DNA of 64,000 bases from Sandaracinus amylolyticus (GTDB taxonomy: Bacteria > Myxococcota_A > Polyangia > Polyangiales > Sandaracinaceae): assembly GCF_021631985.1 (NCBI RefSeq), contig NZ_CP070225.1, positions 10,416,001 through 10,480,000 on the forward strand, in the 5' to 3' direction. Positions 1 to 64,000 of the stretch are shown in pieces. The stretch's first letter is position 1. Each line of letters opens with the position of its first letter. Position numbers and translations under genes: made by a program. Below the pieces are notes generated by a model. That model was not told the origin of the DNA. It saw only the letters and a program-made list of their open reading frames with translations, and made no database searches.

Positions 1-285
1 GTGATGCTCGCCGCGGTGCTGGTCGGCGGCGGATCTCTCGCGTCGATCCCGCCGCTCTCGCTCGCGCTCCAGGGTGCGATCGCGAAACCGAGCGAGTACG
101 CGCGCTCCAACTCGATCTTCAACGTGTTCTTCGCGACGGGCCTCTTGAGTGGCCCCTATCTGACCGGGCGCGTGTCGGAGTCGCTGGGGCGCGAGGCGAT
201 CCTCTATCTCTTCGCGTCCCTGTGGACCGCGCTGATCGTGCTCAGTCTGATCTTCCGCAAGGACGATCCCGCGACGCGCCGCTGA
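1..285 (+). CDS. MFS transporter, C-terminal fragment
   Basis: This is the last 94 residues of a membrane transporter cut by the window edge. Two hydrophobic helices are visible, one around residues 3-24 and one around residues 67-86 (ILYLFASLWTALIVLSLIF). Between them is a loop with a SGPYLTGRVSESLG segment, as found between the last helices of major facilitator superfamily carriers, and a short basic tail follows. The substrate cannot be told. The GTG at base 1 is probably an internal codon. The stop directly abuts the stop of the convergent glycosidase (TGATCA shared junction). Confidence 0.6.
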   Translation: MMLAAVLVGGGSLASIPPLSLALQGAIAKPSEYARSNSIFNVFFATGLLSGPYLTGRVSESLGREAILYLFASLWTALIVLSLIFRKDDPATRR

Positions 286-2589
286 TCACTCGGGGCTCGC
301 GCTCATCTCGAACGAGAGCGTTCCTCCGGCCGCGATGTCCGCGTGCTCGATGCGCGTGCCCTCGACCGTCGTGCCGTTCCACGACATCGATCGCGCGTAC
401 ACCGCGTGCGCGCTCGCCTCGGGCGCTTCGATCACCAGATCGCCGCCCTCGAGGTGCACCACCGCGCGCGTCCACAGCGGCGTGCCGAGCACGAAGTCGT
501 CGTCGCCCGCCATCGGATAGAGCCCGAGGCTCGCGAAGAGGTACCAGGCGCTCATCGTCCCGCCGTCGTCGTTGCCCGGCAGGCCCTCGGGCGTGTCGCC
601 GTAGAACGTGCGCCGCGCCCATGCCGCCCAGCGCGCGCTGCGCGCGTGATCGCCGAGCGCCGCGAACAGATAGGGCGCGTGCAGATCGGGCTCGTTGCCG
701 TGCCAGTACCACGCAGGCGGTCCGATCGTCCGCCGCTCCGCCTCGCTCTGCTCGAAGAAGAACGCGAGGCGCTCGATCATCCGGTCGCGCCCGCCCATCG
801 TCTCGGCGAGCCCGTCGACGTCGTGGGGAGCGAGCCAGAGGTACTGCCATGCATTGCCTTCTGCATAGAAGTCCTCCCAACGACGCTCGTTGACCTCGTC
901 GGGCCAACTGCCGTCCTCGTGACGACCGATGAAGAGCTCGCGCTCCGGGTCCCACAGGTTCTGGTAATTGCGGCCGCGCGCTTCGTACGTCGCCGCGCGC
1001 TCGTCGTCGCCCGCGGCGCGCGCCAGCGTCGCGACCGCGTCGTCGGCGTACGCGTACTCCATCGTCTTCGACGCGCTCGCGCCCGCACGCTCGATCGGTA
1101 CGAATCCGAGCCGCAGATAGGGCTCCATCACGCCGCGCCCGCCGCTCGGCGGATCTCCGTCCGCGCTCACCCGCGCGAGCTCGTACGCGCGCGCTACGTC
1201 CCAGTCGCGCACTCCGCGCTGCCAGGTGTCGGCGAGGACGATCACCGCAGGATCGCCGAGCATTCCGCCGGTCTCGCCGGTGCCCAGCGGCCAGCGCGGA
1301 TAGCTCCCGTGCTGCTCCGCCATCGCGATCATCGACTTCGCGAAGTCACGCGCGCGATCGCGCCACAAGAGCGTCGCCCACGGATGGAACGTGCGATACG
1401 TGTCCCAGAGCGAGAGATCCGTGTAGTACGTGAATCCGTCCGCGACGTGCTCTTCTCCGTCGAGGCCCCGATATCGACCATCGGACTCCGTCGCCAGCGT
1501 CGGCATCAGGAGCGCGTGATAGAGCGCGGTATAGAAGATCCGGAAATCGCGGTCGTCGCGTCCTTCGAGCTCCACCCGCGCGAGCTGGGACTCCCACTCC
1601 GACTCCGCTGCTGCGCGCATCCGATCGAAGTCCAGATCGGCCGCCTCCGCCTCGAGGTTCGCGCGCGCTCGCGCCACGTCGAGGAACGAGATGCCCACCG
1701 CGACGTTCACCACGCGCTCGCTCGACGCGTCGAAGCGCGCCCAGCCTCCGACGTCCGCGCCGCTGCGCGTCGTCTCACCCTCGTGCAGCGCGCCCGCCTG
1801 CCACACGCCGTGCGCGGCGAAGTCGCGATCGAAGCGCGCGACGTAGTACACGCGCACCCCGCCGAAGCGATCCGAGTAGCCGCCCGAGAAGTGCACGAAT
1901 CCCTCGAATTCGCGGGTCTCGGGCAGCACGGTGATCGCACCGTCGTCGACGCGCACCTCGGGCAGCGCGTGCGCGACGTCGAGCAGCACCGTCGCGTCGG
2001 AGCCCGCCTCGAACGTGTAGCGATGCAGCGCCGCGCGCAGACCGCTCGTGAGCTCCACGTGGATGTCGCCCTCGTCGAGCGTCACCGCGTAATAGCCCGG
2101 TGAGGCGACCTCGCTCTCCTTGTCGTAGCTCGAGCGATGTCCGAGCACGGTCGTCCGCTCCGCGCTCATCCCGACGGTCGGCATCAGCGCGACCGCGCCG
2201 TAGTCGGTGATCCCGACTCCGTTCATCCGCGTGTGCGAGAACGCCCGGATGTAGCGGTCGCCGTACGCATATCCACTGCAGTGCGTGAACACGAGCGCAC
2301 CGGTCTCGTTCATCGTGTCGGGCCCTGGATGGATCATGCCGAACGGCATCGCGGGCCCCGGATACGTGCTGCCGATGTCGTTGAATCCGACTCCGCCGGT
2401 CCCGATGAACGGATCGACCCATTGCAGCAGCGGCGTGGCCGCGGGACGCGAGGGTGGCGGTGGGCCCGCGTCGACGGGCCCGGAGTCCGCGGGCCCGGCA
2501 TCGGGGCTCGAAGCATCGGAGTCGCCGCAAGCGGAAAGGCTCCCACAGAGGCCCAGCAAGAGCGCCCACGTCAGTGCTTCGCGCGTCAC
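286..2589 (-). CDS. GH92 family alpha-mannosidase, lipoprotein
   Basis: Predicted exo-acting alpha-mannosidase of glycoside hydrolase family 92, 767 aa, anchored outside the cytoplasm. The GTG at 2589 is chosen because it gives a short signal peptide ending in a lipobox (LSAC, Cys21); an ATG at 2625 would add 12 residues. An Asp/Pro/Ala-rich linker follows (about 22-52). The GH92 body starts with WVDPFIGTGG and a PFGMIHPGPDT segment, and the C-terminal (alpha/alpha)6 part carries GMLGDP and the GNDDGG acidic motif that in this family holds calcium-dependent catalytic residues. GH92 enzymes are calcium-dependent inverting enzymes acting on mannose-containing glycans; the exact linkage is not readable. 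It is divergent from the gene at 2658. Confidence 0.9.
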   Translation of the reverse strand: MTREALTWALLLGLCGSLSACGDSDASSPDAGPADSGPVDAGPPPPSRPAATPLLQWVDPFIGTGGVGFNDIGSTYPGPAMPFGMIHPGPDTMNETGALVFTHCSGYAYGDRYIRAFSHTRMNGVGITDYGAVALMPTVGMSAERTTVLGHRSSYDKESEVASPGYYAVTLDEGDIHVELTSGLRAALHRYTFEAGSDATVLLDVAHALPEVRVDDGAITVLPETREFEGFVHFSGGYSDRFGGVRVYYVARFDRDFAAHGVWQAGALHEGETTRSGADVGGWARFDASSERVVNVAVGISFLDVARARANLEAEAADLDFDRMRAAAESEWESQLARVELEGRDDRDFRIFYTALYHALLMPTLATESDGRYRGLDGEEHVADGFTYYTDLSLWDTYRTFHPWATLLWRDRARDFAKSMIAMAEQHGSYPRWPLGTGETGGMLGDPAVIVLADTWQRGVRDWDVARAYELARVSADGDPPSGGRGVMEPYLRLGFVPIERAGASASKTMEYAYADDAVATLARAAGDDERAATYEARGRNYQNLWDPERELFIGRHEDGSWPDEVNERRWEDFYAEGNAWQYLWLAPHDVDGLAETMGGRDRMIERLAFFFEQSEAERRTIGPPAWYWHGNEPDLHAPYLFAALGDHARSARWAAWARRTFYGDTPEGLPGNDDGGTMSAWYLFASLGLYPMAGDDDFVLGTPLWTRAVVHLEGGDLVIEAPEASAHAVYARSMSWNGTTVEGTRIEHADIAAGGTLSFEMSASPE

Positions 2590-2657
2590 GTGAACAGCGT
2601 ATCCCGATCGTGCGTCGGACCGCATCGAGGCCCGTGCTACGCTGGAGTCGAGCGTCG

Positions 2658-3299
2658 ATGAGAGGCACGACCCACGTCGCAGTCCCGATCGTGATCGCCG
2701 TGCTCGCTGCGGTGGCGCTGCCGAGCGTGGCAGTCGCGCAGACTCCACAGCCGTACACTCCACCCGGATACGAGAGCGCGCCTCCGCCCGATCCCTCGTC
2801 CCCGCCTCCATCGTACGGATACGAGCAGCCCTCGCAGCCGACCGATCCCGGCGCCGCCTACGGCAACGTCGCGCCCGCTGCGCCCTACGGCACGCCCGTC
2901 GCGCCGCCGGCGGCCCGTGCCCGCCGCGTCCCGGTCGAGCGCAGCGAGACCATCCGCGGCCTCTGGCTCCCGGGGCTCATCGTGCTGCCGATCGCGTGGG
3001 TCACGACGTGGACCGTCTCCACGACGGTGTTCTTCGACGACGCCGCGACGTTCTCGTGGATCCCGGTGATCGGCCCGTGGCTGATGCTCACCCAGGATCT
3101 CAACGGCTACGAAGCGGGCATCGTGGTGTCGGGCGTGGTGCAGGGGCTCGCCGCGCTCGCGATCGTCCTCGGGCTGACGATCCGCCGCACGTACACCGAC
3201 TACGAGTACGTCATGGAGCCGGCGCCCGGCGCCAGATTGACCATCGACGCGATCACGCTGCCGGGCGGCGGCATGATCGGCGCGCGCCTCGAGATCTGA
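2658..3299 (+). CDS. Proline-rich exported protein with two membrane helices
   Basis: This 213-aa protein is not recognised. It starts with a signal-like segment (VAVPIVIAVLAAVALPSVAVAQ), then about 70 residues rich in Pro, Tyr, Ser and Gly, then two hydrophobic helices at roughly 98-123 and 152-172 separated by a short polar stretch, and a short tail. The same layout (low-complexity Pro/Gly/Tyr N-terminus plus a few helices) recurs in the gene at 19711. A -10-like TACGCT lies at 2638-2643, 14 nt before the ATG, and there is no clear Shine-Dalgarno, so the leader is probably short. Its stop abuts that of the convergent kinase gene. Confidence 0.7.
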   Translation: MRGTTHVAVPIVIAVLAAVALPSVAVAQTPQPYTPPGYESAPPPDPSSPPPSYGYEQPSQPTDPGAAYGNVAPAAPYGTPVAPPAARARRVPVERSETIRGLWLPGLIVLPIAWVTTWTVSTTVFFDDAATFSWIPVIGPWLMLTQDLNGYEAGIVVSGVVQGLAALAIVLGLTIRRTYTDYEYVMEPAPGARLTIDAITLPGGGMIGARLEI

Positions 3300-4937
3300 T
3301 CACTCGCGTCGATACGCGGCGACCGCGTCGACGCACACCTCGCCGCGGGTCGCGCGGTTCTTGATCTTCACGTAGCGGAAGCGCGGGATCGCGAACTGAT
3401 CGACGTCGAGAGGCGAGCTCGCGACGAGCCCCTGGGCGACGGTGCGGAACTGGCGGCGCTCGACGCCGACGTCGACACGATAGGGCCCCGATCCCTCGCG
3501 CACCACGACCTGCAGATCCGGGCGCTCGGTGCCGTCGGTGAGCATGCGCCCGCCCGGCGTGAGCTCGAGCGTGATGGTGCCGCCGGGCGCGATCACCGCG
3601 CAGCGTCCGTCGGGCGCACCGAGCGCATGCGTCGCGTCCCGCGCGCGCTCTTCGAAGTGGAGGATCGAGAGCCACTCGTGCGGCTCGTCCGCCGCGGCGT
3701 CGGTCCCGGCGTCGGCGATCACCGCCGCGTCGGCGAGCTCGGAGGTGGCGCTCGGGCCACCCGCGACGACCCACACCGTCGCCGCGCCCGCCGCGATCAG
3801 CGCGATGCCGCCGATCGCCGCGCCGAGGATCGTGCCGAGGCCGGGGTGCGCGCCGGGGATCGGCTCGACGTGCGGCGCGCTGTCGCGCGGCGTGTGCAGC
3901 GCGGCGAGCGTCGGTGCGTTTCCGAGATCACTCGGCGTCGACGCGATGCGCGGGATCGGCGTGGGCTGGCTCGACTCGAGCCCGCAGAACTCGTCGACGA
4001 AGCGCCGCACCGACGCAGTGCGGTTCTGCGGGTCCTTCTCGAGCCCGCGCAGGATCGCGGCGCGGCGCTCGGGCGAGAGCGGCTGCGTCGCGGGGAACTC
4101 GTCGAACGAGCGCGGCGTCGACATCATGTGCGCGGTGGCCCACTCGATCGGCGTGCGCGCCGCGAAGGGCCGCGTGCCCGCGAGCATCTCGTACGTCATC
4201 AGCGCGAGCGCGTAGACGTCGGAGCGCTCGTCGACGCGCATGCCCGAGATCTGCTCCGGGCTCATGTAGGCGGGCGTGCCGATGATCGTGCCCTGCGCCG
4301 TGATCTCCGGGCCCTCGGTGCGATCCTTCTTCGCGATGCCGAAGTCGAGCACCTTCGCGATCTCGCCCTCGGCCTCGTTGTGCGCGAGCAGCACGTTGTC
4401 GGGCTTCAGATCGCGATGGACGATGCCGCGACGGTGCGCCTCGGTGAGCGCGCCGCCGATCTGCCGCACCAGGCGATCGACGATCTCGAGCGGCAGCGGG
4501 CCCGCCTCGATCGCGGTCGCGAGCGAGCGACCGTCGACGTACTCCATCGCGATGTAGAGCCGCCGATCGACCGCGCCGTTCGCGAGCGGGAGCGCGATCT
4601 CGCCGAAGTCGTAGAAGCGGATCGTGTGCGGGTGCGTGAGCTGCACGACGGTCTCGCACTCGCGATAGAAGCGCGCGACCGCGAGCGAGTCGCTCATCGG
4701 CGTGGTGAGCACCTTGATCGCGACCGCGCGCGTGGTGGTGCCCATGCGCTGCTCGGCGAGGTAGACCCGGCCCATGCCGCCCTCGCCGATCGGGCGGACG
4801 ATGCGGTAACGATCGGCGACGACCCGTCCGATCAGCGGATCTTCGCCGCCCGCGCGGGCCTCGAGGATCGCGCCGCACGCCGAGCAGAAGCGCGCGTGAT
4901 CGGCGTTCTCGTGGCCGCAGCGAGGACAGGAGGTCAT
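3300..4937 (-). CDS. Membrane Ser/Thr protein kinase with N-terminal zinc ribbon
   Basis: Eukaryote-like (Hanks-type) Ser/Thr kinase, 545 aa. Residues 4-22 form a zinc ribbon (CPRCG and CSACG). The kinase domain shows the glycine loop GEGGMGRVY (51-59), Lys75 in AIKVL, the catalytic loop HRDLKPDN (174-181), DFG (198-200) and the TPAYMSPEQ activation segment (221-229), so it should be active. A single membrane helix follows at about 367-393, then an extracytoplasmic tail with several beta-strand-like segments of unknown role. The ATG at 4937 is used because it places the zinc ribbon at the N-terminus and has a TATGCT -10 box (4955-4950) 12 nt upstream. Substrates are unknown. Confidence 0.93.
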   Translation of the reverse strand: MTSCPRCGHENADHARFCSACGAILEARAGGEDPLIGRVVADRYRIVRPIGEGGMGRVYLAEQRMGTTTRAVAIKVLTTPMSDSLAVARFYRECETVVQLTHPHTIRFYDFGEIALPLANGAVDRRLYIAMEYVDGRSLATAIEAGPLPLEIVDRLVRQIGGALTEAHRRGIVHRDLKPDNVLLAHNEAEGEIAKVLDFGIAKKDRTEGPEITAQGTIIGTPAYMSPEQISGMRVDERSDVYALALMTYEMLAGTRPFAARTPIEWATAHMMSTPRSFDEFPATQPLSPERRAAILRGLEKDPQNRTASVRRFVDEFCGLESSQPTPIPRIASTPSDLGNAPTLAALHTPRDSAPHVEPIPGAHPGLGTILGAAIGGIALIAAGAATVWVVAGGPSATSELADAAVIADAGTDAAADEPHEWLSILHFEERARDATHALGAPDGRCAVIAPGGTITLELTPGGRMLTDGTERPDLQVVVREGSGPYRVDVGVERRQFRTVAQGLVASSPLDVDQFAIPRFRYVKIKNRATRGEVCVDAVAAYRRE

Positions 4938-4986
4938 CGAGGCGCGCGCAGCATAGCGCGCACGCACGGAAGGGGCGGAGATCCCG

Positions 4987-5481
4987 TCAGTGGCCGTGCC
5001 CTCCGCCACCCGGGCGGAACAGCTCGTCGATCACGCCCGAGGTGACCTCGTCGAACGTGAGCACGGACTGCGCGTGGTGATCGCGCTGGAAACGCTCGGC
5101 GCGCTCGCGGCCCTCGATCGGCACGAGGTCGCGGCCCATCGGGCTCTCGACGTCGGAGCCGAGCACGTAGACGAGCGACGACGCGGGGCGACGCTCGCTC
5201 GAGTAGTACTCGATGACCCACGGCTCGCGCGCGCCACGACCACGCTCGCCGCGCAGGATGCGGAACATGCACTTCGGCGCGTCGAAGAGCAGCGCTCCGC
5301 CCGACGCGGTGGTGAGCCCCGCGCGCCACGTCGAGTCCGCGGGCACACGCATGCCGCAGTGCGCGCAGCGTGCGCCGGCCTGCGCGCTGGCTCCGGTCTC
5401 GCCCGAGGAGCACGCGGCGAGCACCGCGAGCACCATCGATGCGGTGAATACGAGGCGGGTGAGGACATTCGCGCGGTGCAT
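4987..5481 (-). CDS. nosL: NosL family lipoprotein
   Basis: A 164-aa lipoprotein (lipobox LAAC around residue 24) of the NosL family, copper(I)-binding proteins that help mature nitrous oxide reductase. The CAHCGM motif, the later CMFRIL segment and the C-terminal FDEVTSGVIDEL stretch are as in the family, and the C-terminus is Gly/His-rich (GGGGHGH), another possible metal site. It is the third gene of a three-gene operon with the membrane protein at 5491 (9-nt gap) and the AhpD-like gene at 6555. No nosZ, nosD or nosF is visible nearby, so the partner may be a different copper or thiol-redox client. Confidence 0.8.
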   Translation of the reverse strand: MHRANVLTRLVFTASMVLAVLAACSSGETGASAQAGARCAHCGMRVPADSTWRAGLTTASGGALLFDAPKCMFRILRGERGRGAREPWVIEYYSSERRPASSLVYVLGSDVESPMGRDLVPIEGRERAERFQRDHHAQSVLTFDEVTSGVIDELFRPGGGGHGH

Positions 5482-5490
5482 GACGAGATC

Positions 5491-6519
5491 TCAGCTCCCG
5501 AAGAGAGATGCGCCCCCCGAGATCAACGTCCAGCGCGCGATCGGGAGCAGCGCGATCAAGAGCGCGAGGGACCACGCGATGGCGGTCCGCGTCGCGAGGC
5601 GCGCCTCGATGGCGCGTGCGGTGTCGGGCTCGCCGCTCGCGCGCTCGAGCAAGCCCGTCATCGCCGCGGAGAGACCCATCGCGGTGGCGACGAAGATCGC
5701 GGCGAAGAGCGGCCATCCGATGCCGAGCACGTCCGCGTGGAGCAGGCAGAACGGGCAGAGATGCGTCGGCGTCTCGTAGACGTGGGGCGCGATCCACCAC
5801 ACGACGGCGGGCACCGATGCGAGGCCCGCGACGAGCGACGCGACCCCGACCAGCGATGCGGCGCGCATCGAAGGCCGCGCGCGTGCGACGAGCGCGAGGG
5901 CGATCGACGCGATCGCGCCGCCGACGAAGAGCGCGGCGGCGATGTCGCGCGGGCCACCGCTCGAGCTGGTCCCCGCGACCTCGCGCGCGGCGTCGAGCCC
6001 GGTCGAGCAGCACGACGCGACGACGCGCAGATCGAGATCGAGCGCGTACGCGGTCGAGGCCGCGAAGTCGGCGAGCACCAGCGGGGCGACCACGAGCAGC
6101 GCCGTGAATTTCGCGCGCGTGAGCGCGGGCTGTCGAAGTCGGAGGTCGAGGCGATGCAGCGCGATCCAGAGCGCGCACGCGAGCGCGGCGATCGCGGAGA
6201 GCGCGAGCGAGCGGAAGCCCCAGGGCGACGCGTCGAGCACGCCCCACGCGCACATCGCGCCGCGGATCGACGCGGTCATGCGATCGGCGCCGAGCACCCC
6301 GAGCGCGAGCCCGGCGATCGTCGCACCGAGCGCGACCTCGATCAGCGTTCCCGCGAGCTCCGCGCGCCGCTCGAGCGCGAGCTGTCCCTCGGACGTGCGC
6401 GCGATGCGGTAGTGGCGCAGCACGCGGATCGCGACGAAGAGCCCGACCACGACGAGCACGGCCGCCGCCGCGCCCGTCGAGAAGCGCGCGAGGAGCCAGG
6501 GGCGGAACAAGTTCGACAT
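5491..6519 (-). CDS. Polytopic membrane protein with CC and CPFC cysteine pairs
   Basis: A 342-aa integral membrane protein with about eight predicted helices. It carries a CC pair (ASCCSTGLDAA) in a loop near the middle and a CPFCLLH motif before a late helix. A CxxC next to a helix recalls thiol-redox membrane proteins of the DsbB/VKOR type, but I cannot assign it to that family. It sits between an AhpD-like gene (CxxC) and nosL (CxxC) in one operon, so a shared role in thiol or copper redox chemistry is a reasonable inference. The start ATG at 6519 gives a short N-terminus before the first helix. Confidence 0.7.
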   Translation of the reverse strand: MSNLFRPWLLARFSTGAAAAVLVVVGLFVAIRVLRHYRIARTSEGQLALERRAELAGTLIEVALGATIAGLALGVLGADRMTASIRGAMCAWGVLDASPWGFRSLALSAIAALACALWIALHRLDLRLRQPALTRAKFTALLVVAPLVLADFAASTAYALDLDLRVVASCCSTGLDAAREVAGTSSSGGPRDIAAALFVGGAIASIALALVARARPSMRAASLVGVASLVAGLASVPAVVWWIAPHVYETPTHLCPFCLLHADVLGIGWPLFAAIFVATAMGLSAAMTGLLERASGEPDTARAIEARLATRTAIAWSLALLIALLPIARWTLISGGASLFGS

Positions 6520-6554
6520 CGACCGGCCAACGATGGGGCCGGAGCCCGCGTTCG

Positions 6555-7115
6555 TCACGCGGCGAGACGATCGGTCCCGATGCGCAGCGGGAGCGCCATC
6601 GAGTTGTAGTAGCGCTCGACCGCGCAGACCCAGACGATGTCGACGCGCTCGCGCTCGCTGAAGCACGCACCGAGGCGGGTCCAGATCGCGTCGGGGATGC
6701 GCGTCGACTCGTGGAGCGCGGAGGCATAGGCGAGCGCGGCCTTCTCGCGCTCGGTGAACGCAGGCGAGGTCTCGAAGTCGAGCAGATCGTCGAAGCGCTC
6801 GCGCCCCATCCGCGCGCGCAGCGCCTCGGCGCGGTTGATGTCGCTGCAGAACGTGCAGTGCGCGCGGCTCGAGATCGCGAGCTGCAGCAGGAGGCGCAGC
6901 TCGCGATCGATCACGAGGAAACGATCGAGGCCGAGCACGATCAGCACCGAGATCAGCGCGACCCAGGGCGTGCGCGCGTAGATCACGCGGAACGCGGTGG
7001 GCACCACGCCATAACGCGCACGCAGCAGGCGGAAGAGGAGCCGCACGAAGAGGCTCCGCGGTCGCTCGACGGGCGCGAGGGGAAGGGAGCCGTGCTCGGA
7101 GGTGAAGGTCGTCAT
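6555..7115 (-). CDS. Carboxymuconolactone decarboxylase / AhpD-like protein
   Basis: A 186-aa protein whose central part matches the AhpD-like fold of the carboxymuconolactone decarboxylase family: SSRAHCTFCSDINRA holds the CxxC peroxidase-type cysteine pair about residue 88-91, followed by the typical FTEREKAALAYASAL helix. Members reduce peroxides or handle small thiols. An N-terminal hydrophobic stretch (WVALISVLIVLGL) suggests membrane association, which is unusual for AhpD. It is the promoter-proximal gene of the operon with 5491 and nosL. Confidence 0.8.
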   Translation of the reverse strand: MTTFTSEHGSLPLAPVERPRSLFVRLLFRLLRARYGVVPTAFRVIYARTPWVALISVLIVLGLDRFLVIDRELRLLLQLAISSRAHCTFCSDINRAEALRARMGRERFDDLLDFETSPAFTEREKAALAYASALHESTRIPDAIWTRLGACFSERERVDIVWVCAVERYYNSMALPLRIGTDRLAA

Positions 7116-7208
7116 GGGGTGCTCCTGATCTCGTTCTCGAGAGCACCACGCACGAGCGTGGAGAAAGGTTACTGGCCGCTGCTCCGGGCACTCCTGTCGT
7201 CGTGCGGA

Positions 7209-9203
7209 CTACTCGGCCCGCTCGACGGTCAGTCGATAGGCGCCGGCGTCCTCGGCGCGCGCGCCGTCGACGACGATCCACCAGGTGCCCGCGGCGAGGT
7301 CGTAGATCTCCTCGCGCGAGCCGCCGCCGGTCCCCACGCCGCACGTCATCGGGATGGCCGCGCCGTCGGCGTACGCCGCGAGCAATGGGTGCCATCCGTC
7401 GGCCTCGATGCGCACGCGATGGCGGCCCGGCTCGCTCACCTCGAGGCGCCACGCGTCGTCGCGCGCCGGCGCGTGGCAGCCCGCGCTGAGGTCGTCGGTG
7501 GCGCGCGAGGTGTCGCCCGCGACGGTCACGCCGAGCGCGAGCGCGCCGTCGTGCTCGAGCGTCGGGATCTCGCTCGCATGGAGGCGGTACGCGCCCGCCT
7601 GTCCGCCGAAGCCGTCGACGACCACACGCACGCGCTGTCCGGCGGCGAGCGTCGCGTGCGCGATCGATGACCGATAGTGCCCGTGGCGATCGTCGTTGCA
7701 GTCGAGCGGCGCTCCGTCGTCGGCGACGACCGCGATCGCTCCGTCGTGATCGCTCGCGAGCTCGAACGCGTACGAGCCCGCGCGCGGCGCGACGAACGAC
7801 CACGACTCGTCGGGCGATCCGCCTGCGGACACGCACTCGATCGCGAAGCCGTCCGGCGCGCCGCGCGTGTCGCCGCTCACCTCGCGATCGAGCCCGAGGG
7901 CGCCGCGGTCGCGGGTCTCGCCGTGGGGCGCGGCGTCGGCGATGCGGTGCTCGACGACCCATCCGCTCTCGCCCGCGCCGTCGGCGATCGCGAGGTCGAG
8001 CGCGTCGCCGCGACGGCGCACGAGGAGCGGGCCGTGCACCACCGAGATGCCTCGCCGCGACTCGTCGGGCGCATCGCGCAGCGCGAGCGAGGTCTCGTCG
8101 CAGCCCTCGAAGTGCGCGCGCAGCTTGGGATCCTCGGGCAGCATGCAGAGGCGCGGCGGACCATCGAGGCCGGCGACGAGATCGGCCCCGACGCGCGCCA
8201 CGTATCCTTCGGGCACGGCCTCGAGCGTCTGCTGATCGATCACCGGCAGCGACGCGTAGGGCATCGCGTCGCCGTCGAGCGAAGGTGCAGACGCGCGCGC
8301 CTCGACGGTGCCGCGCGGTGCGATCGACACGACCTCGCCGACCGCGATGCGATCCGCGCCGACGCGCGCGAACACGTGGGTCTCGAGCGGCGTGCCGCCG
8401 TGCACCGAGCGACCGGTCACGTCGTGCTCGGTGCCGAAACGACCGCGCGCCGCGTCCCAGCGCACCGGATGCCGCAGCCAGTCGTTCGTGGAGACCGCGT
8501 CCGCGGCGACGACGTGCACGCGGCCCTCGGTCAGGTGCGCGACCCACACCTCGCGTCCGTCGTCGAGCGCGCGGAGCGCGAGCGTGCCGGGCGCGGGAAG
8601 CGCGATGGTCCCGAGCGGGCTCGCGATCGCATCGCGCTCGGTCGACGGCGCGCCGGCCGTGATCGCGCGCGCCGCGTCGGGCGAGGGCGGCGGGATGCGG
8701 AACGCGTACGCGCCGGGCTCGCCGTCGTCGTTCGAGAACCAGGTGATCGACTCCCCGAGCACGTCGCGCGGCACCGCGACCACGCGCGCGTCCTGCACCG
8801 CGAGCGCGATGCACATCTCGACGAGCGGCTCGGTGCGCAGCAGCACGCGTCCCTCGGCGTCGCGCTCGACCGCGACGATCTCGTCCATGCACGCGCCGTT
8901 CATGAACGACTCGCCGATCACGACGTGGGTGCGGAGATCGACCTCGGGCACCGGTCCCGCGGCACCGACGCGCTCCCAGAGCGCCTCGAGCTCGCTGTGC
9001 GTGGTCGCGATCCACGCGCCGTGCTCGGAGGCATCGGAGCCGCCGTTCCAGAGGACGCGCAGGCCTTCTGGATCGTCGGTGGTCGCGCGTGCGACCGCCG
9101 TGAAGTGAGTGGGGAGTGGAACCGTCTGTCTCGCGCCGGCGATCGGACCACCACAGCCAGCGAGCGCGAGACCGACGAAGAACGAGGCGAGCGAGCGACG
9201 CAT
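7209..9203 (-). CDS. Secreted lipoprotein with two C-terminal PPC-like domains
   Basis: A 664-aa lipoprotein (MRRSLASFFVGLALAGC, Cys17). The N-terminal two thirds are not recognised. The last 250 residues contain two similar beta-rich modules, each with a pattern like SWSFVAPRAGSYAFEL and WRLEVSEPGRHRVRI and a closing AGAYRLT/AGAYRLH element, which resemble bacterial pre-peptidase C-terminal (PPC) domains found on secreted enzymes. No protease motif is visible in the rest, so the enzymatic role, if any, is unknown. It is divergent from the lipoprotein array starting at 9319, with operator-like repeats between them (9268-9311). Confidence 0.75.
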   Translation of the reverse strand: MRRSLASFFVGLALAGCGGPIAGARQTVPLPTHFTAVARATTDDPEGLRVLWNGGSDASEHGAWIATTHSELEALWERVGAAGPVPEVDLRTHVVIGESFMNGACMDEIVAVERDAEGRVLLRTEPLVEMCIALAVQDARVVAVPRDVLGESITWFSNDDGEPGAYAFRIPPPSPDAARAITAGAPSTERDAIASPLGTIALPAPGTLALRALDDGREVWVAHLTEGRVHVVAADAVSTNDWLRHPVRWDAARGRFGTEHDVTGRSVHGGTPLETHVFARVGADRIAVGEVVSIAPRGTVEARASAPSLDGDAMPYASLPVIDQQTLEAVPEGYVARVGADLVAGLDGPPRLCMLPEDPKLRAHFEGCDETSLALRDAPDESRRGISVVHGPLLVRRRGDALDLAIADGAGESGWVVEHRIADAAPHGETRDRGALGLDREVSGDTRGAPDGFAIECVSAGGSPDESWSFVAPRAGSYAFELASDHDGAIAVVADDGAPLDCNDDRHGHYRSSIAHATLAAGQRVRVVVDGFGGQAGAYRLHASEIPTLEHDGALALGVTVAGDTSRATDDLSAGCHAPARDDAWRLEVSEPGRHRVRIEADGWHPLLAAYADGAAIPMTCGVGTGGGSREEIYDLAAGTWWIVVDGARAEDAGAYRLTVERAE

Positions 9204-9267
9204 GGGAGTGTCGCGCCGTTCAGCAACGCCTGCGCCACGCGGGAAAACGCGTGGAAAACGCAGGATC

Positions 9268-9311
9268 GCGCGTGAATCGACGTTCACGCGCTGGGGGTCC
9301 GCGTTCACGCG
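9268..9311. promoter_or_regulatory. Operator-like inverted and direct repeats in a divergent gap
   Basis: GCGCGTGAA (9268-9276) and TTCACGCGC (9283-9291) form a perfect 9-bp inverted repeat around a 6-nt spacer. The decamer CGTTCACGCG then occurs twice, at 9281-9290 and 9302-9311, exactly 21 bp apart, which is two helical turns and so the same DNA face. The site lies in the 115-bp gap between the divergent genes starting at 9203 and 9319. This is the arrangement of a cooperative repressor or activator site; the regulator is unknown. Confidence 0.5.
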
Positions 9312-9318
9312 TGCGAGG

Positions 9319-9746
9319 ATGACCGAGATGCGAATGGCTTCGTTCTGCTCGATCGCCCTGGTGCTCACGGCCTGCGGCTCGAGCGCCGGGTCGGGGGTGT
9401 TCCGCGCGGGAGCCCTCTCGCCCACGTGTGGTCCCGCCGGGGGCTCGGCGGTCCGCCTCGTGCTCGCGGACGGCGAGGTCACGTGCGAGACGCCGGAGCC
9501 CGCGACGCACATCACGATCTGGGCATCGGGACCACGCTCGACGAGGTCGAGATGGAGCGCGCATACGGCGCGGAGCGCTGCGTCGGAGGCGCGTGCACCA
9601 GCATCGTCGGCGGCACGCTGCAGACGCTGCGCACCGAGGAGGATCGCGCCGAGGTGCGGTGGTCGCTCGATCTCGCCGACGGAGCGCACGACGAAGGCAC
9701 CGCGTGGGTCCGCGTCTGCGCCGCGCTCGCGCACCCGTGCCGCTGA
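9319..9746 (+). pseudogene. Frameshifted first copy of a three-copy lipoprotein family
   Basis: The first half encodes a signal peptide with a lipobox (VLTAC), then GVFRAGALSPTCGPAGG and VRLVLADGEVTCETP, in the frame of the ATG at 9319 (or 9328). The second half, with the family's conserved MERAYGAERC, SIVGGTLQTL and AEVRWSLDLADG, is in another frame and ends at 9746. The switch falls about 9528-9545; compared with the intact copy at 9793 this stretch is 7 nt shorter, a net -1 shift. The first frame has no stop and runs straight into the next copy (to 10239), so an automatic caller may report one fused 370-aa protein. It is a true pseudogene or an assembly error. Confidence 0.8.
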
Positions 9747-9757
9747 GACCGCGGACT

Positions 9758-9785
9758 TTGCGGCGATGGGCGGGGCGCGTAGTCT
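9758..9785 (+). promoter_or_regulatory. Promoter TTGCGG-16-TAGTCT for the second lipoprotein copy
   Basis: TTGCGG (9758-9763) and TAGTCT (9780-9785) are separated by 16 bp, and the ATG of the next gene is only 7 nt after the -10 box, so the transcript should be leaderless or nearly so. The decamer TTTGCGGCGA containing this -35 recurs exactly at the glmU promoter (58710-58719), with the same 16-bp spacing. Confidence 0.55.
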
Positions 9786-9792
9786 GATCGTC

Positions 9793-10239
9793 ATGCGATT
9801 GACTTCGATCCTCCCACTCGCTTCCATCTCGTTGATCGCGCTCGCCGGATGCGGCTCGAGCGCGGAGCCCAGCGTGTTCGACGACGGACTGCTCCGGACG
9901 GCATGTGGTCCGGCCGACGGTCCCGCGGTCGACCTCGTGCTCACGCAGGACGCGCTCGGCTGCGACACGCCGTTCGCCGATCGCCCCGCGACGCGACTCT
10001 CCGTGTACGCGTTCGGCAGCATCGACGAGCTCGAGAGCGTGGAGATGGATCGCGCCTACGCCGCCGAGCGCTGCACCGAGGGCACGTGCGGCGCGGTCGT
10101 CGGCGGCACGCTCGAGACGCTGCGCGTCGAAGGCGATCGCGCCGAGGTGCGGTGGTCGATCGAGCTCGCCGATGGCTCGCTCGACGAGGGCTCGGCGTGG
10201 GTGCGGGTGTGTCGCGACGCGGTCAGCCGGTGCTTGTGA
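9793..10239 (+). CDS. Small lipoprotein, second copy of tandem family
   Basis: A 148-aa lipoprotein (lipobox ALAGC, Cys20) of a family not recognised outside this array. Conserved with its neighbours: a VFDDGLL/GILRH element after the signal peptide, C-x(n)-PADGPAV, a VEMDRAYAAERC segment with CTEGTCG, then VVGGTLETLRVEGDRAEVRWSIELADGS and a closing WVRVC. The four to six conserved cysteines suggest disulfides in the periplasm or on the cell surface. It has its own promoter at 9758-9785 and is coupled to the third copy by a 4-base GTGA overlap. Function unknown. Confidence 0.75.
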   Translation: MRLTSILPLASISLIALAGCGSSAEPSVFDDGLLRTACGPADGPAVDLVLTQDALGCDTPFADRPATRLSVYAFGSIDELESVEMDRAYAAERCTEGTCGAVVGGTLETLRVEGDRAEVRWSIELADGSLDEGSAWVRVCRDAVSRCL

Positions 10240-10667
10240 GGTACGTCGTTCCGGTGCTCGCGTTGATCGCGGGCACCGCGTGCGCCGAGCCCTCGACGTT
10301 CGAGCACGGCATCCTTCGTCACGCGTCGTCGCCGCGCGGCTGCGACTCGGGGGAGTCGGCGACCGAGCTGCTCGTCACCTCCGACGAGATCGCGTGCCCC
10401 ACGGCGCCGTCGCCGCCGACGCGGCTGCACCTGTACTCCGACCGCGCGCTCGACGTCCGCGCTCCGTCGTTCGACATGAGCCGCATGTACGCGGCCGAGC
10501 GATGCATCGACGGCGTCTGCGTCGACGTGGTGGGCGGCACGATCGAGACGAGCGATCTCGAGGGCGACCGCGTCGAGCTGCGGTGGTCGCTGGAGCTCGA
10601 CGACGGAACGCGCGAGGAAGGCAGCGCGTCGATCCGCGTGTGCAACGGATCGACGGGCTGTTTCTGA
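10236..10667 (+). CDS. Small lipoprotein, third copy of tandem family
   Basis: A 143-aa paralogue of the two preceding genes. The GTG at 10236 overlaps the TGA of the second copy (GTGA), which indicates translational coupling and fixes the start. The signal peptide is VRYVVPVLALIAGTAC, with Cys16 as lipidation site. FEHGILRH, MSRMYAAERC, CVDVVGGTIET and DRVELRWSLELDDGT match the family. It is more diverged than copies one and two, so the triplication is not recent throughout. Function unknown. Confidence 0.75.
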   Translation: MRYVVPVLALIAGTACAEPSTFEHGILRHASSPRGCDSGESATELLVTSDEIACPTAPSPPTRLHLYSDRALDVRAPSFDMSRMYAAERCIDGVCVDVVGGTIETSDLEGDRVELRWSLELDDGTREEGSASIRVCNGSTGCF

Positions 10668-10717
10668 TCACTCGGCTCCGCCACGGCGCGGACCCGCCGC
10701 GACCTCCTGCGGACTGA

Positions 10718-11959
10718 TCAGCTCGCGCCGCCGACCTTCGTGATCACCTCGCGGACCTCGGCGTCCGTCAGCAGGTGATTGCTCTCCTTCGCGCGGGCGA
10801 GGATCGCCTTCACCAGGCCCTCGCTCGGCGTGAAGCCGCGCTTCTTGAGCCAGAAGTTCACGTTGCTCGCGCCGCTCATCGGGCCGATGCCGATCTCCTG
10901 CTCGCGGCCGAACATCCACGCGGGCACGCCCGAGTACACGCGGTCCGCGAGATCCTGATCGCCCTTCTCGAGCGCCTTGATGATCGCCGCCGCGTGCACG
11001 CCGGTGCCGGTGCGGAACGCGTCCTCGCCGACCACCGGGTAGTTGATCGGGATCGGGAAGTGGAGCGCCTTGCTGACCTTGTCGCAGAGCTCGCCGAGCT
11101 TCGTGACGTCGCGATCCCCGAGCTCGCCGATCAGCTTCAGGTTCACCAGGATCTGATCGAGCGACGCGTTGCCCACCCGCTCGCCGACGCCGAGGATCGC
11201 GCCGTGCACGCGATCGGCGCCGTACTCGAGCGCGTAGATCGAGTTCGTCACGCCGAGGCCGCGATCGTTGTGGCCGTGCCAGTCGATCCCGACCTGCGGC
11301 GCGCCCCACGCGCTGAGCAGGCTGCGCGTGAACTGCACGAGGTTGCGCACGCCGTCGGGCGTGACGTGACCGACCGTGTCGCAGAGCGTGAGGCGCGTCG
11401 CGCCCGACTCGATCGCCGCGTGGAACAGCGTGTGGAGCACCTCGGGCTTCGAGCGCGTGGTGTCCTCGGTGACGTAGTTGACCGGCAGGCCTTCCTTCAC
11501 CGCGAACGAGATCGCCTCGACGCTGCGCTTGCGGATGAGCTCGACCGACCAGTCCTCGGCGAGCGCGCGGATCGGCGAAGAGCCGATGAACGTCATCACC
11601 TCGATCGGGATGCCCGCCTTCTGCGCGACCTTCGCCATCGGCTCGATGTCCGCGAGGTGCGTGCGACCTGCGCACGTCGGACGGATCGCCAGCTTGCAGT
11701 CGGCGATCTCGCGGCACAGGCGCAGCACGTCTTCGAACGCGCGCGGGCCCGCGCCGGGCAGACCGACGTCGACCGTGTCGACGCCGACCTGATCGAGCAG
11801 GTGGAGGATCTCGAGCTTCTCGTCGATGCTCGGATCGACGACGGACGGATTCTGCAATCCGTCGCGCAGCGTCTCGTCGTGGAGCTCGAAGCGCTTCTTC
11901 AGCACGACGGGCTGACGTCGCTCGGCGAAGTTCCAGTCGTAGATGAGCTGCGTGTCCAC
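10718..11959 (-). CDS. 2-Isopropylmalate/homocitrate synthase-type DRE-TIM enzyme
   Basis: A 413-aa acyltransferase of the DRE-TIM metallolyase superfamily, which condenses an acyl-CoA with a 2-oxo acid. The metal and active-site signature HDETLRDGLQ is at 27-36, YVTEDTTRS about 162-170, and the metal ligands HGHNDRG at 228-234. The region after the barrel (MSGASNVNFWLKKRG) matches the linker/communication region of LeuA-type enzymes. The full LeuA regulatory domain is missing (413 versus over 500 aa), so feedback control by leucine is unlikely and homocitrate-synthase or citramalate-type chemistry is possible. The start is a GTG with a good GGGAGGTGGA ribosome site. Confidence 0.8.
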   Translation of the reverse strand: MDTQLIYDWNFAERRQPVVLKKRFELHDETLRDGLQNPSVVDPSIDEKLEILHLLDQVGVDTVDVGLPGAGPRAFEDVLRLCREIADCKLAIRPTCAGRTHLADIEPMAKVAQKAGIPIEVMTFIGSSPIRALAEDWSVELIRKRSVEAISFAVKEGLPVNYVTEDTTRSKPEVLHTLFHAAIESGATRLTLCDTVGHVTPDGVRNLVQFTRSLLSAWGAPQVGIDWHGHNDRGLGVTNSIYALEYGADRVHGAILGVGERVGNASLDQILVNLKLIGELGDRDVTKLGELCDKVSKALHFPIPINYPVVGEDAFRTGTGVHAAAIIKALEKGDQDLADRVYSGVPAWMFGREQEIGIGPMSGASNVNFWLKKRGFTPSEGLVKAILARAKESNHLLTDAEVREVITKVGGAS

Positions 11960-12042
11960 GGCTCCACCTCCCTCGATCAGTCTGCCACGAGAAGTCAGGA
12001 GATCTCCTCCGCGCCGCGCGTAGGAAACCGGAGAATTTCCCG

Positions 12043-12118
12043 CTAAGGAGAGCAGGAGGGGCAGGAGGGAGGAGAGAGACTCACGACGCTCGCTCTCCTG
12101 CTTTCCTGCTCTCCTTAG
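12043..12118 (-). terminator. Long imperfect hairpin after the thiolase gene
   Basis: CTAAGGAGAGCAGGA (12043-12057) pairs perfectly with TCCTGCTCTCCTTAG (12104-12118), and after a short mismatch the inner GCAGGAG and CTCCTGC continue the stem. It lies 31 nt downstream of the thiolase stop and before the LeuA-type gene on the same strand. There is no T-tract, so it may work with Rho or protect the mRNA 3' end. Confidence 0.6.
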
Positions 12119-12149
12119 AGGATCTCTCCTCAGCGGGTCGGATGTCTGA

Positions 12150-13346
<1,197 letters not shown>

Positions 13347-13356
13347 CGATCTCTCC

Positions 13357-14214
13357 TCAAACGATTTCCGCGAACGCGTTGGTGAACACCGGCTCTTCCG
13401 GGTGCTCCTTCGTGCCCGCGACGACGAGCACGCGGCCGTCCTCGCGCCATCCGCGCGTGATGATCGTGTCGCCCGGCCAGACCGGCTTGCTGAAGCGCCC
13501 GCTGAACGCGCGCAGGCGCGACGGGTCGTTGCCGCACTCGTTGGCGAGGATCGCGCGGCCGATGAAGCCGTAGGTGCAGAGGCCGTGGAGGATCGGCTTG
13601 CCCTCGGTGACCTTCGCGGCCTTCTCCGCGGCCTTCGGATCGGCGTGCAGCGGGTTGTGATCCCCGCTGAGGCGATAGAGCAGCGCCTGCTCGGGCGAGG
13701 TCGTCTCCTCGACGACCCAGTCGGGCTCGCGCTCCGGCGCGCGGATGCGGACGCTCTTCGGCGGCGGCTCACCGCCGTACCCGCCGTCGAGCAGGTACAT
13801 GATCGTCCACTCGGTCTCGCACACGAGCGCGCCGGTCTCGTCGGTCGTCTTCGTCGCGAAGATCACCTGCGCCATGCGCTTGAGGTCGCCGACGTTCGCG
13901 ACGCGACCGACCGTGGTGAGCGTTCCTGCTGCCGGGAAGGGCTTGTGTAGACGAATCGTCTGTCCGCCGTGCACCACACCCGAGAAATCACCACCGACGA
14001 CGTCGAAGAGCGCCTTGCACGCCTCGAACGTCGGGATCACCGCGTACGTCGGGAAGACGCGCATCGCGGGCTCGCTGTGCTCGTAGAGGAACGCGAGGTC
14101 GCTCTGCTTCGCACCGATCCCGAGCGCGTAGAGCGCGACGTCCTGCCAGCGATAGGTGAGATGGAGCGGCTCGCTCTCGGCCCCGATCGCAGCGGGATTC
14201 AAAGGCTTGGGCAT
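13357..14214 (-). CDS. Double hot-dog MaoC-like (R)-enoyl-CoA hydratase
   Basis: A 285-aa protein built of two hot-dog halves, like the hydratase-2 part of peroxisomal multifunctional enzyme 2. The C-terminal half carries the hydratase-2 motif YRLSGDHNPLHADP (about 179-192), with Asp and His as catalytic pair, while the N-terminal half is degenerate and probably binds the acyl chain. It would hydrate trans-2-enoyl-CoA to (R)-3-hydroxyacyl-CoA. It is the first gene of the operon with the thiolase, and divergent from the gene at 14267. Confidence 0.9.
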   Translation of the reverse strand: MPKPLNPAAIGAESEPLHLTYRWQDVALYALGIGAKQSDLAFLYEHSEPAMRVFPTYAVIPTFEACKALFDVVGGDFSGVVHGGQTIRLHKPFPAAGTLTTVGRVANVGDLKRMAQVIFATKTTDETGALVCETEWTIMYLLDGGYGGEPPPKSVRIRAPEREPDWVVEETTSPEQALLYRLSGDHNPLHADPKAAEKAAKVTEGKPILHGLCTYGFIGRAILANECGNDPSRLRAFSGRFSKPVWPGDTIITRGWREDGRVLVVAGTKEHPEEPVFTNAFAEIV

Positions 14215-14266
14215 CGCGCTGGCTTAGCGTCGTGCGCGCGAAGCGGTCAACACGGAGGGTGAGCGT

Positions 14267-15034
14267 TTGACCTCGCACGTGAGCCCGCGCACGCTCCCCG
14301 GCGTGAGCCTCCGGACGATCCTCGCCCGCTCGCTCCGCTCCATCGCGGTGCTCGCCGCGTTGGTGATGCTCGTCGCGACGATCTCGGGATGTCCGCGCCG
14401 CCGCAATCCGTGGCTCTTCGACGCGGGCCCGGAGGGCGACGGTGGCGGAGACGACAGTGATCGCGACGGGCTGTGCGACGAGAACGAGCTCTCGCGCGGG
14501 CTGCGCATCGACGATCCCGACACCGACGCCGACGGCTACTCCGACCTCACGGAGGTCTCGCTCGGGCACAACCCGCTCTCGCGCATGTCGCCCAGCGCGG
14601 AGCGCGTGATCTTCCTGCGCGAGACCGCGACCGGCACGGCGCGCGCGACGGTGTCGATCGCGGTCGACGGCGCGGGCGAGACGTTCAGCGGATCGTTCAC
14701 GCCCGCCGCGCAGGTGGTGCCCGACGAGGTCGACGCCGACGTCTACTTCGCGGGCGCGGGACCGGTCGGCGCGGAGCCGATGGGCAACGTGTTCTCGATG
14801 GACGAGTCGACGCAGTCGTTCATCGGCGTGCGCGGGCGGACGCTCCTGACCTACGACGTGCGCTTCCAGTTCTCGGGCGAGGCGCGCGACTGCATGCGGG
14901 CCTATCCGTTCCAGTACACCGTGAAGCGCGAGGACGGGCTCCTGATCGCGAACGAGCGCTACACGCTCGTCGTGGTGCCCGGGAGCGGACGGCTCGAAGA
15001 CGAAGTCTGGTGCCCGTTCGCGCCCTGTCTGTGA
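14267..15034 (+). CDS. Secreted lipoprotein with thrombospondin type 3-like calcium repeats
   Basis: A 255-aa exported protein. The TTG at 14267 has GGAGGG about 8 nt upstream; a GTG at 14279 is an alternative. A hydrophobic signal (SIAVLAALVMLVATISGC) ends in a lipobox Cys. The next part, DSDRDGLCDENEL and DTDADGYSDLTE, is the Asp-rich calcium-binding pattern of thrombospondin type 3 repeats. The remaining 150 residues are beta-rich, with three Cys, and are not recognised. Likely a surface or periplasmic calcium-stabilised protein. Confidence 0.75.
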   Translation: MTSHVSPRTLPGVSLRTILARSLRSIAVLAALVMLVATISGCPRRRNPWLFDAGPEGDGGGDDSDRDGLCDENELSRGLRIDDPDTDADGYSDLTEVSLGHNPLSRMSPSAERVIFLRETATGTARATVSIAVDGAGETFSGSFTPAAQVVPDEVDADVYFAGAGPVGAEPMGNVFSMDESTQSFIGVRGRTLLTYDVRFQFSGEARDCMRAYPFQYTVKREDGLLIANERYTLVVVPGSGRLEDEVWCPFAPCL

Positions 15035-15082
15035 GCGTCGATCGACCTCAGCGTTCGTACGTCGACGAACGCGAGGTGAGCC

Positions 15083-15739
15083 ATGTGCTACCTGTACTTG
15101 CTCGCGGTCCCCGCGCTGGCCCTCGTGATGGGGATCGGCTGGGTCCTCGAGGGGCGTGATCGCTGGGGCGTGTGGCGCGCTCCGGTCGCGGCGGGGCAGG
15201 GCGCGTATCGTGCCGCGAGCGTGACGCGCGAGACCGCGCGTCGTGTGCCGCCGTCGGTGGTGATCGCGGGGCTGCTCGCGCCGGTGTGGGGCGCGATCAC
15301 GATGCTCGTGCTGATGCCGGCGGGCGCGGTGCTCGCGCTCATGCTGCTCGGCTCGGGAGAGCTCCCGTTCGTCTTCGCCGGGATGATCGTCGCGGCGGCC
15401 GCGGTGTCGGGCATCGCGCTCGCGTGCATGCTCTTCCGGGTCGGCAGCGCGCTCGCTCAGCGGGCGCCGGACGCGCCGATCACCGCGCGCGAGACCGCGA
15501 TCTACGGCGCGTGCCACCACGCGCTGATCTGGGTGCTCTTCCCGCTTCCGCTGCTCGCGGGTGGGCCGCCCGATCTCGCGTGGCGCGACGCGACGCTGGC
15601 GCTCGCGGTGCCGTGCGGCGTCGGTCTCGTCGTCGCGCTCGTGGTGCTCGTCGCGGGGCGTCGCGTCGCGGCGCTCGACGCCGAAGATCACGCGAGGATC
15701 TCGACCTCGTCGCCGATCGAGATCTCGATCGACTCGTGA
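15083..15739 (+). CDS. Polytopic membrane protein of unknown function
   Basis: A 218-aa membrane protein with a probable helix at the very N-terminus (YLLAVPALALVMGIGWVL), two in the middle (about 60-115) and two in the last third. No family motif is recognised. The ATG is preceded by GAGGTG at a good distance. Its last 52 bases overlap the end of the convergent MOSC gene, an unusually long tail-to-tail overlap, so the soluble C-terminal residues are constrained by both genes. Confidence 0.65.
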   Translation: MCYLYLLAVPALALVMGIGWVLEGRDRWGVWRAPVAAGQGAYRAASVTRETARRVPPSVVIAGLLAPVWGAITMLVLMPAGAVLALMLLGSGELPFVFAGMIVAAAAVSGIALACMLFRVGSALAQRAPDAPITARETAIYGACHHALIWVLFPLPLLAGGPPDLAWRDATLALAVPCGVGLVVALVVLVAGRRVAALDAEDHARISTSSPIEISIDS

Positions 15740-16491
15740 TCGTCGAGCTCGGGGATCAGGTTCACGCCGAAGAGCACCTTGCCGTCCGCGGTGCGACGGA
15801 ACTTCGCGAGCGTACGCAGCGGCTCCTTGCCGGCGATCGCGGTCGCGGGATCGATCGTCGTGATCACGCAGCGATCGCAGGGCTTCGGTGCGCGGAACAC
15901 GATGCGACCGATGCGCAGGCGCGACCAGCCGTCCTCGGCCCACGCGGGCGCGCCCTCGATCACGACGTTGGGTCGGAAGCGCCGCATCTCGAGCGACGTG
16001 CCCGCGCGCGCCTCGAGGTCCGCGAGCGACTCGCGCGTCGCGAGCAGCAGCGGATAGCCGTCGGCGAACGAGACGACGTCACCGGGGTGCGCGTACTTCT
16101 CGTTGACGGCGCGGCGCACGTCGTCGGGCATGTACACGACGCGCACGGTGCGGCCGAGGTGCGCCGACATCCACGCGCTCGCGTCGGCGTGCGCGATCGC
16201 CTCGACGGTGCTGCGCCACACCGTGACCGTCGCACGCGCGCCCACGTCGAGGCGTGTGGGGATCTCGATCGGGCTCGCGTCCGGTGCGCCGAGCCGCAGC
16301 CGATCGTCCTCCAGCGCCACGTCGACGAGCGCGAGCCGCGCCTCCTCGCGCTGGGTGACGAAGCGACCCTCGGGGTCGACGATCATCCACCGGCGATCGT
16401 GCGCGATGCCGCGCCGCTCGACGTGCGCGCGCGAGACCTCGATGCCGCGGCACGACTTGATGGGGAAGCGGGTGATGCCGGAGAGCTTCAC
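15688..16491 (-). CDS. MOSC domain protein
   Basis: A 267-aa protein with the MOSC N-terminal beta-barrel (ITRFPIKSCRGIEV, RRWMIVDPEG) and the MOSC core. The core shows RFRPNVVIEG and KPCDRCVITTIDPATA, which includes the conserved Cys expected to bind molybdopterin sulfur or substrate. Family members are molybdenum cofactor sulfurases or amidoxime/hydroxylamine reductases (mARC, YcbX). The GTG at 16491 overlaps the stop of the upstream phosphatase gene (GTGA), so it is translationally coupled to a signalling gene, which is an odd pairing. Confidence 0.88.
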   Translation of the reverse strand: MKLSGITRFPIKSCRGIEVSRAHVERRGIAHDRRWMIVDPEGRFVTQREEARLALVDVALEDDRLRLGAPDASPIEIPTRLDVGARATVTVWRSTVEAIAHADASAWMSAHLGRTVRVVYMPDDVRRAVNEKYAHPGDVVSFADGYPLLLATRESLADLEARAGTSLEMRRFRPNVVIEGAPAWAEDGWSRLRIGRIVFRAPKPCDRCVITTIDPATAIAGKEPLRTLAKFRRTADGKVLFGVNLIPELDDHESIEISIGDEVEILA

Positions 16492-17801
16492 GTCTGGCCC
16501 GAGCCACCACCCGCCGGATGATTGAACGGCGACGGGTAGAGGCCGAAGCGCAGTGTGGACTTCACCGGCATCCCGAGCACTTGCTCGTGATAGAGGTAGA
16601 AGTCGTCGAGCCGCAGGCTGAGCGTCTGCGCGAGCTTCCACAGGAACTTCCCGGCGAGCACCGGGTCCTGCTGGAGCAGGCCGTAGAACTGGTGGCGATC
16701 GAGCGCGAGCAGGCGCGTCTCCGCGGTGGTGCGCACGGTCGCGGAGCGGGGGCGCTGGCTGAGCAGCGCCATCTCGCCGAAGTGGCTGCCGGGACCGAGC
16801 TCCGCGAGGCGCACGTTGTTGCGCACGACCTCGACCGCGCCGTCGAGCAGCAGGAAGAGCGTCTCGCTCGCCTCGCCCTCGCCGATCACGATCTCGCCCT
16901 TGCCGAGCTCGACCCAGCGACACGCGTTCGAGACGCGCACCAGCTCGGGCATCGTGAGCTCCACGAAGAGATCGACGTGCTGCAGCGTCTCGAACGTCTG
17001 GTTGACGATCGTGGTGCGCTGGGTGTCCGCCTCGCTGCTCGCGCCGTGCGAGCTCGCGCGGAGGACCACCGCCGTGATGTTGTCGCTGCCGCCGCGCTGG
17101 TTCGCGAGATCGATCAGCCGGCGCGACACCGCGTCGAGATCGGCGGTCGAGAGCAGCGCGGGGAGCTCCTGGCCCTCGCCGAGATAGCCGTGGAGGCCGT
17201 CGCTGCAGAGCAGCAGCGTGTCGTCGACGATCAGGTCGAACACGAGCGTGTCGACGATCACGCGCTCGAGCGGGCCGACCGCGCGGGTGACGATGTTGTG
17301 GTGCTCGCTCTGCTTCGCCTGCTCGGGCGTGAGCATCCCGCAGCGCAGCGCTTCCTGGATGAAGGTGTGATCCTCGCTGAGCTGATAGAGGCGCGCCTGG
17401 CGCACGAGGTAGAGCCTCGAGTCGCCGACGTGCGCCATCACGCCCTTGCCGCCGCGGACGAGCAGGGCGACGCAGGTCGTGCCCATGCCCTTCTTGCCGC
17501 GGTCGTTCTTGCCCATCTCGTAGATGGTGCGCGACGCGGTCTCGACGGCCTCGCGCATGATCACGGCCGCGCTCTCGATCGGCTGCTCGCCGCGATCGAT
17601 CGCGCGCAGCACGTCCATTCGATCGCGGACGTAGGCCTGCACCGTGGACGCCGCGGTGCGCGAGGCGATCTCGCCCGCAGCGTGGCCTCCCATCCCGTCG
17701 CAGACGATGTAGAGGCCGAGCGACGGATCGACGAGACCGAAGTCTTCGTTGAGGGTGCGCTCGCGGCCGACGTCCGTGGCGGAGGCGACGTGGATCTGCA
17801 T
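16488..17801 (-). CDS. PP2C Ser/Thr phosphatase fused to a cyclic-nucleotide-binding domain
   Basis: A 437-aa two-domain protein. Residues 1-250 are a PP2C/PPM phosphatase: ATDVGRERTLNED, the metal-binding CDGMGGHAAGE (34-44), GTTCVALLV, AHVGDSRLYL and GGSDNITAVVL. Residues about 270-400 are a CAP/cNMP-type domain (VELGKGEIVIGEGEASETLF, GPGSHFGEMALLSQRPRSATV) with the phosphate-binding-cassette-like FGEMALL..RSATV. The phosphatase should reverse Hanks-type kinases such as those in this window, possibly tuned by a cyclic nucleotide. It is upstream of and coupled to the MOSC gene, and divergent from 17899. Confidence 0.92.
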   Translation of the reverse strand: MQIHVASATDVGRERTLNEDFGLVDPSLGLYIVCDGMGGHAAGEIASRTAASTVQAYVRDRMDVLRAIDRGEQPIESAAVIMREAVETASRTIYEMGKNDRGKKGMGTTCVALLVRGGKGVMAHVGDSRLYLVRQARLYQLSEDHTFIQEALRCGMLTPEQAKQSEHHNIVTRAVGPLERVIVDTLVFDLIVDDTLLLCSDGLHGYLGEGQELPALLSTADLDAVSRRLIDLANQRGGSDNITAVVLRASSHGASSEADTQRTTIVNQTFETLQHVDLFVELTMPELVRVSNACRWVELGKGEIVIGEGEASETLFLLLDGAVEVVRNNVRLAELGPGSHFGEMALLSQRPRSATVRTTAETRLLALDRHQFYGLLQQDPVLAGKFLWKLAQTLSLRLDDFYLYHEQVLGMPVKSTLRFGLYPSPFNHPAGGGSGQT

Positions 17802-17898
17802 GTTCGGAGGACCGAGTCTGCCCGAACGGCGGGTGTCTCGGGAAGCGCACCGCCGTGTCGGATGGCTCGCGCGAACATCTTGCGGTGTTTCGGTGTGA

Positions 17899-18627
17899 GT
17901 GGAACGATGCCGTGTCGTGAGCGGAAGTCGCCGCCCCCCGCCCGCCAACGACCCCGCCGATCCGTTGCGACGCGCGGTCCGTGAAGCGATTTCCGCGTAC
18001 GCCACCGACGAGGTGGCGGAGAGCGCGCTCCAGGTCGCGCTCGAGCGCGCGTCGCTCACCGGCGTGCCGCGATCGCCGCGCGCGCTGCAGCGCTTCGTCG
18101 AGCTGTGGCTGCGCTCCGAGATCGTCGCGCGGCTCGGTGAAGAAGCGGCGGACGGCGTGGGCGAGCGGCTCGCGCGCGTCATCGCGGCGATCGACTGGCG
18201 CGACGGTGGCGCGCCGACCGCGAACGGCGCGACGTGGTCGCCCGACGAGGGAGGCGCCAAGCGCCCGCGGGTCGTCGTGATCTCGAGCGACGCGCGCCTC
18301 GCCGCGGGGATCCGGCTCGAGCTCGCGGGGCGCGCGACCGTGGTGGGGCACGTCGAGCTCGGCGAGGCGATCCGCGCCGGGGCGCTCGAGGCCGCACCGT
18401 GCGCGCTGGTGCTCGACGGGCGCAGCGCGGACGCGATCGCGAAGGACACGCCGCGCGCAGAAGGCGCCTCGATCGTGGCGGCGCTCGCGTGGGGCACGAA
18501 GGACGATCTCGTGCAGCGCGCGCGCGACGTGCTCGGCCGCGACGTGCCGGTGGTGCGCTGCGGCGAAGAGGTCACGGTCGAGGAGCTCGCGCTCCTGCTC
18601 GGCGCCCGGCTGGGTCTGCGCGGCTGA
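17899..18627 (+). CDS. Unknown protein with receiver-like C-terminal half
   Basis: A 242-aa cytoplasmic protein that I do not recognise. The N-terminal half is helical. The C-terminal half starts with RPRVVVISSDARLAAGIRLEL and continues ALVLDGR, resembling the first strands of a response-regulator receiver fold, but the usual phospho-acceptor pattern is not clear. The GTG at 17899 or the one at 17917 could be the start. It is divergent from the PP2C gene, so a link to phosphorylation signalling is possible but unproven. Confidence 0.6.
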   Translation: MERCRVVSGSRRPPPANDPADPLRRAVREAISAYATDEVAESALQVALERASLTGVPRSPRALQRFVELWLRSEIVARLGEEAADGVGERLARVIAAIDWRDGGAPTANGATWSPDEGGAKRPRVVVISSDARLAAGIRLELAGRATVVGHVELGEAIRAGALEAAPCALVLDGRSADAIAKDTPRAEGASIVAALAWGTKDDLVQRARDVLGRDVPVVRCGEEVTVEELALLLGARLGLRG

Positions 18628-18669
18628 CGCAGCGGGCCGGCACGCCGCATGGCATGCTGAGCGTCAGCG

Positions 18670-19332
18670 ATGTTCGACACCGGCTACGTGACGGTCGCGC
18701 GCTGGAAGGGAACGCCCATCCGCGTGCACTGGAGCACGCCGATCGGGATGCTGCTCTTCGGGCGCTTCGCGTTCGTGCCCGGGTTCTGGCTCGGATATCT
18801 GCTGATCGTCGGGCTGCACGAGATGGGTCACGCGTTCCTGATGCGACGCGTCGGCCTCCACGCGAGCTCGATCGAGATCCACGCGCTCGGCGGTCAGGCG
18901 CGCTACGGCGGCGGGCGCGCGGTCTCGCCGTGGCAGCGCTCGGTGGTCGCGTGGGGTGGCGTGCTCGCCCAGGCGCTGCTGCTGATCGTCGCGCTCGTGG
19001 TGTCGGCGCTCGTGCCGATCACCAGCGTGTTCGTCGCGCAGCTGCTCTCGGCGCTGACCTGGACGAACGTCTGGATCATCGCGCTCAACCTGATGCCGCT
19101 GCCGCCGCTCGACGGCGCCGATGCCTGGAAGCTGCCGCGCCTGTGGCGCGAGCGTCGCGGTCGCCGTGCGGCGCGCGTGGCGCGCGAGCGGATCGAGGTG
19201 CGGGTCCCGCCGCGCGCCCGGGTGGAGCGCGAGCTCGAGCTGGGCGAGGTCGACGAGGAGAAGGTGCGCGAGACGGTGCGCCGTGCCCTCGCCGATGCAG
19301 CGCGCGATTCGCGCAAGCGCGACGTGCAATAG
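18670..19332 (+). CDS. Site-2 protease family (M50) membrane metalloprotease
   Basis: A 220-aa membrane protein with the zinc motif HEMGH (50-54) inside a helix and the third ligand region NLMPLPPLDGAD (140-151), matching the minimal S2P/SpoIVFB-type core. Such proteases cut membrane-embedded substrates, often anti-sigma factors. The C-terminal 60 residues are highly charged and probably cytoplasmic. There is no PDZ domain. The substrate is not evident; it lies upstream of a TerB-like gene with a separate promoter. Confidence 0.87.
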   Translation: MFDTGYVTVARWKGTPIRVHWSTPIGMLLFGRFAFVPGFWLGYLLIVGLHEMGHAFLMRRVGLHASSIEIHALGGQARYGGGRAVSPWQRSVVAWGGVLAQALLLIVALVVSALVPITSVFVAQLLSALTWTNVWIIALNLMPLPPLDGADAWKLPRLWRERRGRRAARVARERIEVRVPPRARVERELELGEVDEEKVRETVRRALADAARDSRKRDVQ

Positions 19333-19354
19333 ACGGAACACCCGCGCGATCGGG

Positions 19355-19360
19355 TAGTCT
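19355..19360 (+). promoter_or_regulatory. -10-like TAGTCT before the TerB-like gene
   Basis: TAGTCT lies 9 nt before the ATG at 19370, the same box and short spacing as at 9780-9785. No convincing -35 box is seen. Confidence 0.35.
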
Positions 19361-19369
19361 CCGCGCTCT

Positions 19370-19714
19370 ATGAACCTCGCGGATCTCACGGCGGAAGAGA
19401 AGCTCGCGCTCGGCGGGCTGGTGCGGTTGATCGTGCGCGCGGACGGCGCGTTCTCGGAGCTCGAGGAGGCTCGCATCGATCGCATCGGCGACGAGCTCGG
19501 CGGGCGCGACGCGTTCTGGAAGGTGATCTCCGACTCGGCGCAGGCGTTCCCCGACGAGCAGGGGATCCGCACCGCGACGCTGAAGGTCACGCGGCCCGAG
19601 GCGCGCGAGCTGATCCTCGGGGTGATCGCGGGCATCGCCGCGGCGGACACGATCTCGCCCGCCGAGATGGGCCTCATCGACGCGGTGCGCGCTGCCTGGG
19701 GAGTGAGCGCGTGA
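19370..19714 (+). CDS. TerB-like protein
   Basis: A 114-aa all-helical protein. LVRLIVRADGAFSELEEARIDRI and the closing AAADTISPAEMGLIDAVRAAWG are typical of the TerB/TerB-like fold, where two acidic patches (DG-x-F-S-E-x-E and AD-x-I-S-x-x-E) bind a metal. TerB-like proteins are cytoplasmic or membrane-associated stress and signalling components; the partner here is unknown. It is translationally coupled to the next gene (GTGA overlap at 19711). Confidence 0.75.
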   Translation: MNLADLTAEEKLALGGLVRLIVRADGAFSELEEARIDRIGDELGGRDAFWKVISDSAQAFPDEQGIRTATLKVTRPEARELILGVIAGIAAADTISPAEMGLIDAVRAAWGVSA

Positions 19715-20190
19715 GCGTGCCGGGGGGGACGCCGCCGCCCGGCGGCGGTGGCTGGGGACCGCCGCAGGGAGGCGCCCCGGCGCCCGCGTATGGCGCGCCA
19801 CCGCCGTCGTACTCGCAGCCGGGACCCCCGCCGGGTCAGGGTTGGACGCCGCAGCCGCCACAGGTCACGCCGCCGGGCGGGCCCAACGAGCCGAAGGGCA
19901 CGTGGATCGGCGTCGCGCTCTCGGTGCTCTTCCTGCTGGGCTCGTTCCTCGCGTGCGCGGTCACGGGCATCGTCGCGGTGAACGAGAGCGAGCACTTCGC
20001 GATGCAGGTCGCCTACGTGACGGTGCCGACGATCGTCGCGGGGCTCTTCCCGTGGATCGTGGCGCTGCTGCTGCGGAAGAAGGGGACGGGCATTGCGGTC
20101 GGCGCGCCGATCGGGTGCGGATGCCTGACCTGGGTGGTCTCGCTGGTCGGGATCATCGTGTTCTTCGAGGTGATCTGGCCGGCGCTCTAG
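19711..20190 (+). CDS. Gly/Pro-rich small membrane protein coupled to TerB-like gene
   Basis: A 159-aa protein: about 65 residues of Gly, Pro, Tyr and Gln low complexity, then three hydrophobic helices (about 68-90, 98-122 and 132-158), the last beginning CGCLTW. The GTG start overlaps the TerB-like stop. The low-complexity arm resembles those of membrane-tethered scaffolding proteins, but no function can be assigned. A 32-bp perfect palindrome follows the stop. Confidence 0.7.
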   Translation: MSVPGGTPPPGGGGWGPPQGGAPAPAYGAPPPSYSQPGPPPGQGWTPQPPQVTPPGGPNEPKGTWIGVALSVLFLLGSFLACAVTGIVAVNESEHFAMQVAYVTVPTIVAGLFPWIVALLLRKKGTGIAVGAPIGCGCLTWVVSLVGIIVFFEVIWPAL

Positions 20191-20210
20191 GGCGCTCTCG
20201 TCGCCGTCGC

Positions 20211-20242
20211 CGTTCACGACCACGTCGACGTGGTCGTGAACG
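20211..20242. terminator. Perfect 32-bp palindrome between convergent genes
   Basis: CGTTCACGACCACGTC (20211-20226) is followed immediately by its exact reverse complement. It sits in the 63-bp gap between the stops at 20190 (+) and 20254 (-), so it can act as a shared bidirectional terminator. There is no loop sequence and no T-tract. A dimeric operator is less likely given the convergent context. Confidence 0.65.
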
Positions 20243-20253
20243 ACGCCCCGGCC

Positions 20254-21591
20254 TCAGCGATCCTGCGTCATGTCGCGGAAGCGCACGCCCGCGTAGCGCG
20301 CCGCGAGCAGCCACACCGCGACCAGCGCGATCACCGCGATGCTGAGCCAGCGGATCGTCGAGAAGTCGGTGAACACCGTGGTCACGAGCAGGCTCACGCC
20401 GACCGCGATCGACTTCGCGAAGCGCTGCACGAACATGTCGAGGAACGCCTTCGCCTTGTACTTCTCGTCGCGGCTCGTCGGCGTGTAGAGCGCTTCCTTC
20501 GCCGACTGGTTGATCGAGTAGCTGAACGCGTTGTCGGCGGTGTTGAGCAGGCTGCCGCTCCAGAGGATCGGCACGATCAGGTAACCCGTCGACGCGGCGA
20601 GGATCACCAGCGGCGTCGTCATCAGCGACACCACGAGCGGGAAGCGGCTCATCACCAGCGTCGTCACGAAGATCTGCACGAAGAGCGCGGCGACGTTGGT
20701 GATCGTGAAGACGAGCGCGAACTGCTCGCCGATCGCCTCGTCGTCGAGGAAGTGCGCGACCGTCGACGTGAACTGGAAGTCGAGCAGCGTCGACACGATC
20801 TCGTAGAGCCCGACGATCGCCGCGATCGCGAGGAGATACGGCGAGTGCGCCACCAGGCGCGCGCCGGCGATCACCGGATTGCCCACGTCGGGCGCGCTCG
20901 GCGCCGACGCTCGCACCGGCTCGGGATCGCGCGCCTCGCGACCCGCGACGACGCGACCGGCCAGGCCCGCGAGCAGCGCCGCGACCGCGGTCGTGCCCAC
21001 GCAGATCCACAGCCACGTCGAGTGCTCGATCGAGTCGATCCACGCCGAGAGCACCGAGCTCCCGAACGCGCCGCCCGCGACGCCGCCGAGCACGATCGGC
21101 GGGTAGAGCCGCTTCGCCTCCTCGGGGCTCACGCTGTCGTTCAGGAACGCGAAGAACGTCGCGACCATCAGCGTCGTGTAGAGGTCGCCCAGCAGGTAGA
21201 ACGACCACACGACGAAGTGGCCCGGGTCCGTGATGACGAGCGCGTACCCCGCGAGCGCGACCACGAAGAACCCCGCGAACACGAACGTGAGCTTCTCGCG
21301 GTGCAGCGTGCGCGAGAGCGCCGAGAACACGATCACCGCGAGCGCGGCGACCACCATGTTCGCGACCTTCGCGAGGAGCTCGGCCTGGGCGGCGTGCAGG
21401 TGCCAGCCCGCGAGGTCGAGCCCGTGCTCGTCGTAGAAGGCGACGAAGATCCCCTTCTTGATCGGCTTGAGCACCCAGAACGTCGCGATCACCAGGAAGA
21501 AGTGGGCGAACATCGGGATCGCCAGCGGCCACTCGCCGGGTCGCACGTCGAGGAGCGAGCGAACGGGCGATTTTTTCTGGGTATCGGGCAC
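20254..21591 (-). CDS. Npt/Tlc-like nucleotide transporter (MFS-type)
   Basis: A 445-aa, roughly 12-helix protein. The first helix region, VIATFWVLKPIKKGIFVAF, matches the VLRPLRDALF-type motif at the start of ATP/ADP translocase-like (Npt1/Tlc) proteins, and the loop RLYPPIVLGGVAGGAFGS is also characteristic. The family exchanges NTPs and NDPs across membranes in intracellular bacteria and plastids; free-living bacterial members have no established substrate. The GTG at 21591 is preferred because upstream starts run into the divergent PAP2 gene. A second, larger member of the same family is 2 kb away (23355). Confidence 0.75.
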   Translation of the reverse strand: MPDTQKKSPVRSLLDVRPGEWPLAIPMFAHFFLVIATFWVLKPIKKGIFVAFYDEHGLDLAGWHLHAAQAELLAKVANMVVAALAVIVFSALSRTLHREKLTFVFAGFFVVALAGYALVITDPGHFVVWSFYLLGDLYTTLMVATFFAFLNDSVSPEEAKRLYPPIVLGGVAGGAFGSSVLSAWIDSIEHSTWLWICVGTTAVAALLAGLAGRVVAGREARDPEPVRASAPSAPDVGNPVIAGARLVAHSPYLLAIAAIVGLYEIVSTLLDFQFTSTVAHFLDDEAIGEQFALVFTITNVAALFVQIFVTTLVMSRFPLVVSLMTTPLVILAASTGYLIVPILWSGSLLNTADNAFSYSINQSAKEALYTPTSRDEKYKAKAFLDMFVQRFAKSIAVGVSLLVTTVFTDFSTIRWLSIAVIALVAVWLLAARYAGVRFRDMTQDR

Positions 21592-21617
21592 GTCGGGTCG
21601 CGCAGCTTGCCTCGACG

Positions 21618-22619
21618 ATGGGCACGGCGCTCGCCGTTCCGAGCCTGGACGTTCGGGCAGCAACCCTGGCGCATTCGCGATCCGGGCATCAGGGTTTCCG
21701 CCGCGCTCTCCTCCTCCGACGTCCTGCCAGCGAGCTGTCGAGCTTGGCGAAGACCCCGCTCCTCCGAACCTCCGCGCTCGCGCTCGCGCTCGTCGCGAGC
21801 ACGTCGATCGCCTCCGCGCAGGAGGCCGCGCCCAGCGCGTCGCCGAGGTCCGCGTCTGCCGGGGTCACCTCGCCGATGCCGCCCACGATCGTCGAGCCGG
21901 TGCGCGACTTCGCGCTGACCCTCGCGCCCGCGCCGGTCAGCGACGGGCGCTGGCGGGGCGGCATCCTGTTCGACGAGGCGTTCCGCTCGGCGATCCGGCT
22001 GAGCGCGGTCGAGGACCAGGAGATCGCGCGACACGTCAGCGACGTGTTGCTCCTCACGGTGCCGCTGGTCGCCCTCGTCGACGGCCTCGCGACGCCGCTC
22101 GCCCAGGGCAACGGCGAGCTCGCGTGGCGGGCGACGTTCGCGCACGTGCTCGCGCTGGGCGTGACGCTCGGCGCGGGTGAGATCGTGAAGCGCGCGGCGG
22201 GGCGTGCGCGGCCCTTCGAGCGCGACTGCGCCGAGGACCCCACGCGTCGCGGCTGCGGCGACTCCGACATCTTCTCGTCGTTCTACAGCCTGCACAGCGG
22301 CGTCACGTTCACGTCGGCGGGCTTCATGTGCGCGATGCACGGCGTGCGCGGCATGTACGGGAACACCGCGGCCGACGCGACCGCGTGCGGCGTGTCGATC
22401 GCGATGGCGGCGACCACCGGGCTGCTGCGGGTGGTCTCGGATCGCCACTACATCTCCGACGTGCTCGTCGGGGCGGCGCTCGGGTTCCTGGTGGGGTTCT
22501 TCCTGCCGCTCGCGATCGTGCCCGAGATCGACCACGCGCAGCCGACGCCGGTCACGCCGCAGGCCCTCGAAGGGCCGCCGCCGGTGATGATCGGGCCGAC
22601 GTTCTCCGGAACGTTCTGA
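21618..22619 (+). CDS. Exported PAP2-family phosphatase
   Basis: A type 2 phosphatidic acid phosphatase-related enzyme, 333 aa from the ATG. The three PAP2 motifs are visible: KRAAGRARPF, SFYSLHSG (PSGH-like, with the catalytic His) and SDRHYISDVLVG (R-x5-H-x3-D). It should dephosphorylate lipid or undecaprenyl phosphates outside the membrane. Residues 43-68 are a good signal peptide (ALALALVASTSIASAQ), so the in-frame TTG at 21744 may be the real start; neither start has a clear ribosome site. The motif-2 Pro is replaced by Leu, but the His and Ser-Gly remain. Confidence 0.87.
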   Translation: MGTALAVPSLDVRAATLAHSRSGHQGFRRALLLRRPASELSSLAKTPLLRTSALALALVASTSIASAQEAAPSASPRSASAGVTSPMPPTIVEPVRDFALTLAPAPVSDGRWRGGILFDEAFRSAIRLSAVEDQEIARHVSDVLLLTVPLVALVDGLATPLAQGNGELAWRATFAHVLALGVTLGAGEIVKRAAGRARPFERDCAEDPTRRGCGDSDIFSSFYSLHSGVTFTSAGFMCAMHGVRGMYGNTAADATACGVSIAMAATTGLLRVVSDRHYISDVLVGAALGFLVGFFLPLAIVPEIDHAQPTPVTPQALEGPPPVMIGPTFSGTF

Positions 22620-22649
22620 TCATCGATCGTCGGAGAGGCTTCGGCGAGA

Positions 22650-22834
22650 GGCGCGGGGCGGTGGGTCCGACGCCCTGTGTGCTCGCGGGCTGCCGTACGA
22701 GAGGGCGCGAGCGTCGGGAAGCGGTGGGCGCATCGCGGCGCGCACTTCGCGCTCTGCCGCGATGCTTCGATCAGTCTGTGGTCGGCCTCGGTGGCCCCCG
22801 TCGCACGAGGGCGTCGGACCCACCGCCCCGCGCC
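22650..22834. repeat. 185-base element closed by a perfect 27-bp inverted repeat
   Basis: The arms 22650-22676 and 22808-22834 are exact reverse complements (left arm begins GGCGCGGGGCGG). Inside are at least three smaller stems: GCTCGCG/CGCGAGC (22681-22712), GCATCGCGGC/GCCGCGATGC (22730-22765) and GGCC/GGCC (22784-22796). Folded as RNA this gives a closed multi-branch shape. It could be a structured RNA, or a miniature transposable element with 27-bp terminal inverted repeats, though no target-site duplication is visible at the borders. Confidence 0.6.
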
Positions 22835-23115
22835 CGGTACCGCGGTTCTGCCGCCTCGCGTGGTGAGGTGGTGGATGGCTCGCGCCCGGTCCGCGCTTCG
22901 CCGCGGCCCGGACCCTCGCGTGTAGCACCGCGCTTCGCGCGTGTGCGCGCTGGCGCGCGGTACGAGCTGCATGCGGATGGGCTCGATGAGGAGCGCATCG
23001 ATCCTCCGCGCCCCGACGGGAGGATCGAATCCGGGTCGAGGGGGTGCGAATCGCCGTCGTGTGGGGCCTCGATCGCGACAAGCCGGCCGCGCGAGCCCGA
23101 TGAGCTGGGCTCGGA

Positions 23116-23184
23116 AGGCCAGATGTCGGCCTCGCGACCCCGGTGCGCCGGCCTCGAGAGGCCAGATGTCGGCCTCGCGACCCC
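23116..23184. repeat. 26-bp direct repeat, two copies at 43-bp spacing
   Basis: The unit starting AGGCCAGATGTCGGCC occurs at 23116-23141 and 23159-23184 without mismatch. Each contains a small GGCC/GGCC inverted repeat around AGATGTC. A period of 43 is not a multiple of three, so the repeat is not coding. Function unknown. Confidence 0.6.
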
Positions 23185-23273
23185 CGGAGGTGGCCTTTGG
23201 ACCCCCTCCCTCAGGGGGGTGGGAAAAACAGGGCAATTGTGCCGCGAATTTGCGTGTTTCTTCGTCGGCGCGT

Positions 23274-23337
23274 GATCGAAATTCGATCGATCTGCGTCAA
23301 CTCGCGATCGAAATTCGATCGATTTGTGTCGACTCGC
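23274..23337. repeat. Two tandem 32-bp units, each with an inverted repeat
   Basis: Units 23274-23305 and 23306-23337 differ at only three or four positions. Each starts with GATCGAAATTCGATC, an inverted repeat with 7- to 8-bp arms around a single central base; a partial third unit (GAATCGATC) follows at 23342. They end about 20 bp before the stop of the transporter gene at 23355. They look like binding sites for a dimeric protein or a 3'-end structure, not coding DNA. Confidence 0.6.
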
Positions 23338-23354
23338 GCGCGAATCGATCGCGC

Positions 23355-25655
23355 TCAGCCCCGCGGGCGTACGATCGGCAGGCTCTCTTGCGAGCGCAGC
23401 AGCTCCGCGACGATCTCCTCGCGGCTGCGCGCGCGGATCTCGGAGCGCGGGCGCGCTGCGAGCACCGGGATCAGCGAGCTGCGCACCGGCTCGGGCACGA
23501 CGTTCTCGAGCAGCTCGATCGCGGTGCCGCGGATCTTCTCGTCATGCGCCGACAGGCCGCGCAGCGCGAGCTGCAGCGACTCGCCCTCGACCACCAGCGA
23601 GAGCAGCGTGAGCACGTACTGCAGGCTGCGGCTCGCGCGCATGCGCACCAGCTCGTCGAGCGAGATCGGCTCGTCGTCGTGGTGATCCGGGTGGTTCGGG
23701 TCGTGGGGCGCGATCGTCGCGACCGCGCTCCAGGTCGCGCCGCGCTCGCCGAGCTCGCGCTCCACCGCGCCGAACACGACGGTGCTCGGCGGCGCCAGCG
23801 CGGAGTCGGTCGACGCGAGGTGCACCAGCGCGCGCGCACACTGGAAGCGCACCTCGAGCCGCGGATCGTCGAGCCCCGAGATCAGTCCCTCCGCGGCGCG
23901 CCGCGACGTGCTCACCCGCAGCACGCGCGGGATGCGGAACCGGATCTCGAAGGGCGTGCGCAGATCGAGCAGCGCGTCGATCAACGTGCCGGTGACGCTC
24001 GGCGCGACACGACGGAGCGCGGCGAGCGCGTCGCGACCGAGCTCGGGGTGCGCGAGCAGGTGCAGCGTGATCGGCACGAGCTCGGCGTCGAGCGGCGCGT
24101 CGAGCGCGGCGCGGGTGCGATCGATCGCGCCCGACGCGATCGCGGCGAAGCGCTGCACGATGCTGGGCTCGGTCGGGTGCACCGCGGGCGGCGCCTCGCC
24201 CTCCACCTGCGGCTCGGGGTGCGACTGCACGTCGGCGGTCGCGGCGGCGATCGCCGCGGCCTCGATGCTGCTCAGCGCGGGGCTCTGCCGGCGCAGCGAC
24301 TCGATCTCGGCGAGCAGGCGCTCGCGATCGATCGCCATCGCGGTGTCGGAGAGCGTGCGGCGTGTGGTCGCGTCGAGCGCGCTCTGCTCGTCGAGCTCGA
24401 GCGTCCCGCTGCGCAGCGCTTCCTGCAGCGCCTCGACGTAGCCGCGCGCGATCGAGGGGACCAGGAGCAGCGAGAAGAGCGCCGCGCCCGCCGCGACCAC
24501 CGCGGGCACGATGCCCGGCATGTCGTGCCAGCCGTAGATCAGCGCGAGGACCGCGAGGCTCCCGAGCGCATCGCCGACGCGCGTCGCGGCCACGTCGACG
24601 AGCGTCTTGGTCGGCCGTTTGGTCTGGGGCGGCAGCGGCGTGAAGAAGAGCTCGTACGCCGAGCGATAGAGCGAGTTCGAGAGCACGCTCTCGGCGCCGC
24701 GCAGCACGATCAGCGCGCCGAACGGAAGGCCGAGCAAGAGGCCGAGGCCGCCGAACGCGACGACCAGCGGCGAGAGCGCGACGATGCCGTAGAGCGGGAG
24801 GCGATCGAGCACCGTGCGCCCGAGCCCCGACTGCACGAGGAACGTGACGAGGCTGGTGCCCGTGTAGAACCACGCGAAGAAGCGCACGAGCGAGGTCTCG
24901 TCGACGTACGCCGCGTCGGCCTGCGCCTTGAACGCGTAGTCGAGCAGCGCGGCCCACACCGCGGCGAGCAGCGAGAGCGCGGAGAGCGTGCGCAGGTACG
25001 GCGTGCGGCCGACGAGCTTCAGCGCGCGCGCGGTCTGCGGCTCGGAGAGGGGCGTGCCGTCCTCGTCGGCGAGGCCTCGCCCGAACCGGTGGATCAGCGC
25101 CCCCGCGGCGATGCTCGCGCCGGCGAGCACGAGCAGCATCGGACGCGCGCCGAGGTTGCCCGCGATCACGTCGGCCGAGACGCCGCCGAGCACACCCCCG
25201 AAGGTGCCGCCCGCCGCGACGCGCGAGACGAACGCGCGCGCCCGCCGGGGATCGTAGCGCTCCGAGACGAGGGTCCAGAACCCGCTGATCAACACCGAGC
25301 CCAGCGCCGCGACGTGCAGGTAGATCGCGACCGCGACTCCGTCGCGGAAGAGCGGCTGTGCGAGCCACTCGATCGCGAAGAAGGTCGCGTTCACGCCGAG
25401 CGCCGCGGGCACGGTGCGCGAGGGCCCGCGGACCGCCATCGCGTTCGACATCGCGAGCACGGCGAGCAGCGAGAGCAGCGCGCCCGCGCCCATGACGATC
25501 GGGAGGCGGCGCGGATCGAACGACGTGAGGAAGAGCGCGTCGCGGGTCGCCTTGCCCGCGACCTGCTGAGCGACGAGCAGCGCGGCCGCGCCGCCGGCGA
25601 GGAAGAGCTCCGCGCGCTTGGTCGTCGGCGATGCAGGTGCGCGCTCCCGCGTCAC
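23355..25655 (-). CDS. Npt/Tlc-like MFS transporter fused to HEAT-like repeats
   Basis: A 766-aa protein. Residues 15-430 form about 12 helices; VAQQVAGKATRDALFLTSF near the start and AAGGTFGGVLGG in a middle loop resemble ATP/ADP translocase-like (Npt1) carriers. The C-terminal 300 residues are soluble helical pairs in HEAT-like style (for example HLLAHPELGRDALAALRRV and EGLISGLDDPRLEVRFQCAR). Similar transporter-HEAT fusions are known as an uncharacterised branch of the family. It is the last gene of a one-direction cluster with the barrel gene 25 nt upstream, the kinase-like lipoprotein and a Ser/Thr kinase. Substrate unknown; nucleotide transport is an inference from family. Confidence 0.77.
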   Translation of the reverse strand: MTRERAPASPTTKRAELFLAGGAAALLVAQQVAGKATRDALFLTSFDPRRLPIVMGAGALLSLLAVLAMSNAMAVRGPSRTVPAALGVNATFFAIEWLAQPLFRDGVAVAIYLHVAALGSVLISGFWTLVSERYDPRRARAFVSRVAAGGTFGGVLGGVSADVIAGNLGARPMLLVLAGASIAAGALIHRFGRGLADEDGTPLSEPQTARALKLVGRTPYLRTLSALSLLAAVWAALLDYAFKAQADAAYVDETSLVRFFAWFYTGTSLVTFLVQSGLGRTVLDRLPLYGIVALSPLVVAFGGLGLLLGLPFGALIVLRGAESVLSNSLYRSAYELFFTPLPPQTKRPTKTLVDVAATRVGDALGSLAVLALIYGWHDMPGIVPAVVAAGAALFSLLLVPSIARGYVEALQEALRSGTLELDEQSALDATTRRTLSDTAMAIDRERLLAEIESLRRQSPALSSIEAAAIAAATADVQSHPEPQVEGEAPPAVHPTEPSIVQRFAAIASGAIDRTRAALDAPLDAELVPITLHLLAHPELGRDALAALRRVAPSVTGTLIDALLDLRTPFEIRFRIPRVLRVSTSRRAAEGLISGLDDPRLEVRFQCARALVHLASTDSALAPPSTVVFGAVERELGERGATWSAVATIAPHDPNHPDHHDDEPISLDELVRMRASRSLQYVLTLLSLVVEGESLQLALRGLSAHDEKIRGTAIELLENVVPEPVRSSLIPVLAARPRSEIRARSREEIVAELLRSQESLPIVRPRG

Positions 25656-25680
25656 CTCGTCGCCGCTCCTCGCCCGACCA

Positions 25681-27150
25681 TCAGAAGCCCTCCTGCATGC
25701 CCGCGGTGATGCGCAGCACGGCGGGCTCGGCGCCGCGCTCGAAGGTGTCGGTGCCGAACCCGATCTGGATCGTGAACGACTGATCGGGATCGCCGACCGT
25801 GCGCAGGCCGAGCGCGAACGACATGCGGAGCTTCGCGGGATCGAACCCGTCGAGCTCGGCGCCGAATGCGTTTCCGGTGGTGACGTTCACGAACCCGTCG
25901 ACGGTGATCCAGATCGGATAACGGTACTCCAGCGTCGCCCAGACGATGCTCTCTCCGTAGAGCCATCCGCGCCGGAAGCCGACCATGCGGCCGCGCCCCG
26001 AGAGATCGGGCAGCTCGGTGAACGGCACCGGCAGCTCGCCGAGCGCGGTCGCGAATTCCGCGCCACCCCAGAGCCCGAGCGTGCGCCCCTGGCTGATCTC
26101 CCAGTACGCGCCCACCGCGCCGCCGTAGGTGAGCCAGCGGCGATCCTCGGCCTGGAGCAGGTCGAAGCCCTGCTCGACGAACGCCTCGACGCGCACGCCG
26201 CTGCCCTCGATCGGCCTCGGCTGTCGCGAGTCGATCGAGCCCTCGAGCCGCTGTCGGTACGCGACGTAGCCTTCCCAGCCCGGCGGGTACGGGAGCCAGC
26301 CCTGCGCGACTCCGTCGCTGAGCGTGAGCTGGTCGTCATCGTCGTCGATCCAGTCGGTGTCGTAGAACTCGTAGCCGCGCACGCCGGCCTCGATGCGAAG
26401 GTGGCTCGAGCGCCAGGGACGGAACGCGAACGCGATCTCACCCTCGACCGAGCGCGCGCCGTAGCGCACGAGCTCGTCGCTCTCGCCCTGTCCGTTCAGC
26501 GCGGCGAGCAGGTAGTCGGGGCGCATCGTGCCCGCGATCTTCGCCTGCACCATCGTGCCGTGATCGTCGAACGAATAACGATCGAGCACCGATGCGCGCA
26601 GCCAGTCGACGCCGCCGAAGCCGAGCTGGAAGCGCAGCCCGTTGCGCGGCACGACGACGTTGTCGGTCCAGAGGTAGAGCCCGCCGCTGGGCTGGAACCC
26701 GAAGTCGACGAAGAGCGTCGGCACGAGGCCCCACTCCGGCTCTTCTTCGGCGAAGGGCGGGAACTGGAACGCGCCCCAGCGCTCGCGCTCACCGGTCGTG
26801 AGGATCCATCCGAGCGGGCGGCGGATGATCCACTCGAACACGAGCTGCACCGGGAAGAAGATCACCCGCGGGATCCAGAGGATCGCGTCCTCGAAGGAGA
26901 TGCCGGGATCGGGGCGGCCATCGAAGTCCGGCACCTCGCGGCGACCGATCGACGGAGGATCGCCCTCGATGTCGTCCTCCATGCCCTGATCGCCCGCGCT
27001 GTCGTCGGCGCGGCGCTGCTGCTCGGCGGCGCTCGCGCCGGGGCCGAGATCGTCGCCGTCCTCGCCGTCCTGTCCGGTCTGCGCGTGGACGAGCGTGGGG
27101 CTCGTCGCGATCGCGATCGCGACGATCGCTGGAAGCAGGACGCGCATCAT
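25681..27150 (-). CDS. BamA/surface-antigen-like outer membrane barrel
   Basis: A 489-aa exported protein: signal peptide (VLLPAIVAIAIATSPTLVHAQ), about 60 acidic residues, a conserved-looking amphipathic stretch (PRVIFFPVQLVFEWIIRRP), then about 380 residues of alternating beta strands ending in RITAGMQEGF with a C-terminal Phe, as in outer-membrane barrels. LEYRYPIWITVDGFVNVTTGNAF is like the last strands of the BamA/Omp85 surface-antigen domain. POTRA repeats are not evident. The ATG overlaps the stop of the upstream lipoprotein gene (ATGA), so both are made together. A role in surface display or assembly is inferred. Confidence 0.72.
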   Translation of the reverse strand: MMRVLLPAIVAIAIATSPTLVHAQTGQDGEDGDDLGPGASAAEQQRRADDSAGDQGMEDDIEGDPPSIGRREVPDFDGRPDPGISFEDAILWIPRVIFFPVQLVFEWIIRRPLGWILTTGERERWGAFQFPPFAEEEPEWGLVPTLFVDFGFQPSGGLYLWTDNVVVPRNGLRFQLGFGGVDWLRASVLDRYSFDDHGTMVQAKIAGTMRPDYLLAALNGQGESDELVRYGARSVEGEIAFAFRPWRSSHLRIEAGVRGYEFYDTDWIDDDDDQLTLSDGVAQGWLPYPPGWEGYVAYRQRLEGSIDSRQPRPIEGSGVRVEAFVEQGFDLLQAEDRRWLTYGGAVGAYWEISQGRTLGLWGGAEFATALGELPVPFTELPDLSGRGRMVGFRRGWLYGESIVWATLEYRYPIWITVDGFVNVTTGNAFGAELDGFDPAKLRMSFALGLRTVGDPDQSFTIQIGFGTDTFERGAEPAVLRITAGMQEGF

Positions 27151-28895
27151 CGACGGGGCTCCTCGACGCCGTGGAGGCGCTCGAGCCCGACGACGCGCAC
27201 TTCGTCGCCGAGATCGTAGGCGTGGATGCGCAGCGGTCCGGTGGTCTCGCGACCCTCGGTGCGCGCGACGATCTCCGCGATGACGTATTGCGGCTGCTCG
27301 TGGCTCGCGCCGTCGGCGCGCGGCATCTCGACGCACACGCGGCCCTCGGGGCGCGTCTCGAGCGCGGTCGAGCGCGGCGTGTAGTCGTCGCCCGCGAAGC
27401 CGCGCGCGAGATAGACGCGCGTCTCGCTCGGGCGCAGCCCCGAGGTGATCGCGAGATCCTCGACGCACACGCGCGCTCCGTCCTGCTCGGGCACCGGGCT
27501 CGTCAGCGGCGACAGGCGCGTGAGCCAGCGCTCGAGCACTCGATCACGACGCCCGCGCACGATGCGGAAGACCTCGTCGCGCAGGGGCTCGGTCGACCAG
27601 CGGCCGCGCTGGATCAGCGCGCGCAGGTGATCGTCGCCGAAGCGCGCGACGATGCGGGTCATCCACGCCGCGTCGTGCTCGGTCATGCGCTCGTACGCGG
27701 GGTTGCCGTAGCCGGGGCGCCACTGATCGGGCTCGTAGCGCTCGAGGTCGTAGTAGCCGAGCACGTTGCCCGCGGCGCCGAACTGCGCGTGGTGCCACGG
27801 ACGATCGAGCAGACCGAGCGTGAGGAAGTCCTCGGTCATGTGCTGCACGTCGAAGTAGCCCGAGTGCCCGAAGCGACGCGCGAGCGCGTCCCACGTGAAG
27901 AGGATCCCCAGCGTGTCGCTGAAGTCGATCATGTAGTGGCGCACGTAGCCGCGATCGCCGTCGACCTCGATCCACGCCGACATCGTGTTCTCCTGGCGGG
28001 AGTCGATGTGGCTGAGCCACGACGAGAGCACGTACATGCCGCGCACCTCGCGGCGGTGCTCGTGGGGGATCACGTCGTTCGGGTCGTGCGGCCACGTGCC
28101 CTCGTAGGTCCACGGCGCGATCGGCGCGCCGTCGATGAACTGCGAGAGGCTGAAGCGAAGGCGACCGTCGGGGAGCTCGACCGCCTTGTCGAGGATCTCG
28201 TCGACGGTGCGCTGCGAGAGCGGGCCGCGACGACCATCGGTGCGCCGCACCTCGGCCTCGGGATCGAGCACGAGCTCCTCGCGCCGCACGAACACCACAC
28301 GATTGCACGGCGCGAAGAAGCCGGCGGACCAGTACACCGACGCGGCGATCGCGTCGCTCGCCGAGGGGCGCTCCGCTTGCAGATCGCCGTCGGGCTTCAT
28401 CAGGTACATCTGCCCGTTCGCGTCGCGGACGAAGAAGCCGGGGTTCGAGCCGTCGGGCTTGCCGCGCACGATCGTGAGCGGTCCCGGCACGTCGTCGTCG
28501 ATGCCGGGGGTCGCGGGATCGACGTCGGCGCAGGGCCCGTAGGCGATCTGCACCGGCGAGAGCGGGCCGCGCGAGAGACGGTTGGTGTACCAGCTCGAGT
28601 CCGGCACCTCGTCCATCGAGTTGACGTTCACCGACTCGCGATCGAGCTCGAAGCGCCACACGTCGGCGAGCGGCCGGAACACGCTGTTGTCGGCGCCGTC
28701 CCAGACGTACGGGGAGTACCACTCGGGCGGCTGTGGCGTGAATGGACGCCGGTCGCGATCCAGCCACATCGGCTCGGCGAGCGGGAAGCGGCGCAGCCCG
28801 CCGCCGCAGCCGGAGAGCAATCCGAGCGCGAGCGCGATCGCGACGAGCACGGTTTCTCGGCGATCTGCGCGTGGAACGGACCGGAACGGCACCAT
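27147..28895 (-). CDS. Lipoprotein with protein-kinase-like catalytic motifs
   Basis: A 582-aa lipoprotein (lipobox LSGC, Cys30) not assigned to a named family. Motifs suggest a HipA/CotH-like atypical kinase fold: GFFVRDANGQMYLMKPDGD with Lys167 as possible ATP ligand, ASDAIAASVYWSAGFFAP as the following helix, HIDSRQEN (296-303, HxDxxxxN as in a catalytic loop) and IDFSD (323-327, DFG-like metal site). If right, this would be a kinase outside the cytoplasm. The alternative is a degenerate or glycan-binding relative. It is coupled by a 4-base overlap to the outer-membrane barrel gene and lies downstream of a Ser/Thr kinase and the 89-bp repeats. Confidence 0.6.
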   Translation of the reverse strand: MVPFRSVPRADRRETVLVAIALALGLLSGCGGGLRRFPLAEPMWLDRDRRPFTPQPPEWYSPYVWDGADNSVFRPLADVWRFELDRESVNVNSMDEVPDSSWYTNRLSRGPLSPVQIAYGPCADVDPATPGIDDDVPGPLTIVRGKPDGSNPGFFVRDANGQMYLMKPDGDLQAERPSASDAIAASVYWSAGFFAPCNRVVFVRREELVLDPEAEVRRTDGRRGPLSQRTVDEILDKAVELPDGRLRFSLSQFIDGAPIAPWTYEGTWPHDPNDVIPHEHRREVRGMYVLSSWLSHIDSRQENTMSAWIEVDGDRGYVRHYMIDFSDTLGILFTWDALARRFGHSGYFDVQHMTEDFLTLGLLDRPWHHAQFGAAGNVLGYYDLERYEPDQWRPGYGNPAYERMTEHDAAWMTRIVARFGDDHLRALIQRGRWSTEPLRDEVFRIVRGRRDRVLERWLTRLSPLTSPVPEQDGARVCVEDLAITSGLRPSETRVYLARGFAGDDYTPRSTALETRPEGRVCVEMPRADGASHEQPQYVIAEIVARTEGRETTGPLRIHAYDLGDEVRVVGLERLHGVEEPRR

Positions 28896-28932
28896 GGCGC
28901 GGCAATATCGCCGCCGATGGGGCCTGCGTCGA

Positions 28933-29197
28933 GGGGCCTGCAGGAGTGCTCGTCCCGGAGGGCCCGCACGGGAGCGCGCGGAGCGCGCGGACGGAAGGGA
29001 CCGGAGCGGCGAGCCGATTGAGGGGCCTGCAGGAGTGCTCGTCCCGGAGGGCCCGCACGGGAGCGCGCGGAGCGCGCGGACGGAAGGGACCGGAGCGGCG
29101 AGCCGATTGAGGGGCCTGCAGGAGTGCTCGTCCCGGAGGGCCCGCACGGGAGCGCGCGGAGCGCGCGGACGGAAGGGACCGGAGCGGCGAGCCGATG
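28933..29197. repeat. Three tandem copies of an 89-bp repeat
   Basis: Units begin with GGGGCCTGCAGG at 28933, 29022 and 29111 and are essentially identical; the third lacks one T near its end, and a 14-base fragment of a unit precedes the first. They fill most of the 314-base gap between the kinase stop (29210) and the lipoprotein start (28895). Each unit contains CCCG/CGGG and CGCGC/GCGCG stems. Because 89 is not a multiple of three, the reading frame changes in every unit, so they are not protein repeats. There are no spacers, which rules out CRISPR. Confidence 0.9.
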
Positions 29198-29209
29198 AGG
29201 CGCCCCGGG

Positions 29210-30796
29210 TCAGCTCCTGGCGCCGAGATCGATCGCGACGCTGCGATCGCGGCCGGTCGACGCACCGTGCTTCGCGCGGTGGGCGCGTGCCGTCTCGAGC
29301 GATCCGCCGTGCTCGGTCCAGAAGCGCGCCGCGTCTTCTTCCGACCACGGCTCGATGCGCAGCGCCCGCAGCGAGGCGCGCAGCGCGCGTGCGCTCGCGG
29401 GACGTTCGCCCGGGGCCTTCGCGAGGCACTGCAGCACCAGCGCCTCGAGCCCTTCGGGCAGCGGCGCGCCGAGTCGCGCGCTCGGCGGCTCGGGCTCGGA
29501 GTGCAGGTGGTGCGCGCAGATCTCGACGACGTTGTGACCGCGGAACACGTGGGTCCCGGTGATCAGGAAGTACGTGAGCGCACCGAGCGAGTAGAGATCC
29601 GACGCCGGCGCCACGACGCCGGTGCCGATCGTCTCGGGTGCGAGATAGAGCGGCGTGCCGCGGATCGTCGCGTCGTGCGTCATCGAGCCCGCGGGGTCGC
29701 GCGCGAGATCCTTCACGAGCCCGAAGTCGACGACCTTCGCGACGTCGTGCTCGCCGGCGCGCGTGGTGAGGATCACGTTCGCGGGCTTCACGTCGCGGTG
29801 CACCAGGCCGAGCTCGTGCGCCTCGGCGAGCGCCGACGCGATCTGCGCGACGACGTGCACCACGCGCGCGGGCGGCATCGGCCCGGTCTCGCTCACCACG
29901 AGCTCGAGGTCGCAGCCCGGCAGATACTCCATCGCGTAGTAGAAGATGCCGTCGGGCGTGCGGCCGTAGTCGTAGATCTGCACCGTGTTCGGGTGCGTGA
30001 GGCGCGCGGTCTGACGCACCTCGCGCTCGAAGCGCGCGAGCATCTCCGCGCCGACGCGCTCGGGCGGCAGCAGCTTGATCGCGGTGGGACGGCGCAGGAG
30101 CGCGTGGTGCGCGCGGTAGACGACGCCCATGCCGCCCTCGCCGAGCTTCGCCTCGAGCACGTACTGACCGAGGCGTCGCGCCTGACGCACCTCGGCGCGC
30201 AGGCCGAAGATGGTGTGCGACGCGACGGTCGCGACGACGGTGGAGAACGCCGGCCACCCGAACGCGTCGATCATCGCGGCCCACGCGCGCGCGTCCCAGG
30301 GGCCGCTCGTCGTGTGGACGAGCCACGTGGTGAGCATCGAGATCACGGTGGCCGTGACGCCGAGCGCGAGGGTGCGCGACGCCGCGGAGGGCACGAGGAT
30401 CGCGCGTGCCATCAGGAGCTCGGTGAGGAGCAGCGCCATCGTGCGCTCGAGCCCGAGGTTCGCGCGGGAGACCATCAGCGCGATCAGCACGTACGCGAGC
30501 AGGTTGCCGCCCACGTCGATCGCCTCGAGCGCGCCGCGCGCGCGGCGCCCGCTGCGGGTGAACAGCCAGATGCCGACGAAGAGCCCGATCAGCGCGACGT
30601 GCAGGATGCGGAAGCGCGTCGAGAGGTCGCCGAAGACGAGGTCGATGCCTGCGACGGTGGCCTCGACGATCAGCACCAGCACGAGGAAGGCGAGGCCGAG
30701 GATCGTGAGGATGCGTGCGTACAGCGCGAGCCGCGCCTGGTAGAACGCGCGGCTCTCGTCGTCGACCGAGCTCGCGTCGTGCCCCCGGCTGACCAT
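29210..30796 (-). CDS. Ser/Thr protein kinase with N-terminal membrane domain
   Basis: A 528-aa Hanks-type kinase in an unusual order: about 200 residues with six predicted helices come first and the kinase domain follows. It has LGEGGMGVVY (218-227), Lys241 in AIKLL, HRDVKPANV, DFGLVKD and TPLYLAPE, so it should be catalytically active and cytoplasmic. The membrane half (for example ILTILGLAFLVLVLIVEATV) may be a sensor; no known sensor motif is seen. A TATCCT box lies about 13 nt upstream of the ATG. It heads the cluster with the kinase-like lipoprotein, barrel and transporter genes. Confidence 0.92.
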   Translation of the reverse strand: MVSRGHDASSVDDESRAFYQARLALYARILTILGLAFLVLVLIVEATVAGIDLVFGDLSTRFRILHVALIGLFVGIWLFTRSGRRARGALEAIDVGGNLLAYVLIALMVSRANLGLERTMALLLTELLMARAILVPSAASRTLALGVTATVISMLTTWLVHTTSGPWDARAWAAMIDAFGWPAFSTVVATVASHTIFGLRAEVRQARRLGQYVLEAKLGEGGMGVVYRAHHALLRRPTAIKLLPPERVGAEMLARFEREVRQTARLTHPNTVQIYDYGRTPDGIFYYAMEYLPGCDLELVVSETGPMPPARVVHVVAQIASALAEAHELGLVHRDVKPANVILTTRAGEHDVAKVVDFGLVKDLARDPAGSMTHDATIRGTPLYLAPETIGTGVVAPASDLYSLGALTYFLITGTHVFRGHNVVEICAHHLHSEPEPPSARLGAPLPEGLEALVLQCLAKAPGERPASARALRASLRALRIEPWSEEDAARFWTEHGGSLETARAHRAKHGASTGRDRSVAIDLGARS

Positions 30797-30845
30797 CGCG
30801 GCGCGCGAGGATACGAGCGAGGCCTCGCGTTGGCGAGCCGCGCGC

Positions 30846-31628
30846 TCACGGGAGCCGGAACTCGCGGCGCATCACGTGCTCGAACGCGCCGAGCGGCAAG
30901 AGGCGTCGCGCCCACGCGGCGAACGTCGCTTTGCCGCCGACTCGGACCCGGAACGGCGGCGACGTGCTGGTCGCGAGCGTCGCGATCGCGTCGGCGACGC
31001 GCTGCGGGCTCGCGCCGCCGTCGATCTGCGCGCGGATGATCGCCTCGACACGAGCGCGTCCTTCGTCGTAGCGCGCCATCGGTCGCGCGGGGCGCGCCAC
31101 CTGGATCCCGGTGCGGTGCGCGGCGGGCTCGACCAGCGACACCCGCACTCCGTCGGGCGCGACCTCGAGCCGCAGCGCCTCGGTGTAGCCCGCGAGCGCG
31201 TGTTTGCTCGCGGCGTACACGCCGTGGAACGGCACGCCGACGAAGCCGGAGAGCGAGCCCACGTTCACGATCGTCCCGCCCCCGTGCGCGCGCATGATCG
31301 GGAGCACCGCCGCGACCATCCGCATCACGCCGAGCAGGTTGGTCTCGAAGAGCGCGCGTGCTTCGTCGGCGCTGGTCTCCTCGCAGGCGCCGACCACCGC
31401 GCGCCCGGCGTTGTTCACCAGCACGTCGATCCGCCCGAGCGCGCCGACGCAGGCGCGCACCGATGCATCGTCGTCGACGTCGAGCGCGCGCATCTCGGTG
31501 CCGGGCGGGCCGCCCGATCCGCTGCGGCTCGTGCCGAAGACGCGGAAGCCGCGCGCCGCGAGCGTCGTCGCGGTCGCGAGGCCGAGCCCCGACGAAGCCC
31601 CGGTCACCAGTGCGATCCTGCTCTCCAT
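30846..31628 (-). CDS. Short-chain dehydrogenase/reductase
   Basis: Classical SDR, 260 aa: cofactor motif TGASSGLG (9-16), LVNNAGRA, active-site Ser in NVGSLSG and YAASK (Tyr-x3-Lys), then VEPAAHRTG. The Arg just after the first strand (SRSG) suggests NADP(H). The substrate is unknown. It is divergent from a TetR regulator at 31764 with an inverted repeat in the gap, so it is the likely target of that regulator. Confidence 0.92.
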   Translation of the reverse strand: MESRIALVTGASSGLGLATATTLAARGFRVFGTSRSGSGGPPGTEMRALDVDDDASVRACVGALGRIDVLVNNAGRAVVGACEETSADEARALFETNLLGVMRMVAAVLPIMRAHGGGTIVNVGSLSGFVGVPFHGVYAASKHALAGYTEALRLEVAPDGVRVSLVEPAAHRTGIQVARPARPMARYDEGRARVEAIIRAQIDGGASPQRVADAIATLATSTSPPFRVRVGGKATFAAWARRLLPLGAFEHVMRREFRLP

Positions 31629-31652
31629 TCCGTCACCTCCGAGCAGGACCTT

Positions 31653-31669
31653 GGTCGCGCCGCGCGACC
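31653..31669. promoter_or_regulatory. Inverted repeat in the SDR/TetR divergent gap
   Basis: GGTCGCG and CGCGACC form a perfect 7-bp inverted repeat around CCG, 25 bp upstream of the SDR start. A second repeat element, (A/G)CTCAGCTTC, occurs about 31677 and 31741. Both fit sites for the adjacent TetR-type repressor. Confidence 0.45.
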
Positions 31670-31763
31670 GGGACGACTCAGCTTCCGATGGCCGTATCTG
31701 CGCGGAACTCCGACGGAAACGCGCAGTTGTGCGACGACGGCTCAGCTTCTATCGTCGCCTCGG

Positions 31764-32379
31764 ATGCCGCCGCGCGATCGGACGAGACGCCGGGTGACGC
31801 CGCGCCAGGATCGTGCGCGCGCGAGCGTCGACGCGATCGTCGCAGCCGCCGAGATCGTGCTGCGCGAGGAGGGCTTCGCGCGCACCACGACGAACCGCAT
31901 CGCGAAGCGCGCCGGCGTGAACGTCGGGCTCGTGTACCGCTACTTCGCGGGCAAGGAGGCGATCGTCGGGGCGATCACCGAGCGCGTCGCGGACGTGACG
32001 TTCGACGCGATCCGCAGCGCGCTCGAGGCCCACGCGTCGTCGCCGCTGCCGGTCGCGCTGCGCGCGGTGGTGATGGTGCTGGTCGACACGCCGGGCGTGG
32101 ACCCGAGGCTCCATCGCGAGCTCGTCGAGCACCTCGACGTCACCCGTCGGCGCGCGATGGTCCAGGCGCTGCGCGCGCGCACGGCGACGCTGTTCGCGGC
32201 GTTCCTCGATGCCCGCCGCGACACGCTGCGTCCCGACCTCGATCGCGAGGCGCTCGTCTTCGTGATCGAGCACGCGATGGACGCGGCGACGCACGCGATC
32301 GCGTTCTATCGGCCCGCCGAGCTCGATCGCGACCGGGCGATCGACGCGCTCGTCGACCTGCTGTCGCGCGCGCTGCTTC

Positions 32380-32396
<17 letters not shown>
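31764..32396 (+). CDS. TetR/AcrR family transcriptional regulator
   Basis: A 210-aa regulator with a TetR N-terminal helix-turn-helix (IVAAAEIVLREEGFARTT, IAKRAGVNVGLVYRYFAGKE) and a helical ligand-binding C-terminal domain with no recognised class. By position it should repress the divergent SDR gene and itself. The ATG at 31764 is chosen to fit the usual length before the HTH. Its last 17 bases overlap the end of the convergent gene at 32380. Confidence 0.92.
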
Positions 32397-33963
<1,567 letters not shown>

Positions 33964-33996
33964 GGCGAGACCGTCGGGCGGAAGAAGGAGACGCGC

Positions 33997-34028
33997 AGGC
34001 GCCTGCTCGCACGAACGAGCAGGCGCCT
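33997..34028 (-). terminator. 13-bp perfect hairpin after the PhoX-type gene
   Basis: AGGCGCCTGCTCG (33997-34009) and its exact complement (34016-34028) surround the loop CACGAA, starting 8 nt after the stop at 34037. On the transcribed strand it is followed by a pyrimidine-rich run (TCTCCTTCTTCC), the closest to a T-tract seen in this window. Confidence 0.75.
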
Positions 34029-34036
34029 CGATGGGA

Positions 34037-36346
34037 TCAGCGAGCGCGGCGCGAGATCGCGACGACACCCGAGCGCGGGCGCGCGTAGAGATCGGTCGCG
34101 GGCCAGGTGCTCCACACGCTCTCGCCCGGGTGCTGCACCGCGACGAAGAACGTGCGCATGTCGCTCGAGAGCGTGGGCCCGGTGGCCTCGGCGTCGCTCG
34201 GCACCGCGATCACGCGGAACGGACGGCCGTAGGTCGCGGTCGCCGTGGTGCGGTGCGCGGGATCGAGATCGAGGTAGTAGACCGCGTCGGCGTGACCGCT
34301 GCGCCCGAAGGTGCCGTCGGTGCCGAACCACACGTGGCCGTAGCCGTCGATCATCAGGTTGTCGGGGCTGCCGAAGTCGTACGCGCCGTTCGTCGTGTTG
34401 CCGCGCGCGACGATCCAGAACGTGAACGTCTCGCTGGTCGCGGGCGTCGCGGGCGTGCCCTCTTCGATCGCGAAGATCGAGCCCGCGGTGTCGTTCGGGC
34501 GGTACGCCGCCGTCGCGTATGCGGTGGCGTCGGTGGGCGCGAGCGATCCGTCGTCCATCAGCGCGCGCTGGCCGGTCTGGTTCGTGAACGCGACGTAGAG
34601 GCGCGGCGTGCCGCTGGGATCACGCGGGTTCCACTCGACGTCCTCGGGGCGGTTCAGCTCGCGCACGCCGATCTTGTGGCTCGCGGTGAAGAGCGCGCGG
34701 CGCACCGCGTCGTCGGTCGCGAAGCGTCCGATGCCGTTCCACGTCGCGCTCGCGAGCGCAGCGCCGACCGTCATCGTCGCATCGCCGAGCGCCGCGCCGT
34801 TGGGCGCGAGGTCGGTGCTGGTGAGCGAGAGCTCGATCCAGCGGCCGGTGCCGCGCATCGTCTCGCTCGACGCGCCGCTGCGCAGCTCGTAGCCGTTCTG
34901 CGCCATGTCGGCGAAGTGCGCGACGTAGAGCGTGCCCTGATCGAGCAGCGCGCGGATCTGCGCGCGCGTCATGCTCGCGGTGTACGGCTGCGCGCTGACG
35001 AAGCGATAGATGTGGCCGCTCTGGCGATCGTCGGCGGCGTACACGACGACCGGCTGGCCCTCGATCAGCTGCCAGTCCTCGTCGGTCGCGAACGTCGCGT
35101 TCTCCCAGTGCGCGCGGCCCATCGCGCCGAGCTTGCGGTGACCGACGCCCTCGGCGTTGCGGCCGTACCACTCGTCGGGCGCTGCGGTGGGATCGATCTC
35201 GGTGAGGAACCCGTAGACGTCGCGCGGATGGCGCGCGCCCGCCGACGAGTGCCGGCCGAAGCCCGACGAGCTGCTCGGCGCGGTGAGGATCGCGACGTCG
35301 CCGCCCGGCGCGCAGGGACCCGCGGTGAAGCGCTGGCCGCTCCAGCACGCCTCGGCATCGCCGTAGTAGTCCTGCGCGTTCTCCTCGGCGGTGATGACGG
35401 TGCCCCAGGGCGTCTGGCCACCCGAGCAGTTCGCGAGCGTGCCGGTTACGACACCCGCCGGGAGCGCGGTGCCGTCGTCACGGGTGTCGGCGCTCACGGC
35501 CATGCCGGTCACGCGCGCGAGCGTCGCGCTCGTCGCGTCGAAGCGGCGGTTCGCCGCGTTGCGATCGACGCTCCAGGTGCCGCTCGCGGGATCGCGCACG
35601 ATGTGCACCCAGCTGCCGCCGAGCTGACGGCGCGTCTGCGTGATGAACGCGTCGAGCGCGGGCTGATCCCACGTGCTCGAGAGCGGATCGTTCGCGAGCA
35701 GACCGCGACCCTGCATCCAGCTCGCGAGCGTGAGGTACTGACCGCTCGGCGGCGACGTCGGCGTCGGTCCGTCGTTCGACACGTACTCGTGGTTGACCCA
35801 GAGCCAGCCGCTGGTGCCGCTGCCGTTCCACTGCGGCGCGTCACCCGCGGTCGCGTCCCAGCCGTCGCCGAAGTACGCGATGTAGTCGGCGTTCGATCCG
35901 AAGAACGAATCGGTGTTGCCGCTGCGGAACGTGATCGGCTCGAGCCACGTCACGAGCGTCTCGTGCTTCAGGCCCTCGACCGCGCGCATGCTGTCGGTCG
36001 CGCGCGCGTCGAGCGGGAACACGACACCCTCGGGCAGCGTGCCCGCCGCGACCTGATCGACGAGCTCGGTCACGAAGGTCGGGATGTCGCTCGAGTCGTC
36101 GAACCCGACGCCGTCCTCGCCGTCTTCCCCGTCTTCACCATCGGTTCCGTCTTCACCGTCGGTTCCGTCTTCACCGTCGGTCCCGTCGGTGCCGTCCGTT
36201 CCGTCGGTGCCGTCCATGCCGTTCTGGCCGTCGGTCCCGTCCATGCCGTCGACGCCCGGCGGGCCTTGCTCGCCCGTGCAGCCCGTCGTCGCGAGCATGC
36301 CGCTCAGCGCGAGCGCACACGCTGCTCGCATCCAATCTCTGCGCAT
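34037..36346 (-). CDS. PhoX-type phosphatase (DUF839) with collagen-like stalk
   Basis: A 769-aa exported lipoprotein (lipobox TTGC, Cys23). Residues 25-78 are 18 uninterrupted Gly-x-y triplets, mostly GTD, GMD and GED, forming a collagen-like segment rich in Asp in the third place. The rest matches PhoX/DUF839: WGTVITAEENAQDYYGD, GFLTEIDP, KLGAMGRAHWENA, YRFVSAQPYT, LNRPEDVEWNP and DGYGHVWFGTDG. PhoX enzymes are calcium/iron-dependent alkaline phosphatases. GGGAGG lies at good distance before the ATG. The stalk probably holds the enzyme away from the membrane. Confidence 0.85.
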   Translation of the reverse strand: MRRDWMRAACALALSGMLATTGCTGEQGPPGVDGMDGTDGQNGMDGTDGTDGTDGTDGEDGTDGEDGTDGEDGEDGEDGVGFDDSSDIPTFVTELVDQVAAGTLPEGVVFPLDARATDSMRAVEGLKHETLVTWLEPITFRSGNTDSFFGSNADYIAYFGDGWDATAGDAPQWNGSGTSGWLWVNHEYVSNDGPTPTSPPSGQYLTLASWMQGRGLLANDPLSSTWDQPALDAFITQTRRQLGGSWVHIVRDPASGTWSVDRNAANRRFDATSATLARVTGMAVSADTRDDGTALPAGVVTGTLANCSGGQTPWGTVITAEENAQDYYGDAEACWSGQRFTAGPCAPGGDVAILTAPSSSSGFGRHSSAGARHPRDVYGFLTEIDPTAAPDEWYGRNAEGVGHRKLGAMGRAHWENATFATDEDWQLIEGQPVVVYAADDRQSGHIYRFVSAQPYTASMTRAQIRALLDQGTLYVAHFADMAQNGYELRSGASSETMRGTGRWIELSLTSTDLAPNGAALGDATMTVGAALASATWNGIGRFATDDAVRRALFTASHKIGVRELNRPEDVEWNPRDPSGTPRLYVAFTNQTGQRALMDDGSLAPTDATAYATAAYRPNDTAGSIFAIEEGTPATPATSETFTFWIVARGNTTNGAYDFGSPDNLMIDGYGHVWFGTDGTFGRSGHADAVYYLDLDPAHRTTATATYGRPFRVIAVPSDAEATGPTLSSDMRTFFVAVQHPGESVWSTWPATDLYARPRSGVVAISRRAR

Positions 36347-36478
36347 CTGTTGCCTCCCAGTCCTGCGACGGGGCGGACGATGCTCGGCGCACGTGGCGCG
36401 CGCGGAGGCGGCGTGTAGCGAAGCGCGGTCGGGTGCGTGACGTGCGGGTCGCGCGCTCTCGGTCCACGCTCGCGGCCC

Positions 36479-37468
36479 ATGCGCATCGCCATCACCGGCG
36501 CGAGTGGGCTCGTGGGCGGCAACCTCGCGGACGTTGCCATCGCGGCGGGGCACGACGTCGTGTGCACCAAACGCGCGGGTAGTCGCGTCGAGCACCTCGC
36601 GCACCTGCCGATCCACTGGGCCGACGCCGACCTCGCGTCGGAGGACGATCTCGCGCGCGCCTTCGAGGGCGCGGAGATCGTCGTCCACTGCGCCGCGGTC
36701 GTCGTCACCGGCAAGGACGCCGACGAGGTGATGCGCGCGACGAACGTCGACGGCACGCGTCACGTGATCGACGCATGCCGTCGCGCGAAGGTGCGGCGCC
36801 TGGTGCACGTCTCGACCGTCGCCGCGATCGGCGTGAGCGACGGGACGCGCGACGCGACCGAGGACGATCCCTTCAACTTCGCCGAGCACCGTCTCCTCGA
36901 CGGCTACTCGGAGACCAAACGCGCCGCGCAGGATCTCGTCGAGGCCGCGGCGCGCGCCGGCGAGATCGACGCCGTCATCGCGTGCCCGACGCTCATGTGG
37001 GGCCCCTACGACGCGAAGCCGAGCACCGGAAAGCTCGCGGTCGAGCTCGCGAAGGGACGCATCCCCGGCGGCACCACCGGCACCAACAACATCGTCGACG
37101 TGCGCGACGTCGCGCGCGGCCTGCTGCTCTGCGCGACCCGGGGGCGCAAAGGCGAGCGCTACATCCTCGGCGGCGAGAACGTCACGTACCACGAGCTCTT
37201 CACGCGCGTGGCGCGCATCGGCGGCTTCCCCGCGCCGCGCTTCGTCGTGCCGCGCGCGCTGGCGACGACGTTCGGCTGGCTCGGCGACGTCGCGCATCGC
37301 GTCGGGATCCCGACCGCGATCGACTCGATGTCGGTGCGCTGGGCCTACTGCCCGGGCTTCCGCTTCTCGCACGCCAAAGCAGCGCGCGAGCTCGGGTACG
37401 CGCCCGGCCCCGCCGACGAGGGCATCCGCGCGGGCATCGAGTGGATGCGCGGGCGCGGGATGCTGTGA
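36479..37468 (+). CDS. NAD-dependent epimerase/dehydratase (extended SDR)
   Basis: A 329-aa extended SDR. TGASGLVGGNL (6-16) is the NAD(P)-binding motif, the Ser-Thr part of the active site is in VHVSTVAAIG, and YSETKR is the catalytic Tyr-x3-Lys. The C-terminal region (RYILGGENVTYHELF) is like dihydroflavonol-4-reductase/sterol dehydrogenase-type members. Substrate not readable. It converges on the methyltransferase gene with a 7-base gap. Confidence 0.9.
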   Translation: MRIAITGASGLVGGNLADVAIAAGHDVVCTKRAGSRVEHLAHLPIHWADADLASEDDLARAFEGAEIVVHCAAVVVTGKDADEVMRATNVDGTRHVIDACRRAKVRRLVHVSTVAAIGVSDGTRDATEDDPFNFAEHRLLDGYSETKRAAQDLVEAAARAGEIDAVIACPTLMWGPYDAKPSTGKLAVELAKGRIPGGTTGTNNIVDVRDVARGLLLCATRGRKGERYILGGENVTYHELFTRVARIGGFPAPRFVVPRALATTFGWLGDVAHRVGIPTAIDSMSVRWAYCPGFRFSHAKAARELGYAPGPADEGIRAGIEWMRGRGML

Positions 37469-37475
37469 TCGAGCG

Positions 37476-38111
37476 TCACGGCTTTCGCGCCACCAGGAAC
37501 GCCACCGTGCGCTCGGCGCCGACGTCCTTCTCCTCCACGTCGACGAAGCCCGCGTCGTTCATCTCGCGGACGATCGTCGCGCGATCGTAGATGCGCACCG
37601 CCGGCGCCTTGCCGAGCCAGCGCATGACCGCGAGGAGGCCGCCGTAGGGGACCCACGAATCACCCAGGCAGACGTTGGACGAGATGAAGACGCCGCCCGG
37701 CTCGAGGAGCTCGAAGAGCGCGCGCAGCGTGCGCTTCCGATCCGGCACGAGGTGCAGGATGGAGTAGGCCCAGACGCCGTCGACCTTCGCCGCGCCCAAC
37801 GGGCTGCCGCCGTCGAGCGTGCCCACGTGGAAGGAGACGTTCGTCACGCCTTGCGACTCCTTCTTCCGGTTCGCGATCCGGATCATCTCCGTCGAGATGT
37901 CCATCGCGTGCACGTGCGCGGCGTGCCGCGACATCTCGAGCGCGAGCGAGCCGGTGCCGCATCCGATCTCCAGGATCGTCGCGTCGGGCCGTAGGTGCTC
38001 GCGCGTGATCGCCTTCTTGCGCTCGAACGCCGGCACGTCGTCGACCGGCTTGGCCGCGTACTTCTCGGCGATGTCGTCCCAGAACTTCGCGTCGGCGCTC
38101 GTCGTCTGCAT
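37476..38111 (-). CDS. Class I SAM-dependent methyltransferase
   Basis: A 211-aa small-molecule methyltransferase: motif I ILEIGCGTGSLALEM (about 46-60), HAMDIST as the acidic second strand, VDGVWAYSILHLVPD as motif II and LLEPGGVFISSN as motif III. Substrate unknown. It is 10 nt downstream of the LysR gene on the same strand, so the two may be co-transcribed, which is less usual than divergent LysR targets. Confidence 0.9.
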   Translation of the reverse strand: MQTTSADAKFWDDIAEKYAAKPVDDVPAFERKKAITREHLRPDATILEIGCGTGSLALEMSRHAAHVHAMDISTEMIRIANRKKESQGVTNVSFHVGTLDGGSPLGAAKVDGVWAYSILHLVPDRKRTLRALFELLEPGGVFISSNVCLGDSWVPYGGLLAVMRWLGKAPAVRIYDRATIVREMNDAGFVDVEEKDVGAERTVAFLVARKP

Positions 38112-38121
38112 CGAATCGACT

Positions 38122-39075
38122 CTACGACCGCGCTCGGCGCGCGCTCGGTGCGACTTCGGAACGCAGCGTCGCGTTTTCGGACCACCCGTCGCCCTCTCCG
38201 CGAAAGAGCGGCAGACGTTCCAGCAGTCCTCGCGTGAGCACCTCGCGCGCCGCGCGAAGTCGCGCGTTGTCGCGAAGGTCGCGGTGGCCGAGGAGCCAGA
38301 AGTCGCCGACGTGGCGGAGATCGGGCTTCGCGAGGCGCTCGAGCTCGGGGTCGGGATCTCCGGCGTACGTCGGCACCATGATCAGGCCGAGGCCCGCATG
38401 CGCCGCCTGGATCATCACGGCCATCGACTCGAACGTGCCCCAGAGCGGCACGCCGGGATGGCTCGACGATCCGACCAGCTCCTGCATGACCTTGTCGAGG
38501 TTGGAGCCGAGCCAGCGCACCGGACCTCCCCCGCGATCGGGATCGAGCCTGTCGGCGTGCGCCTTCGCGACGTAGTTGCACAGCACGATCGGGACGAGCC
38601 GACGTCCGATCAGATGCTCGGGTGGCGACGCGCCCAGCGCGAGCGCGCGCAGCGCGACGTCGGCCTCGCGCTTCGAGAGATCCAGGTACTTCGCGTCGGC
38701 GCTCAGCTCGAGCTCGATGCCCGGTTGTCGCTCGCAGAGCGGCGCGAGGCTGCGGACCAGGATCTTCGCGATGAACGGGTCGGTGCACGTCACCCGGATC
38801 GCGCCCTCGAGACGCGCGTCCTGACCCGCGACGCCCCGCTCGAGCGCCGCCATCTCGCGCTCGACGCGCTCCGCCCCGGCGACCATCTCGGTGCCCGCGT
38901 CGGTCAAGAGGTAGCCGTCGCGGTAGCGGTCGAACAGCTTCACGCCGAGCCGCGCCTCCAGCGCCTCGACGCGCCTCGCGACGGTCGAGTGGCTCACTCC
39001 GAGGGCGGCGCCCGCGGCGCGGACCGAGCGCGCCCGGGCGAGCGCGAGGAAATGTCGCACGTCGTCCCAGTCCAC
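38122..39075 (-). CDS. LysR family transcriptional regulator
   Basis: A 317-aa LysR regulator with winged HTH (HFLALARARSVRAAGAALGV, STVARRVEALEARLGVKLFDR) and a periplasmic-binding-like effector domain. It may regulate the methyltransferase gene behind it. The gap upstream of its start holds an array of palindromes (39109-39198) that could be its own operators. Confidence 0.92.
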   Translation of the reverse strand: MDWDDVRHFLALARARSVRAAGAALGVSHSTVARRVEALEARLGVKLFDRYRDGYLLTDAGTEMVAGAERVEREMAALERGVAGQDARLEGAIRVTCTDPFIAKILVRSLAPLCERQPGIELELSADAKYLDLSKREADVALRALALGASPPEHLIGRRLVPIVLCNYVAKAHADRLDPDRGGGPVRWLGSNLDKVMQELVGSSSHPGVPLWGTFESMAVMIQAAHAGLGLIMVPTYAGDPDPELERLAKPDLRHVGDFWLLGHRDLRDNARLRAAREVLTRGLLERLPLFRGEGDGWSENATLRSEVAPSARRARS

Positions 39076-39108
39076 GACGCACGCAGTGTACTGCCTCTCC
39101 CGTCAGCT

Positions 39109-39198
39109 CGAGATTCGACCAGCGATTCTAGAATCGGTCGGCGAATCTCCGAGATTCGACCCCTGGATTTTGATCCACCCGGCGAATCTCCGAGATTC
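39109..39198. promoter_or_regulatory. Array of GATTC-type palindromes upstream of LysR
   Basis: CGATTCTAGAATCG (39123-39136) is a perfect 14-bp palindrome. CGAATCT-CCG-AGATTCG (39142-39158) and GAATCT-CCG-AGATTC (39184-39198) are inverted repeats 41 bp apart inside a 41-bp direct repeat. A further half site, CGAGATTCG, is at 39109-39117. The first lies about 50 bp upstream of the LysR start. LysR or another dimeric regulator may bind here; part may also end the transcript from 39218. Confidence 0.55.
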
Positions 39199-39217
39199 AT
39201 CCCCCGACGTGGCTCGC

Positions 39218-39631
39218 CTACCGTGACCCGAGCAGGACGTTCGAGCGCGGGTCGAAGCCGATGCCCTCGGGCGCCTCGTCGCGGATGCAGTCGAGCGCCC
39301 ACGCGAAGACGTTCCCGTGAGCGTCGTCGGGATCGCGCTCGTACATCTCCCAACGTCGCGGGTACGCTCCCGCGGCCGGACGGCGCTGCCCGCACGAGGC
39401 CAAGAATCCCGCGTTCTCGCCACCGGTGCCGCGCTTCGTGCGCTCGACGATCACGAGCCGGTACGCGGGGCCGTGCACCAGGAGCGCGCCGGCGGAGCCG
39501 CCGTCATGGGCCTCGCGCGCGTTCCGATCCAGCTCGACGCGGAGCTCCGCCGGGAGCGGGTGGCGGGCGAGCCGCGCGTGCAGTCCGGAGAGGCTCGCAG
39601 AGGCCTCCTTCGGAATGGCGAAGTACCACAT
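39218..39631 (-). CDS. Hypothetical protein
   Basis: A 137-aa soluble protein from the ATG at 39631 (MWYFAIPKEASASLSG). A 19-residue longer form from 39688 is possible but its start overlaps a terminator hairpin. No family is recognised. The composition is mixed, with conserved-looking RRWEMYERDPDDAHGN and a C-terminal GFDPRSNVLLGSR. It lies between the hairpin at 39669 and the palindrome array at 39109. Confidence 0.5.
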   Translation of the reverse strand: MWYFAIPKEASASLSGLHARLARHPLPAELRVELDRNAREAHDGGSAGALLVHGPAYRLVIVERTKRGTGGENAGFLASCGQRRPAAGAYPRRWEMYERDPDDAHGNVFAWALDCIRDEAPEGIGFDPRSNVLLGSR

Positions 39632-39668
39632 CGACGCGAGCCTCCGCCGGCGCGCTCCGGATGTCGAG

Positions 39669-39705
39669 CGCAGCATCCGCGCGGGCATGCGCGCGCGGGA
39701 TGCTG
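39669..39705 (-). terminator. Hairpin after the propeller lipoprotein gene
   Basis: CGCAGCATCCGCGCG (39669-39683) pairs with CGCGCGGGATGCTGCG (39690-39705) with one bulged base and loop GGCATG. It begins about 25 nt downstream of the stop at 39731 on the minus strand. No T-tract. Confidence 0.6.
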
Positions 39706-39730
39706 CGATCGAGCGGGGCCCGGGACGTGC

Positions 39731-41020
39731 TCAGCGGCTGCAGTCGATGCGCACGACGTAGGGATCGAGCACCGAGCCGACGAAGTAGAGGTCGTCGTTC
39801 TCGTCGATCGCGAGCCACGAGTCGGCGCCCGCCGTCGTGTACTGCGCGCGGTTCGCGAGGTGCAGCTCGTCGACCGGGTGCGGCACCGCGGGGTCGTAGC
39901 CGCTCTCGAACTCGATCGTGCTGCGCGCGTCCTCGTCCCCGGCGACGATGCGCGTCGCGCCCTCGAGCGTCACCCCGAAGATCAGGCCCTTGAAGTAGAC
40001 GAAGAGCTCCTCGCCGTCGGTCGTCATGCCGCCGACCTGCAGCGACGCGCTCGAGTCGAAGCCGAGCACGTCGGCGCGCCCGCGCAGCACGTCGCTCTTG
40101 GTGCCGTCGGACAGTCGCACCGCCTCGAGGATCACCTGGTTCGCGGTGTCGTGCGCGTAGAGGTACAGCACGCCATCGAGCACCAGCATCGAGTCGACGA
40201 TCACGTCCTGCGCGCGACCGTCGTACGTGCTCTCCACGCTCGCGAGCGTCGACACCGTGTGCGCCGCGTCGTTCGCGATGCGGCGGATCGACGCGTTGCC
40301 CTCGTCCCACACGTAGAGGTCGCCGCGCTGGTCGATCGTCATGCGGCCCGGCAGCGCGAACTGCGCGGTCGCGCCCGGTCCCTCGGTCTCACCGACGTTC
40401 GGCGGAGACACCGGCGTGATGTCGGTCGTGTCGACGCTGGTGCCCGCCCAGAAGTGCACTTCGCACGCGCTCGGATCGAAGGGATCGGTGATCTTCAGCA
40501 CCGCGTTGCCGGTCTGGTCCATGACGAAGAGCGAGCCCTCGGCGTCGGCCGCGAGGTCCTGCAGGTTCGCGAAGCGCGCGCTCGCGCACGGGCCGTCGAG
40601 CAGCTGCTGGCTCGTGCTGTCGACGCCGGCGACGCGATGCACCGTCGGGCTCGCCTCCGAGAGATCGCTCGCCCAAACCTCCTGACCGACGACCGTCACC
40701 ACGCGATCGCCGACGAAGATCGGCTCGCGCCACCCGAGGGGACGACCCTCGACGCCGCGCAGCGGATCGCCATCGTTCGCGTGCACGCCTGGCTCGGCGT
40801 CGTGCTCGGGGTGGCCGGAGAGCAACGAGCCGGTCGTGCACGTGAGCGCGCCCGCGCTCGTGCTCGCGTCGGGCTCGTCGGTGCTGCCGTCGCCGCCGTT
40901 CGGCTGCGCGTCGCGCGCGCCTGCGTCGTTCGTCGTGCCGGCGTCGGGATCGGCGCTCCCGCCGCCGCATGCAGCGAGCGCGAGAGCCAGGAGACACACC
41001 TTCCAGGTTCGACGTTCCAT
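39731..41020 (-). CDS. Secreted lipoprotein, probable NHL-type beta-propeller
   Basis: A 429-aa lipoprotein (LAAC, Cys18) followed by an Asp/Ala/Gly/Ser-rich linker (about 22-57). The rest has repeated blades of the form LQDLAADAEGSLFVMDQTGNAV and MTIDQRGDLYVWDEGNASIRRI, typical of NHL/SMP-30-like propellers. These usually bind ligands or proteins or act as lactonases; no catalytic residues can be assigned. The AT-rich stretch at 41081-41096 upstream may hold its promoter. Confidence 0.7.
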   Translation of the reverse strand: MERRTWKVCLLALALAACGGGSADPDAGTTNDAGARDAQPNGGDGSTDEPDASTSAGALTCTTGSLLSGHPEHDAEPGVHANDGDPLRGVEGRPLGWREPIFVGDRVVTVVGQEVWASDLSEASPTVHRVAGVDSTSQQLLDGPCASARFANLQDLAADAEGSLFVMDQTGNAVLKITDPFDPSACEVHFWAGTSVDTTDITPVSPPNVGETEGPGATAQFALPGRMTIDQRGDLYVWDEGNASIRRIANDAAHTVSTLASVESTYDGRAQDVIVDSMLVLDGVLYLYAHDTANQVILEAVRLSDGTKSDVLRGRADVLGFDSSASLQVGGMTTDGEELFVYFKGLIFGVTLEGATRIVAGDEDARSTIEFESGYDPAVPHPVDELHLANRAQYTTAGADSWLAIDENDDLYFVGSVLDPYVVRIDCSR

Positions 41021-41114
41021 CGCGAGACACCTCCTCCGCGTGTGCGGCGGGGCGTCCTCAGCACGGGCCGTTCCTGGGCGAAAATCCTAGAATTTTGTGC
41101 GCATCGCCCGAGCG

Positions 41115-41148
41115 CGAGTGGGACGGTCCCATGCGACCGTCCCACTCG
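41115..41148 (-). terminator. 14-bp perfect hairpin after the PhyH-like gene
   Basis: CGAGTGGGACGGTC and GACCGTCCCACTCG pair around CCATGC, 7 nt downstream of the stop at 41156. It separates this gene from the lipoprotein at 39731-41020 on the same strand. Confidence 0.75.
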
Positions 41149-41155
41149 GCGCGCG

Positions 41156-42091
41156 TCACAGCGAAGGCGGCTCGAAGTACCAGGTGCGGTAGCGACGAAC
41201 GCCGAGCTCGATCTGGAGCAACAAGCGGCTCGTGCCCGTCGGCGTGGTGCCCCGGTGCAGCGTGTAGGGATCGCCGAGGAAGCCCGTGCCCGCGGGCCCG
41301 CACACCGTCACGACCTCGTTCGCGCCGTACGTCGCGACGAGCGACGCCTCGGGGATCGCAGAGACGCGCTGTCCTGCGAGCTGATGCGCGAACGTGCGCT
41401 TCCGGCCGCTCCTGCGGATGTACGCGTGCGGCCCGGCGCCCGGGTCGACATCGCTCAGGTAGAAGAAGACCTTGAGCGTGCGGTAGTCGTTGATGTCGCA
41501 GTGGAAGACCTGCGCGTCGCGCGTGCGCTCCGCGAGCGTCCCGCTGCTCGTGGGGAAGCTCCACGCGAGCTCGCTGCGCAGGTGGACCGGCTCGCGCCCG
41601 AGGTACGCGCGCGCGATCACGAGCAGCAGCGGATCGTCGCGAAGCGCGCGGAACGCCGGCCACGTCTCCTGCTGGTCGAAGTAGCTCGCCAGCCGCACCG
41701 GACGGCCGAGGCGCGCCTCGAGCGCCGCACGCTGATCGACCCGGAACGGCAGCGCGGGATCGCGGTCCGCGTAGCAGGGCGCATCGCCGGCCGCGGCGCG
41801 CAGCGATGCGATCACCTCGGGCGCGAGACGCAGGCCGACGTAGTAGCCCTCGTCGTCGAGCGCCGCGAGCGCGTCGTCGATGCCGCCGGTGAGCGTCAGG
41901 CACGACGCGTCCGTCGCGCGCTCGCCGCTCCCGAGCGCGCGCACGTCGCTCCGCCTCGCCAGCGCGCGCACCGCCTGGAAGCGCGCGAGGGTCTTCATCC
42001 AGAAGAAGCTGGGATCGCGGCTCATGTAGCCGATGTTCTTCCGCGCGTACGCCACGAAGCGCTGCCCCGACGAGCGACGTGGAACGTTCAT
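41156..42091 (-). CDS. Phytanoyl-CoA dioxygenase (PhyH)-like protein
   Basis: A 311-aa member of the Fe(II)/2-oxoglutarate-dependent PhyH family. The iron ligands are H197-x-D199 in VFHCDINDY and H279 in YTLHRG, and Arg289 in TSRLLLQIEL is placed to bind 2-oxoglutarate. The YLSDVDPGAGPHAYIRRSGR segment is characteristic. It would hydroxylate an unactivated carbon; the substrate is unknown. No biosynthetic neighbours point to one. Confidence 0.82.
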   Translation of the reverse strand: MNVPRRSSGQRFVAYARKNIGYMSRDPSFFWMKTLARFQAVRALARRSDVRALGSGERATDASCLTLTGGIDDALAALDDEGYYVGLRLAPEVIASLRAAAGDAPCYADRDPALPFRVDQRAALEARLGRPVRLASYFDQQETWPAFRALRDDPLLLVIARAYLGREPVHLRSELAWSFPTSSGTLAERTRDAQVFHCDINDYRTLKVFFYLSDVDPGAGPHAYIRRSGRKRTFAHQLAGQRVSAIPEASLVATYGANEVVTVCGPAGTGFLGDPYTLHRGTTPTGTSRLLLQIELGVRRYRTWYFEPPSL

Positions 42092-42228
42092 GCGAGCCGC
42101 ACATCGACACGATCAGGTGCATCCAAAGAGCGCGTGTGGCGGAGAATTTCCCCGCGCTCGACGCGACGTGTGCGCAGACCACCTCGCGATGCGCCGTCGC
42201 GAGCGCGCGACGTGCTAGCAGTAGCCGC

Positions 42229-43746
42229 ATGTCCGATGCGCTCTCCGCGCTGGAGCGAGCCGAGCTCCCGCCTTCTCCCCGCCGCGTCTTCTGCAACCGC
42301 ACCCTGAACTTCCGCGGCATCGAGGCGATCGGCTTCGACATGGACTACACGCTCGTGCACTACCACGTGCACGTCTGGGAGCAGCGCGCGTACGAGCACC
42401 TCAAGCGCCGGCTCGTCGCGCGTGGGTTCCCGATCGACCACCTCGAGTTCGATCCCGACATCGCCGCGCTAGGCCTCATCCTCGACGTGCCGCGTGGCAA
42501 CCTCGTCAAGGCGAACCGCTTCGGCTACGTGAAGCGCGCCGCGCACGGCACGCGCATCATGTCCTTCGAGGACCAGCGCGCCGCGTACGAGCGCACCGTC
42601 GTCGATCTCGCCGACCAGCGCTGGATGTTCCTCAACACGCTCTTCTCGCTGAGCGAGGCGTGCATGTTCGCGCAGCTCGTCGACCTGCTCGACGAGGGCA
42701 AGCTGCACGTCCAGCGGCTCTCGTCGCCCGGTGTCGACCCCGCCGATCCCGCGGGCGAGGGCGTGATGAGCTACCTGCAGCTCTACGAGGTCGTGCGCCG
42801 CAGCCTCGACGCGACGCACATGGAGGGCGAGCTCAAGGCGGAGATCATCGCCGCGCCCGAGCAGTACGTGCAGCTCGACGAGGAGCTCCCGCTCGCGCTC
42901 AAGGACCTGCGCGCCGCCGGCAAGAAGCTCGTGATCATCACGAACTCCGAGTGGCACTACACGCAGGCGATGATGCGCTACGCGTTCGATCGCTACATGC
43001 CCGAGGGGCAGACCTGGCGCGACCTCTTCGACCTCGTGATCGTCGCCGCGCGCAAGCCCGCGTTCTTCACCGAGCGCATGCCGGCGTTCGAGGTGCTCGA
43101 CGAGGCGGGACGGCTCTTCCCGGTGCAGGGCAAGCTGCAGCTCGGCAAGGCGTACCTCGGCGGCAACGCGCGGCTCGTCGAGTCGAGCCTCGGCATCCCC
43201 GGTGAGTCGCTGCTCTTCGTGGGCGATCACATCTTCGCCGACGTGAACGTCAGCAAGAGCGTCAATCGCTGGCGAACCTGTCTCGTGCTGCGCGACCTCG
43301 AGGGCGAGCTCGCCGCGCTCGAGTCGTTCAAGCCGGTGCAGCGCGAGCTGAGCGCGCGCATGCACGACAAGGAGCTGCTCGAGCACCGGTACTCGCAGCT
43401 CCGCCTCGTGCTGCAGCGGCTCGAGCAGGGCTACGGGCCGGTGCCCGAGGGCGTGACGATCGGCGCGCTGCGGGCCCGCATGCGCGAGCTGCGCGCGGAG
43501 CTGGTCGCGCTCGACGAGCGCATCGGGCCGCTCGCACGGCAGTCGGGCGAGCTCGTGAGCAGCCGGTGGGGCCTCTTGCTGCGCACCGGGAACGACAAGA
43601 GCCATCTCGCGCGGCAGATCGAGCGGCACGCGGACGTGTACACGTCGCGGGTCTCGAACTTCCTGTACTCGACCCCGTTCGTCTATCTGCGCTCGCCGCG
43701 CGGCTCGCTCCCCCACGACTCGGGCCCCGAAGGCGGCGTCGACTGA
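42229..43746 (+). CDS. HAD-IG family 5'-nucleotidase
   Basis: A 505-aa HAD phosphatase of the cytosolic 5'-nucleotidase (cN-II-like) group. It has GFDMDYTLVHY with nucleophile Asp37 and Asp39, LVIITNS as motif II, a Lys in the AARKPAFF region, and LLFVGDHIFADV as the acidic motif IV. It should dephosphorylate nucleoside monophosphates, probably purines. The ATG at 42229 is preceded by a GTGCTAGCAG element and has no Shine-Dalgarno. It ends 7 nt before the convergent gene. Confidence 0.9.
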   Translation: MSDALSALERAELPPSPRRVFCNRTLNFRGIEAIGFDMDYTLVHYHVHVWEQRAYEHLKRRLVARGFPIDHLEFDPDIAALGLILDVPRGNLVKANRFGYVKRAAHGTRIMSFEDQRAAYERTVVDLADQRWMFLNTLFSLSEACMFAQLVDLLDEGKLHVQRLSSPGVDPADPAGEGVMSYLQLYEVVRRSLDATHMEGELKAEIIAAPEQYVQLDEELPLALKDLRAAGKKLVIITNSEWHYTQAMMRYAFDRYMPEGQTWRDLFDLVIVAARKPAFFTERMPAFEVLDEAGRLFPVQGKLQLGKAYLGGNARLVESSLGIPGESLLFVGDHIFADVNVSKSVNRWRTCLVLRDLEGELAALESFKPVQRELSARMHDKELLEHRYSQLRLVLQRLEQGYGPVPEGVTIGALRARMRELRAELVALDERIGPLARQSGELVSSRWGLLLRTGNDKSHLARQIERHADVYTSRVSNFLYSTPFVYLRSPRGSLPHDSGPEGGVD

Positions 43747-43753
43747 GCTCGGA

Positions 43754-44509
43754 TCAGAGGTTCACGCGCCAGCCGTCGTGGGTCCATCGCAGGATCGCGC
43801 GGCCGAGCGGGTCGGGATGGCGCATCGCGATCGCGTGCGTCGCGTCGAAGAGGCGATCCACCTGCGGCAGCGCGCCGATGAGCAACACGCCGCGCGCGGG
43901 CGCGGACGCGAGCATCGTCCCGCCGAGCGCCTCTTCGATCACCGGCCACTGCTCGCTCAGCAGCAGGCGATCGCACTCGTGCAGATCACCGACGTCGCGC
44001 ACGTAGACGCCGGGCGAGCCCGGGAGATCCTCGAACGCATCGGCGGGCGGTAGGCGCGCTCGGAGGTTCGCGAGCGCGACCTCGTGGAGGCGCGCGGGAT
44101 CACCGAGCCCGAGCGACGCCAGCATCTCGGGCACCGGGAACATCGTCGACGCGGGACGATCCACGCCGTAGACGAGCGCGAGATCGCCCGCGAACGGTCG
44201 CGAGATGCAGCCACGCAGCGCGAGCTGCACGAGCTCGCGGGAGCGCAGCGTCGCGATGACGTCCTCCGCGCGCTCGGGTGGCGGCTCGACCGCGTCGGCG
44301 ATCGTCTGGAGGAACATCGAGATCGTGTGGTCGCGCTCGCGATCGCCGGGGCACGTCGCGAGGTGTGTGCGGAGGCCCTCGAGCCGGATGTGCACCGAGC
44401 GCACGCCGATCCGCAGGGTGATCGTGATGACGCTCGTGACCTCGGCGCGCAGGTGCGGCCATCGTCGCTCGATGCGCGATGCGACGTCGCGCGCGAGGGT
44501 GTCGTCCAC
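43754..44509 (-). CDS. DUF1444-like protein
   Basis: A 251-aa soluble protein with a pattern that I associate with DUF1444 proteins: FLQTIADAV in the middle, then PGVYVRDVGDLHECDRLLLSEQW and GVLLIGALPQVDRL in the last third. The assignment is tentative. The GTG at 44509 is preferred; a longer ATG form from 44587 would run into the divergent GntR gene and its operators. Function unknown. Confidence 0.6.
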   Translation of the reverse strand: MDDTLARDVASRIERRWPHLRAEVTSVITITLRIGVRSVHIRLEGLRTHLATCPGDRERDHTISMFLQTIADAVEPPPERAEDVIATLRSRELVQLALRGCISRPFAGDLALVYGVDRPASTMFPVPEMLASLGLGDPARLHEVALANLRARLPPADAFEDLPGSPGVYVRDVGDLHECDRLLLSEQWPVIEEALGGTMLASAPARGVLLIGALPQVDRLFDATHAIAMRHPDPLGRAILRWTHDGWRVNL

Positions 44510-44548
44510 GCGCGTGAGCGTAGCGCGGGGGTTGACGCGCGTCGTGAA

Positions 44549-44574
44549 TTGGTCCAACCAATTGGTCCGACCAA
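44549..44574. promoter_or_regulatory. Two adjoining GntR/FadR-type operators over the start codon
   Basis: TTGGTCCAACCAA (44549-44561) and TTGGTCCGACCAA (44562-44574) stand head to tail without spacing, each matching the TGGTCnnACCA site class bound by FadR-type GntR regulators. The second ends on the A of the regulator's own ATG. Binding would block transcription or initiation directly, a clear sign of autoregulation, and may also control the divergent gene at 44509. Confidence 0.8.
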
Positions 44575-45293
44575 TGTCGACGACCATCGACACCACCGCC
44601 GACGCCCTGCGCGCTTCGATCCTCCGGGGCGAGCTCGCGCCCGGTTCGCGCCTGCCTCCGGAGCGCGAGCTCGCGGCGCGCATGGGCGTGCACCGCGCGA
44701 CCCTGCGCACCGCGCTCGCGCGCCTCACCGCGGCCGGCCTCGTCCATGCGCGACAGGGAAGCGGCTACGAGGTCCGCGACTTCCGCACCCACGGCGGCCC
44801 CGATCTGCTGCGCGACCTGGTCTCGCTCGCGACCGGGGCGCGCCTCGAGCGCGAGGCCGCCGATCTCCTGCTCGTGCGGCGCCATCTCGCGCGCGGCGTG
44901 CTCGAGCGGCTCGCCGAGGGCACGTCGGCGCGTGCTCGCGCGCGCATCGCCGCGGCGGTCGACGCGCTCGAGCTCGCGATCGACGGCGGGGAAGCGCTCG
45001 AGGTGATCGCGTCGCGCGACCTCGAGGTGATCGCCGCGATCCTCGAGGCGACCGAGAGCGCGGTGCTGCAGCTCTGCCTGAACCCCGTCGCGTCGATCCT
45101 CGCCGGGGCGCCGCGCCTGCGCGACGCGATCTACGTCGACGCGCGCGAGAGCGTGCTCGCGTGGCGGGCGCTGCTCGTCTGGCTCGAGCACCCGCGCCGC
45201 GACGCGATCGAGGGAGTCGTCGCCGCGCTCGAGGCGCGCGACGCGCGCACGCTCGCGCGCCTCGGATCACCCCGCCGCAAGAGGAAGACATGA
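44574..45293 (+). CDS. GntR/FadR family transcriptional regulator
   Basis: A 239-aa regulator with a GntR winged HTH (LRASILRGELAPGSRLPPER, ELAARMGVHRATLRTALARL, GLVHARQGSGYEV) and an all-helical C-terminal domain of the FadR/FCD type. FadR-type members sense acyl-CoA or small acids. It has two operators touching its start codon and is coupled by a 4-base overlap to the next gene, so it heads a three-gene operon. Confidence 0.93.
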   Translation: MSTTIDTTADALRASILRGELAPGSRLPPERELAARMGVHRATLRTALARLTAAGLVHARQGSGYEVRDFRTHGGPDLLRDLVSLATGARLEREAADLLLVRRHLARGVLERLAEGTSARARARIAAAVDALELAIDGGEALEVIASRDLEVIAAILEATESAVLQLCLNPVASILAGAPRLRDAIYVDARESVLAWRALLVWLEHPRRDAIEGVVAALEARDARTLARLGSPRRKRKT

Positions 45294-45979
45294 CGAACGC
45301 GCTTCCACCCTGGTCCGCGCTGATGATCGCGCCGCGCCCGATCGCCGCCGCGCTGGATCGCGTCGCGCGATCGGGGCTCCACTCGCGCACGCCGAACCTC
45401 TGGCAGATCCAGCTCGGCGTGCTGCGCATGCAGCATCGCGTGCTCTTCCGGAGCGAGACGATCGGCACCTGCGCGACGCATCCGGTGCGCGCCACGTGGC
45501 GCGCGCGCCTGCTCCAGTGGCGCCCGCTGCGCTTCCCGTTCCTCGTGCGGGAGCGCGCGATCGCGCCGCTCGACCACTCGGGCCTCGCGAGCTCGCCCGA
45601 GCGCGTGCTGCGTCATCTGCTCGGTGCGCACCACGACGGATGGCAGCTCGTCTACGACCTCGAGCTGCTCGCGGCCGCGCACCCCGGCTGGCTCGAGCGG
45701 GTGCGCGATGCGGCGCGCGAGGTGGTCGAGGGGCGCGATCCGCGCGCGCCGTGGCTGCGCGATCTCTGCGTCTTCGAGGGCTATCACGAGCAGCTGCTCG
45801 ACGCGGTCGAGCGCGCGATCGCGGGAGAGCTCGAGCTCGACGCGGGCACGGCGGACGATCCCGACATCACGTTCCGCGCGTACCTCGCGTGGTGCGCGCG
45901 ACAGCCCGAGACCCCGAGCGAGACGCTCTCGCTGTGGGCGAGCGGTCGCTACTCGATCGCGCACGGGGTGCACGCATGA
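45290..45979 (+). CDS. Unknown protein, second gene of the GntR operon
   Basis: A 229-aa soluble protein that I do not recognise. Visible features are a basic, aromatic N-terminal part (RTPNLWQIQLGVLRMQHRVLF, TWRARLLQWRPLRFPF) and a helical C-terminal part with CVFEGYHEQLLDAVE and ITFRAYLAWCARQPE. ATGA overlaps on both sides show it is co-translated with the GntR regulator and the following gene, so it should act in the process that the regulator controls. Confidence 0.7.
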   Translation: MTNALPPWSALMIAPRPIAAALDRVARSGLHSRTPNLWQIQLGVLRMQHRVLFRSETIGTCATHPVRATWRARLLQWRPLRFPFLVRERAIAPLDHSGLASSPERVLRHLLGAHHDGWQLVYDLELLAAAHPGWLERVRDAAREVVEGRDPRAPWLRDLCVFEGYHEQLLDAVERAIAGELELDAGTADDPDITFRAYLAWCARQPETPSETLSLWASGRYSIAHGVHA

Positions 45980-46539
45980 AGGTCGAGGACGTCTGGGCGA
46001 TGGGGCCCGCGGAGTGGCGCGCGCTGCTGCGCGACGGACACCCGATCGATCCCGACGCGCTCGCGGGATGGAGCTATCGCGGCACGAGCCTCGGCATGCC
46101 GGCGATCGTCGATCGCGTGACCTGGAAGACCTTCCAGAAGTGCTTCCATCGCGACGACGCGGGCGTGATGCGCGGGTGGAACGTGCGGCTCGTGCAGGAC
46201 GGCACGACCCAGCGCGGCGCGCCGAGCGAGCCCCAGCGCGATCGCCGCGGCGAGCCGGTGACGTTCGGGCACTTCCGCGTCGTGCCGGCGCGCGATCGCG
46301 GCGTGCCCCACGGCTTCGATCGCGGCTTGTTGCTCGACTACGGCGGCCTGAGCGCGCGGGCGATCGGTCCGCTCTCGCGCCTGCGCGATCCGATCGTCGC
46401 GCTGCGCGCGGGCGACGCGGATCTGCTGCTCGGCTGGTCGTACCTCGCGGCCCTCGGGCGCACCATCGACACGCCGAGCTTCTTCACGCTCGAGCGCGAG
46501 GCGCGCACCGCGCACGTGCCGCTCACTTGTACTCGATGA
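45976..46539 (+). CDS. Unknown protein, third gene of the GntR operon
   Basis: A 187-aa soluble protein. SYRGTSLGMPAIVDRVTWKTFQK, GWNVRLVQDG and GHFRVVPARD, then FDRGLLLDYGG and ADLLLGWSYLAALG, suggest a beta-barrel or lipocalin-like fold, but I cannot name a family. It starts within the stop of the preceding gene (ATGA). Its end overlaps the convergent glycosyltransferase by 17 bases. Confidence 0.7.
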   Translation: MKVEDVWAMGPAEWRALLRDGHPIDPDALAGWSYRGTSLGMPAIVDRVTWKTFQKCFHRDDAGVMRGWNVRLVQDGTTQRGAPSEPQRDRRGEPVTFGHFRVVPARDRGVPHGFDRGLLLDYGGLSARAIGPLSRLRDPIVALRAGDADLLLGWSYLAALGRTIDTPSFFTLEREARTAHVPLTCTR

Positions 46540-47530
46540 GACGCACGCGCTCGCCGCGCAGGCGCGCGCGATGGAACTGCAGCACGCCCTGCAGCTCCGC
46601 GAACTTCGCGATCGTGATCGCCACTGCGTACGTCGCGGCATCGCGACGATGTCGCCCGCGCCGGCGCGTCGCGCGATAGGCGCGCCACGCCGAGATCGGA
46701 TATCCGCCGAGCAGCGCGAGGCTCGCGCCGAACGTGGGCACCGCGAGCCCGGCCGCGGCCGCGGGGACGATCGCGCCCCAGAGCCAGATGCGATTCTCCG
46801 CGCTGCGCGCGCGCGCACCGCGCACCCGAGCGCGACGAGACGCGTGCTCCGCCGACGCGTGCCCCGATCGCACGCATCGCTTCCACCACTGCGACGCGCG
46901 GGTCATCGCCGCGTCGTGCAGCGTCATCTCCGCGTCGACGCGCTCGATCCGCCACCCGAGATCGCGCATCCGCGCGCAGAGGTCGGGCTCCTCGCCCGCG
47001 ATGAGCGTCGCGTCGAACCCACCGGCCGCGCGGAACGCGTCGAGGCGCATCATCGAGTCGCCGCCGCACGCCGCCGCGTCGCCGATCGGCGTGTCCCACT
47101 CGACGTCGGTGATGCGGTTCCACACGCTCGCGTCGGGCCTGCGCTCGCGACGCCGCCCGCACACCGCGGCGAGCTCGGGATCCGCATCGAGCCGCGCGCG
47201 CGCGGTCTCGAGCCAGCCCGGCATCACCTCGCAGTCGCCGTCGACGAATTGCACGTAGCGCAGCGCGGGCGCGATCTCGAGCAGTCGCTCGACGCCTGCG
47301 TTGCGCGCGCGTGCCGCGGTGAACGGCACCGAGCCGTCGAGCTCGACGACCTCGATCCCACGCGCCCGCGCCGCCGCGACGCTGCCGTCGGTCGAGCCCG
47401 AGTCGACGTAGACGACGCGTGTCCCGTCACCCGGCGCGAGCAGCGCGGACAGGGAGTCGAAGCAGCGGACGAGACGCACGCCCTCGTTGCGCCCGATCAG
47501 GACGCACCCGACCTCGGCGAGACCACCCAT
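46523..47530 (-). CDS. Family 2 glycosyltransferase
   Basis: A 335-aa GT-A-type glycosyltransferase: VGCVLIGRNEGVRL (7-20), VVYVDSGSTDGS (39-50), the metal-binding DxD as VDGDC (96-100), and AGEEPDLCARMRDLG with the likely catalytic acid. Two hydrophobic segments near the C-terminus (about 249-277) suggest membrane attachment. The sugar donor and acceptor are not readable. It stands alone, not in a polysaccharide cluster. Confidence 0.88.
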   Translation of the reverse strand: MGGLAEVGCVLIGRNEGVRLVRCFDSLSALLAPGDGTRVVYVDSGSTDGSVAAARARGIEVVELDGSVPFTAARARNAGVERLLEIAPALRYVQFVDGDCEVMPGWLETARARLDADPELAAVCGRRRERRPDASVWNRITDVEWDTPIGDAAACGGDSMMRLDAFRAAGGFDATLIAGEEPDLCARMRDLGWRIERVDAEMTLHDAAMTRASQWWKRCVRSGHASAEHASRRARVRGARARSAENRIWLWGAIVPAAAAGLAVPTFGASLALLGGYPISAWRAYRATRRRGRHRRDAATYAVAITIAKFAELQGVLQFHRARLRGERVRLIEYK

Positions 47531-47569
47531 GCTCGAGAGATGTAGGCACCTGCGCGGTCACGACGAGAA

Positions 47570-47602
47570 GAGCCCGGTCCGGGGAATTCCCCGGCCGGGC
47601 TC
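47570..47602 (-). terminator. Strong hairpin after the outer-membrane protein gene
   Basis: GAGCCCGGTCCGGGGAA and TTCCCCGGCCGGGCTC pair with a single bulge, with the palindrome GGGGAATTCCCC at the tip. It is 25 nt downstream of the stop at 47627 on the minus strand and just upstream of the glycosyltransferase start. No T-tract. Confidence 0.75.
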
Positions 47603-47626
47603 GTTCGAGTGCGCCTATCGAGCGAA

Positions 47627-48973
47627 TCAGCGCATGCGCCAGACGAGGTCGACCGAGCCCGCGAGGAACTGATCCGCCGCGCCGCCCGCGATGTACGTGT
47701 CGCCGGGCTCGGGGTTCATCGAGAACCAGTAGCGGGTCATCTCGAAGCCGGCGCGCACGCCGACGCCGATGTCGCTCTCCCAGCCGAGGTGCGCCGAGAG
47801 GTCCATGCCGGTGCCCGAGTTGCGCGGGAACCACGTCCCGAGCGCGCCGGTCCCGGTGAGCACGCGCCATCCGAACGACGCCTCGGTGTAGATGCCCGCG
47901 CCGACGTCGAGGCGCGCACGCACCGCGGGACGCACGAACTGGTACTCGACGTTCGGCAGCGCCGCGGTGTTGCCGCCGCTCGACGCGCCGAGCGTGAAGG
48001 TGTGGATGCCGCCGCCGAGGCCGATGCCGAGCTCGAGCGGCGCGAGCGGGATGCGCAGATCCGCGCCGCCGCGGATGTCGATCGAGTCGGTCGGGTACGT
48101 CGTGCCGTCGCGCTGGCGCGACTGGATGCCGAGCGCGCCGCCGAGGTAGAGCTCGACGCCGATGTTCGCGAGGAAGTCCTGGGTGAAGTGCGCGCCCGGG
48201 TACCACCGCGCCTGCGCCCGGAGCGTCCACCCGATCGGGAGCTGGTAGGGACGCAGCGTCAGGAAGATGTCGTCGTTGTACGAGTAGTCGCGCGAGAAGC
48301 CCGACGCGCCGATCGCCACCCAGAGCGGCGAGAGCTGCGGCCCGCTCGCGTTGCCGCGGCTCGAGCTCGACTCGCTCTCTTCCTCGCCGTCGTCCGCGTC
48401 ACCACCGCGGCGCGAGAGCGCCGGCGGCGCCTCGTCCTCGATGTCGCTCATGTCGCGCGACGACGCGCGCGACGACGATCCGCCCGACGACGCGCGCCCG
48501 GGCACGTTGCCCTGCGACATCGAGAAGCCGATGCGATCGAAGAGCTGGCTGCGCACCTGCGAGCGGAGGCGGCCCGCGCCGCGCCCCGAGAACGTCTCTT
48601 CCGCGAGCTGCGCGCCGCTCGACGCGTCGCTCACGGTCACGCGCAGCTGGAAGCGCCGGCCGCGCCGCGTCACGCGCCCTTCGACGATCGCGCGCGCGCC
48701 GATCTCGCCGGCGACCTCGGGCGACGCTGGATCCGCGCCCAGGCGCGTCGCCGCGCGCTGCACCTCGGAGCTGCTCGCGACGTCCCAGCCGCCGCCCTCG
48801 AGCGAGCGCACCACCTCGGTGCGCGCCGCGTCGGCGCCGGGGCCGGAGAAGTCGAGCACGATCGCGCGGCGGTCCTGCGCCTCGCTCGTGCTCGGAGAGA
48901 GCGAGCCCACCAGCGCCGCGAGCGCGGCGGCGAGCCCGATCGTGGTGGAGACATGGGTCAGCGCGTTCCGCAT
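47627..48973 (-). CDS. Exported outer-membrane barrel-type protein
   Basis: A 448-aa exported protein. After the signal peptide (ends about STSEAQ) comes a 130-residue domain RAIVLDFSGPGADAARTEV ... VEGRVTRRGRRFQLRVTV, similar to the TolB-N-like or curli CsgG-like fold used by periplasmic proteins to gather information on substrates. A Ser/Arg/Asp/Glu linker with many serines follows (about 150-200). The last 250 residues are beta-rich and end in VDLVWRMR, consistent with a barrel. The function is unknown. It is 68 nt downstream of the cytochrome-like gene, probably in one operon. Confidence 0.7.
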   Translation of the reverse strand: MRNALTHVSTTIGLAAALAALVGSLSPSTSEAQDRRAIVLDFSGPGADAARTEVVRSLEGGGWDVASSSEVQRAATRLGADPASPEVAGEIGARAIVEGRVTRRGRRFQLRVTVSDASSGAQLAEETFSGRGAGRLRSQVRSQLFDRIGFSMSQGNVPGRASSGGSSSRASSRDMSDIEDEAPPALSRRGGDADDGEEESESSSSRGNASGPQLSPLWVAIGASGFSRDYSYNDDIFLTLRPYQLPIGWTLRAQARWYPGAHFTQDFLANIGVELYLGGALGIQSRQRDGTTYPTDSIDIRGGADLRIPLAPLELGIGLGGGIHTFTLGASSGGNTAALPNVEYQFVRPAVRARLDVGAGIYTEASFGWRVLTGTGALGTWFPRNSGTGMDLSAHLGWESDIGVGVRAGFEMTRYWFSMNPEPGDTYIAGGAADQFLAGSVDLVWRMR

Positions 48974-49041
48974 GGGTCGTCCCTTCGTCCTCGGCGTCGT
49001 CGTCTTCGTCCCGGTCACGTTCTCGATGGCGATCGCGGAGG

Positions 49042-49560
49042 TCACGGGCTGAGGCCCGCGATCCACGTGCGAACCGCCGCCAGCTGCTCGTCGCTCAGCG
49101 AGCCGCGGAGGAGCGGCATGCGCCCACCGCACTCGGGCGTCGCCGACTCCATCTTCTCGAGGAGGTACGACGCGTCGGGATCGCCCGGCACCACGAGGAT
49201 GCGATCGGCGCAGCCCGTCGCGGCGATGTTCACGACGCGATCGCGCGCCCCGGCGCTCACGAGGTCGAGCCCGAGCGCGGGCGACGACGCGCCGTGGCAG
49301 CCGCTGCCCGCGCAGTTCTCGGCGAGCACGTCGGCCCAGTTCAGGCCACCGCCGCCGCCGGCGTCGGCTCCGGGCGTGCCCGAGTCCTCGTCGGTCGGCG
49401 GAGCGCCTCCGTCCTGGCCTCCGCCGCCGCCGCCCGCGTCGGTGCCGCCGAGCCCGAAGCGCTCGGGGTTCTGGAGGTCACCGGCGCATGCCGTGAGCAT
49501 CGCGGGCGCGATCATGATCGTGGCGAGCGCGACGATCCTCGTCAGGGCGGTGCCAGCCAT
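49042..49560 (-). CDS. Cytochrome-like lipoprotein with CX4CH motif
   Basis: A 172-aa lipoprotein (LTAC, Cys25) with a Gly/Asp-rich linker, then NCAGSGCHGASSPALGLDL, VPGDPDASYLLEKM and MPLLRGSLSDEQLAAVRTWI. The second half matches small c-type cytochrome domains of the planctomycete cytochrome C class, but the heme motif is CAGSGCH, with four residues between the cysteines instead of two. CX4CH motifs are known to bind heme in some proteins; this may also have lost heme. AGGAAGAGGAAGGAG precedes the ATG. Likely operon with 47627. Confidence 0.7.
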   Translation of the reverse strand: MAGTALTRIVALATIMIAPAMLTACAGDLQNPERFGLGGTDAGGGGGGQDGGAPPTDEDSGTPGADAGGGGGLNWADVLAENCAGSGCHGASSPALGLDLVSAGARDRVVNIAATGCADRILVVPGDPDASYLLEKMESATPECGGRMPLLRGSLSDEQLAAVRTWIAGLSP

Positions 49561-49770
49561 CCGAGCTCCTTCCTCTTCCTCCGCGCGTCCTGCGCAGCGG
49601 CCGCGGCCCAGTGCAGGCGGCGTACCGCTCACGATCCCAGCGGAATGTGCGCAGAATCGCGAAACGGGAGCCGTGGGTGCTCCGATCGGCGGAGCCATCG
49701 GTGCTCTCCGCGGGGATCGCAGACCCCGTCGTGCTCCACGCGAGTCCCCGCGCGCGCACGGGGGGCGCGC

Positions 49771-50682
49771 CTAGGCGGGATTGACGTGGACGACCACGCG
49801 CGCGACGTCGTCCTCGCGGGCGAGCCGCGCCTGGACCGCGTGCGCGATGTCGTGGGCCGCGTGGAGCGTCATCTCCCGAGGCACCGCGATCTCGACGTAG
49901 AGGTGCAGCGACGCGCCCGACCACGTCGCGAGCAGCTCGTCGATCGCGCGCACGCCCTCGACGCTCGCCGCGATCCGCGAGAGCTCGCGCTGGCGGTCCG
50001 CGGGCGCAGCTGCGCCCATGACCAGCCCGACGTTCTCGCGCGCGAGGCGCACCCCCGCGAACCCCACGTAGATCGCGATCACGATCGCGAGCACCGAGTC
50101 GACGCTCGGCATCTGCCAGCGCGCCAGGGCGTACCCGATCAGCGCGACCGAGCCGACCAGGACGTCGTTGCGGGCGTCGACCCGCAGCGCGTCGAGCGCG
50201 GGGTTGGCCCGGCGGGCGAGGGCGCGCGAGGCGAGCATCGAGATCGCGCCCTTGAACACGACCTTCGTGAGAAAGGCGACCGCCACCGGCCAGTCGAGCT
50301 CGGCCTCCGCCCCGGTCGCGAGCGCGACCACCGCCGTCCGCAGCACCTCGACCGAGAGCACCCCCGCGAGCACCGCGACCACGAGCGCCGCGAGCGGCTC
50401 GGCGCGCCCGTGACCGAGCGGGTGATCGTCGTCGGCGGGCTGCGCGGCCTGGCGCACCGCCCACACCAGCGCGGCCCCCGCGAGCATGTCCGAGATCGAG
50501 TCCGCGGCCTGCGCGAGGGCGAGCTGGCTGCCGAACGCGAAGTGCACGACCAGCAGCGCGATCGACATCGCGAAGCTGCCGGCGATGCTCGCGTAGGTGA
50601 GCGCTGCGACGCTGGGATCCCGGCCGGACGACACGGCGGGCGAGTCTGTGCGCACGGCGTCGTCCCGTCGATCGATGACCAC
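49771..50682 (-). CDS. Cation diffusion facilitator (FieF-like) transporter
   Basis: A 303-aa CDF metal/proton antiporter: AQAADSISDMLAG (metal-binding Asp pair in helix 2), HPLGHGRAEPLAAL after helix 3, LRVDARNDVLVGSVAL (second Asp pair in helix 5), and a C-terminal cytoplasmic domain with EIAVPREMTLHAAHDIAHAV. Zn(II), Fe(II) or other divalent cations are likely cargo; the Asp/Asp pattern resembles FieF rather than Zn-specific His variants. The GTG at 50682 is chosen as the first start that keeps an intact N-terminus clear of the divergent gene. Confidence 0.9.
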   Translation of the reverse strand: MVIDRRDDAVRTDSPAVSSGRDPSVAALTYASIAGSFAMSIALLVVHFAFGSQLALAQAADSISDMLAGAALVWAVRQAAQPADDDHPLGHGRAEPLAALVVAVLAGVLSVEVLRTAVVALATGAEAELDWPVAVAFLTKVVFKGAISMLASRALARRANPALDALRVDARNDVLVGSVALIGYALARWQMPSVDSVLAIVIAIYVGFAGVRLARENVGLVMGAAAPADRQRELSRIAASVEGVRAIDELLATWSGASLHLYVEIAVPREMTLHAAHDIAHAVQARLAREDDVARVVVHVNPA

Positions 50683-50763
50683 GTCTCTTTCTTGGGCGCC
50701 GAGGGCCGAGCCGGTAGACTCGCCTACATCCAACCACACGGCTCCGCGCGGGCCGATAGGAGC

Positions 50764-51132
50764 ATGATGCGCATCGTCGAACGCCGGATCCGCCGCAGCG
50801 AGCAGCGCGAGCTCGCGCTTCGTTACCAGATCGATCACGCGCGCGACCAGGCGCGGCTCGAGGCGCTGGTGCTCGCGGACGAAGCGGGCATCGCGCTCGC
50901 GGAGTCGGGGGATCGCGCGGTGTGCGAGGAGCTCGCGGCGATCGCGCCGCTGCTCGGTCGGACGATCTCGATGCCGATGCCGCCGCTGCTCCGCGGGGCC
51001 GACGTCGCGGTGCGCACGATGCGCGTGCACGGCCAGCCGCTCTACCTCGCGTCGATCGGCGGGACCGTCGCGCGCGATGCGCTCCTCGCGACGTCGCTCC
51101 GCGGCGTCGAGCGCATCCTCGCCGCGAATTGA
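50764..51132 (+). CDS. Small roadblock-like protein (tentative)
   Basis: A 122-aa soluble protein with basic N-terminus (RIVERRIRRSEQRELALRY) followed by ALVLADEAGIALAESGDRAVCEELAAIAPLLG and a beta-strand pair YLASIGG. The LADEAG-x-x-LA-x-SGD pattern recalls roadblock/LC7 domains that partner small GTPases in myxobacteria, but no GTPase gene is adjacent, so this is a weak call. Two ATGs (50764, 50767) are possible starts. Confidence 0.55.
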   Translation: MMRIVERRIRRSEQRELALRYQIDHARDQARLEALVLADEAGIALAESGDRAVCEELAAIAPLLGRTISMPMPPLLRGADVAVRTMRVHGQPLYLASIGGTVARDALLATSLRGVERILAAN

Positions 51133-51204
51133 TGGACGCGCGGAAGGAGATCTCGGGCTTTCGTGGGTGAAGGAGCGAGCGTGGCGCGCCGAGAGCGGGT
51201 CTTC

Positions 51205-51210
51205 TATGCT
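51205..51210 (+). promoter_or_regulatory. -10-like TATGCT before the Cys-rich lipoprotein gene
   Basis: TATGCT lies 9 nt before the GTG at 51220. If it is the -10 box, the transcript starts almost at that GTG, which argues against the longer starts at 51163 and 51181. Confidence 0.4.
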
Positions 51211-51219
51211 GCGCGCCCC

Positions 51220-51609
51220 GTGCGCTTCCTTCGCTCCGTGATCCTCGCGCTCGTCGCGGCCCAAGCCGCCGCGTGCGCCCCGCAGATCGGCGACTCGTGC
51301 TCGAGCGCCAGCAACTGCTCGATCAACGGCGATCGCCTGTGCGACATCGCGCAGCCCGGCGGGTACTGCACGGTCTTCGACTGCGAGCCCGATCGCTGCC
51401 CCGACGACTCGGTGTGCGTGCGCTTCAACCCGCAGCCGGCGCGCCGCGCGATCGTCGCGTGCATGCGTCGGTGCGGGAGCAGCGGGGACTGCCGCGAGGA
51501 CGACGGCTACCGCTGCGTGTCGGCGGAGGATCTCGCGGAGATGGAGCTCGAGGTCGAGGTCCGCGACACCGACGTCCAGCGCTTCTGCGTGGCCGTCGAC
51601 GCGGAGTGA
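51220..51609 (+). CDS. Small Cys-rich lipoprotein
   Basis: A 129-aa lipoprotein from GTG 51220, giving a compact signal peptide (VRFLRSVILALVAAQAAAC, Cys19). GTGs at 51181 (with AAGGAG upstream) and 51163 would add an atypically long N-terminal region. The mature part has about ten cysteines in SCSSASNCSINGDRLC, YCTVFDCEPDRCPDDSVC and CMRRCGSSGDCREDDGYRC, a disulfide-rich pattern common in uncharacterised myxobacterial surface proteins. Function unknown. Confidence 0.7.
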   Translation: MRFLRSVILALVAAQAAACAPQIGDSCSSASNCSINGDRLCDIAQPGGYCTVFDCEPDRCPDDSVCVRFNPQPARRAIVACMRRCGSSGDCREDDGYRCVSAEDLAEMELEVEVRDTDVQRFCVAVDAE

Positions 51610-51637
51610 GACTGCTCGCGAGCGGGCCGGGTCGAGA

Positions 51638-51658
51638 GGGGAGGCGCGCAGCCTCCCC
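51638..51658. terminator. 8-bp hairpin between convergent Cys-rich protein genes
   Basis: GGGGAGGC and GCCTCCCC flank GCGCA in the 57-bp gap between the stops at 51609 (+) and 51667 (-). It can serve both genes. A separate 10-bp palindrome, GCTCGCGAGC, is at 51614-51623. Confidence 0.6.
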
Positions 51659-51666
51659 CGGAATGC

Positions 51667-52755
51667 TCAGCGCACCGCGGCGCCGCTGAGATCGAGCAGA
51701 CGATCGATCTCGCACGACCCGCGGTGTCGATAGGGCCGACCCGGGCAGAACATGCTCGCGCGGAAGTCCTGGCCCTCGCAGTCGCAGAACACCTGGGTGT
51801 CCCGCACGCAGGCGCGCTCGGGGCGACCGCACGTCCACTCCATACCGCATCCCGCGGGTCCCTGACACACCTGGTTCCCCGGACAGTCGCGGTTGGTGCG
51901 GCAGGAGCGCTCGCCGCGGCGCGGCGCGGGCTCCTCGGGGATCGACATCGCGACGCTCGTCGCTGCGCCGGCATCGCGCTCCCGGCTCGCGATCGGCGCT
52001 CCGGCATCGCGCTCTCGGCTCGCGATCGCCACGCCCGCGTCGCGCTCCCGGGTCGCGATCGGCGCACCGGCGTCGGGCTCCTCGGCGCGCGCGATCGCCT
52101 CGCGACAAGCGCCGCGGTGCACGAACGGACGCCCCGGGCACGTCGAGCTCGCGTGGAACGTCTGCCCGTCGCACCCGCAGAACGCCGCGCGATCGCGGGT
52201 GCATCCGCGCGCCCGCACGCACGTCCAGTCGGTGCTGCACCCCGCGATGCCGAAGCACGTGAGCCCGCGCCCGCACTGCGAGCTCGACTCGCAGGTGCGG
52301 TCCTGCGTCGTCGGCGGCTCGTCGTAGTCGTGGATGCCGAGCTCGGTGCCCGCGGCGATCAGCTCGCCCATCGCCTCGCAGGGCCCGACGTGCGCGTAGG
52401 GCTTCCCCGGACATCCGCCGCGCGCGTAGAACGTCGCGCCGTCGCAGTCGCAGTACGCGACGTTCTCGTCCATGCACTCGCGCGCCTCGCCGCACGCCCA
52501 GTCGCTCGTGCATCCCGGCGCGCCGCGGCACTGCATGCCCGCGCCGCACGAGTCGCTGCGCATGCACGCCGGGCCCTCGGGCGCCCGATCGTCCTCCGGC
52601 ACCGCGAGCCCCGGCTCCTCGACCGGCGCCTCGGCGACCGGTGTGCCCGCGTCCATGCGCTCCTCGCGTGGACGCTCGGGCGGCGGCCGCTCGGGGCCCG
52701 AGCACGCAGACGCGATCAGCAGCGCGATCGAGAGCGGGAGCGTGAGCCGGCGCAT
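51667..52755 (-). CDS. Lipoprotein with three Cys-rich repeats
   Basis: A 362-aa lipoprotein (ASAC, Cys18). Three modules of about 60 residues (near 64-127, 153-215 and 285-352) share C-x4-C, CxGxxGC-x3-WTC, F/YCDCDGQTF and a closing CPGRPYxHRGxC. Between the second and third is a short exact-like repeat of RERDAG(V/A)xIAS in about four copies, which is also repetitive at DNA level (51960-52070). The modules resemble small extracellular disulfide domains. Function unknown; a surface or predation-related role would be speculation. Confidence 0.72.
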   Translation of the reverse strand: MRRLTLPLSIALLIASACSGPERPPPERPREERMDAGTPVAEAPVEEPGLAVPEDDRAPEGPACMRSDSCGAGMQCRGAPGCTSDWACGEARECMDENVAYCDCDGATFYARGGCPGKPYAHVGPCEAMGELIAAGTELGIHDYDEPPTTQDRTCESSSQCGRGLTCFGIAGCSTDWTCVRARGCTRDRAAFCGCDGQTFHASSTCPGRPFVHRGACREAIARAEEPDAGAPIATRERDAGVAIASRERDAGAPIASRERDAGAATSVAMSIPEEPAPRRGERSCRTNRDCPGNQVCQGPAGCGMEWTCGRPERACVRDTQVFCDCEGQDFRASMFCPGRPYRHRGSCEIDRLLDLSGAAVR

Positions 52756-52819
52756 GACGTTCGCAGCACGGAGCCATACACGAGGTGCGCGCGCGATGGA
52801 ACCCCGCGATGGTTGGCGC

Positions 52820-52825
52820 TAGGCT
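52820..52825 (+). promoter_or_regulatory. -10-like TAGGCT before the ArsA-type gene
   Basis: TAGGCT lies 10 nt before the ATG at 52836, with no Shine-Dalgarno between. The same box stands 13 nt before glmU and 11 nt before the gene at 60943. Confidence 0.4.
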
Positions 52826-52835
52826 CGCCGGCCTC

Positions 52836-54005
52836 ATGCCTGGCTCGCTGCGAGACGTCGTCGACTCCCACCGCGTCGTCGTGTGCGTCGGGTCCGGAGG
52901 CGTCGGCAAGACCACGACCGCGGCGTCGCTCGCGCTGCACGCCGCGATGCGCGGGCGCCGCGTGCTCTGCCTGACGATCGACCCCGCGAAGCGCCTCGCG
53001 AACAGCCTCGGCCTGAACGAGATGACGACCGAGGAGCAGGTCGTCCCGAAGGCGCTCTTCGACGCGCAGGGCCTCGCGATGCGTGGTGCGCTGAGCGCGA
53101 TGATGCTCGACACCAAGCGCACGTTCGACGAGCTGGTGCGCCGCACCGCGTCGAGCCCCGAGCGCGCCGAGCGCATCCTCGGCAACAAGCTCTACCAGTA
53201 CATCTCCACGTCGCTCGCGGGCACGCAGGAGTACATGGCGATGGAGAAGCTCCACGCCGTGAAGAACGACCCGCGCTACGACCTGATCGTCCTCGACACG
53301 CCGCCGACCTCGAACGCGCTCGACTTCCTCGATGCGCCCGAGCGGCTCGCGGGGCTCGTCGACTCGCCGGCGATGCGCTGGTTCGTCCAGGCGTTCGAGG
53401 GCGCGGGCAAGCTCTCGCTGAACCTCGTCGGCAAGGGCGCGGCGTTCCTCCTGCGCGGGCTCTCGAAGTTCACGGGCACCGGGTTCCTCGAGGAGGTCGC
53501 GGCGTTCATCACCGACTTCAACGATCTCTTCGGCGGCTTCCGGGCGCGCGCGCAGGAGGTCGCGAGCGACTTCCGCTCGGCCGAGGTCGCGTTCGTGATC
53601 GTGACGAGCCCCGCGCCGCTCGCGATCGAAGAGGCGATCTACTTCGGCGAGCGCCTCGCCGAGGCGGGCATGCGTCGCGACGCGTTCGTGATCAACCAGG
53701 TGCACCAGCTGATCGCGGAGCCGAGCGCGCCGACGTCGCAGCTCGAGGCCGAGGCGAGGGCGCACCTCCCGGAGGGCGTCGACGCGGCGAAGATGGTCGC
53801 GCGCATGCGGCGCGCGCTCGACGACGCGCGCCTGCGCGCGGTCGCGGATCGGCTCGAGGCGGATCGCCTGAAGAACCGTAGCGGCAAGGACGCGCTCTAC
53901 GTCGAGGTGCCGGTGCTCGAGCACGACGTGCACGACCTCGGATCCCTGGCGCGCGTCGCGAGCTACCTCGTCGGCGAGCGCCAGAACGAAGTCGTCACGC
54001 ACTGA
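52836..54005 (+). CDS. ArsA/Get3-type ATPase
   Basis: A 389-aa soluble P-loop ATPase of the ArsA/Get3/MinD group. It shows the deviant Walker A GSGGVGKTTTAASLAL (19-34), switch I TIDPAKRLANSLG and Walker B-like YDLIVLDTPPT, with the MRRALDDARL region toward the C-terminus. Myxobacteria carry paired ArsA-like genes of unknown role; here it is single and no arsenite pump or tail-anchor partner is adjacent. The stop directly abuts the stop of the convergent membrane protein. Confidence 0.88.
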   Translation: MPGSLRDVVDSHRVVVCVGSGGVGKTTTAASLALHAAMRGRRVLCLTIDPAKRLANSLGLNEMTTEEQVVPKALFDAQGLAMRGALSAMMLDTKRTFDELVRRTASSPERAERILGNKLYQYISTSLAGTQEYMAMEKLHAVKNDPRYDLIVLDTPPTSNALDFLDAPERLAGLVDSPAMRWFVQAFEGAGKLSLNLVGKGAAFLLRGLSKFTGTGFLEEVAAFITDFNDLFGGFRARAQEVASDFRSAEVAFVIVTSPAPLAIEEAIYFGERLAEAGMRRDAFVINQVHQLIAEPSAPTSQLEAEARAHLPEGVDAAKMVARMRRALDDARLRAVADRLEADRLKNRSGKDALYVEVPVLEHDVHDLGSLARVASYLVGERQNEVVTH

Positions 54006-54560
54006 TCAGCGCGGCACCGGCACGCCGGTGTGGCGCTCGATCGGGCCGATGAACGTCGCGTCGGTCGGGAGACGGATCGCGGTGAGCACCATGCCGGTCG
54101 CGATGAACGCGCCCCACACGTGCGCGGGCTGACCGAGGAACGCGGACACGAGACCAATCGCGCTCACCGCCTCCGCGAGCGCCATGGACACGATGAACGG
54201 TGCGAACGCGATCGCGCTCACCTGCCGGCGCACCGCGCTCGGGTCGGTGTACTCGCGGATCGTGGGGACCACGCCGCGGAACCCGACGGGCGCGGTCGGG
54301 TCGGGCACCTCGCGCAGCTCGAACCGATGCCGCTCGATCGCGCTGCGCAACAGGAACGGCGGCACGAGGAACGACGCGATCGCGCAGCCGATCGCGAGGC
54401 AGATCAGGAGCGCGAGCGTCGTGTCGTCGGGCGCAGTCGGCTGCACCTCGACGAGCGGGATCGCGAGCAGCGCGACGTAGACGAGCTGCGAGCACAACAT
54501 CGCGAACCACATGATGCGCGGGACGAAGAGCAGCGGCGGCGACGACGTCGAGGTGGCCAC
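54006..54560 (-). CDS. Four-helix membrane protein of unknown function
   Basis: A 184-aa protein with two helices in the first half (IMWFAMLCSQLVYVALLAIPL and LALLICLAIGCAIASFLVPPF) and two in the second (AIAFAPFIVSMALAEAVSAIG and HVWGAFIATGMVLTAI). A soluble loop of about 45 residues lies between the pairs. I know small bacterial proteins of this layout only as uncharacterised families. No function can be given. Confidence 0.65.
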   Translation of the reverse strand: MATSTSSPPLLFVPRIMWFAMLCSQLVYVALLAIPLVEVQPTAPDDTTLALLICLAIGCAIASFLVPPFLLRSAIERHRFELREVPDPTAPVGFRGVVPTIREYTDPSAVRRQVSAIAFAPFIVSMALAEAVSAIGLVSAFLGQPAHVWGAFIATGMVLTAIRLPTDATFIGPIERHTGVPVPR

Positions 54561-54742
54561 CCGCCGATTCTACGCGACCCCGTAGCGCGATCGGCGCGAC
54601 CCGCGGCACCATGCTCGTGTGAGGCCCGGGTCGGAGCTCGACGTCTTCCATTTCCTCGGTCTACGGAGCCTCGAGCGATGCGTGCTCCCGCGCGATCGAG
54701 CGCTCGCCGGATGACGTGCTCGCCCCGCGAGAGGAGATGACC

Positions 54743-56656
54743 ATGCGTGCTTGGAGATGGCTCGCTTGCGCGAGCTCGCTGGTGCTCGCGGCCTGCGGCG
54801 ACGACTCGCCGGAGACCGCGCTGCGCGTCGTGCACCTCAGCGCGGACGCGCCTCGGATCGATGTCTTCGTCGACGGGGAAGGGCCCCTCGTGTCCGGCCT
54901 CGCGTTCGGCGGAGGAAGCGACGCGGTCCACGTCACGCCGGGCGATCGCGACATCCAGATCGCGCCGGCGGGCGACGGCGCCGATGGCGCCGTGGTCACG
55001 GTGAGCGACGCGCGCATCGAGGACGGCGGACGCTACACCGCGGTCGCGTTCGGCGCGCTCGCGCGCGTGCAGGCGAGCGTCGTCGAGGACGATGCGTCGG
55101 GGCTCGCGAGCGGCGATGCGCGCGTGCGCGTGATCCACGCCGCCGAGGGTGTCGGGACGGTCGACCTCTACGTCGTTCCCGACGCCGGAGCGCCCGAGCC
55201 GCTCGCCGAGAACCTGCGCTACGGCGGCGCGTCCGATCCCGTCGACATCACCGCGGGCGCGCTCGTCGTGGGGATCGACCTCGACGACGACGCGATGCCC
55301 GATCGGCTCTTCGCGCTCGACGCGCTCCCCGCCGGCGAGGTGGTCAACGTCTTCACCGCGGTCGACGCCGAGGGCACGCCCTTCCTGCTCGTGCAGGGGC
55401 TCGAAGAGACGGTGCGCGTCGACGCGCTCCGGCAGCGCCTCCGCGTCGTGCACCTCGGCCCGGACGTGCCGTCGATCACGCCGCTCGTCGGCGACGAAGC
55501 GCTCACGTCGATCGCGTTCGGCGCGAGCACCGACTACGCCGATCTCGCTGGCGGCGAGACGACGCTCGACCTCACGACCGACGGCACGAGCGCCATGTCG
55601 TTGCTCGGCGTGCCGCTCCAGCTGGAGCAGGGCCGCACGTACACCGCCGTGGCGCTGGGACGCGCCGCGAGCCTCGACGCGGTGGTCTTCGAGGACGACA
55701 CCGCGGGGCTCTCGCCGATCGACGTGCGCGTTCGTGCGATCCACGCCGCGCCGGATCTGGGCCCGATCGACGTCTACGCGGTCGCCGCGGACGGAGACAC
55801 CGAGAGCCTCTTGAGCGACGTCGATTTCGGCGACGCGGCCGAGCCCTTCGATCTCCCGTACGGCGCGTACACGCTCGGCATCGATCGCGACGACGACGCG
55901 ACGCCCGACCTCTACTTCACGCTGCCCGAGCTCGACGGCGGTGCGCTCGCGAACCTCTATCTCGCGCAGGACGCCGAGGGCGATGCGTTCGTCCTCGCGC
56001 AGCTCGAGGGCGCGACGACCTCGCGCGTCGATCCCTCGCAGTCCGACGTGCGCGTGCTGCACCTCTCGCGCGACGCGCCCAGCATCGACGTCTATGCGGG
56101 CAGCGCCACCGCGGCGGTCACGAACCTCGCGTTCAAGGCCCAGTCGAGCGTGATCTCGGTCCCCAGCGGCGCGCTCTCGGTCGCGGTCACCGCGACCGGA
56201 TCCGACACGCGATTGCTCGACACCAGCGTTCGGGTGCTGCCCGAGCGCGCGTACACCGTCGTCGTGTACGACGACCTCGCATCGATCGACGTGGTCGCGC
56301 TCGAGGACGACGCGGCGGGCCTCTCGTCGTCGAGCATCCGCGTGCCGATCACCCACGTCGCGCCCGGGGTGACGCGCGGCGACGTGTACGAGCTGCTCGG
56401 CGGAGGCACGACGTTCGGCACCCAGCTCGTCGACGACTTCGGCTTCGGCGAGACCGAGGCGCCGGTCGATCTCCCCGCGGGCACGTACACCATCGGCTTC
56501 GACGCGGAGGCCGACGGAGACGTGCAGGCGATCTTCGATCTGCCGCTGCTCACGCCCGGCACGTATGCGCGCGCGTACGTCTTCCAGGAGGCGAGCGGGA
56601 GCGTCGGAGTCCTCGTGCAGCTGCGCAGCAGCGTGGTGGTCGTGCCGGCGCGCTGA
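54743..56656 (+). CDS. Lipoprotein with six DUF4397-type half-repeats
   Basis: A 637-aa lipoprotein (LAAC, Cys18). The whole mature part consists of about six units of roughly 100 residues, each opening with a signature such as LRVVHLSADAPRIDVFVDG, VRVIHAAEGVGTVDLYVV or VRAIHAAPDLGPIDVYAV and including a GRYTAVAFG or RTYTAVALG element. This is the DUF4397 pattern, found on secreted proteins and probably forming an immunoglobulin-like or transthyretin-like fold. The ATG at 54743 is used because GAGGAG lies 6 nt upstream; the ATG at 54737 touches that site. Confidence 0.87.
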   Translation: MRAWRWLACASSLVLAACGDDSPETALRVVHLSADAPRIDVFVDGEGPLVSGLAFGGGSDAVHVTPGDRDIQIAPAGDGADGAVVTVSDARIEDGGRYTAVAFGALARVQASVVEDDASGLASGDARVRVIHAAEGVGTVDLYVVPDAGAPEPLAENLRYGGASDPVDITAGALVVGIDLDDDAMPDRLFALDALPAGEVVNVFTAVDAEGTPFLLVQGLEETVRVDALRQRLRVVHLGPDVPSITPLVGDEALTSIAFGASTDYADLAGGETTLDLTTDGTSAMSLLGVPLQLEQGRTYTAVALGRAASLDAVVFEDDTAGLSPIDVRVRAIHAAPDLGPIDVYAVAADGDTESLLSDVDFGDAAEPFDLPYGAYTLGIDRDDDATPDLYFTLPELDGGALANLYLAQDAEGDAFVLAQLEGATTSRVDPSQSDVRVLHLSRDAPSIDVYAGSATAAVTNLAFKAQSSVISVPSGALSVAVTATGSDTRLLDTSVRVLPERAYTVVVYDDLASIDVVALEDDAAGLSSSSIRVPITHVAPGVTRGDVYELLGGGTTFGTQLVDDFGFGETEAPVDLPAGTYTIGFDAEADGDVQAIFDLPLLTPGTYARAYVFQEASGSVGVLVQLRSSVVVVPAR

Positions 56657-56663
56657 CGGTCTT

Positions 56664-57566
56664 CTATCGAGACTTCAGCAGCTTCCCGACGAGGGGCGTC
56701 AGGAGCTCCGTCAGCCAGGTCATGACGGCGCGTACGCGACGGGGCACCGAGCGTCCATGCGTGTGCAGCAACGCGATGGGCAGCGGGCGCGCCGTGAGCT
56801 CCGGCATGATCTCGACGAGCAGGTCGGCGGTCCGGTCCTGACCTGGACGCGGCACCTGCACGATGCCCAGCCCGGCGACGCACGCTGCGACGTAGGCCTC
56901 GGTGCTGTCCACGGTGAGCACGCTCCGCATGGGAAGCTCCTTGTACGTCTCGCCGTCGAAGTACTCGAAGACCGGCGCCGCGTCGGACGCGTAGTGCACG
57001 ACGAGGTGATCGCGCAGGTCGTCCACGCAGCGCGGTGTCCCGTGCCGGCGCAGGTACGACGGGCTCGCGAGATTCATCATCTGCGCCTCGCCGATACGAC
57101 GACCGACGAGCCCCGGCTCGTCCGCGTTGCCGACGCGCAGCACGATGTCCAAGCCCTCGCGCAGCGCGGTGGCGGCGCGCCCGGTCGCCCTGATCTCCAG
57201 CTCGAGCTGGGGGTGGCGCTCGAGGAGCTCCGGGATCCGCGGGATCACGAGCTCGCGAGCGATCAAGTTGGGCAGCTCGACGCGGACTCGTCCACGTAGG
57301 CCACGCTCTGCCTGGAACAGCGCCGCGATCTCGTCGGCCTCGACGAGGAAGCCGCGCGCGCGTTTCAGGAGCTGCTCTCCTTCCGGCGTCGGCCGCACGA
57401 TGCGCGTGGAGCGCTGGAGGAGCTGCGTGCCGAGCGCGGCCTCGAGCTTCTGCACGTGAGCCGACGCCCGAGCCTTCGGCATCCCGAGCTGACGAGCGGC
57501 TTGGGTGAAGCTCCGCAGCTCCGCGACGCGCACGAACACCCTGACCGACTCGATGTCGACGCTCAT
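56664..57566 (-). CDS. LysR family transcriptional regulator
   Basis: A 300-aa LysR regulator of the CrgA/DmlR-like type (VFVRVAELRSFTQAARQLGM, KARASAHVQKLEAALGTQLL, RSTRIVRPTPEGE), with the usual effector domain. It is divergent from an SDR gene (57744) and so most likely controls it. A palindrome at 57573-57584 covers the DNA just upstream of its start. Confidence 0.93.
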   Translation of the reverse strand: MSVDIESVRVFVRVAELRSFTQAARQLGMPKARASAHVQKLEAALGTQLLQRSTRIVRPTPEGEQLLKRARGFLVEADEIAALFQAERGLRGRVRVELPNLIARELVIPRIPELLERHPQLELEIRATGRAATALREGLDIVLRVGNADEPGLVGRRIGEAQMMNLASPSYLRRHGTPRCVDDLRDHLVVHYASDAAPVFEYFDGETYKELPMRSVLTVDSTEAYVAACVAGLGIVQVPRPGQDRTADLLVEIMPELTARPLPIALLHTHGRSVPRRVRAVMTWLTELLTPLVGKLLKSR

Positions 57567-57572
57567 TGTCTG

Positions 57573-57584
57573 GTCTCGCGAGAC
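57573..57584. promoter_or_regulatory. 12-bp palindrome upstream of LysR
   Basis: GTCTCGCGAGAC is a perfect 12-bp palindrome 6 bp from the LysR start, nested in an outer TGTCT/AGACA pair. A CATTGTCTGG at its edge (57564) is nearly repeated as CATTGTTCTGG at 57706, close to the SDR start. Likely sites for the LysR protein. Confidence 0.45.
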
Positions 57585-57743
57585 AGTGTGTCGGGCTTCG
57601 GCCTCTTTATCCAGCGCCCGAGGCTCGCTACATCGAGGCATGCGCCTCACCGGATGGGCGCCAACCATGCGCGTTCGGTCCTGCGCGCGCCGAACGCGCC
57701 GGCGAACATTGTTCTGGAAATCGAGACGAACCTCGGAGCCGAC

Positions 57744-58661
57744 ATGACGAACTGGACGATCTCGGACATTCCCGCACAGAAGGGCCGCTCGGCGGTCGTC
57801 ACCGGCACCGGCGGGCTCGGATACGAAGATGCGTTGGAGCTCGCGCGGGCAGGGGCGGACGTGATCATCGCGGGGCGCAGCCCCGAGAAGGGCGCGGAAG
57901 CGGTGGCGCGAATTCGCGCCGAGCTGCCTTCGGCGACGGTGCGGTTCGAAGAGCTGGACCTCGCCAGCCTCGAGTCGGTGTCGAGCTTCGCGGCTCGCCT
58001 GAAGAGTCAGAAGAGCAGCCTCGATCTGCTGATCAACAATGCGGCCGTGATGGTCCCGCCGAGGCGGCAGGAGACGTCGGATGGTCTCGAGCTCCAGTTC
58101 GGCACGAACTATCTCGGCCACTTCGCGCTCACGGCGCAGCTCATGCCGCTTCTTCGAAAGAGCACGAGCGCGCGGGTGGTGACCCTCTCCAGCGTCGCGA
58201 GCCGAGACGGCAAGATCAACTTCGCCGACCTGCAGGAGAAGCAGAGCTACGTACCGATGCGCGCGTATGGCCAGTCGAAGCTGGCGTGCCTGATGTTCGC
58301 GCTCGAGCTGCAGCGGCGCAGCGACGCCGGCCAGTGGGGCGTCGCCAGCATCGCGGCGCATCCCGGCATCTCTCGCACGCAGCTCCTGCACAACGCTCCC
58401 GGGAAGTGGAGCGCAGTCGGACTGACGCGGACGCTCTTGTGGTTCCTGTTCCAGCCGGCGTCGCGAGGCGCGCTTCCGACGCTCTATGCCGCGACCTCGC
58501 CCGCGGCGGTCGGCGGTGCCTACTACGGCCCGCATGCGATGAGCGAGACGCGGGGCCATCCGGCCTTGGCGAAGATCCCGCAACAAGCGGCGGACACGGC
58601 GGTCGCCCAACGTCTGTGGCGCGTCTCCGAACAGCTCAGCGGGCTCGCGTTCGACGCCTAG
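57744..58661 (+). CDS. Short-chain dehydrogenase (retinol dehydrogenase-like)
   Basis: A 305-aa SDR: AVVTGTGGLGYEDALELARAG is the cofactor site (TGTGGLG in place of TGxxxGIG), AGRSPEKG suggests NADP(H), then LLINNAAVM, NYLGHFALTAQLMPLL, TLSSVASRDG with catalytic Ser, and Tyr-x3-Lys as YGQSK. The layout with GTNYLGHFALT is that of the retinol dehydrogenase/WW-oxidoreductase-like SDRs. It should be controlled by the divergent LysR. Codon usage here looks a little less GC-biased than in flanking genes, a weak hint of acquisition. Confidence 0.9.
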   Translation: MTNWTISDIPAQKGRSAVVTGTGGLGYEDALELARAGADVIIAGRSPEKGAEAVARIRAELPSATVRFEELDLASLESVSSFAARLKSQKSSLDLLINNAAVMVPPRRQETSDGLELQFGTNYLGHFALTAQLMPLLRKSTSARVVTLSSVASRDGKINFADLQEKQSYVPMRAYGQSKLACLMFALELQRRSDAGQWGVASIAAHPGISRTQLLHNAPGKWSAVGLTRTLLWFLFQPASRGALPTLYAATSPAAVGGAYYGPHAMSETRGHPALAKIPQQAADTAVAQRLWRVSEQLSGLAFDA

Positions 58662-58709
58662 ATCCCGTCGGAGCGAAGGGCGGGCGAGAACCCGGGGCGC
58701 AGCCTGCGC

Positions 58710-58738
58710 TTTGCGGCGACCAGAGCGGGGGCTAGGCT
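58710..58738 (+). promoter_or_regulatory. Promoter TTGCGG-16-TAGGCT of glmU
   Basis: TTTGCGGCGA (58710-58719) holds the -35 TTGCGG (58711-58716); TAGGCT (58733-58738) is the -10 box at 16-bp spacing, and the ATG follows 13 nt later. The decamer and the spacing are identical to the promoter at 9758-9785. Confidence 0.6.
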
Positions 58739-58751
58739 CCGTTCCGTCGAA

Positions 58752-60197
58752 ATGACCAACATCGCTGCGGATCGTCCCCTCGCCGCCGTCGTGCTCGCCG
58801 CTGGGCAGGGCACGCGCATGAAGAGCTCGCTGCCCAAGGTGCTGCACTCCGTGTGCGGCCTCCCGATGGTCGCGTGGGTGGTGCGCAGCGCGCTCGCCTC
58901 GGGCGCGCGTCGCGTCGTCGTCGTCGTCGGGCACGGTCGCGAGGCGGTCGAGGCCGATCTCCGCGCGCGCTTCGGCAGCGAGGTCGAGATCGCGGTGCAG
59001 TCCGAGCAGCGCGGAACCGGTCACGCGGTGATGTGCGGGATGGAGCCGCTCGCGGACTTCGAGGGCGACGTCGCGATCCTCTGCGGCGACGTGCCGCTGC
59101 TCGAGAAGGGCGCGATCGACGCGCTGCTCGCTGCGCGTCGTGCGAGCGGTGCGGGCCCGGTCGCGCTGCTGACGAGCGTGCTCGACGATCCCACCGGCTA
59201 CGGCCGGATCCTCCGCGACGCGACGGGCCACGTCGTCGGCATCCGCGAGCACAAGGATGCATCGCCCGAAGAGCGCGCGATCAAGGAGTGGAACGCCGGC
59301 GTGTACTGCGTCGATGCGTCGTTCCTCCGCGCCTCGCTCGCGAAGCTGACGCCCGCGAACGCGCAGAAGGAGCTCTACCTCACCGACGTCGTCGCGATGG
59401 CGGGCGCGCAGGGCGGAGCGACCGGCATCCGCTGGAGCGCGGAGAGCGTGCAGGGCGTCAACGATCGCTTCCAGCTCAGCGAGGTCGAGGCGGTGATGCG
59501 GCGCCGCATCGCGCGCCGCCTCGGCGAGAGCGGCGTGACGATCCGCGATGCCGCGACCCTCTACGTCGGCGCCGACGTGGTGGTCGAGCCCGACGCGGTG
59601 CTCGAGGCGAACGTCACGCTGCGCGGCAAGACGAAGATCGGCGCGGGCGCGCGCATCGACGTCGGCTGCGTGCTCGAGGACGTGGAAGTGGCACCCGGTG
59701 CCAATTTGAAGCCGTACACCGTCGCGTCGCAGTCGAAGATCGGCGAGGCCGCGCAGGTCGGTCCGTTCTCGCACCTTCGCCCCGACAGCGAGCTCGGGCC
59801 CGACGTGCACATCGGCAACTTCGTCGAGCTGAAGAAGACGCGCATGGGCCGCGGCAGCAAGGCGAACCACCTCGCGTACCTCGGCGACGGCCTGGTCGGC
59901 GAGAAGGTGAACGTCGGCGCGGGCACGATCTTCTGCAACTACGACGGCTTCCGGAAGAGCACGACGATCCTCGAGGACGGCGCGTTCATCGGCAGCGACT
60001 CGCACCTCGTGGCGCCGGTGCGCGTGGGCAAGGGCGCGTACGTGGCGACCGGGACCACAGTGACGAAGGACGTGCCCGACGACGCGCTCGCGGTGGGCCG
60101 CGCGAAGCAGGAGAACAAGCTCGGCTACGCGTCGCGCCTCAAGGCGAAGCTGAAGAGCTCGGCCGACGCCGAGAAGGCCGAGAAGCAGAAGAAGTGA
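58752..60197 (+). CDS. glmU: Bifunctional GlmU (GlcNAc-1-P uridyltransferase / GlcN-1-P acetyltransferase)
   Basis: A full-length 481-aa GlmU, which makes UDP-N-acetylglucosamine for peptidoglycan and lipopolysaccharide. The N-terminal uridyltransferase has LAAGQGTRMKSSLPKVLH (16-33), QRGTGHAVMCG and the metal-binding CGDVPLL. The C-terminal left-handed beta-helix shows hexapeptide repeats (VTLRGKTKIGAGARID, VGPFSHLRPDSELG), NFVELKKTRMG, NHLAYLGD and the INCNYDG-like IFCNYDGF. The C-terminus is lysine- and glutamate-rich. It is coupled to the next gene by a GTGA overlap. Confidence 0.97.
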   Translation: MTNIAADRPLAAVVLAAGQGTRMKSSLPKVLHSVCGLPMVAWVVRSALASGARRVVVVVGHGREAVEADLRARFGSEVEIAVQSEQRGTGHAVMCGMEPLADFEGDVAILCGDVPLLEKGAIDALLAARRASGAGPVALLTSVLDDPTGYGRILRDATGHVVGIREHKDASPEERAIKEWNAGVYCVDASFLRASLAKLTPANAQKELYLTDVVAMAGAQGGATGIRWSAESVQGVNDRFQLSEVEAVMRRRIARRLGESGVTIRDAATLYVGADVVVEPDAVLEANVTLRGKTKIGAGARIDVGCVLEDVEVAPGANLKPYTVASQSKIGEAAQVGPFSHLRPDSELGPDVHIGNFVELKKTRMGRGSKANHLAYLGDGLVGEKVNVGAGTIFCNYDGFRKSTTILEDGAFIGSDSHLVAPVRVGKGAYVATGTTVTKDVPDDALAVGRAKQENKLGYASRLKAKLKSSADAEKAEKQKK

Positions 60198-60862
60198 CCT
60201 TGGAGACCGAGCGCACCTTCCACGGGCGCTGCCCAACGCACGACATCGCGTTGAGCCCGTCCGGCAGTTGCATCGTGTGCCGCCGCTCGGTCGCGCCTCC
60301 GGAGCCGGAGCGCGAGACCTCGTGGGGGCGCGCGCTCGCGGGGATCGTGATGGTCGCGGTGATGGCGATCCTCGCGTTCGTCACGTGGCCGGGCGCCGAC
60401 GCGACCGATGCCCAGCTCGCTTCGGTGATCGCGCGCGAGCCGGAGGAGGCCCAGCCGGTGGTTCCCGTCGTGGCTGCGCCGCCCCCTCCCGCTCCGAGCC
60501 CGCCGCCGCGACGACCCGAGCCCGCGGCGATCACGCGGCCGCGCGAGCCGCGCGTGATCGAGGCCACTCCGCCGCTCGATCGACATGCGCTCGCGGCGGC
60601 GCGACGGCGGGTGTCGATCGTCATGTACTCGACGTCGTGGTGTGGCGCGTGTCGCCGGGCGCGCGCGTTCCTCGATCAGCTCGAGGGCGTCAGCTACGTC
60701 GAGCACGACATCGAGGCCGACGAGCGCGCGAGAGCGCGCATGCGGGCGCTCAACCCGCGCGGCTCGATCCCGACGATCGACGTCGAGGGGCGCGTGTTCG
60801 TGGGGCTGAGCCCGAGCGCGCTCGAGGCCGCGATCGACGACGCGGCGCGCCGCCACATGTGA
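60194..60862 (+). CDS. Membrane-anchored glutaredoxin-like protein
   Basis: A 222-aa protein. The N-terminus has a small cysteine knuckle (RCPTHDIALSPSGSCIVC), then a single membrane helix (about 47-66), a proline-rich linker (about 88-125) and a glutaredoxin domain with the dithiol C150-GA-C153 in YSTSWCGACRRA and the cis-Pro of GSIPT (193). It should face the side opposite its N-terminus and handle thiol-disulfide exchange. The GTG at 60194 overlaps the glmU stop, so it is co-translated with GlmU, which is an unusual pairing. Confidence 0.82.
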   Translation: MTLETERTFHGRCPTHDIALSPSGSCIVCRRSVAPPEPERETSWGRALAGIVMVAVMAILAFVTWPGADATDAQLASVIAREPEEAQPVVPVVAAPPPPAPSPPPRRPEPAAITRPREPRVIEATPPLDRHALAAARRRVSIVMYSTSWCGACRRARAFLDQLEGVSYVEHDIEADERARARMRALNPRGSIPTIDVEGRVFVGLSPSALEAAIDDAARRHM

Positions 60863-60867
60863 TCGAG

Positions 60868-60931
60868 CATGCACCGTGTGCATGATCGCGGAGAGCACAT
60901 GCACCGCGTGCATGGTCCTCTGCGTTAGGCT
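60868..60931 (+). promoter_or_regulatory. Two 17-bp operators over a TAGGCT promoter
   Basis: CATGCAC-CGT-GTGCATG (60868-60884) and CATGCAC-CGC-GTGCATG (60898-60914) have perfect 7-bp arms and centres 30 bp apart, about three helical turns. The -10 box TAGGCT (60926-60931) is 11 nt before the ATG at 60943, so the second operator covers the -35 region. This is a repressor-type arrangement for the lipoprotein gene; the regulator is unknown. Confidence 0.7.
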
Positions 60932-60942
60932 CGCCCATCGAA

Positions 60943-62052
60943 ATGCGTCGTTACTGGCTCGCGCTCGCGTTGATCGTGGTGCTCGGCTGTGGTGCGCGCA
61001 GCGGGCTCGACGTGCCGGGTGATGCGGGCGCCGACGCCGCGGATGCCGCGCCGTTCCGGAGCTTTCCGTGCCGTTGGTTCCCGGGTGAGACGATCGAGCT
61101 CCCCGCGAGGGAGCTCGCGGGGACCCGGCCTGCGGCGGTGAGCACCGAGCTCGATCGCGTCGCGATCATCGGGCACGATCCCGACGACGCGTCCGTCGAT
61201 CGCGCGTTCCTCCTCCTCCCGCGCGCGACGCCCGCGCTGCAGCGCGAGATCGAGGTGCCCGCTCGGCATCGTGGTGGTCTCGTTCCGAGACACGGCGGAT
61301 GGCTCGAAGCGGTCCGCGGGGATGCGATGTCGTGCGAGCTGCGTCTGCTGACGCCGAGCTTCGACGTCGAGCGCACCCTCGCGATCGTTCCCGCCACGTT
61401 CGACTGCGGGATCGAGTCGATCGACCTCGAGCACGTCGTGGTGCGGACCTGGCCGGTCTCCGAAGGGGTGTCGAGCGTGGTCTCGATCCTGCGCATCGAC
61501 GACGGCACGATGCGCGAGGTGTCGCGTGGCGACATCGTCTCCGCGACGCTCGATCGCGAAGGTCATGCGGTGGCCGTCGTAGGGCGAGAGGGCGAGCTCG
61601 AGGTTCGCGTCGTCACGCGCGAGGGCGCAGAGCTCCGCGCGGTGCTCCCTGCGCGGAACACGGCCTGGGCGCGCATCGTGCCCGATCGTCTGCTCGGTGG
61701 CGCCATCTTGCTCTACGAGCGCCATCACGAGCTCTGGGCGCTCGAACGTGTGCGAGTGCGCGACGGAGCGATCGAGCGCGAGCCGATCGCGCAGATCGAT
61801 GGCGCGCTCAGCGCGGCGTACGATCTCGCGACCAACGAGACCGAGGCGCTCTTCTCGCTGCGCGATGGCTCGTTCGTCGCTGTCCCGCTGCACAGCGGGC
61901 AGGTTCGCGTGTTCGACCCGCCTCTCGTGCCCGGCTCCGAGCACCGCGTCGTGATCGCGCCGGGCGAGAGCGCGGGCGGCCAGCTGTGGATCGGTGAGAG
62001 AGCGGACGGCAGCACGGGCCTCCTCTACCGCTCGCTCACCTGCAATCGCTGA
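60943..62052 (+). CDS. Hypothetical lipoprotein under double-operator control
   Basis: A 369-aa lipoprotein (VLGC, Cys16), with a short Asp/Ala linker and then about 330 beta-rich residues with regularly spaced strands (for example VSTELDRVAIIGHDPDD, IVSATLDREGHAVAVVGREG, GALSAAYDLATNETEALFSLRDG), which suggests a beta-propeller. No family is named. Its promoter region is covered by two matching inverted repeats. Its end overlaps the convergent hydrolase gene by 17 bases. Confidence 0.7.
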   Translation: MRRYWLALALIVVLGCGARSGLDVPGDAGADAADAAPFRSFPCRWFPGETIELPARELAGTRPAAVSTELDRVAIIGHDPDDASVDRAFLLLPRATPALQREIEVPARHRGGLVPRHGGWLEAVRGDAMSCELRLLTPSFDVERTLAIVPATFDCGIESIDLEHVVVRTWPVSEGVSSVVSILRIDDGTMREVSRGDIVSATLDREGHAVAVVGREGELEVRVVTREGAELRAVLPARNTAWARIVPDRLLGGAILLYERHHELWALERVRVRDGAIEREPIAQIDGALSAAYDLATNETEALFSLRDGSFVAVPLHSGQVRVFDPPLVPGSEHRVVIAPGESAGGQLWIGERADGSTGLLYRSLTCNR

Positions 62053-62947
62053 CGTCGTCGCTGGCTCGCGGACTCATCGCCGCGAAGTACGCGGCGAGCC
62101 GATCACACGCGGGCTCGATGCGCGCGGGGTCGTCGTAGAAGTCGATCTGTCCCTGCGACTCGACCCACTCGAGCTTCGCGGGGCCTCCGAGCGCAGCCGC
62201 GAATTTCTCCGCGAGCGCCGGCGCGAGCGCGCGCTTCGAGTGCACGAGCAGCGTCGGCACGCGGATCTGCGGGGCCGCCGACATCGCGTCGTAGGGGAGG
62301 GTGTCGGCGCGCGACATCACCGCGAACGCGTTGACGTAGCCGGGCACCGCGCCGCGCGGCGTGCCGTAGTACTCGAACGCCTCGGCGAGCGGCATCGCGA
62401 CCGGACCTTCGCGCCCGACCGCCGGGATCGTGATCGACTCGCCGGTCGCCTCGAACCGACGTCGCGCCGTCTCTGCCTCGTCGAGCGCGCGATCGTAGCC
62501 CTCGCCCATCCACGCGCGCTGCTGCGCCGCGTCGTGGAAGAACCCCGCGACCGCGCCGAACGCCTTCACCCGTGCATCGCGCGCGGCGACCGACGCGGCG
62601 TACCCCGCGCCCGCGCACACCCCGACGACCGCGAGCCGCGCGGCGTCGACCTCGGGACGCATCGCGAGGACGTCGAGCGCGCGGTGCATGTCCTCGATCT
62701 TCTTCGGCGGTGACTCGTACTGCCGGGGCTGCCCGCCGCTCTCTCCGAAGTACCGGTGATCGAGCGCGAGCGCGACGAAGCCGCGCGCAGCGAGGGCGCG
62801 CGCGTAGTTTCCCGAGGCTTGCTCCTTGATCGACGTCATCGGCCCGTCGATCACGACCGCCGGGTGCGGGCCACTGCGATCCGGCAAGCACAAGAGGCCG
62901 ACGACGGAATCGGATCCGACGTCGAACACGACACGTTCGGTGCGCAT
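62036..62947 (-). CDS. Alpha/beta hydrolase (dienelactone hydrolase-like)
   Basis: A 303-aa alpha/beta hydrolase. The nucleophile elbow is GVCAG (109-113), with Cys111 in place of Ser, as in dienelactone hydrolases; DHRYFGESGG is the typical early loop; VPTLLVHSKRALAP precedes the acid. Where relatives often have a His before the last helix, this protein reads SQGQIDFYDDP, so the usual catalytic His seems to be Gln. It is divergent from a LysR gene with a perfect 24-bp palindrome between them, so it is the likely target of that regulator. Substrate unknown. Confidence 0.85.
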   Translation of the reverse strand: MRTERVVFDVGSDSVVGLLCLPDRSGPHPAVVIDGPMTSIKEQASGNYARALAARGFVALALDHRYFGESGGQPRQYESPPKKIEDMHRALDVLAMRPEVDAARLAVVGVCAGAGYAASVAARDARVKAFGAVAGFFHDAAQQRAWMGEGYDRALDEAETARRRFEATGESITIPAVGREGPVAMPLAEAFEYYGTPRGAVPGYVNAFAVMSRADTLPYDAMSAAPQIRVPTLLVHSKRALAPALAEKFAAALGGPAKLEWVESQGQIDFYDDPARIEPACDRLAAYFAAMSPRASDDVSDCR

Positions 62948-62989
62948 GGCCCGAGCATGATGACGCCCGCCGGACGCGCGCGAATCGAA

Positions 62990-63013
62990 CGTGCGAATGG
63001 ATCCATTCGCACG
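62990..63013. promoter_or_regulatory. Perfect 24-bp palindrome between hydrolase and LysR
   Basis: CGTGCGAATGGA (62990-63001) is followed directly by its exact reverse complement, centred 54 bp from the hydrolase start and 43 bp from the LysR start. It is the obvious operator for the LysR protein encoded at 63045 and contains a T-N11-A-type core. Confidence 0.75.
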
Positions 63014-63044
63014 CGTGATGCACGCGAGTGCGATAGTCGCGCGG

Positions 63045-63965
63045 ATGTCCACGTCGCCGCGCCTGTCGTCGCTCGATCTCAACCTGCTCGTCGCGCTCGA
63101 CGCGCTCCTGCGCGAGCGCAGCGTGACGACGGCCGGGCGGCGCATCGGGCTCAGTCAGCCCGCGATGAGCCACGCGCTCTCGCGCCTGCGCGAGCTGCTC
63201 GGCGACCCGATCCTCGCGCGAGAAGGACGCGTGATGCGCCACACCGCGCTCGCCGAGCGCCTCGCGCCCCAAGTGCGCCGCCTGCTCGGCGAGATCGAGT
63301 CGACGCTGCTCGGACATCGCGCGTTCGTCCCCGCCCGCGCCCAGCGCACCTTCCGCGTCGCGACCAACGATCACTGCGGCGCCGTGCTGATCCCCGAGCT
63401 GCTCGCGCGCATCCGCGACGAGGCGCCGCTCGTCGAGCTCGAGATGCACGCGCATCGCGGCGAAGCACCGGCGCACGAGCTCGAGCGCGGCGAGCTCGAC
63501 GTCGCGGTCGGCGTGTTCCTGCGCGTCGCGCCCGGGCTCGTGTGCGAAGAGCTCTTCCAGGAGTCGTTCGCGTGCATCGTGCGCAAGGGCCATCCGCGGG
63601 TCGGCAAGGCGCTCACGCTCGAGCGCTTCCTCGAGCTCGATCACGTGCTCGTGAGCGCGCCCGACTACGGGCCGGGGGTCGTCGACTTCGCGCTCGCGAA
63701 ACAGTCGTTGCGACGCCGCGTCGCGGTGCGCGTCCCGAGCTTCCTCGTCGCGCCCGCGCTGATCGCGCGCACCGACATGATCTGCACCGTGCCGCGCCGG
63801 ATCGCCGAGCTCGCGGCGCGCGCGCATGCGTTGCGCGTCGTCGCGCCTCCGATCGAGATCCCGCCCTTCGCGGTGCAGATGGCGCGGCGCGCGGGCGCGG
63901 ATTCCGATGTCGCGCTGCGCTGGCTCCGCGCGCACTTCGTCGCCGCCGCCCAGCGCGTTTCCTGA
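63045..63965 (+). CDS. LysR family transcriptional regulator
   Basis: A 306-aa LysR regulator of the NodD/LinR/NahR-like type (LSSLDLNLLVALDALLRERSV, RRIGLSQPAMSHALSRLRELLGDPIL), which often governs catabolism of aromatic or small organic compounds. The effector domain is complete. ATG 63045 gives the standard spacing to the HTH. It is divergent from the hydrolase and probably activates it. The last 35 bases of the window after its stop show nothing. Confidence 0.94.
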   Translation: MSTSPRLSSLDLNLLVALDALLRERSVTTAGRRIGLSQPAMSHALSRLRELLGDPILAREGRVMRHTALAERLAPQVRRLLGEIESTLLGHRAFVPARAQRTFRVATNDHCGAVLIPELLARIRDEAPLVELEMHAHRGEAPAHELERGELDVAVGVFLRVAPGLVCEELFQESFACIVRKGHPRVGKALTLERFLELDHVLVSAPDYGPGVVDFALAKQSLRRRVAVRVPSFLVAPALIARTDMICTVPRRIAELAARAHALRVVAPPIEIPPFAVQMARRAGADSDVALRWLRAHFVAAAQRVS

Positions 63966-64000
63966 TCCATCGATCGCGCGAATCGGTGCATCCGATCGTC

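Follow-up and report, generated by a model that had tools for sequence, protein, structure and literature searches.

The inverted repeat and the element around it

The window, by which we mean the whole 64,000-nt stretch of the Sandaracinus amylolyticus genome that was analysed, carries a PAP2-family gene that is followed, about 12 nt past its TGA stop codon, by a palindromic element on the plus strand. The PAP2 gene and the element are flanked by two TLC ATP/ADP-transporter-like genes on the minus strand (20254-21663 and 23355-25655; PF03219, E 9.5e-19 and 2.8e-6). TLC ATP/ADP carriers are best known from intracellular bacteria and plastids. Two tandem arrays lie downstream of the element, at 23084-23184 (43-nt unit, 2.3 copies) and at 23274-23338 (32-nt unit, 2.0 copies).

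The original prediction of a perfect 27-bp inverted repeat, far beyond chance even in GC-rich DNA, was borne out on both counts. The two arms (22650-22676 and 22808-22834) are 27 nt each, 100% complementary and 131 nt apart; allowing up to three mismatches, matches to the arm occur in the window at those two places alone, and none occurred in 100 shuffles. RNA folding of 22640-22844 yielded -147 kcal/mol (z -7.3), which none of 200 shuffles equalled. The further claim that the repeat encloses at least three internal hairpins stood only in part: the interior is branched when the stretch is folded as single-strand DNA or as minus-strand RNA, whereas the plus-strand RNA fold is a single extended stem with an inner hairpin. 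Of the inner hairpins, one (22731-22764) was counted on the alignment of copies, with double-sided changes at 4/9 pairs of its outer helix.

The predicted bounds of 185 bases (22650-22834) proved too narrow. When the window was aligned with 38 fetched loci, conservation was found to span about 22632 to about 22960, with none beyond, and the most alike pair of copies leads to the same limits. These two copies, L048 and L063, both from the sister species' genome (G001; the window's genome is G000), have cores that are 96.5% identical, any other within-genome pair being at most 90.6% identical. Their identity starts at the head and stops at the tail end, which defines the copied unit. On this sequence evidence, the 27-bp inverted repeat is the main stem of an element of about 330 nt, at about 22632-22960 on the plus strand, with the following features:

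22617-22619, plus strand: TGA stop codon of the upstream PAP2-family gene (ORF 21618-22619; PAP2 domain, E 3e-14)
22632-22960, plus strand: whole element, a 284-nt core and a type-A tail, ends within about 5 nt either way (conservation across copies; unit common to L048 and L063)
22632-22649, plus strand: 5' head, which supplies the upstream gene's stop codon in several copies
22650-22676, plus strand: 5' arm of the long stem P1 (arm complementarity and covariation)
22682-22683, plus strand: CT, the insertion point of an IS110-family element in nine other copies (target GGTG-CT-CGCGGGC)
22731-22764, plus strand: inner hairpin, with partial covariation support
22808-22834, plus strand: 3' arm of the long stem P1 (arm complementarity and covariation)
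22835-22877, plus strand: linker with a conserved block, GGTACCGCGGTTCTGCCG (core alignment)
22878-22919, plus strand: second hairpin, H3 (double-sided changes at 6/13 pairs; 98.0% of cells paired)
22921-22960, plus strand: type-A tail (GTAGCACCGCGC...), replaced by tail B or C in other copies

The 67 complete 3' ends divide into 36 with tail A, 22 with tail B and 9 with tail C; main-subfamily cores were found with each of them. A tail-A pattern, searched with up to two mismatches, gave 35 matches in the two genomes, 34 of them immediately following a core, whole or partial, and one forming a second, tandem tail; given this position behind cores, the tail is part of the element. GC-rich tandem repeats also lie 3' of the tail in many copies (L014, L018, L029, L031 and others), for example GCGACGGCACGCGCGGAGCGCGGGACG units behind tail B. 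A protein-coding reading seems unlikely: the stems covary, copies differ by insertions and deletions, and the ORFs listed over the element overlap in several frames on both strands.

Copy number and distribution

Homologues of the repeat, which the original prediction had named as a check, were found in two species. A 205-nt query returned at least 40 scored candidates at 70-100% identity from the window's genome. With a covariance model of the core, 62 matches were obtained there and 52 in the sister species, of which 41 and 36, respectively, reached at least 140 bits; among the weaker matches are incomplete copies and shadows of the palindrome on the opposite strand. Under stricter filters, the same model matched 2 of 76 relatives, namely these two genomes, and gave no match in the other 74, including a third, fragmented genome of the genus. 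A DNA search of 56 relatives returned, outside the two species, one short match in each of 13 genomes (E 4e-5 to 9e-4), which we took as chance. Searches of wider collections, which may omit the window's own or very near genomes, gave no blastn match among plasmids and phages and no match to one exact 18-base pattern among viral contigs; of two exact patterns sought in genome contigs, one had no match and the other had 10 single matches in unrelated taxa, the best model match among them having an E of 0.04 (L162). Within these searches the element is genus-restricted, with dozens of copies in two closely related species. No description of it was found in the available portions of the open-licence literature on Sandaracinus repeats, myxobacterial repeats or REP sequences at stop codons; in the portion available of PMC5010890, repeats are mentioned only for CRISPR and IS searches.

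Placement at gene ends

Placement was analysed for 61 copies without an IS split from both genomes, relative to gene calls made for this analysis by hexamer scoring of ORFs, which are not an annotation. In 51 of these copies the element sits in sense orientation behind a gene on the same strand, and in 48 the end of the stop codon falls anywhere from 15 nt inside the core to 25 nt before it. The core starts at most 7 nt past the stop codon, or overlaps it, in 39/50 copies, against 9.8 expected under random placement in the same gaps (maximum 22 in 100,000 draws). Because many sites are common to both species, the placement was also tested per genome, with 24/30 copies against 6.0 expected in G000 and 15/20 against 3.8 in G001. 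In some copies the upstream gene takes its stop codon from the head of the element. The 3' side is unconstrained: downstream genes are on the same strand in 26 cases and on the opposite strand in 24, with no excess of convergent pairs. The remaining 10 of the 61 copies lie behind a gene on the opposite strand, the distance to its called start being 3-70 nt for nine of them and 351 nt for the other.

An association with one kind of host gene was ruled out, as no Pfam family occurred in more than two of 44 upstream proteins (from 61 prepared references). At one locus (L041, G000:C1:6361950-6366976), two copies in opposite orientation face each other between convergent genes, each directly behind its own stop codon.

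Insertion of an IS110-family element at a fixed point

Nine copies, four in G000 (L027, L033, L036 and L037) and five in G001 (C1, near 2464462, 6441393, 8454920, 8866551 and 9232297), are interrupted at core position 44/45 by an IS110-family element. The insert in the four loci read (L100, L104, L135 and L145) is 1745-1746 nt long with CT on both sides, at the target GGTG-CT-CGCGGGC. The window copy reads TGTG-CT-CGCGGGC at this point and is without an insertion. The one transposase scanned, that of L027, matched PF02371 (E 1.3e-11), with PF01548 below its cut-off. Two orthologous sites are unsplit in G000 and split in G001 (L016/L100 and L023/L104) and the reverse is seen at L135/L069, which identifies the IS110-family element as a visitor of the repeat.

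Gain and loss at orthologous sites

By comparison of flanks, at least 18 sites are filled in both species (16 and two more), and at two further common sites one copy is IS-split (L023/L104 and L069/L135). Flips of orientation between the species were rejected, as the apparent inversion arose from loci read in the orientation of their contigs. We sought another 23 G000 sites in G001, where L020 and L044 were without a match and 21 were fetched and compared. At these 21, the G001 site had no detectable element in 16 cases, an IS-split copy in 2, the 3' part only in 2 and a neighbouring copy only in 1. Among 13 sites read by eye, at least six still hold a 5' remnant, about 11-45 nt long (L101, L102, L103, L105, L109 and L111). 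In the reverse direction, 14 G001 sites were prepared, L122 dropped out, and the ten that were fetched and compared corresponded in G000 to one IS-split copy, one 5' part and eight sites with no element, four of which held remnants, again as judged by eye, including L136, where the hairpin alone is missing. The partial copies and remnants indicate that loss by deletion is common and that many copies predate the split of the species; with many sites lacking the element in the other species, it is dispensable there.

The best case of a younger copy is L063, whose G000 site (L134) has no element, the downstream sequence being unaligned there. At the empty sites read, alignment is lost in the intergenic sequence past the junctions, so that no target duplication was readable. 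The window copy and its partner at the same site in G001 (L088) are 24% different and show, over all helices, eight double Watson-Crick changes (13 with this pair against 5 without it); they look like different subfamilies, as if one copy had been replaced or converted.

Evolution of the stems

Covariation was assessed on an alignment of 62 full cores with 58 pairs, leaving out IS-split and truncated copies and the full-length L025 and L094. Of its 3567 cells, 96.1% pair and 293 are changed on both sides, against a mean of 69.7 in shuffles (0/500 reach 293) and at most 64 in slid controls; the compensatory changes that the original prediction had proposed to look for among homologues are therefore present. 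The long stem (26 pairs, 1606 cells) consists of 1548 Watson-Crick, 3 G-T, 23 C-A and 32 other cells, with 12 of the 23 C-A cells falling in one column pair. Thirteen of its pairs use three or four Watson-Crick types, and its alternative pair types comprise 13 transitions and 23 transversions, near the 1:2 ratio predicted when changes take no wobble route. For RNA genes, the available text of PMC8794818 gives a transition-type share of 61% among instantaneous compensatory changes, and of the two-step ones 78.5% involve G-U pairs; in contrast to these published genes, the long stem combines strong covariation with hardly any G-T and no transition bias. Wobble does occur elsewhere in the element: a short outer helix shows it at two pairs (G-T in 32/62 and T-G in 17/62), and one inner pair is T-G in 56/62. 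In H3, transitions account for 32/47 cells with double changes (counted by type, 3 and 4).

To these comparisons among dispersed copies we added 13 flank-supported pairs of orthologous copies, after masking every column within 2 of a gap. Paired sites had changed in 38/1350 cases (2.8%) and other sites in 234/2209 (10.6%; P 2.6e-19), and the eight pairs that are at least 90% identical gave 15/842 against 117/1380 (P 3.7e-12). This set leaves out the divergent window/L088 pair, L046/L078 and the pairs with an IS-split copy, in which one side is incomplete; adding window/L088 gives 56/1454 paired against 273/2365 other sites (P 6e-18) and 13 double changes. The slower change at paired sites in orthologous copies indicates that the stem is conserved in place. 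Between orthologues, 22 changes are one-sided and 5 are double Watson-Crick changes. Among one-sided ortholog changes C-A stands at 11 and G-T at 1, and the ortholog columns over all helices hold 15 C-A and 13 G-T.

Interpretation

Judged from these sequence comparisons, Watson-Crick pairing in the long stem favours DNA (a hairpin or cruciform, with some correction between arms) over a sense RNA. The reading that we favour, with somewhat better than even confidence, is of a genus-restricted, apparently non-coding and non-autonomous REP/MITE-like element of about 330 nt that a putative trans-acting mover brought to gene 3' ends, and whose stem, conserved there as a duplex of Watson-Crick pairs, probably serves to mark or insulate the end of the gene. 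Copying by the mover would predate the split of the species, and the element would have moved little afterwards. The stem would then be held as a strict Watson-Crick duplex through selection for a hairpin or cruciform, and template switching between the arms probably helps to keep it matched. The hairpin or cruciform may mark or insulate the gene end as a transcription boundary, as an mRNA 3' end, or as a protein or topology site. Against this reading, no mover was found and no target duplication read, ten of the 61 copies lie behind an opposite-strand gene, transitions dominate the H3 double changes by cells, many sites are without the element in the other species, and the 11:1 ratio of C-A over G-T in one-sided ortholog changes is not predicted by a purely DNA-level constraint. 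Furthermore, the wobble pairs outside the long stem leave room for an RNA role. As to the original prediction of a structured RNA or a MITE-like element, what endures is a dispersed, MITE-sized palindromic repeat; the long-stem pairing speaks against a structured RNA of the plus strand, and the internal position of the repeats, together with the lack of a parent IS in the loci fetched, against a classical MITE.

A bolder version, which we hold only tentatively, is that a mobile palindrome has been turned into a host gene-end module, a large sense hairpin at the stop codons of dozens of unrelated genes; selection would act on its Watson-Crick structure in DNA (or on a minus-strand RNA), and the hairpin would insulate the gene end. 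If true, arrival at stop codons would imply that a mobile element can recognise where coding sequences end.

It is rather unlikely that the element is a structured RNA of the sense 3' UTR (a terminator, a 3'-end stabiliser or an RNase III site) selected as RNA. This would account for the sense orientation and the close position behind stop codons, for the stable fold and the covariation, and for the wobble pairs of the outer helix and of one inner pair. The long stem itself argues otherwise, in its few G-T against its C-A cells and in transversion types outnumbering transitions where RNA genes favour the latter (PMC8794818, as far as its available text goes), as does the single G-T beside 11 C-A among one-sided ortholog changes. 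Moreover, a known RNA family was rejected for lack of an Rfam match: the window gave none at gathering score, and of two scans at relaxed thresholds one returned a sub-threshold and implausible MIR1437 (E 0.09; score 23.8 bits, cut-off 168) and the other nothing.

We consider it improbable that the palindrome is neutral, perfect only through template switching from arm to arm and without function in place. A template-switching mechanism for paired changes is proposed in the available part of PMC8794818 and would suit Watson-Crick double changes that are mostly transversions, as well as a double change in the stem that separates L048 from L063 within their unit of about 330 nt. By argument, unbiased copying between arms would not, however, slow divergence, and paired sites diverged less than others; orthologues also show more one-sided than double Watson-Crick changes.

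An origin as a classical MITE, derived from an IS and moved by that IS's transposase, is improbable to the same degree. Such an origin would fit the size, copy number, inverted repeats, dispersal and one young copy, but the inverted repeats are internal, the sequence between the repeats and the tails is conserved and structured, and most copies start at stop codons; no related IS was seen in the loci read, the IS110-family element being inside copies and not a parent.

Finally, a functional minus-strand RNA, such as a terminator or antisense boundary for transcription toward the gene end, is less likely still: plus-strand C-A would be G-U on the minus strand, in keeping with the 11:1 one-sided ortholog changes and the 23:3 long-stem cells, but C-A and G-T are nearly balanced in the all-helix columns, one column pair supplies 12 of the 23 long-stem C-A cells, and downstream genes show neither a preferred strand nor a convergent excess.

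For further work, the two genomes offer about 77 natural replicates of one long hairpin (41 and 36, including nine IS-split copies) whose distances from stop codons are known, along with filled, partly deleted and empty orthologous sites. With these, two questions become testable: whether gene-end hairpins work at the DNA or the RNA level, and by what route a repeat reaches stop codons.

Comparison with known repeats

Several features are common to MITEs and to the enterobacterial repeat units RU-1 and RU-2, which are ERIC-like (RU units: PMC2759123, in the part available): the element is MITE-sized, non-coding and interspersed, and has inverted repeats. Unlike in a MITE, the inverted repeat is not terminal and leaves about 18 nt of the element on its 5' side and about 126 nt on its 3' side; unlike in MITEs and RU units, most copies stand in sense orientation at stop codons. 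No parent IS with the same ends was seen in the loci fetched.

The likeness to REP/BIME is in palindromic structure, extragenic position and many copies, and extends to the stop codon, since REP termini often provide that of the flanking ORF (PMC3733652, available text). REP/BIME palindromes have a GTAG (or CGTC) tetranucleotide at their foot; here GTAG or GTCG opens tails A and C ahead of a hairpin, and tail B (22 of the 67 complete 3' ends) is without it. Differences lie in size, REP sequences being 20-40 bp in the same portion of PMC3733652 against about 330 nt here, and in composition, as one fixed composite unit is found here. A RAYT-driven REP is disfavoured for the window's genome, which gave no match to the Y1 transposase domain (PF01797) present in 5/14 control genomes. 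By analogy, the element would thus work like an oversized REP/BIME, a comparison of behaviour that makes no claim of family membership.

Like REP sequences, the element is also a target of the IS110 family, which in the section available of a 2006 survey is the family most represented among REP-associated IS (PMC1525189). IS621 inserts into REP sequences at a CT core (PMC11208160, available part); here, too, an IS110-family element goes into a single position of a repeat and is bordered by CT on either side, with the difference that both the repeat and the genus are others. The IS110-family element and its repeat target are a candidate for a natural bridge-RNA system, and they extend the link between palindromic repeats and the IS110 family to a myxobacterial genus.
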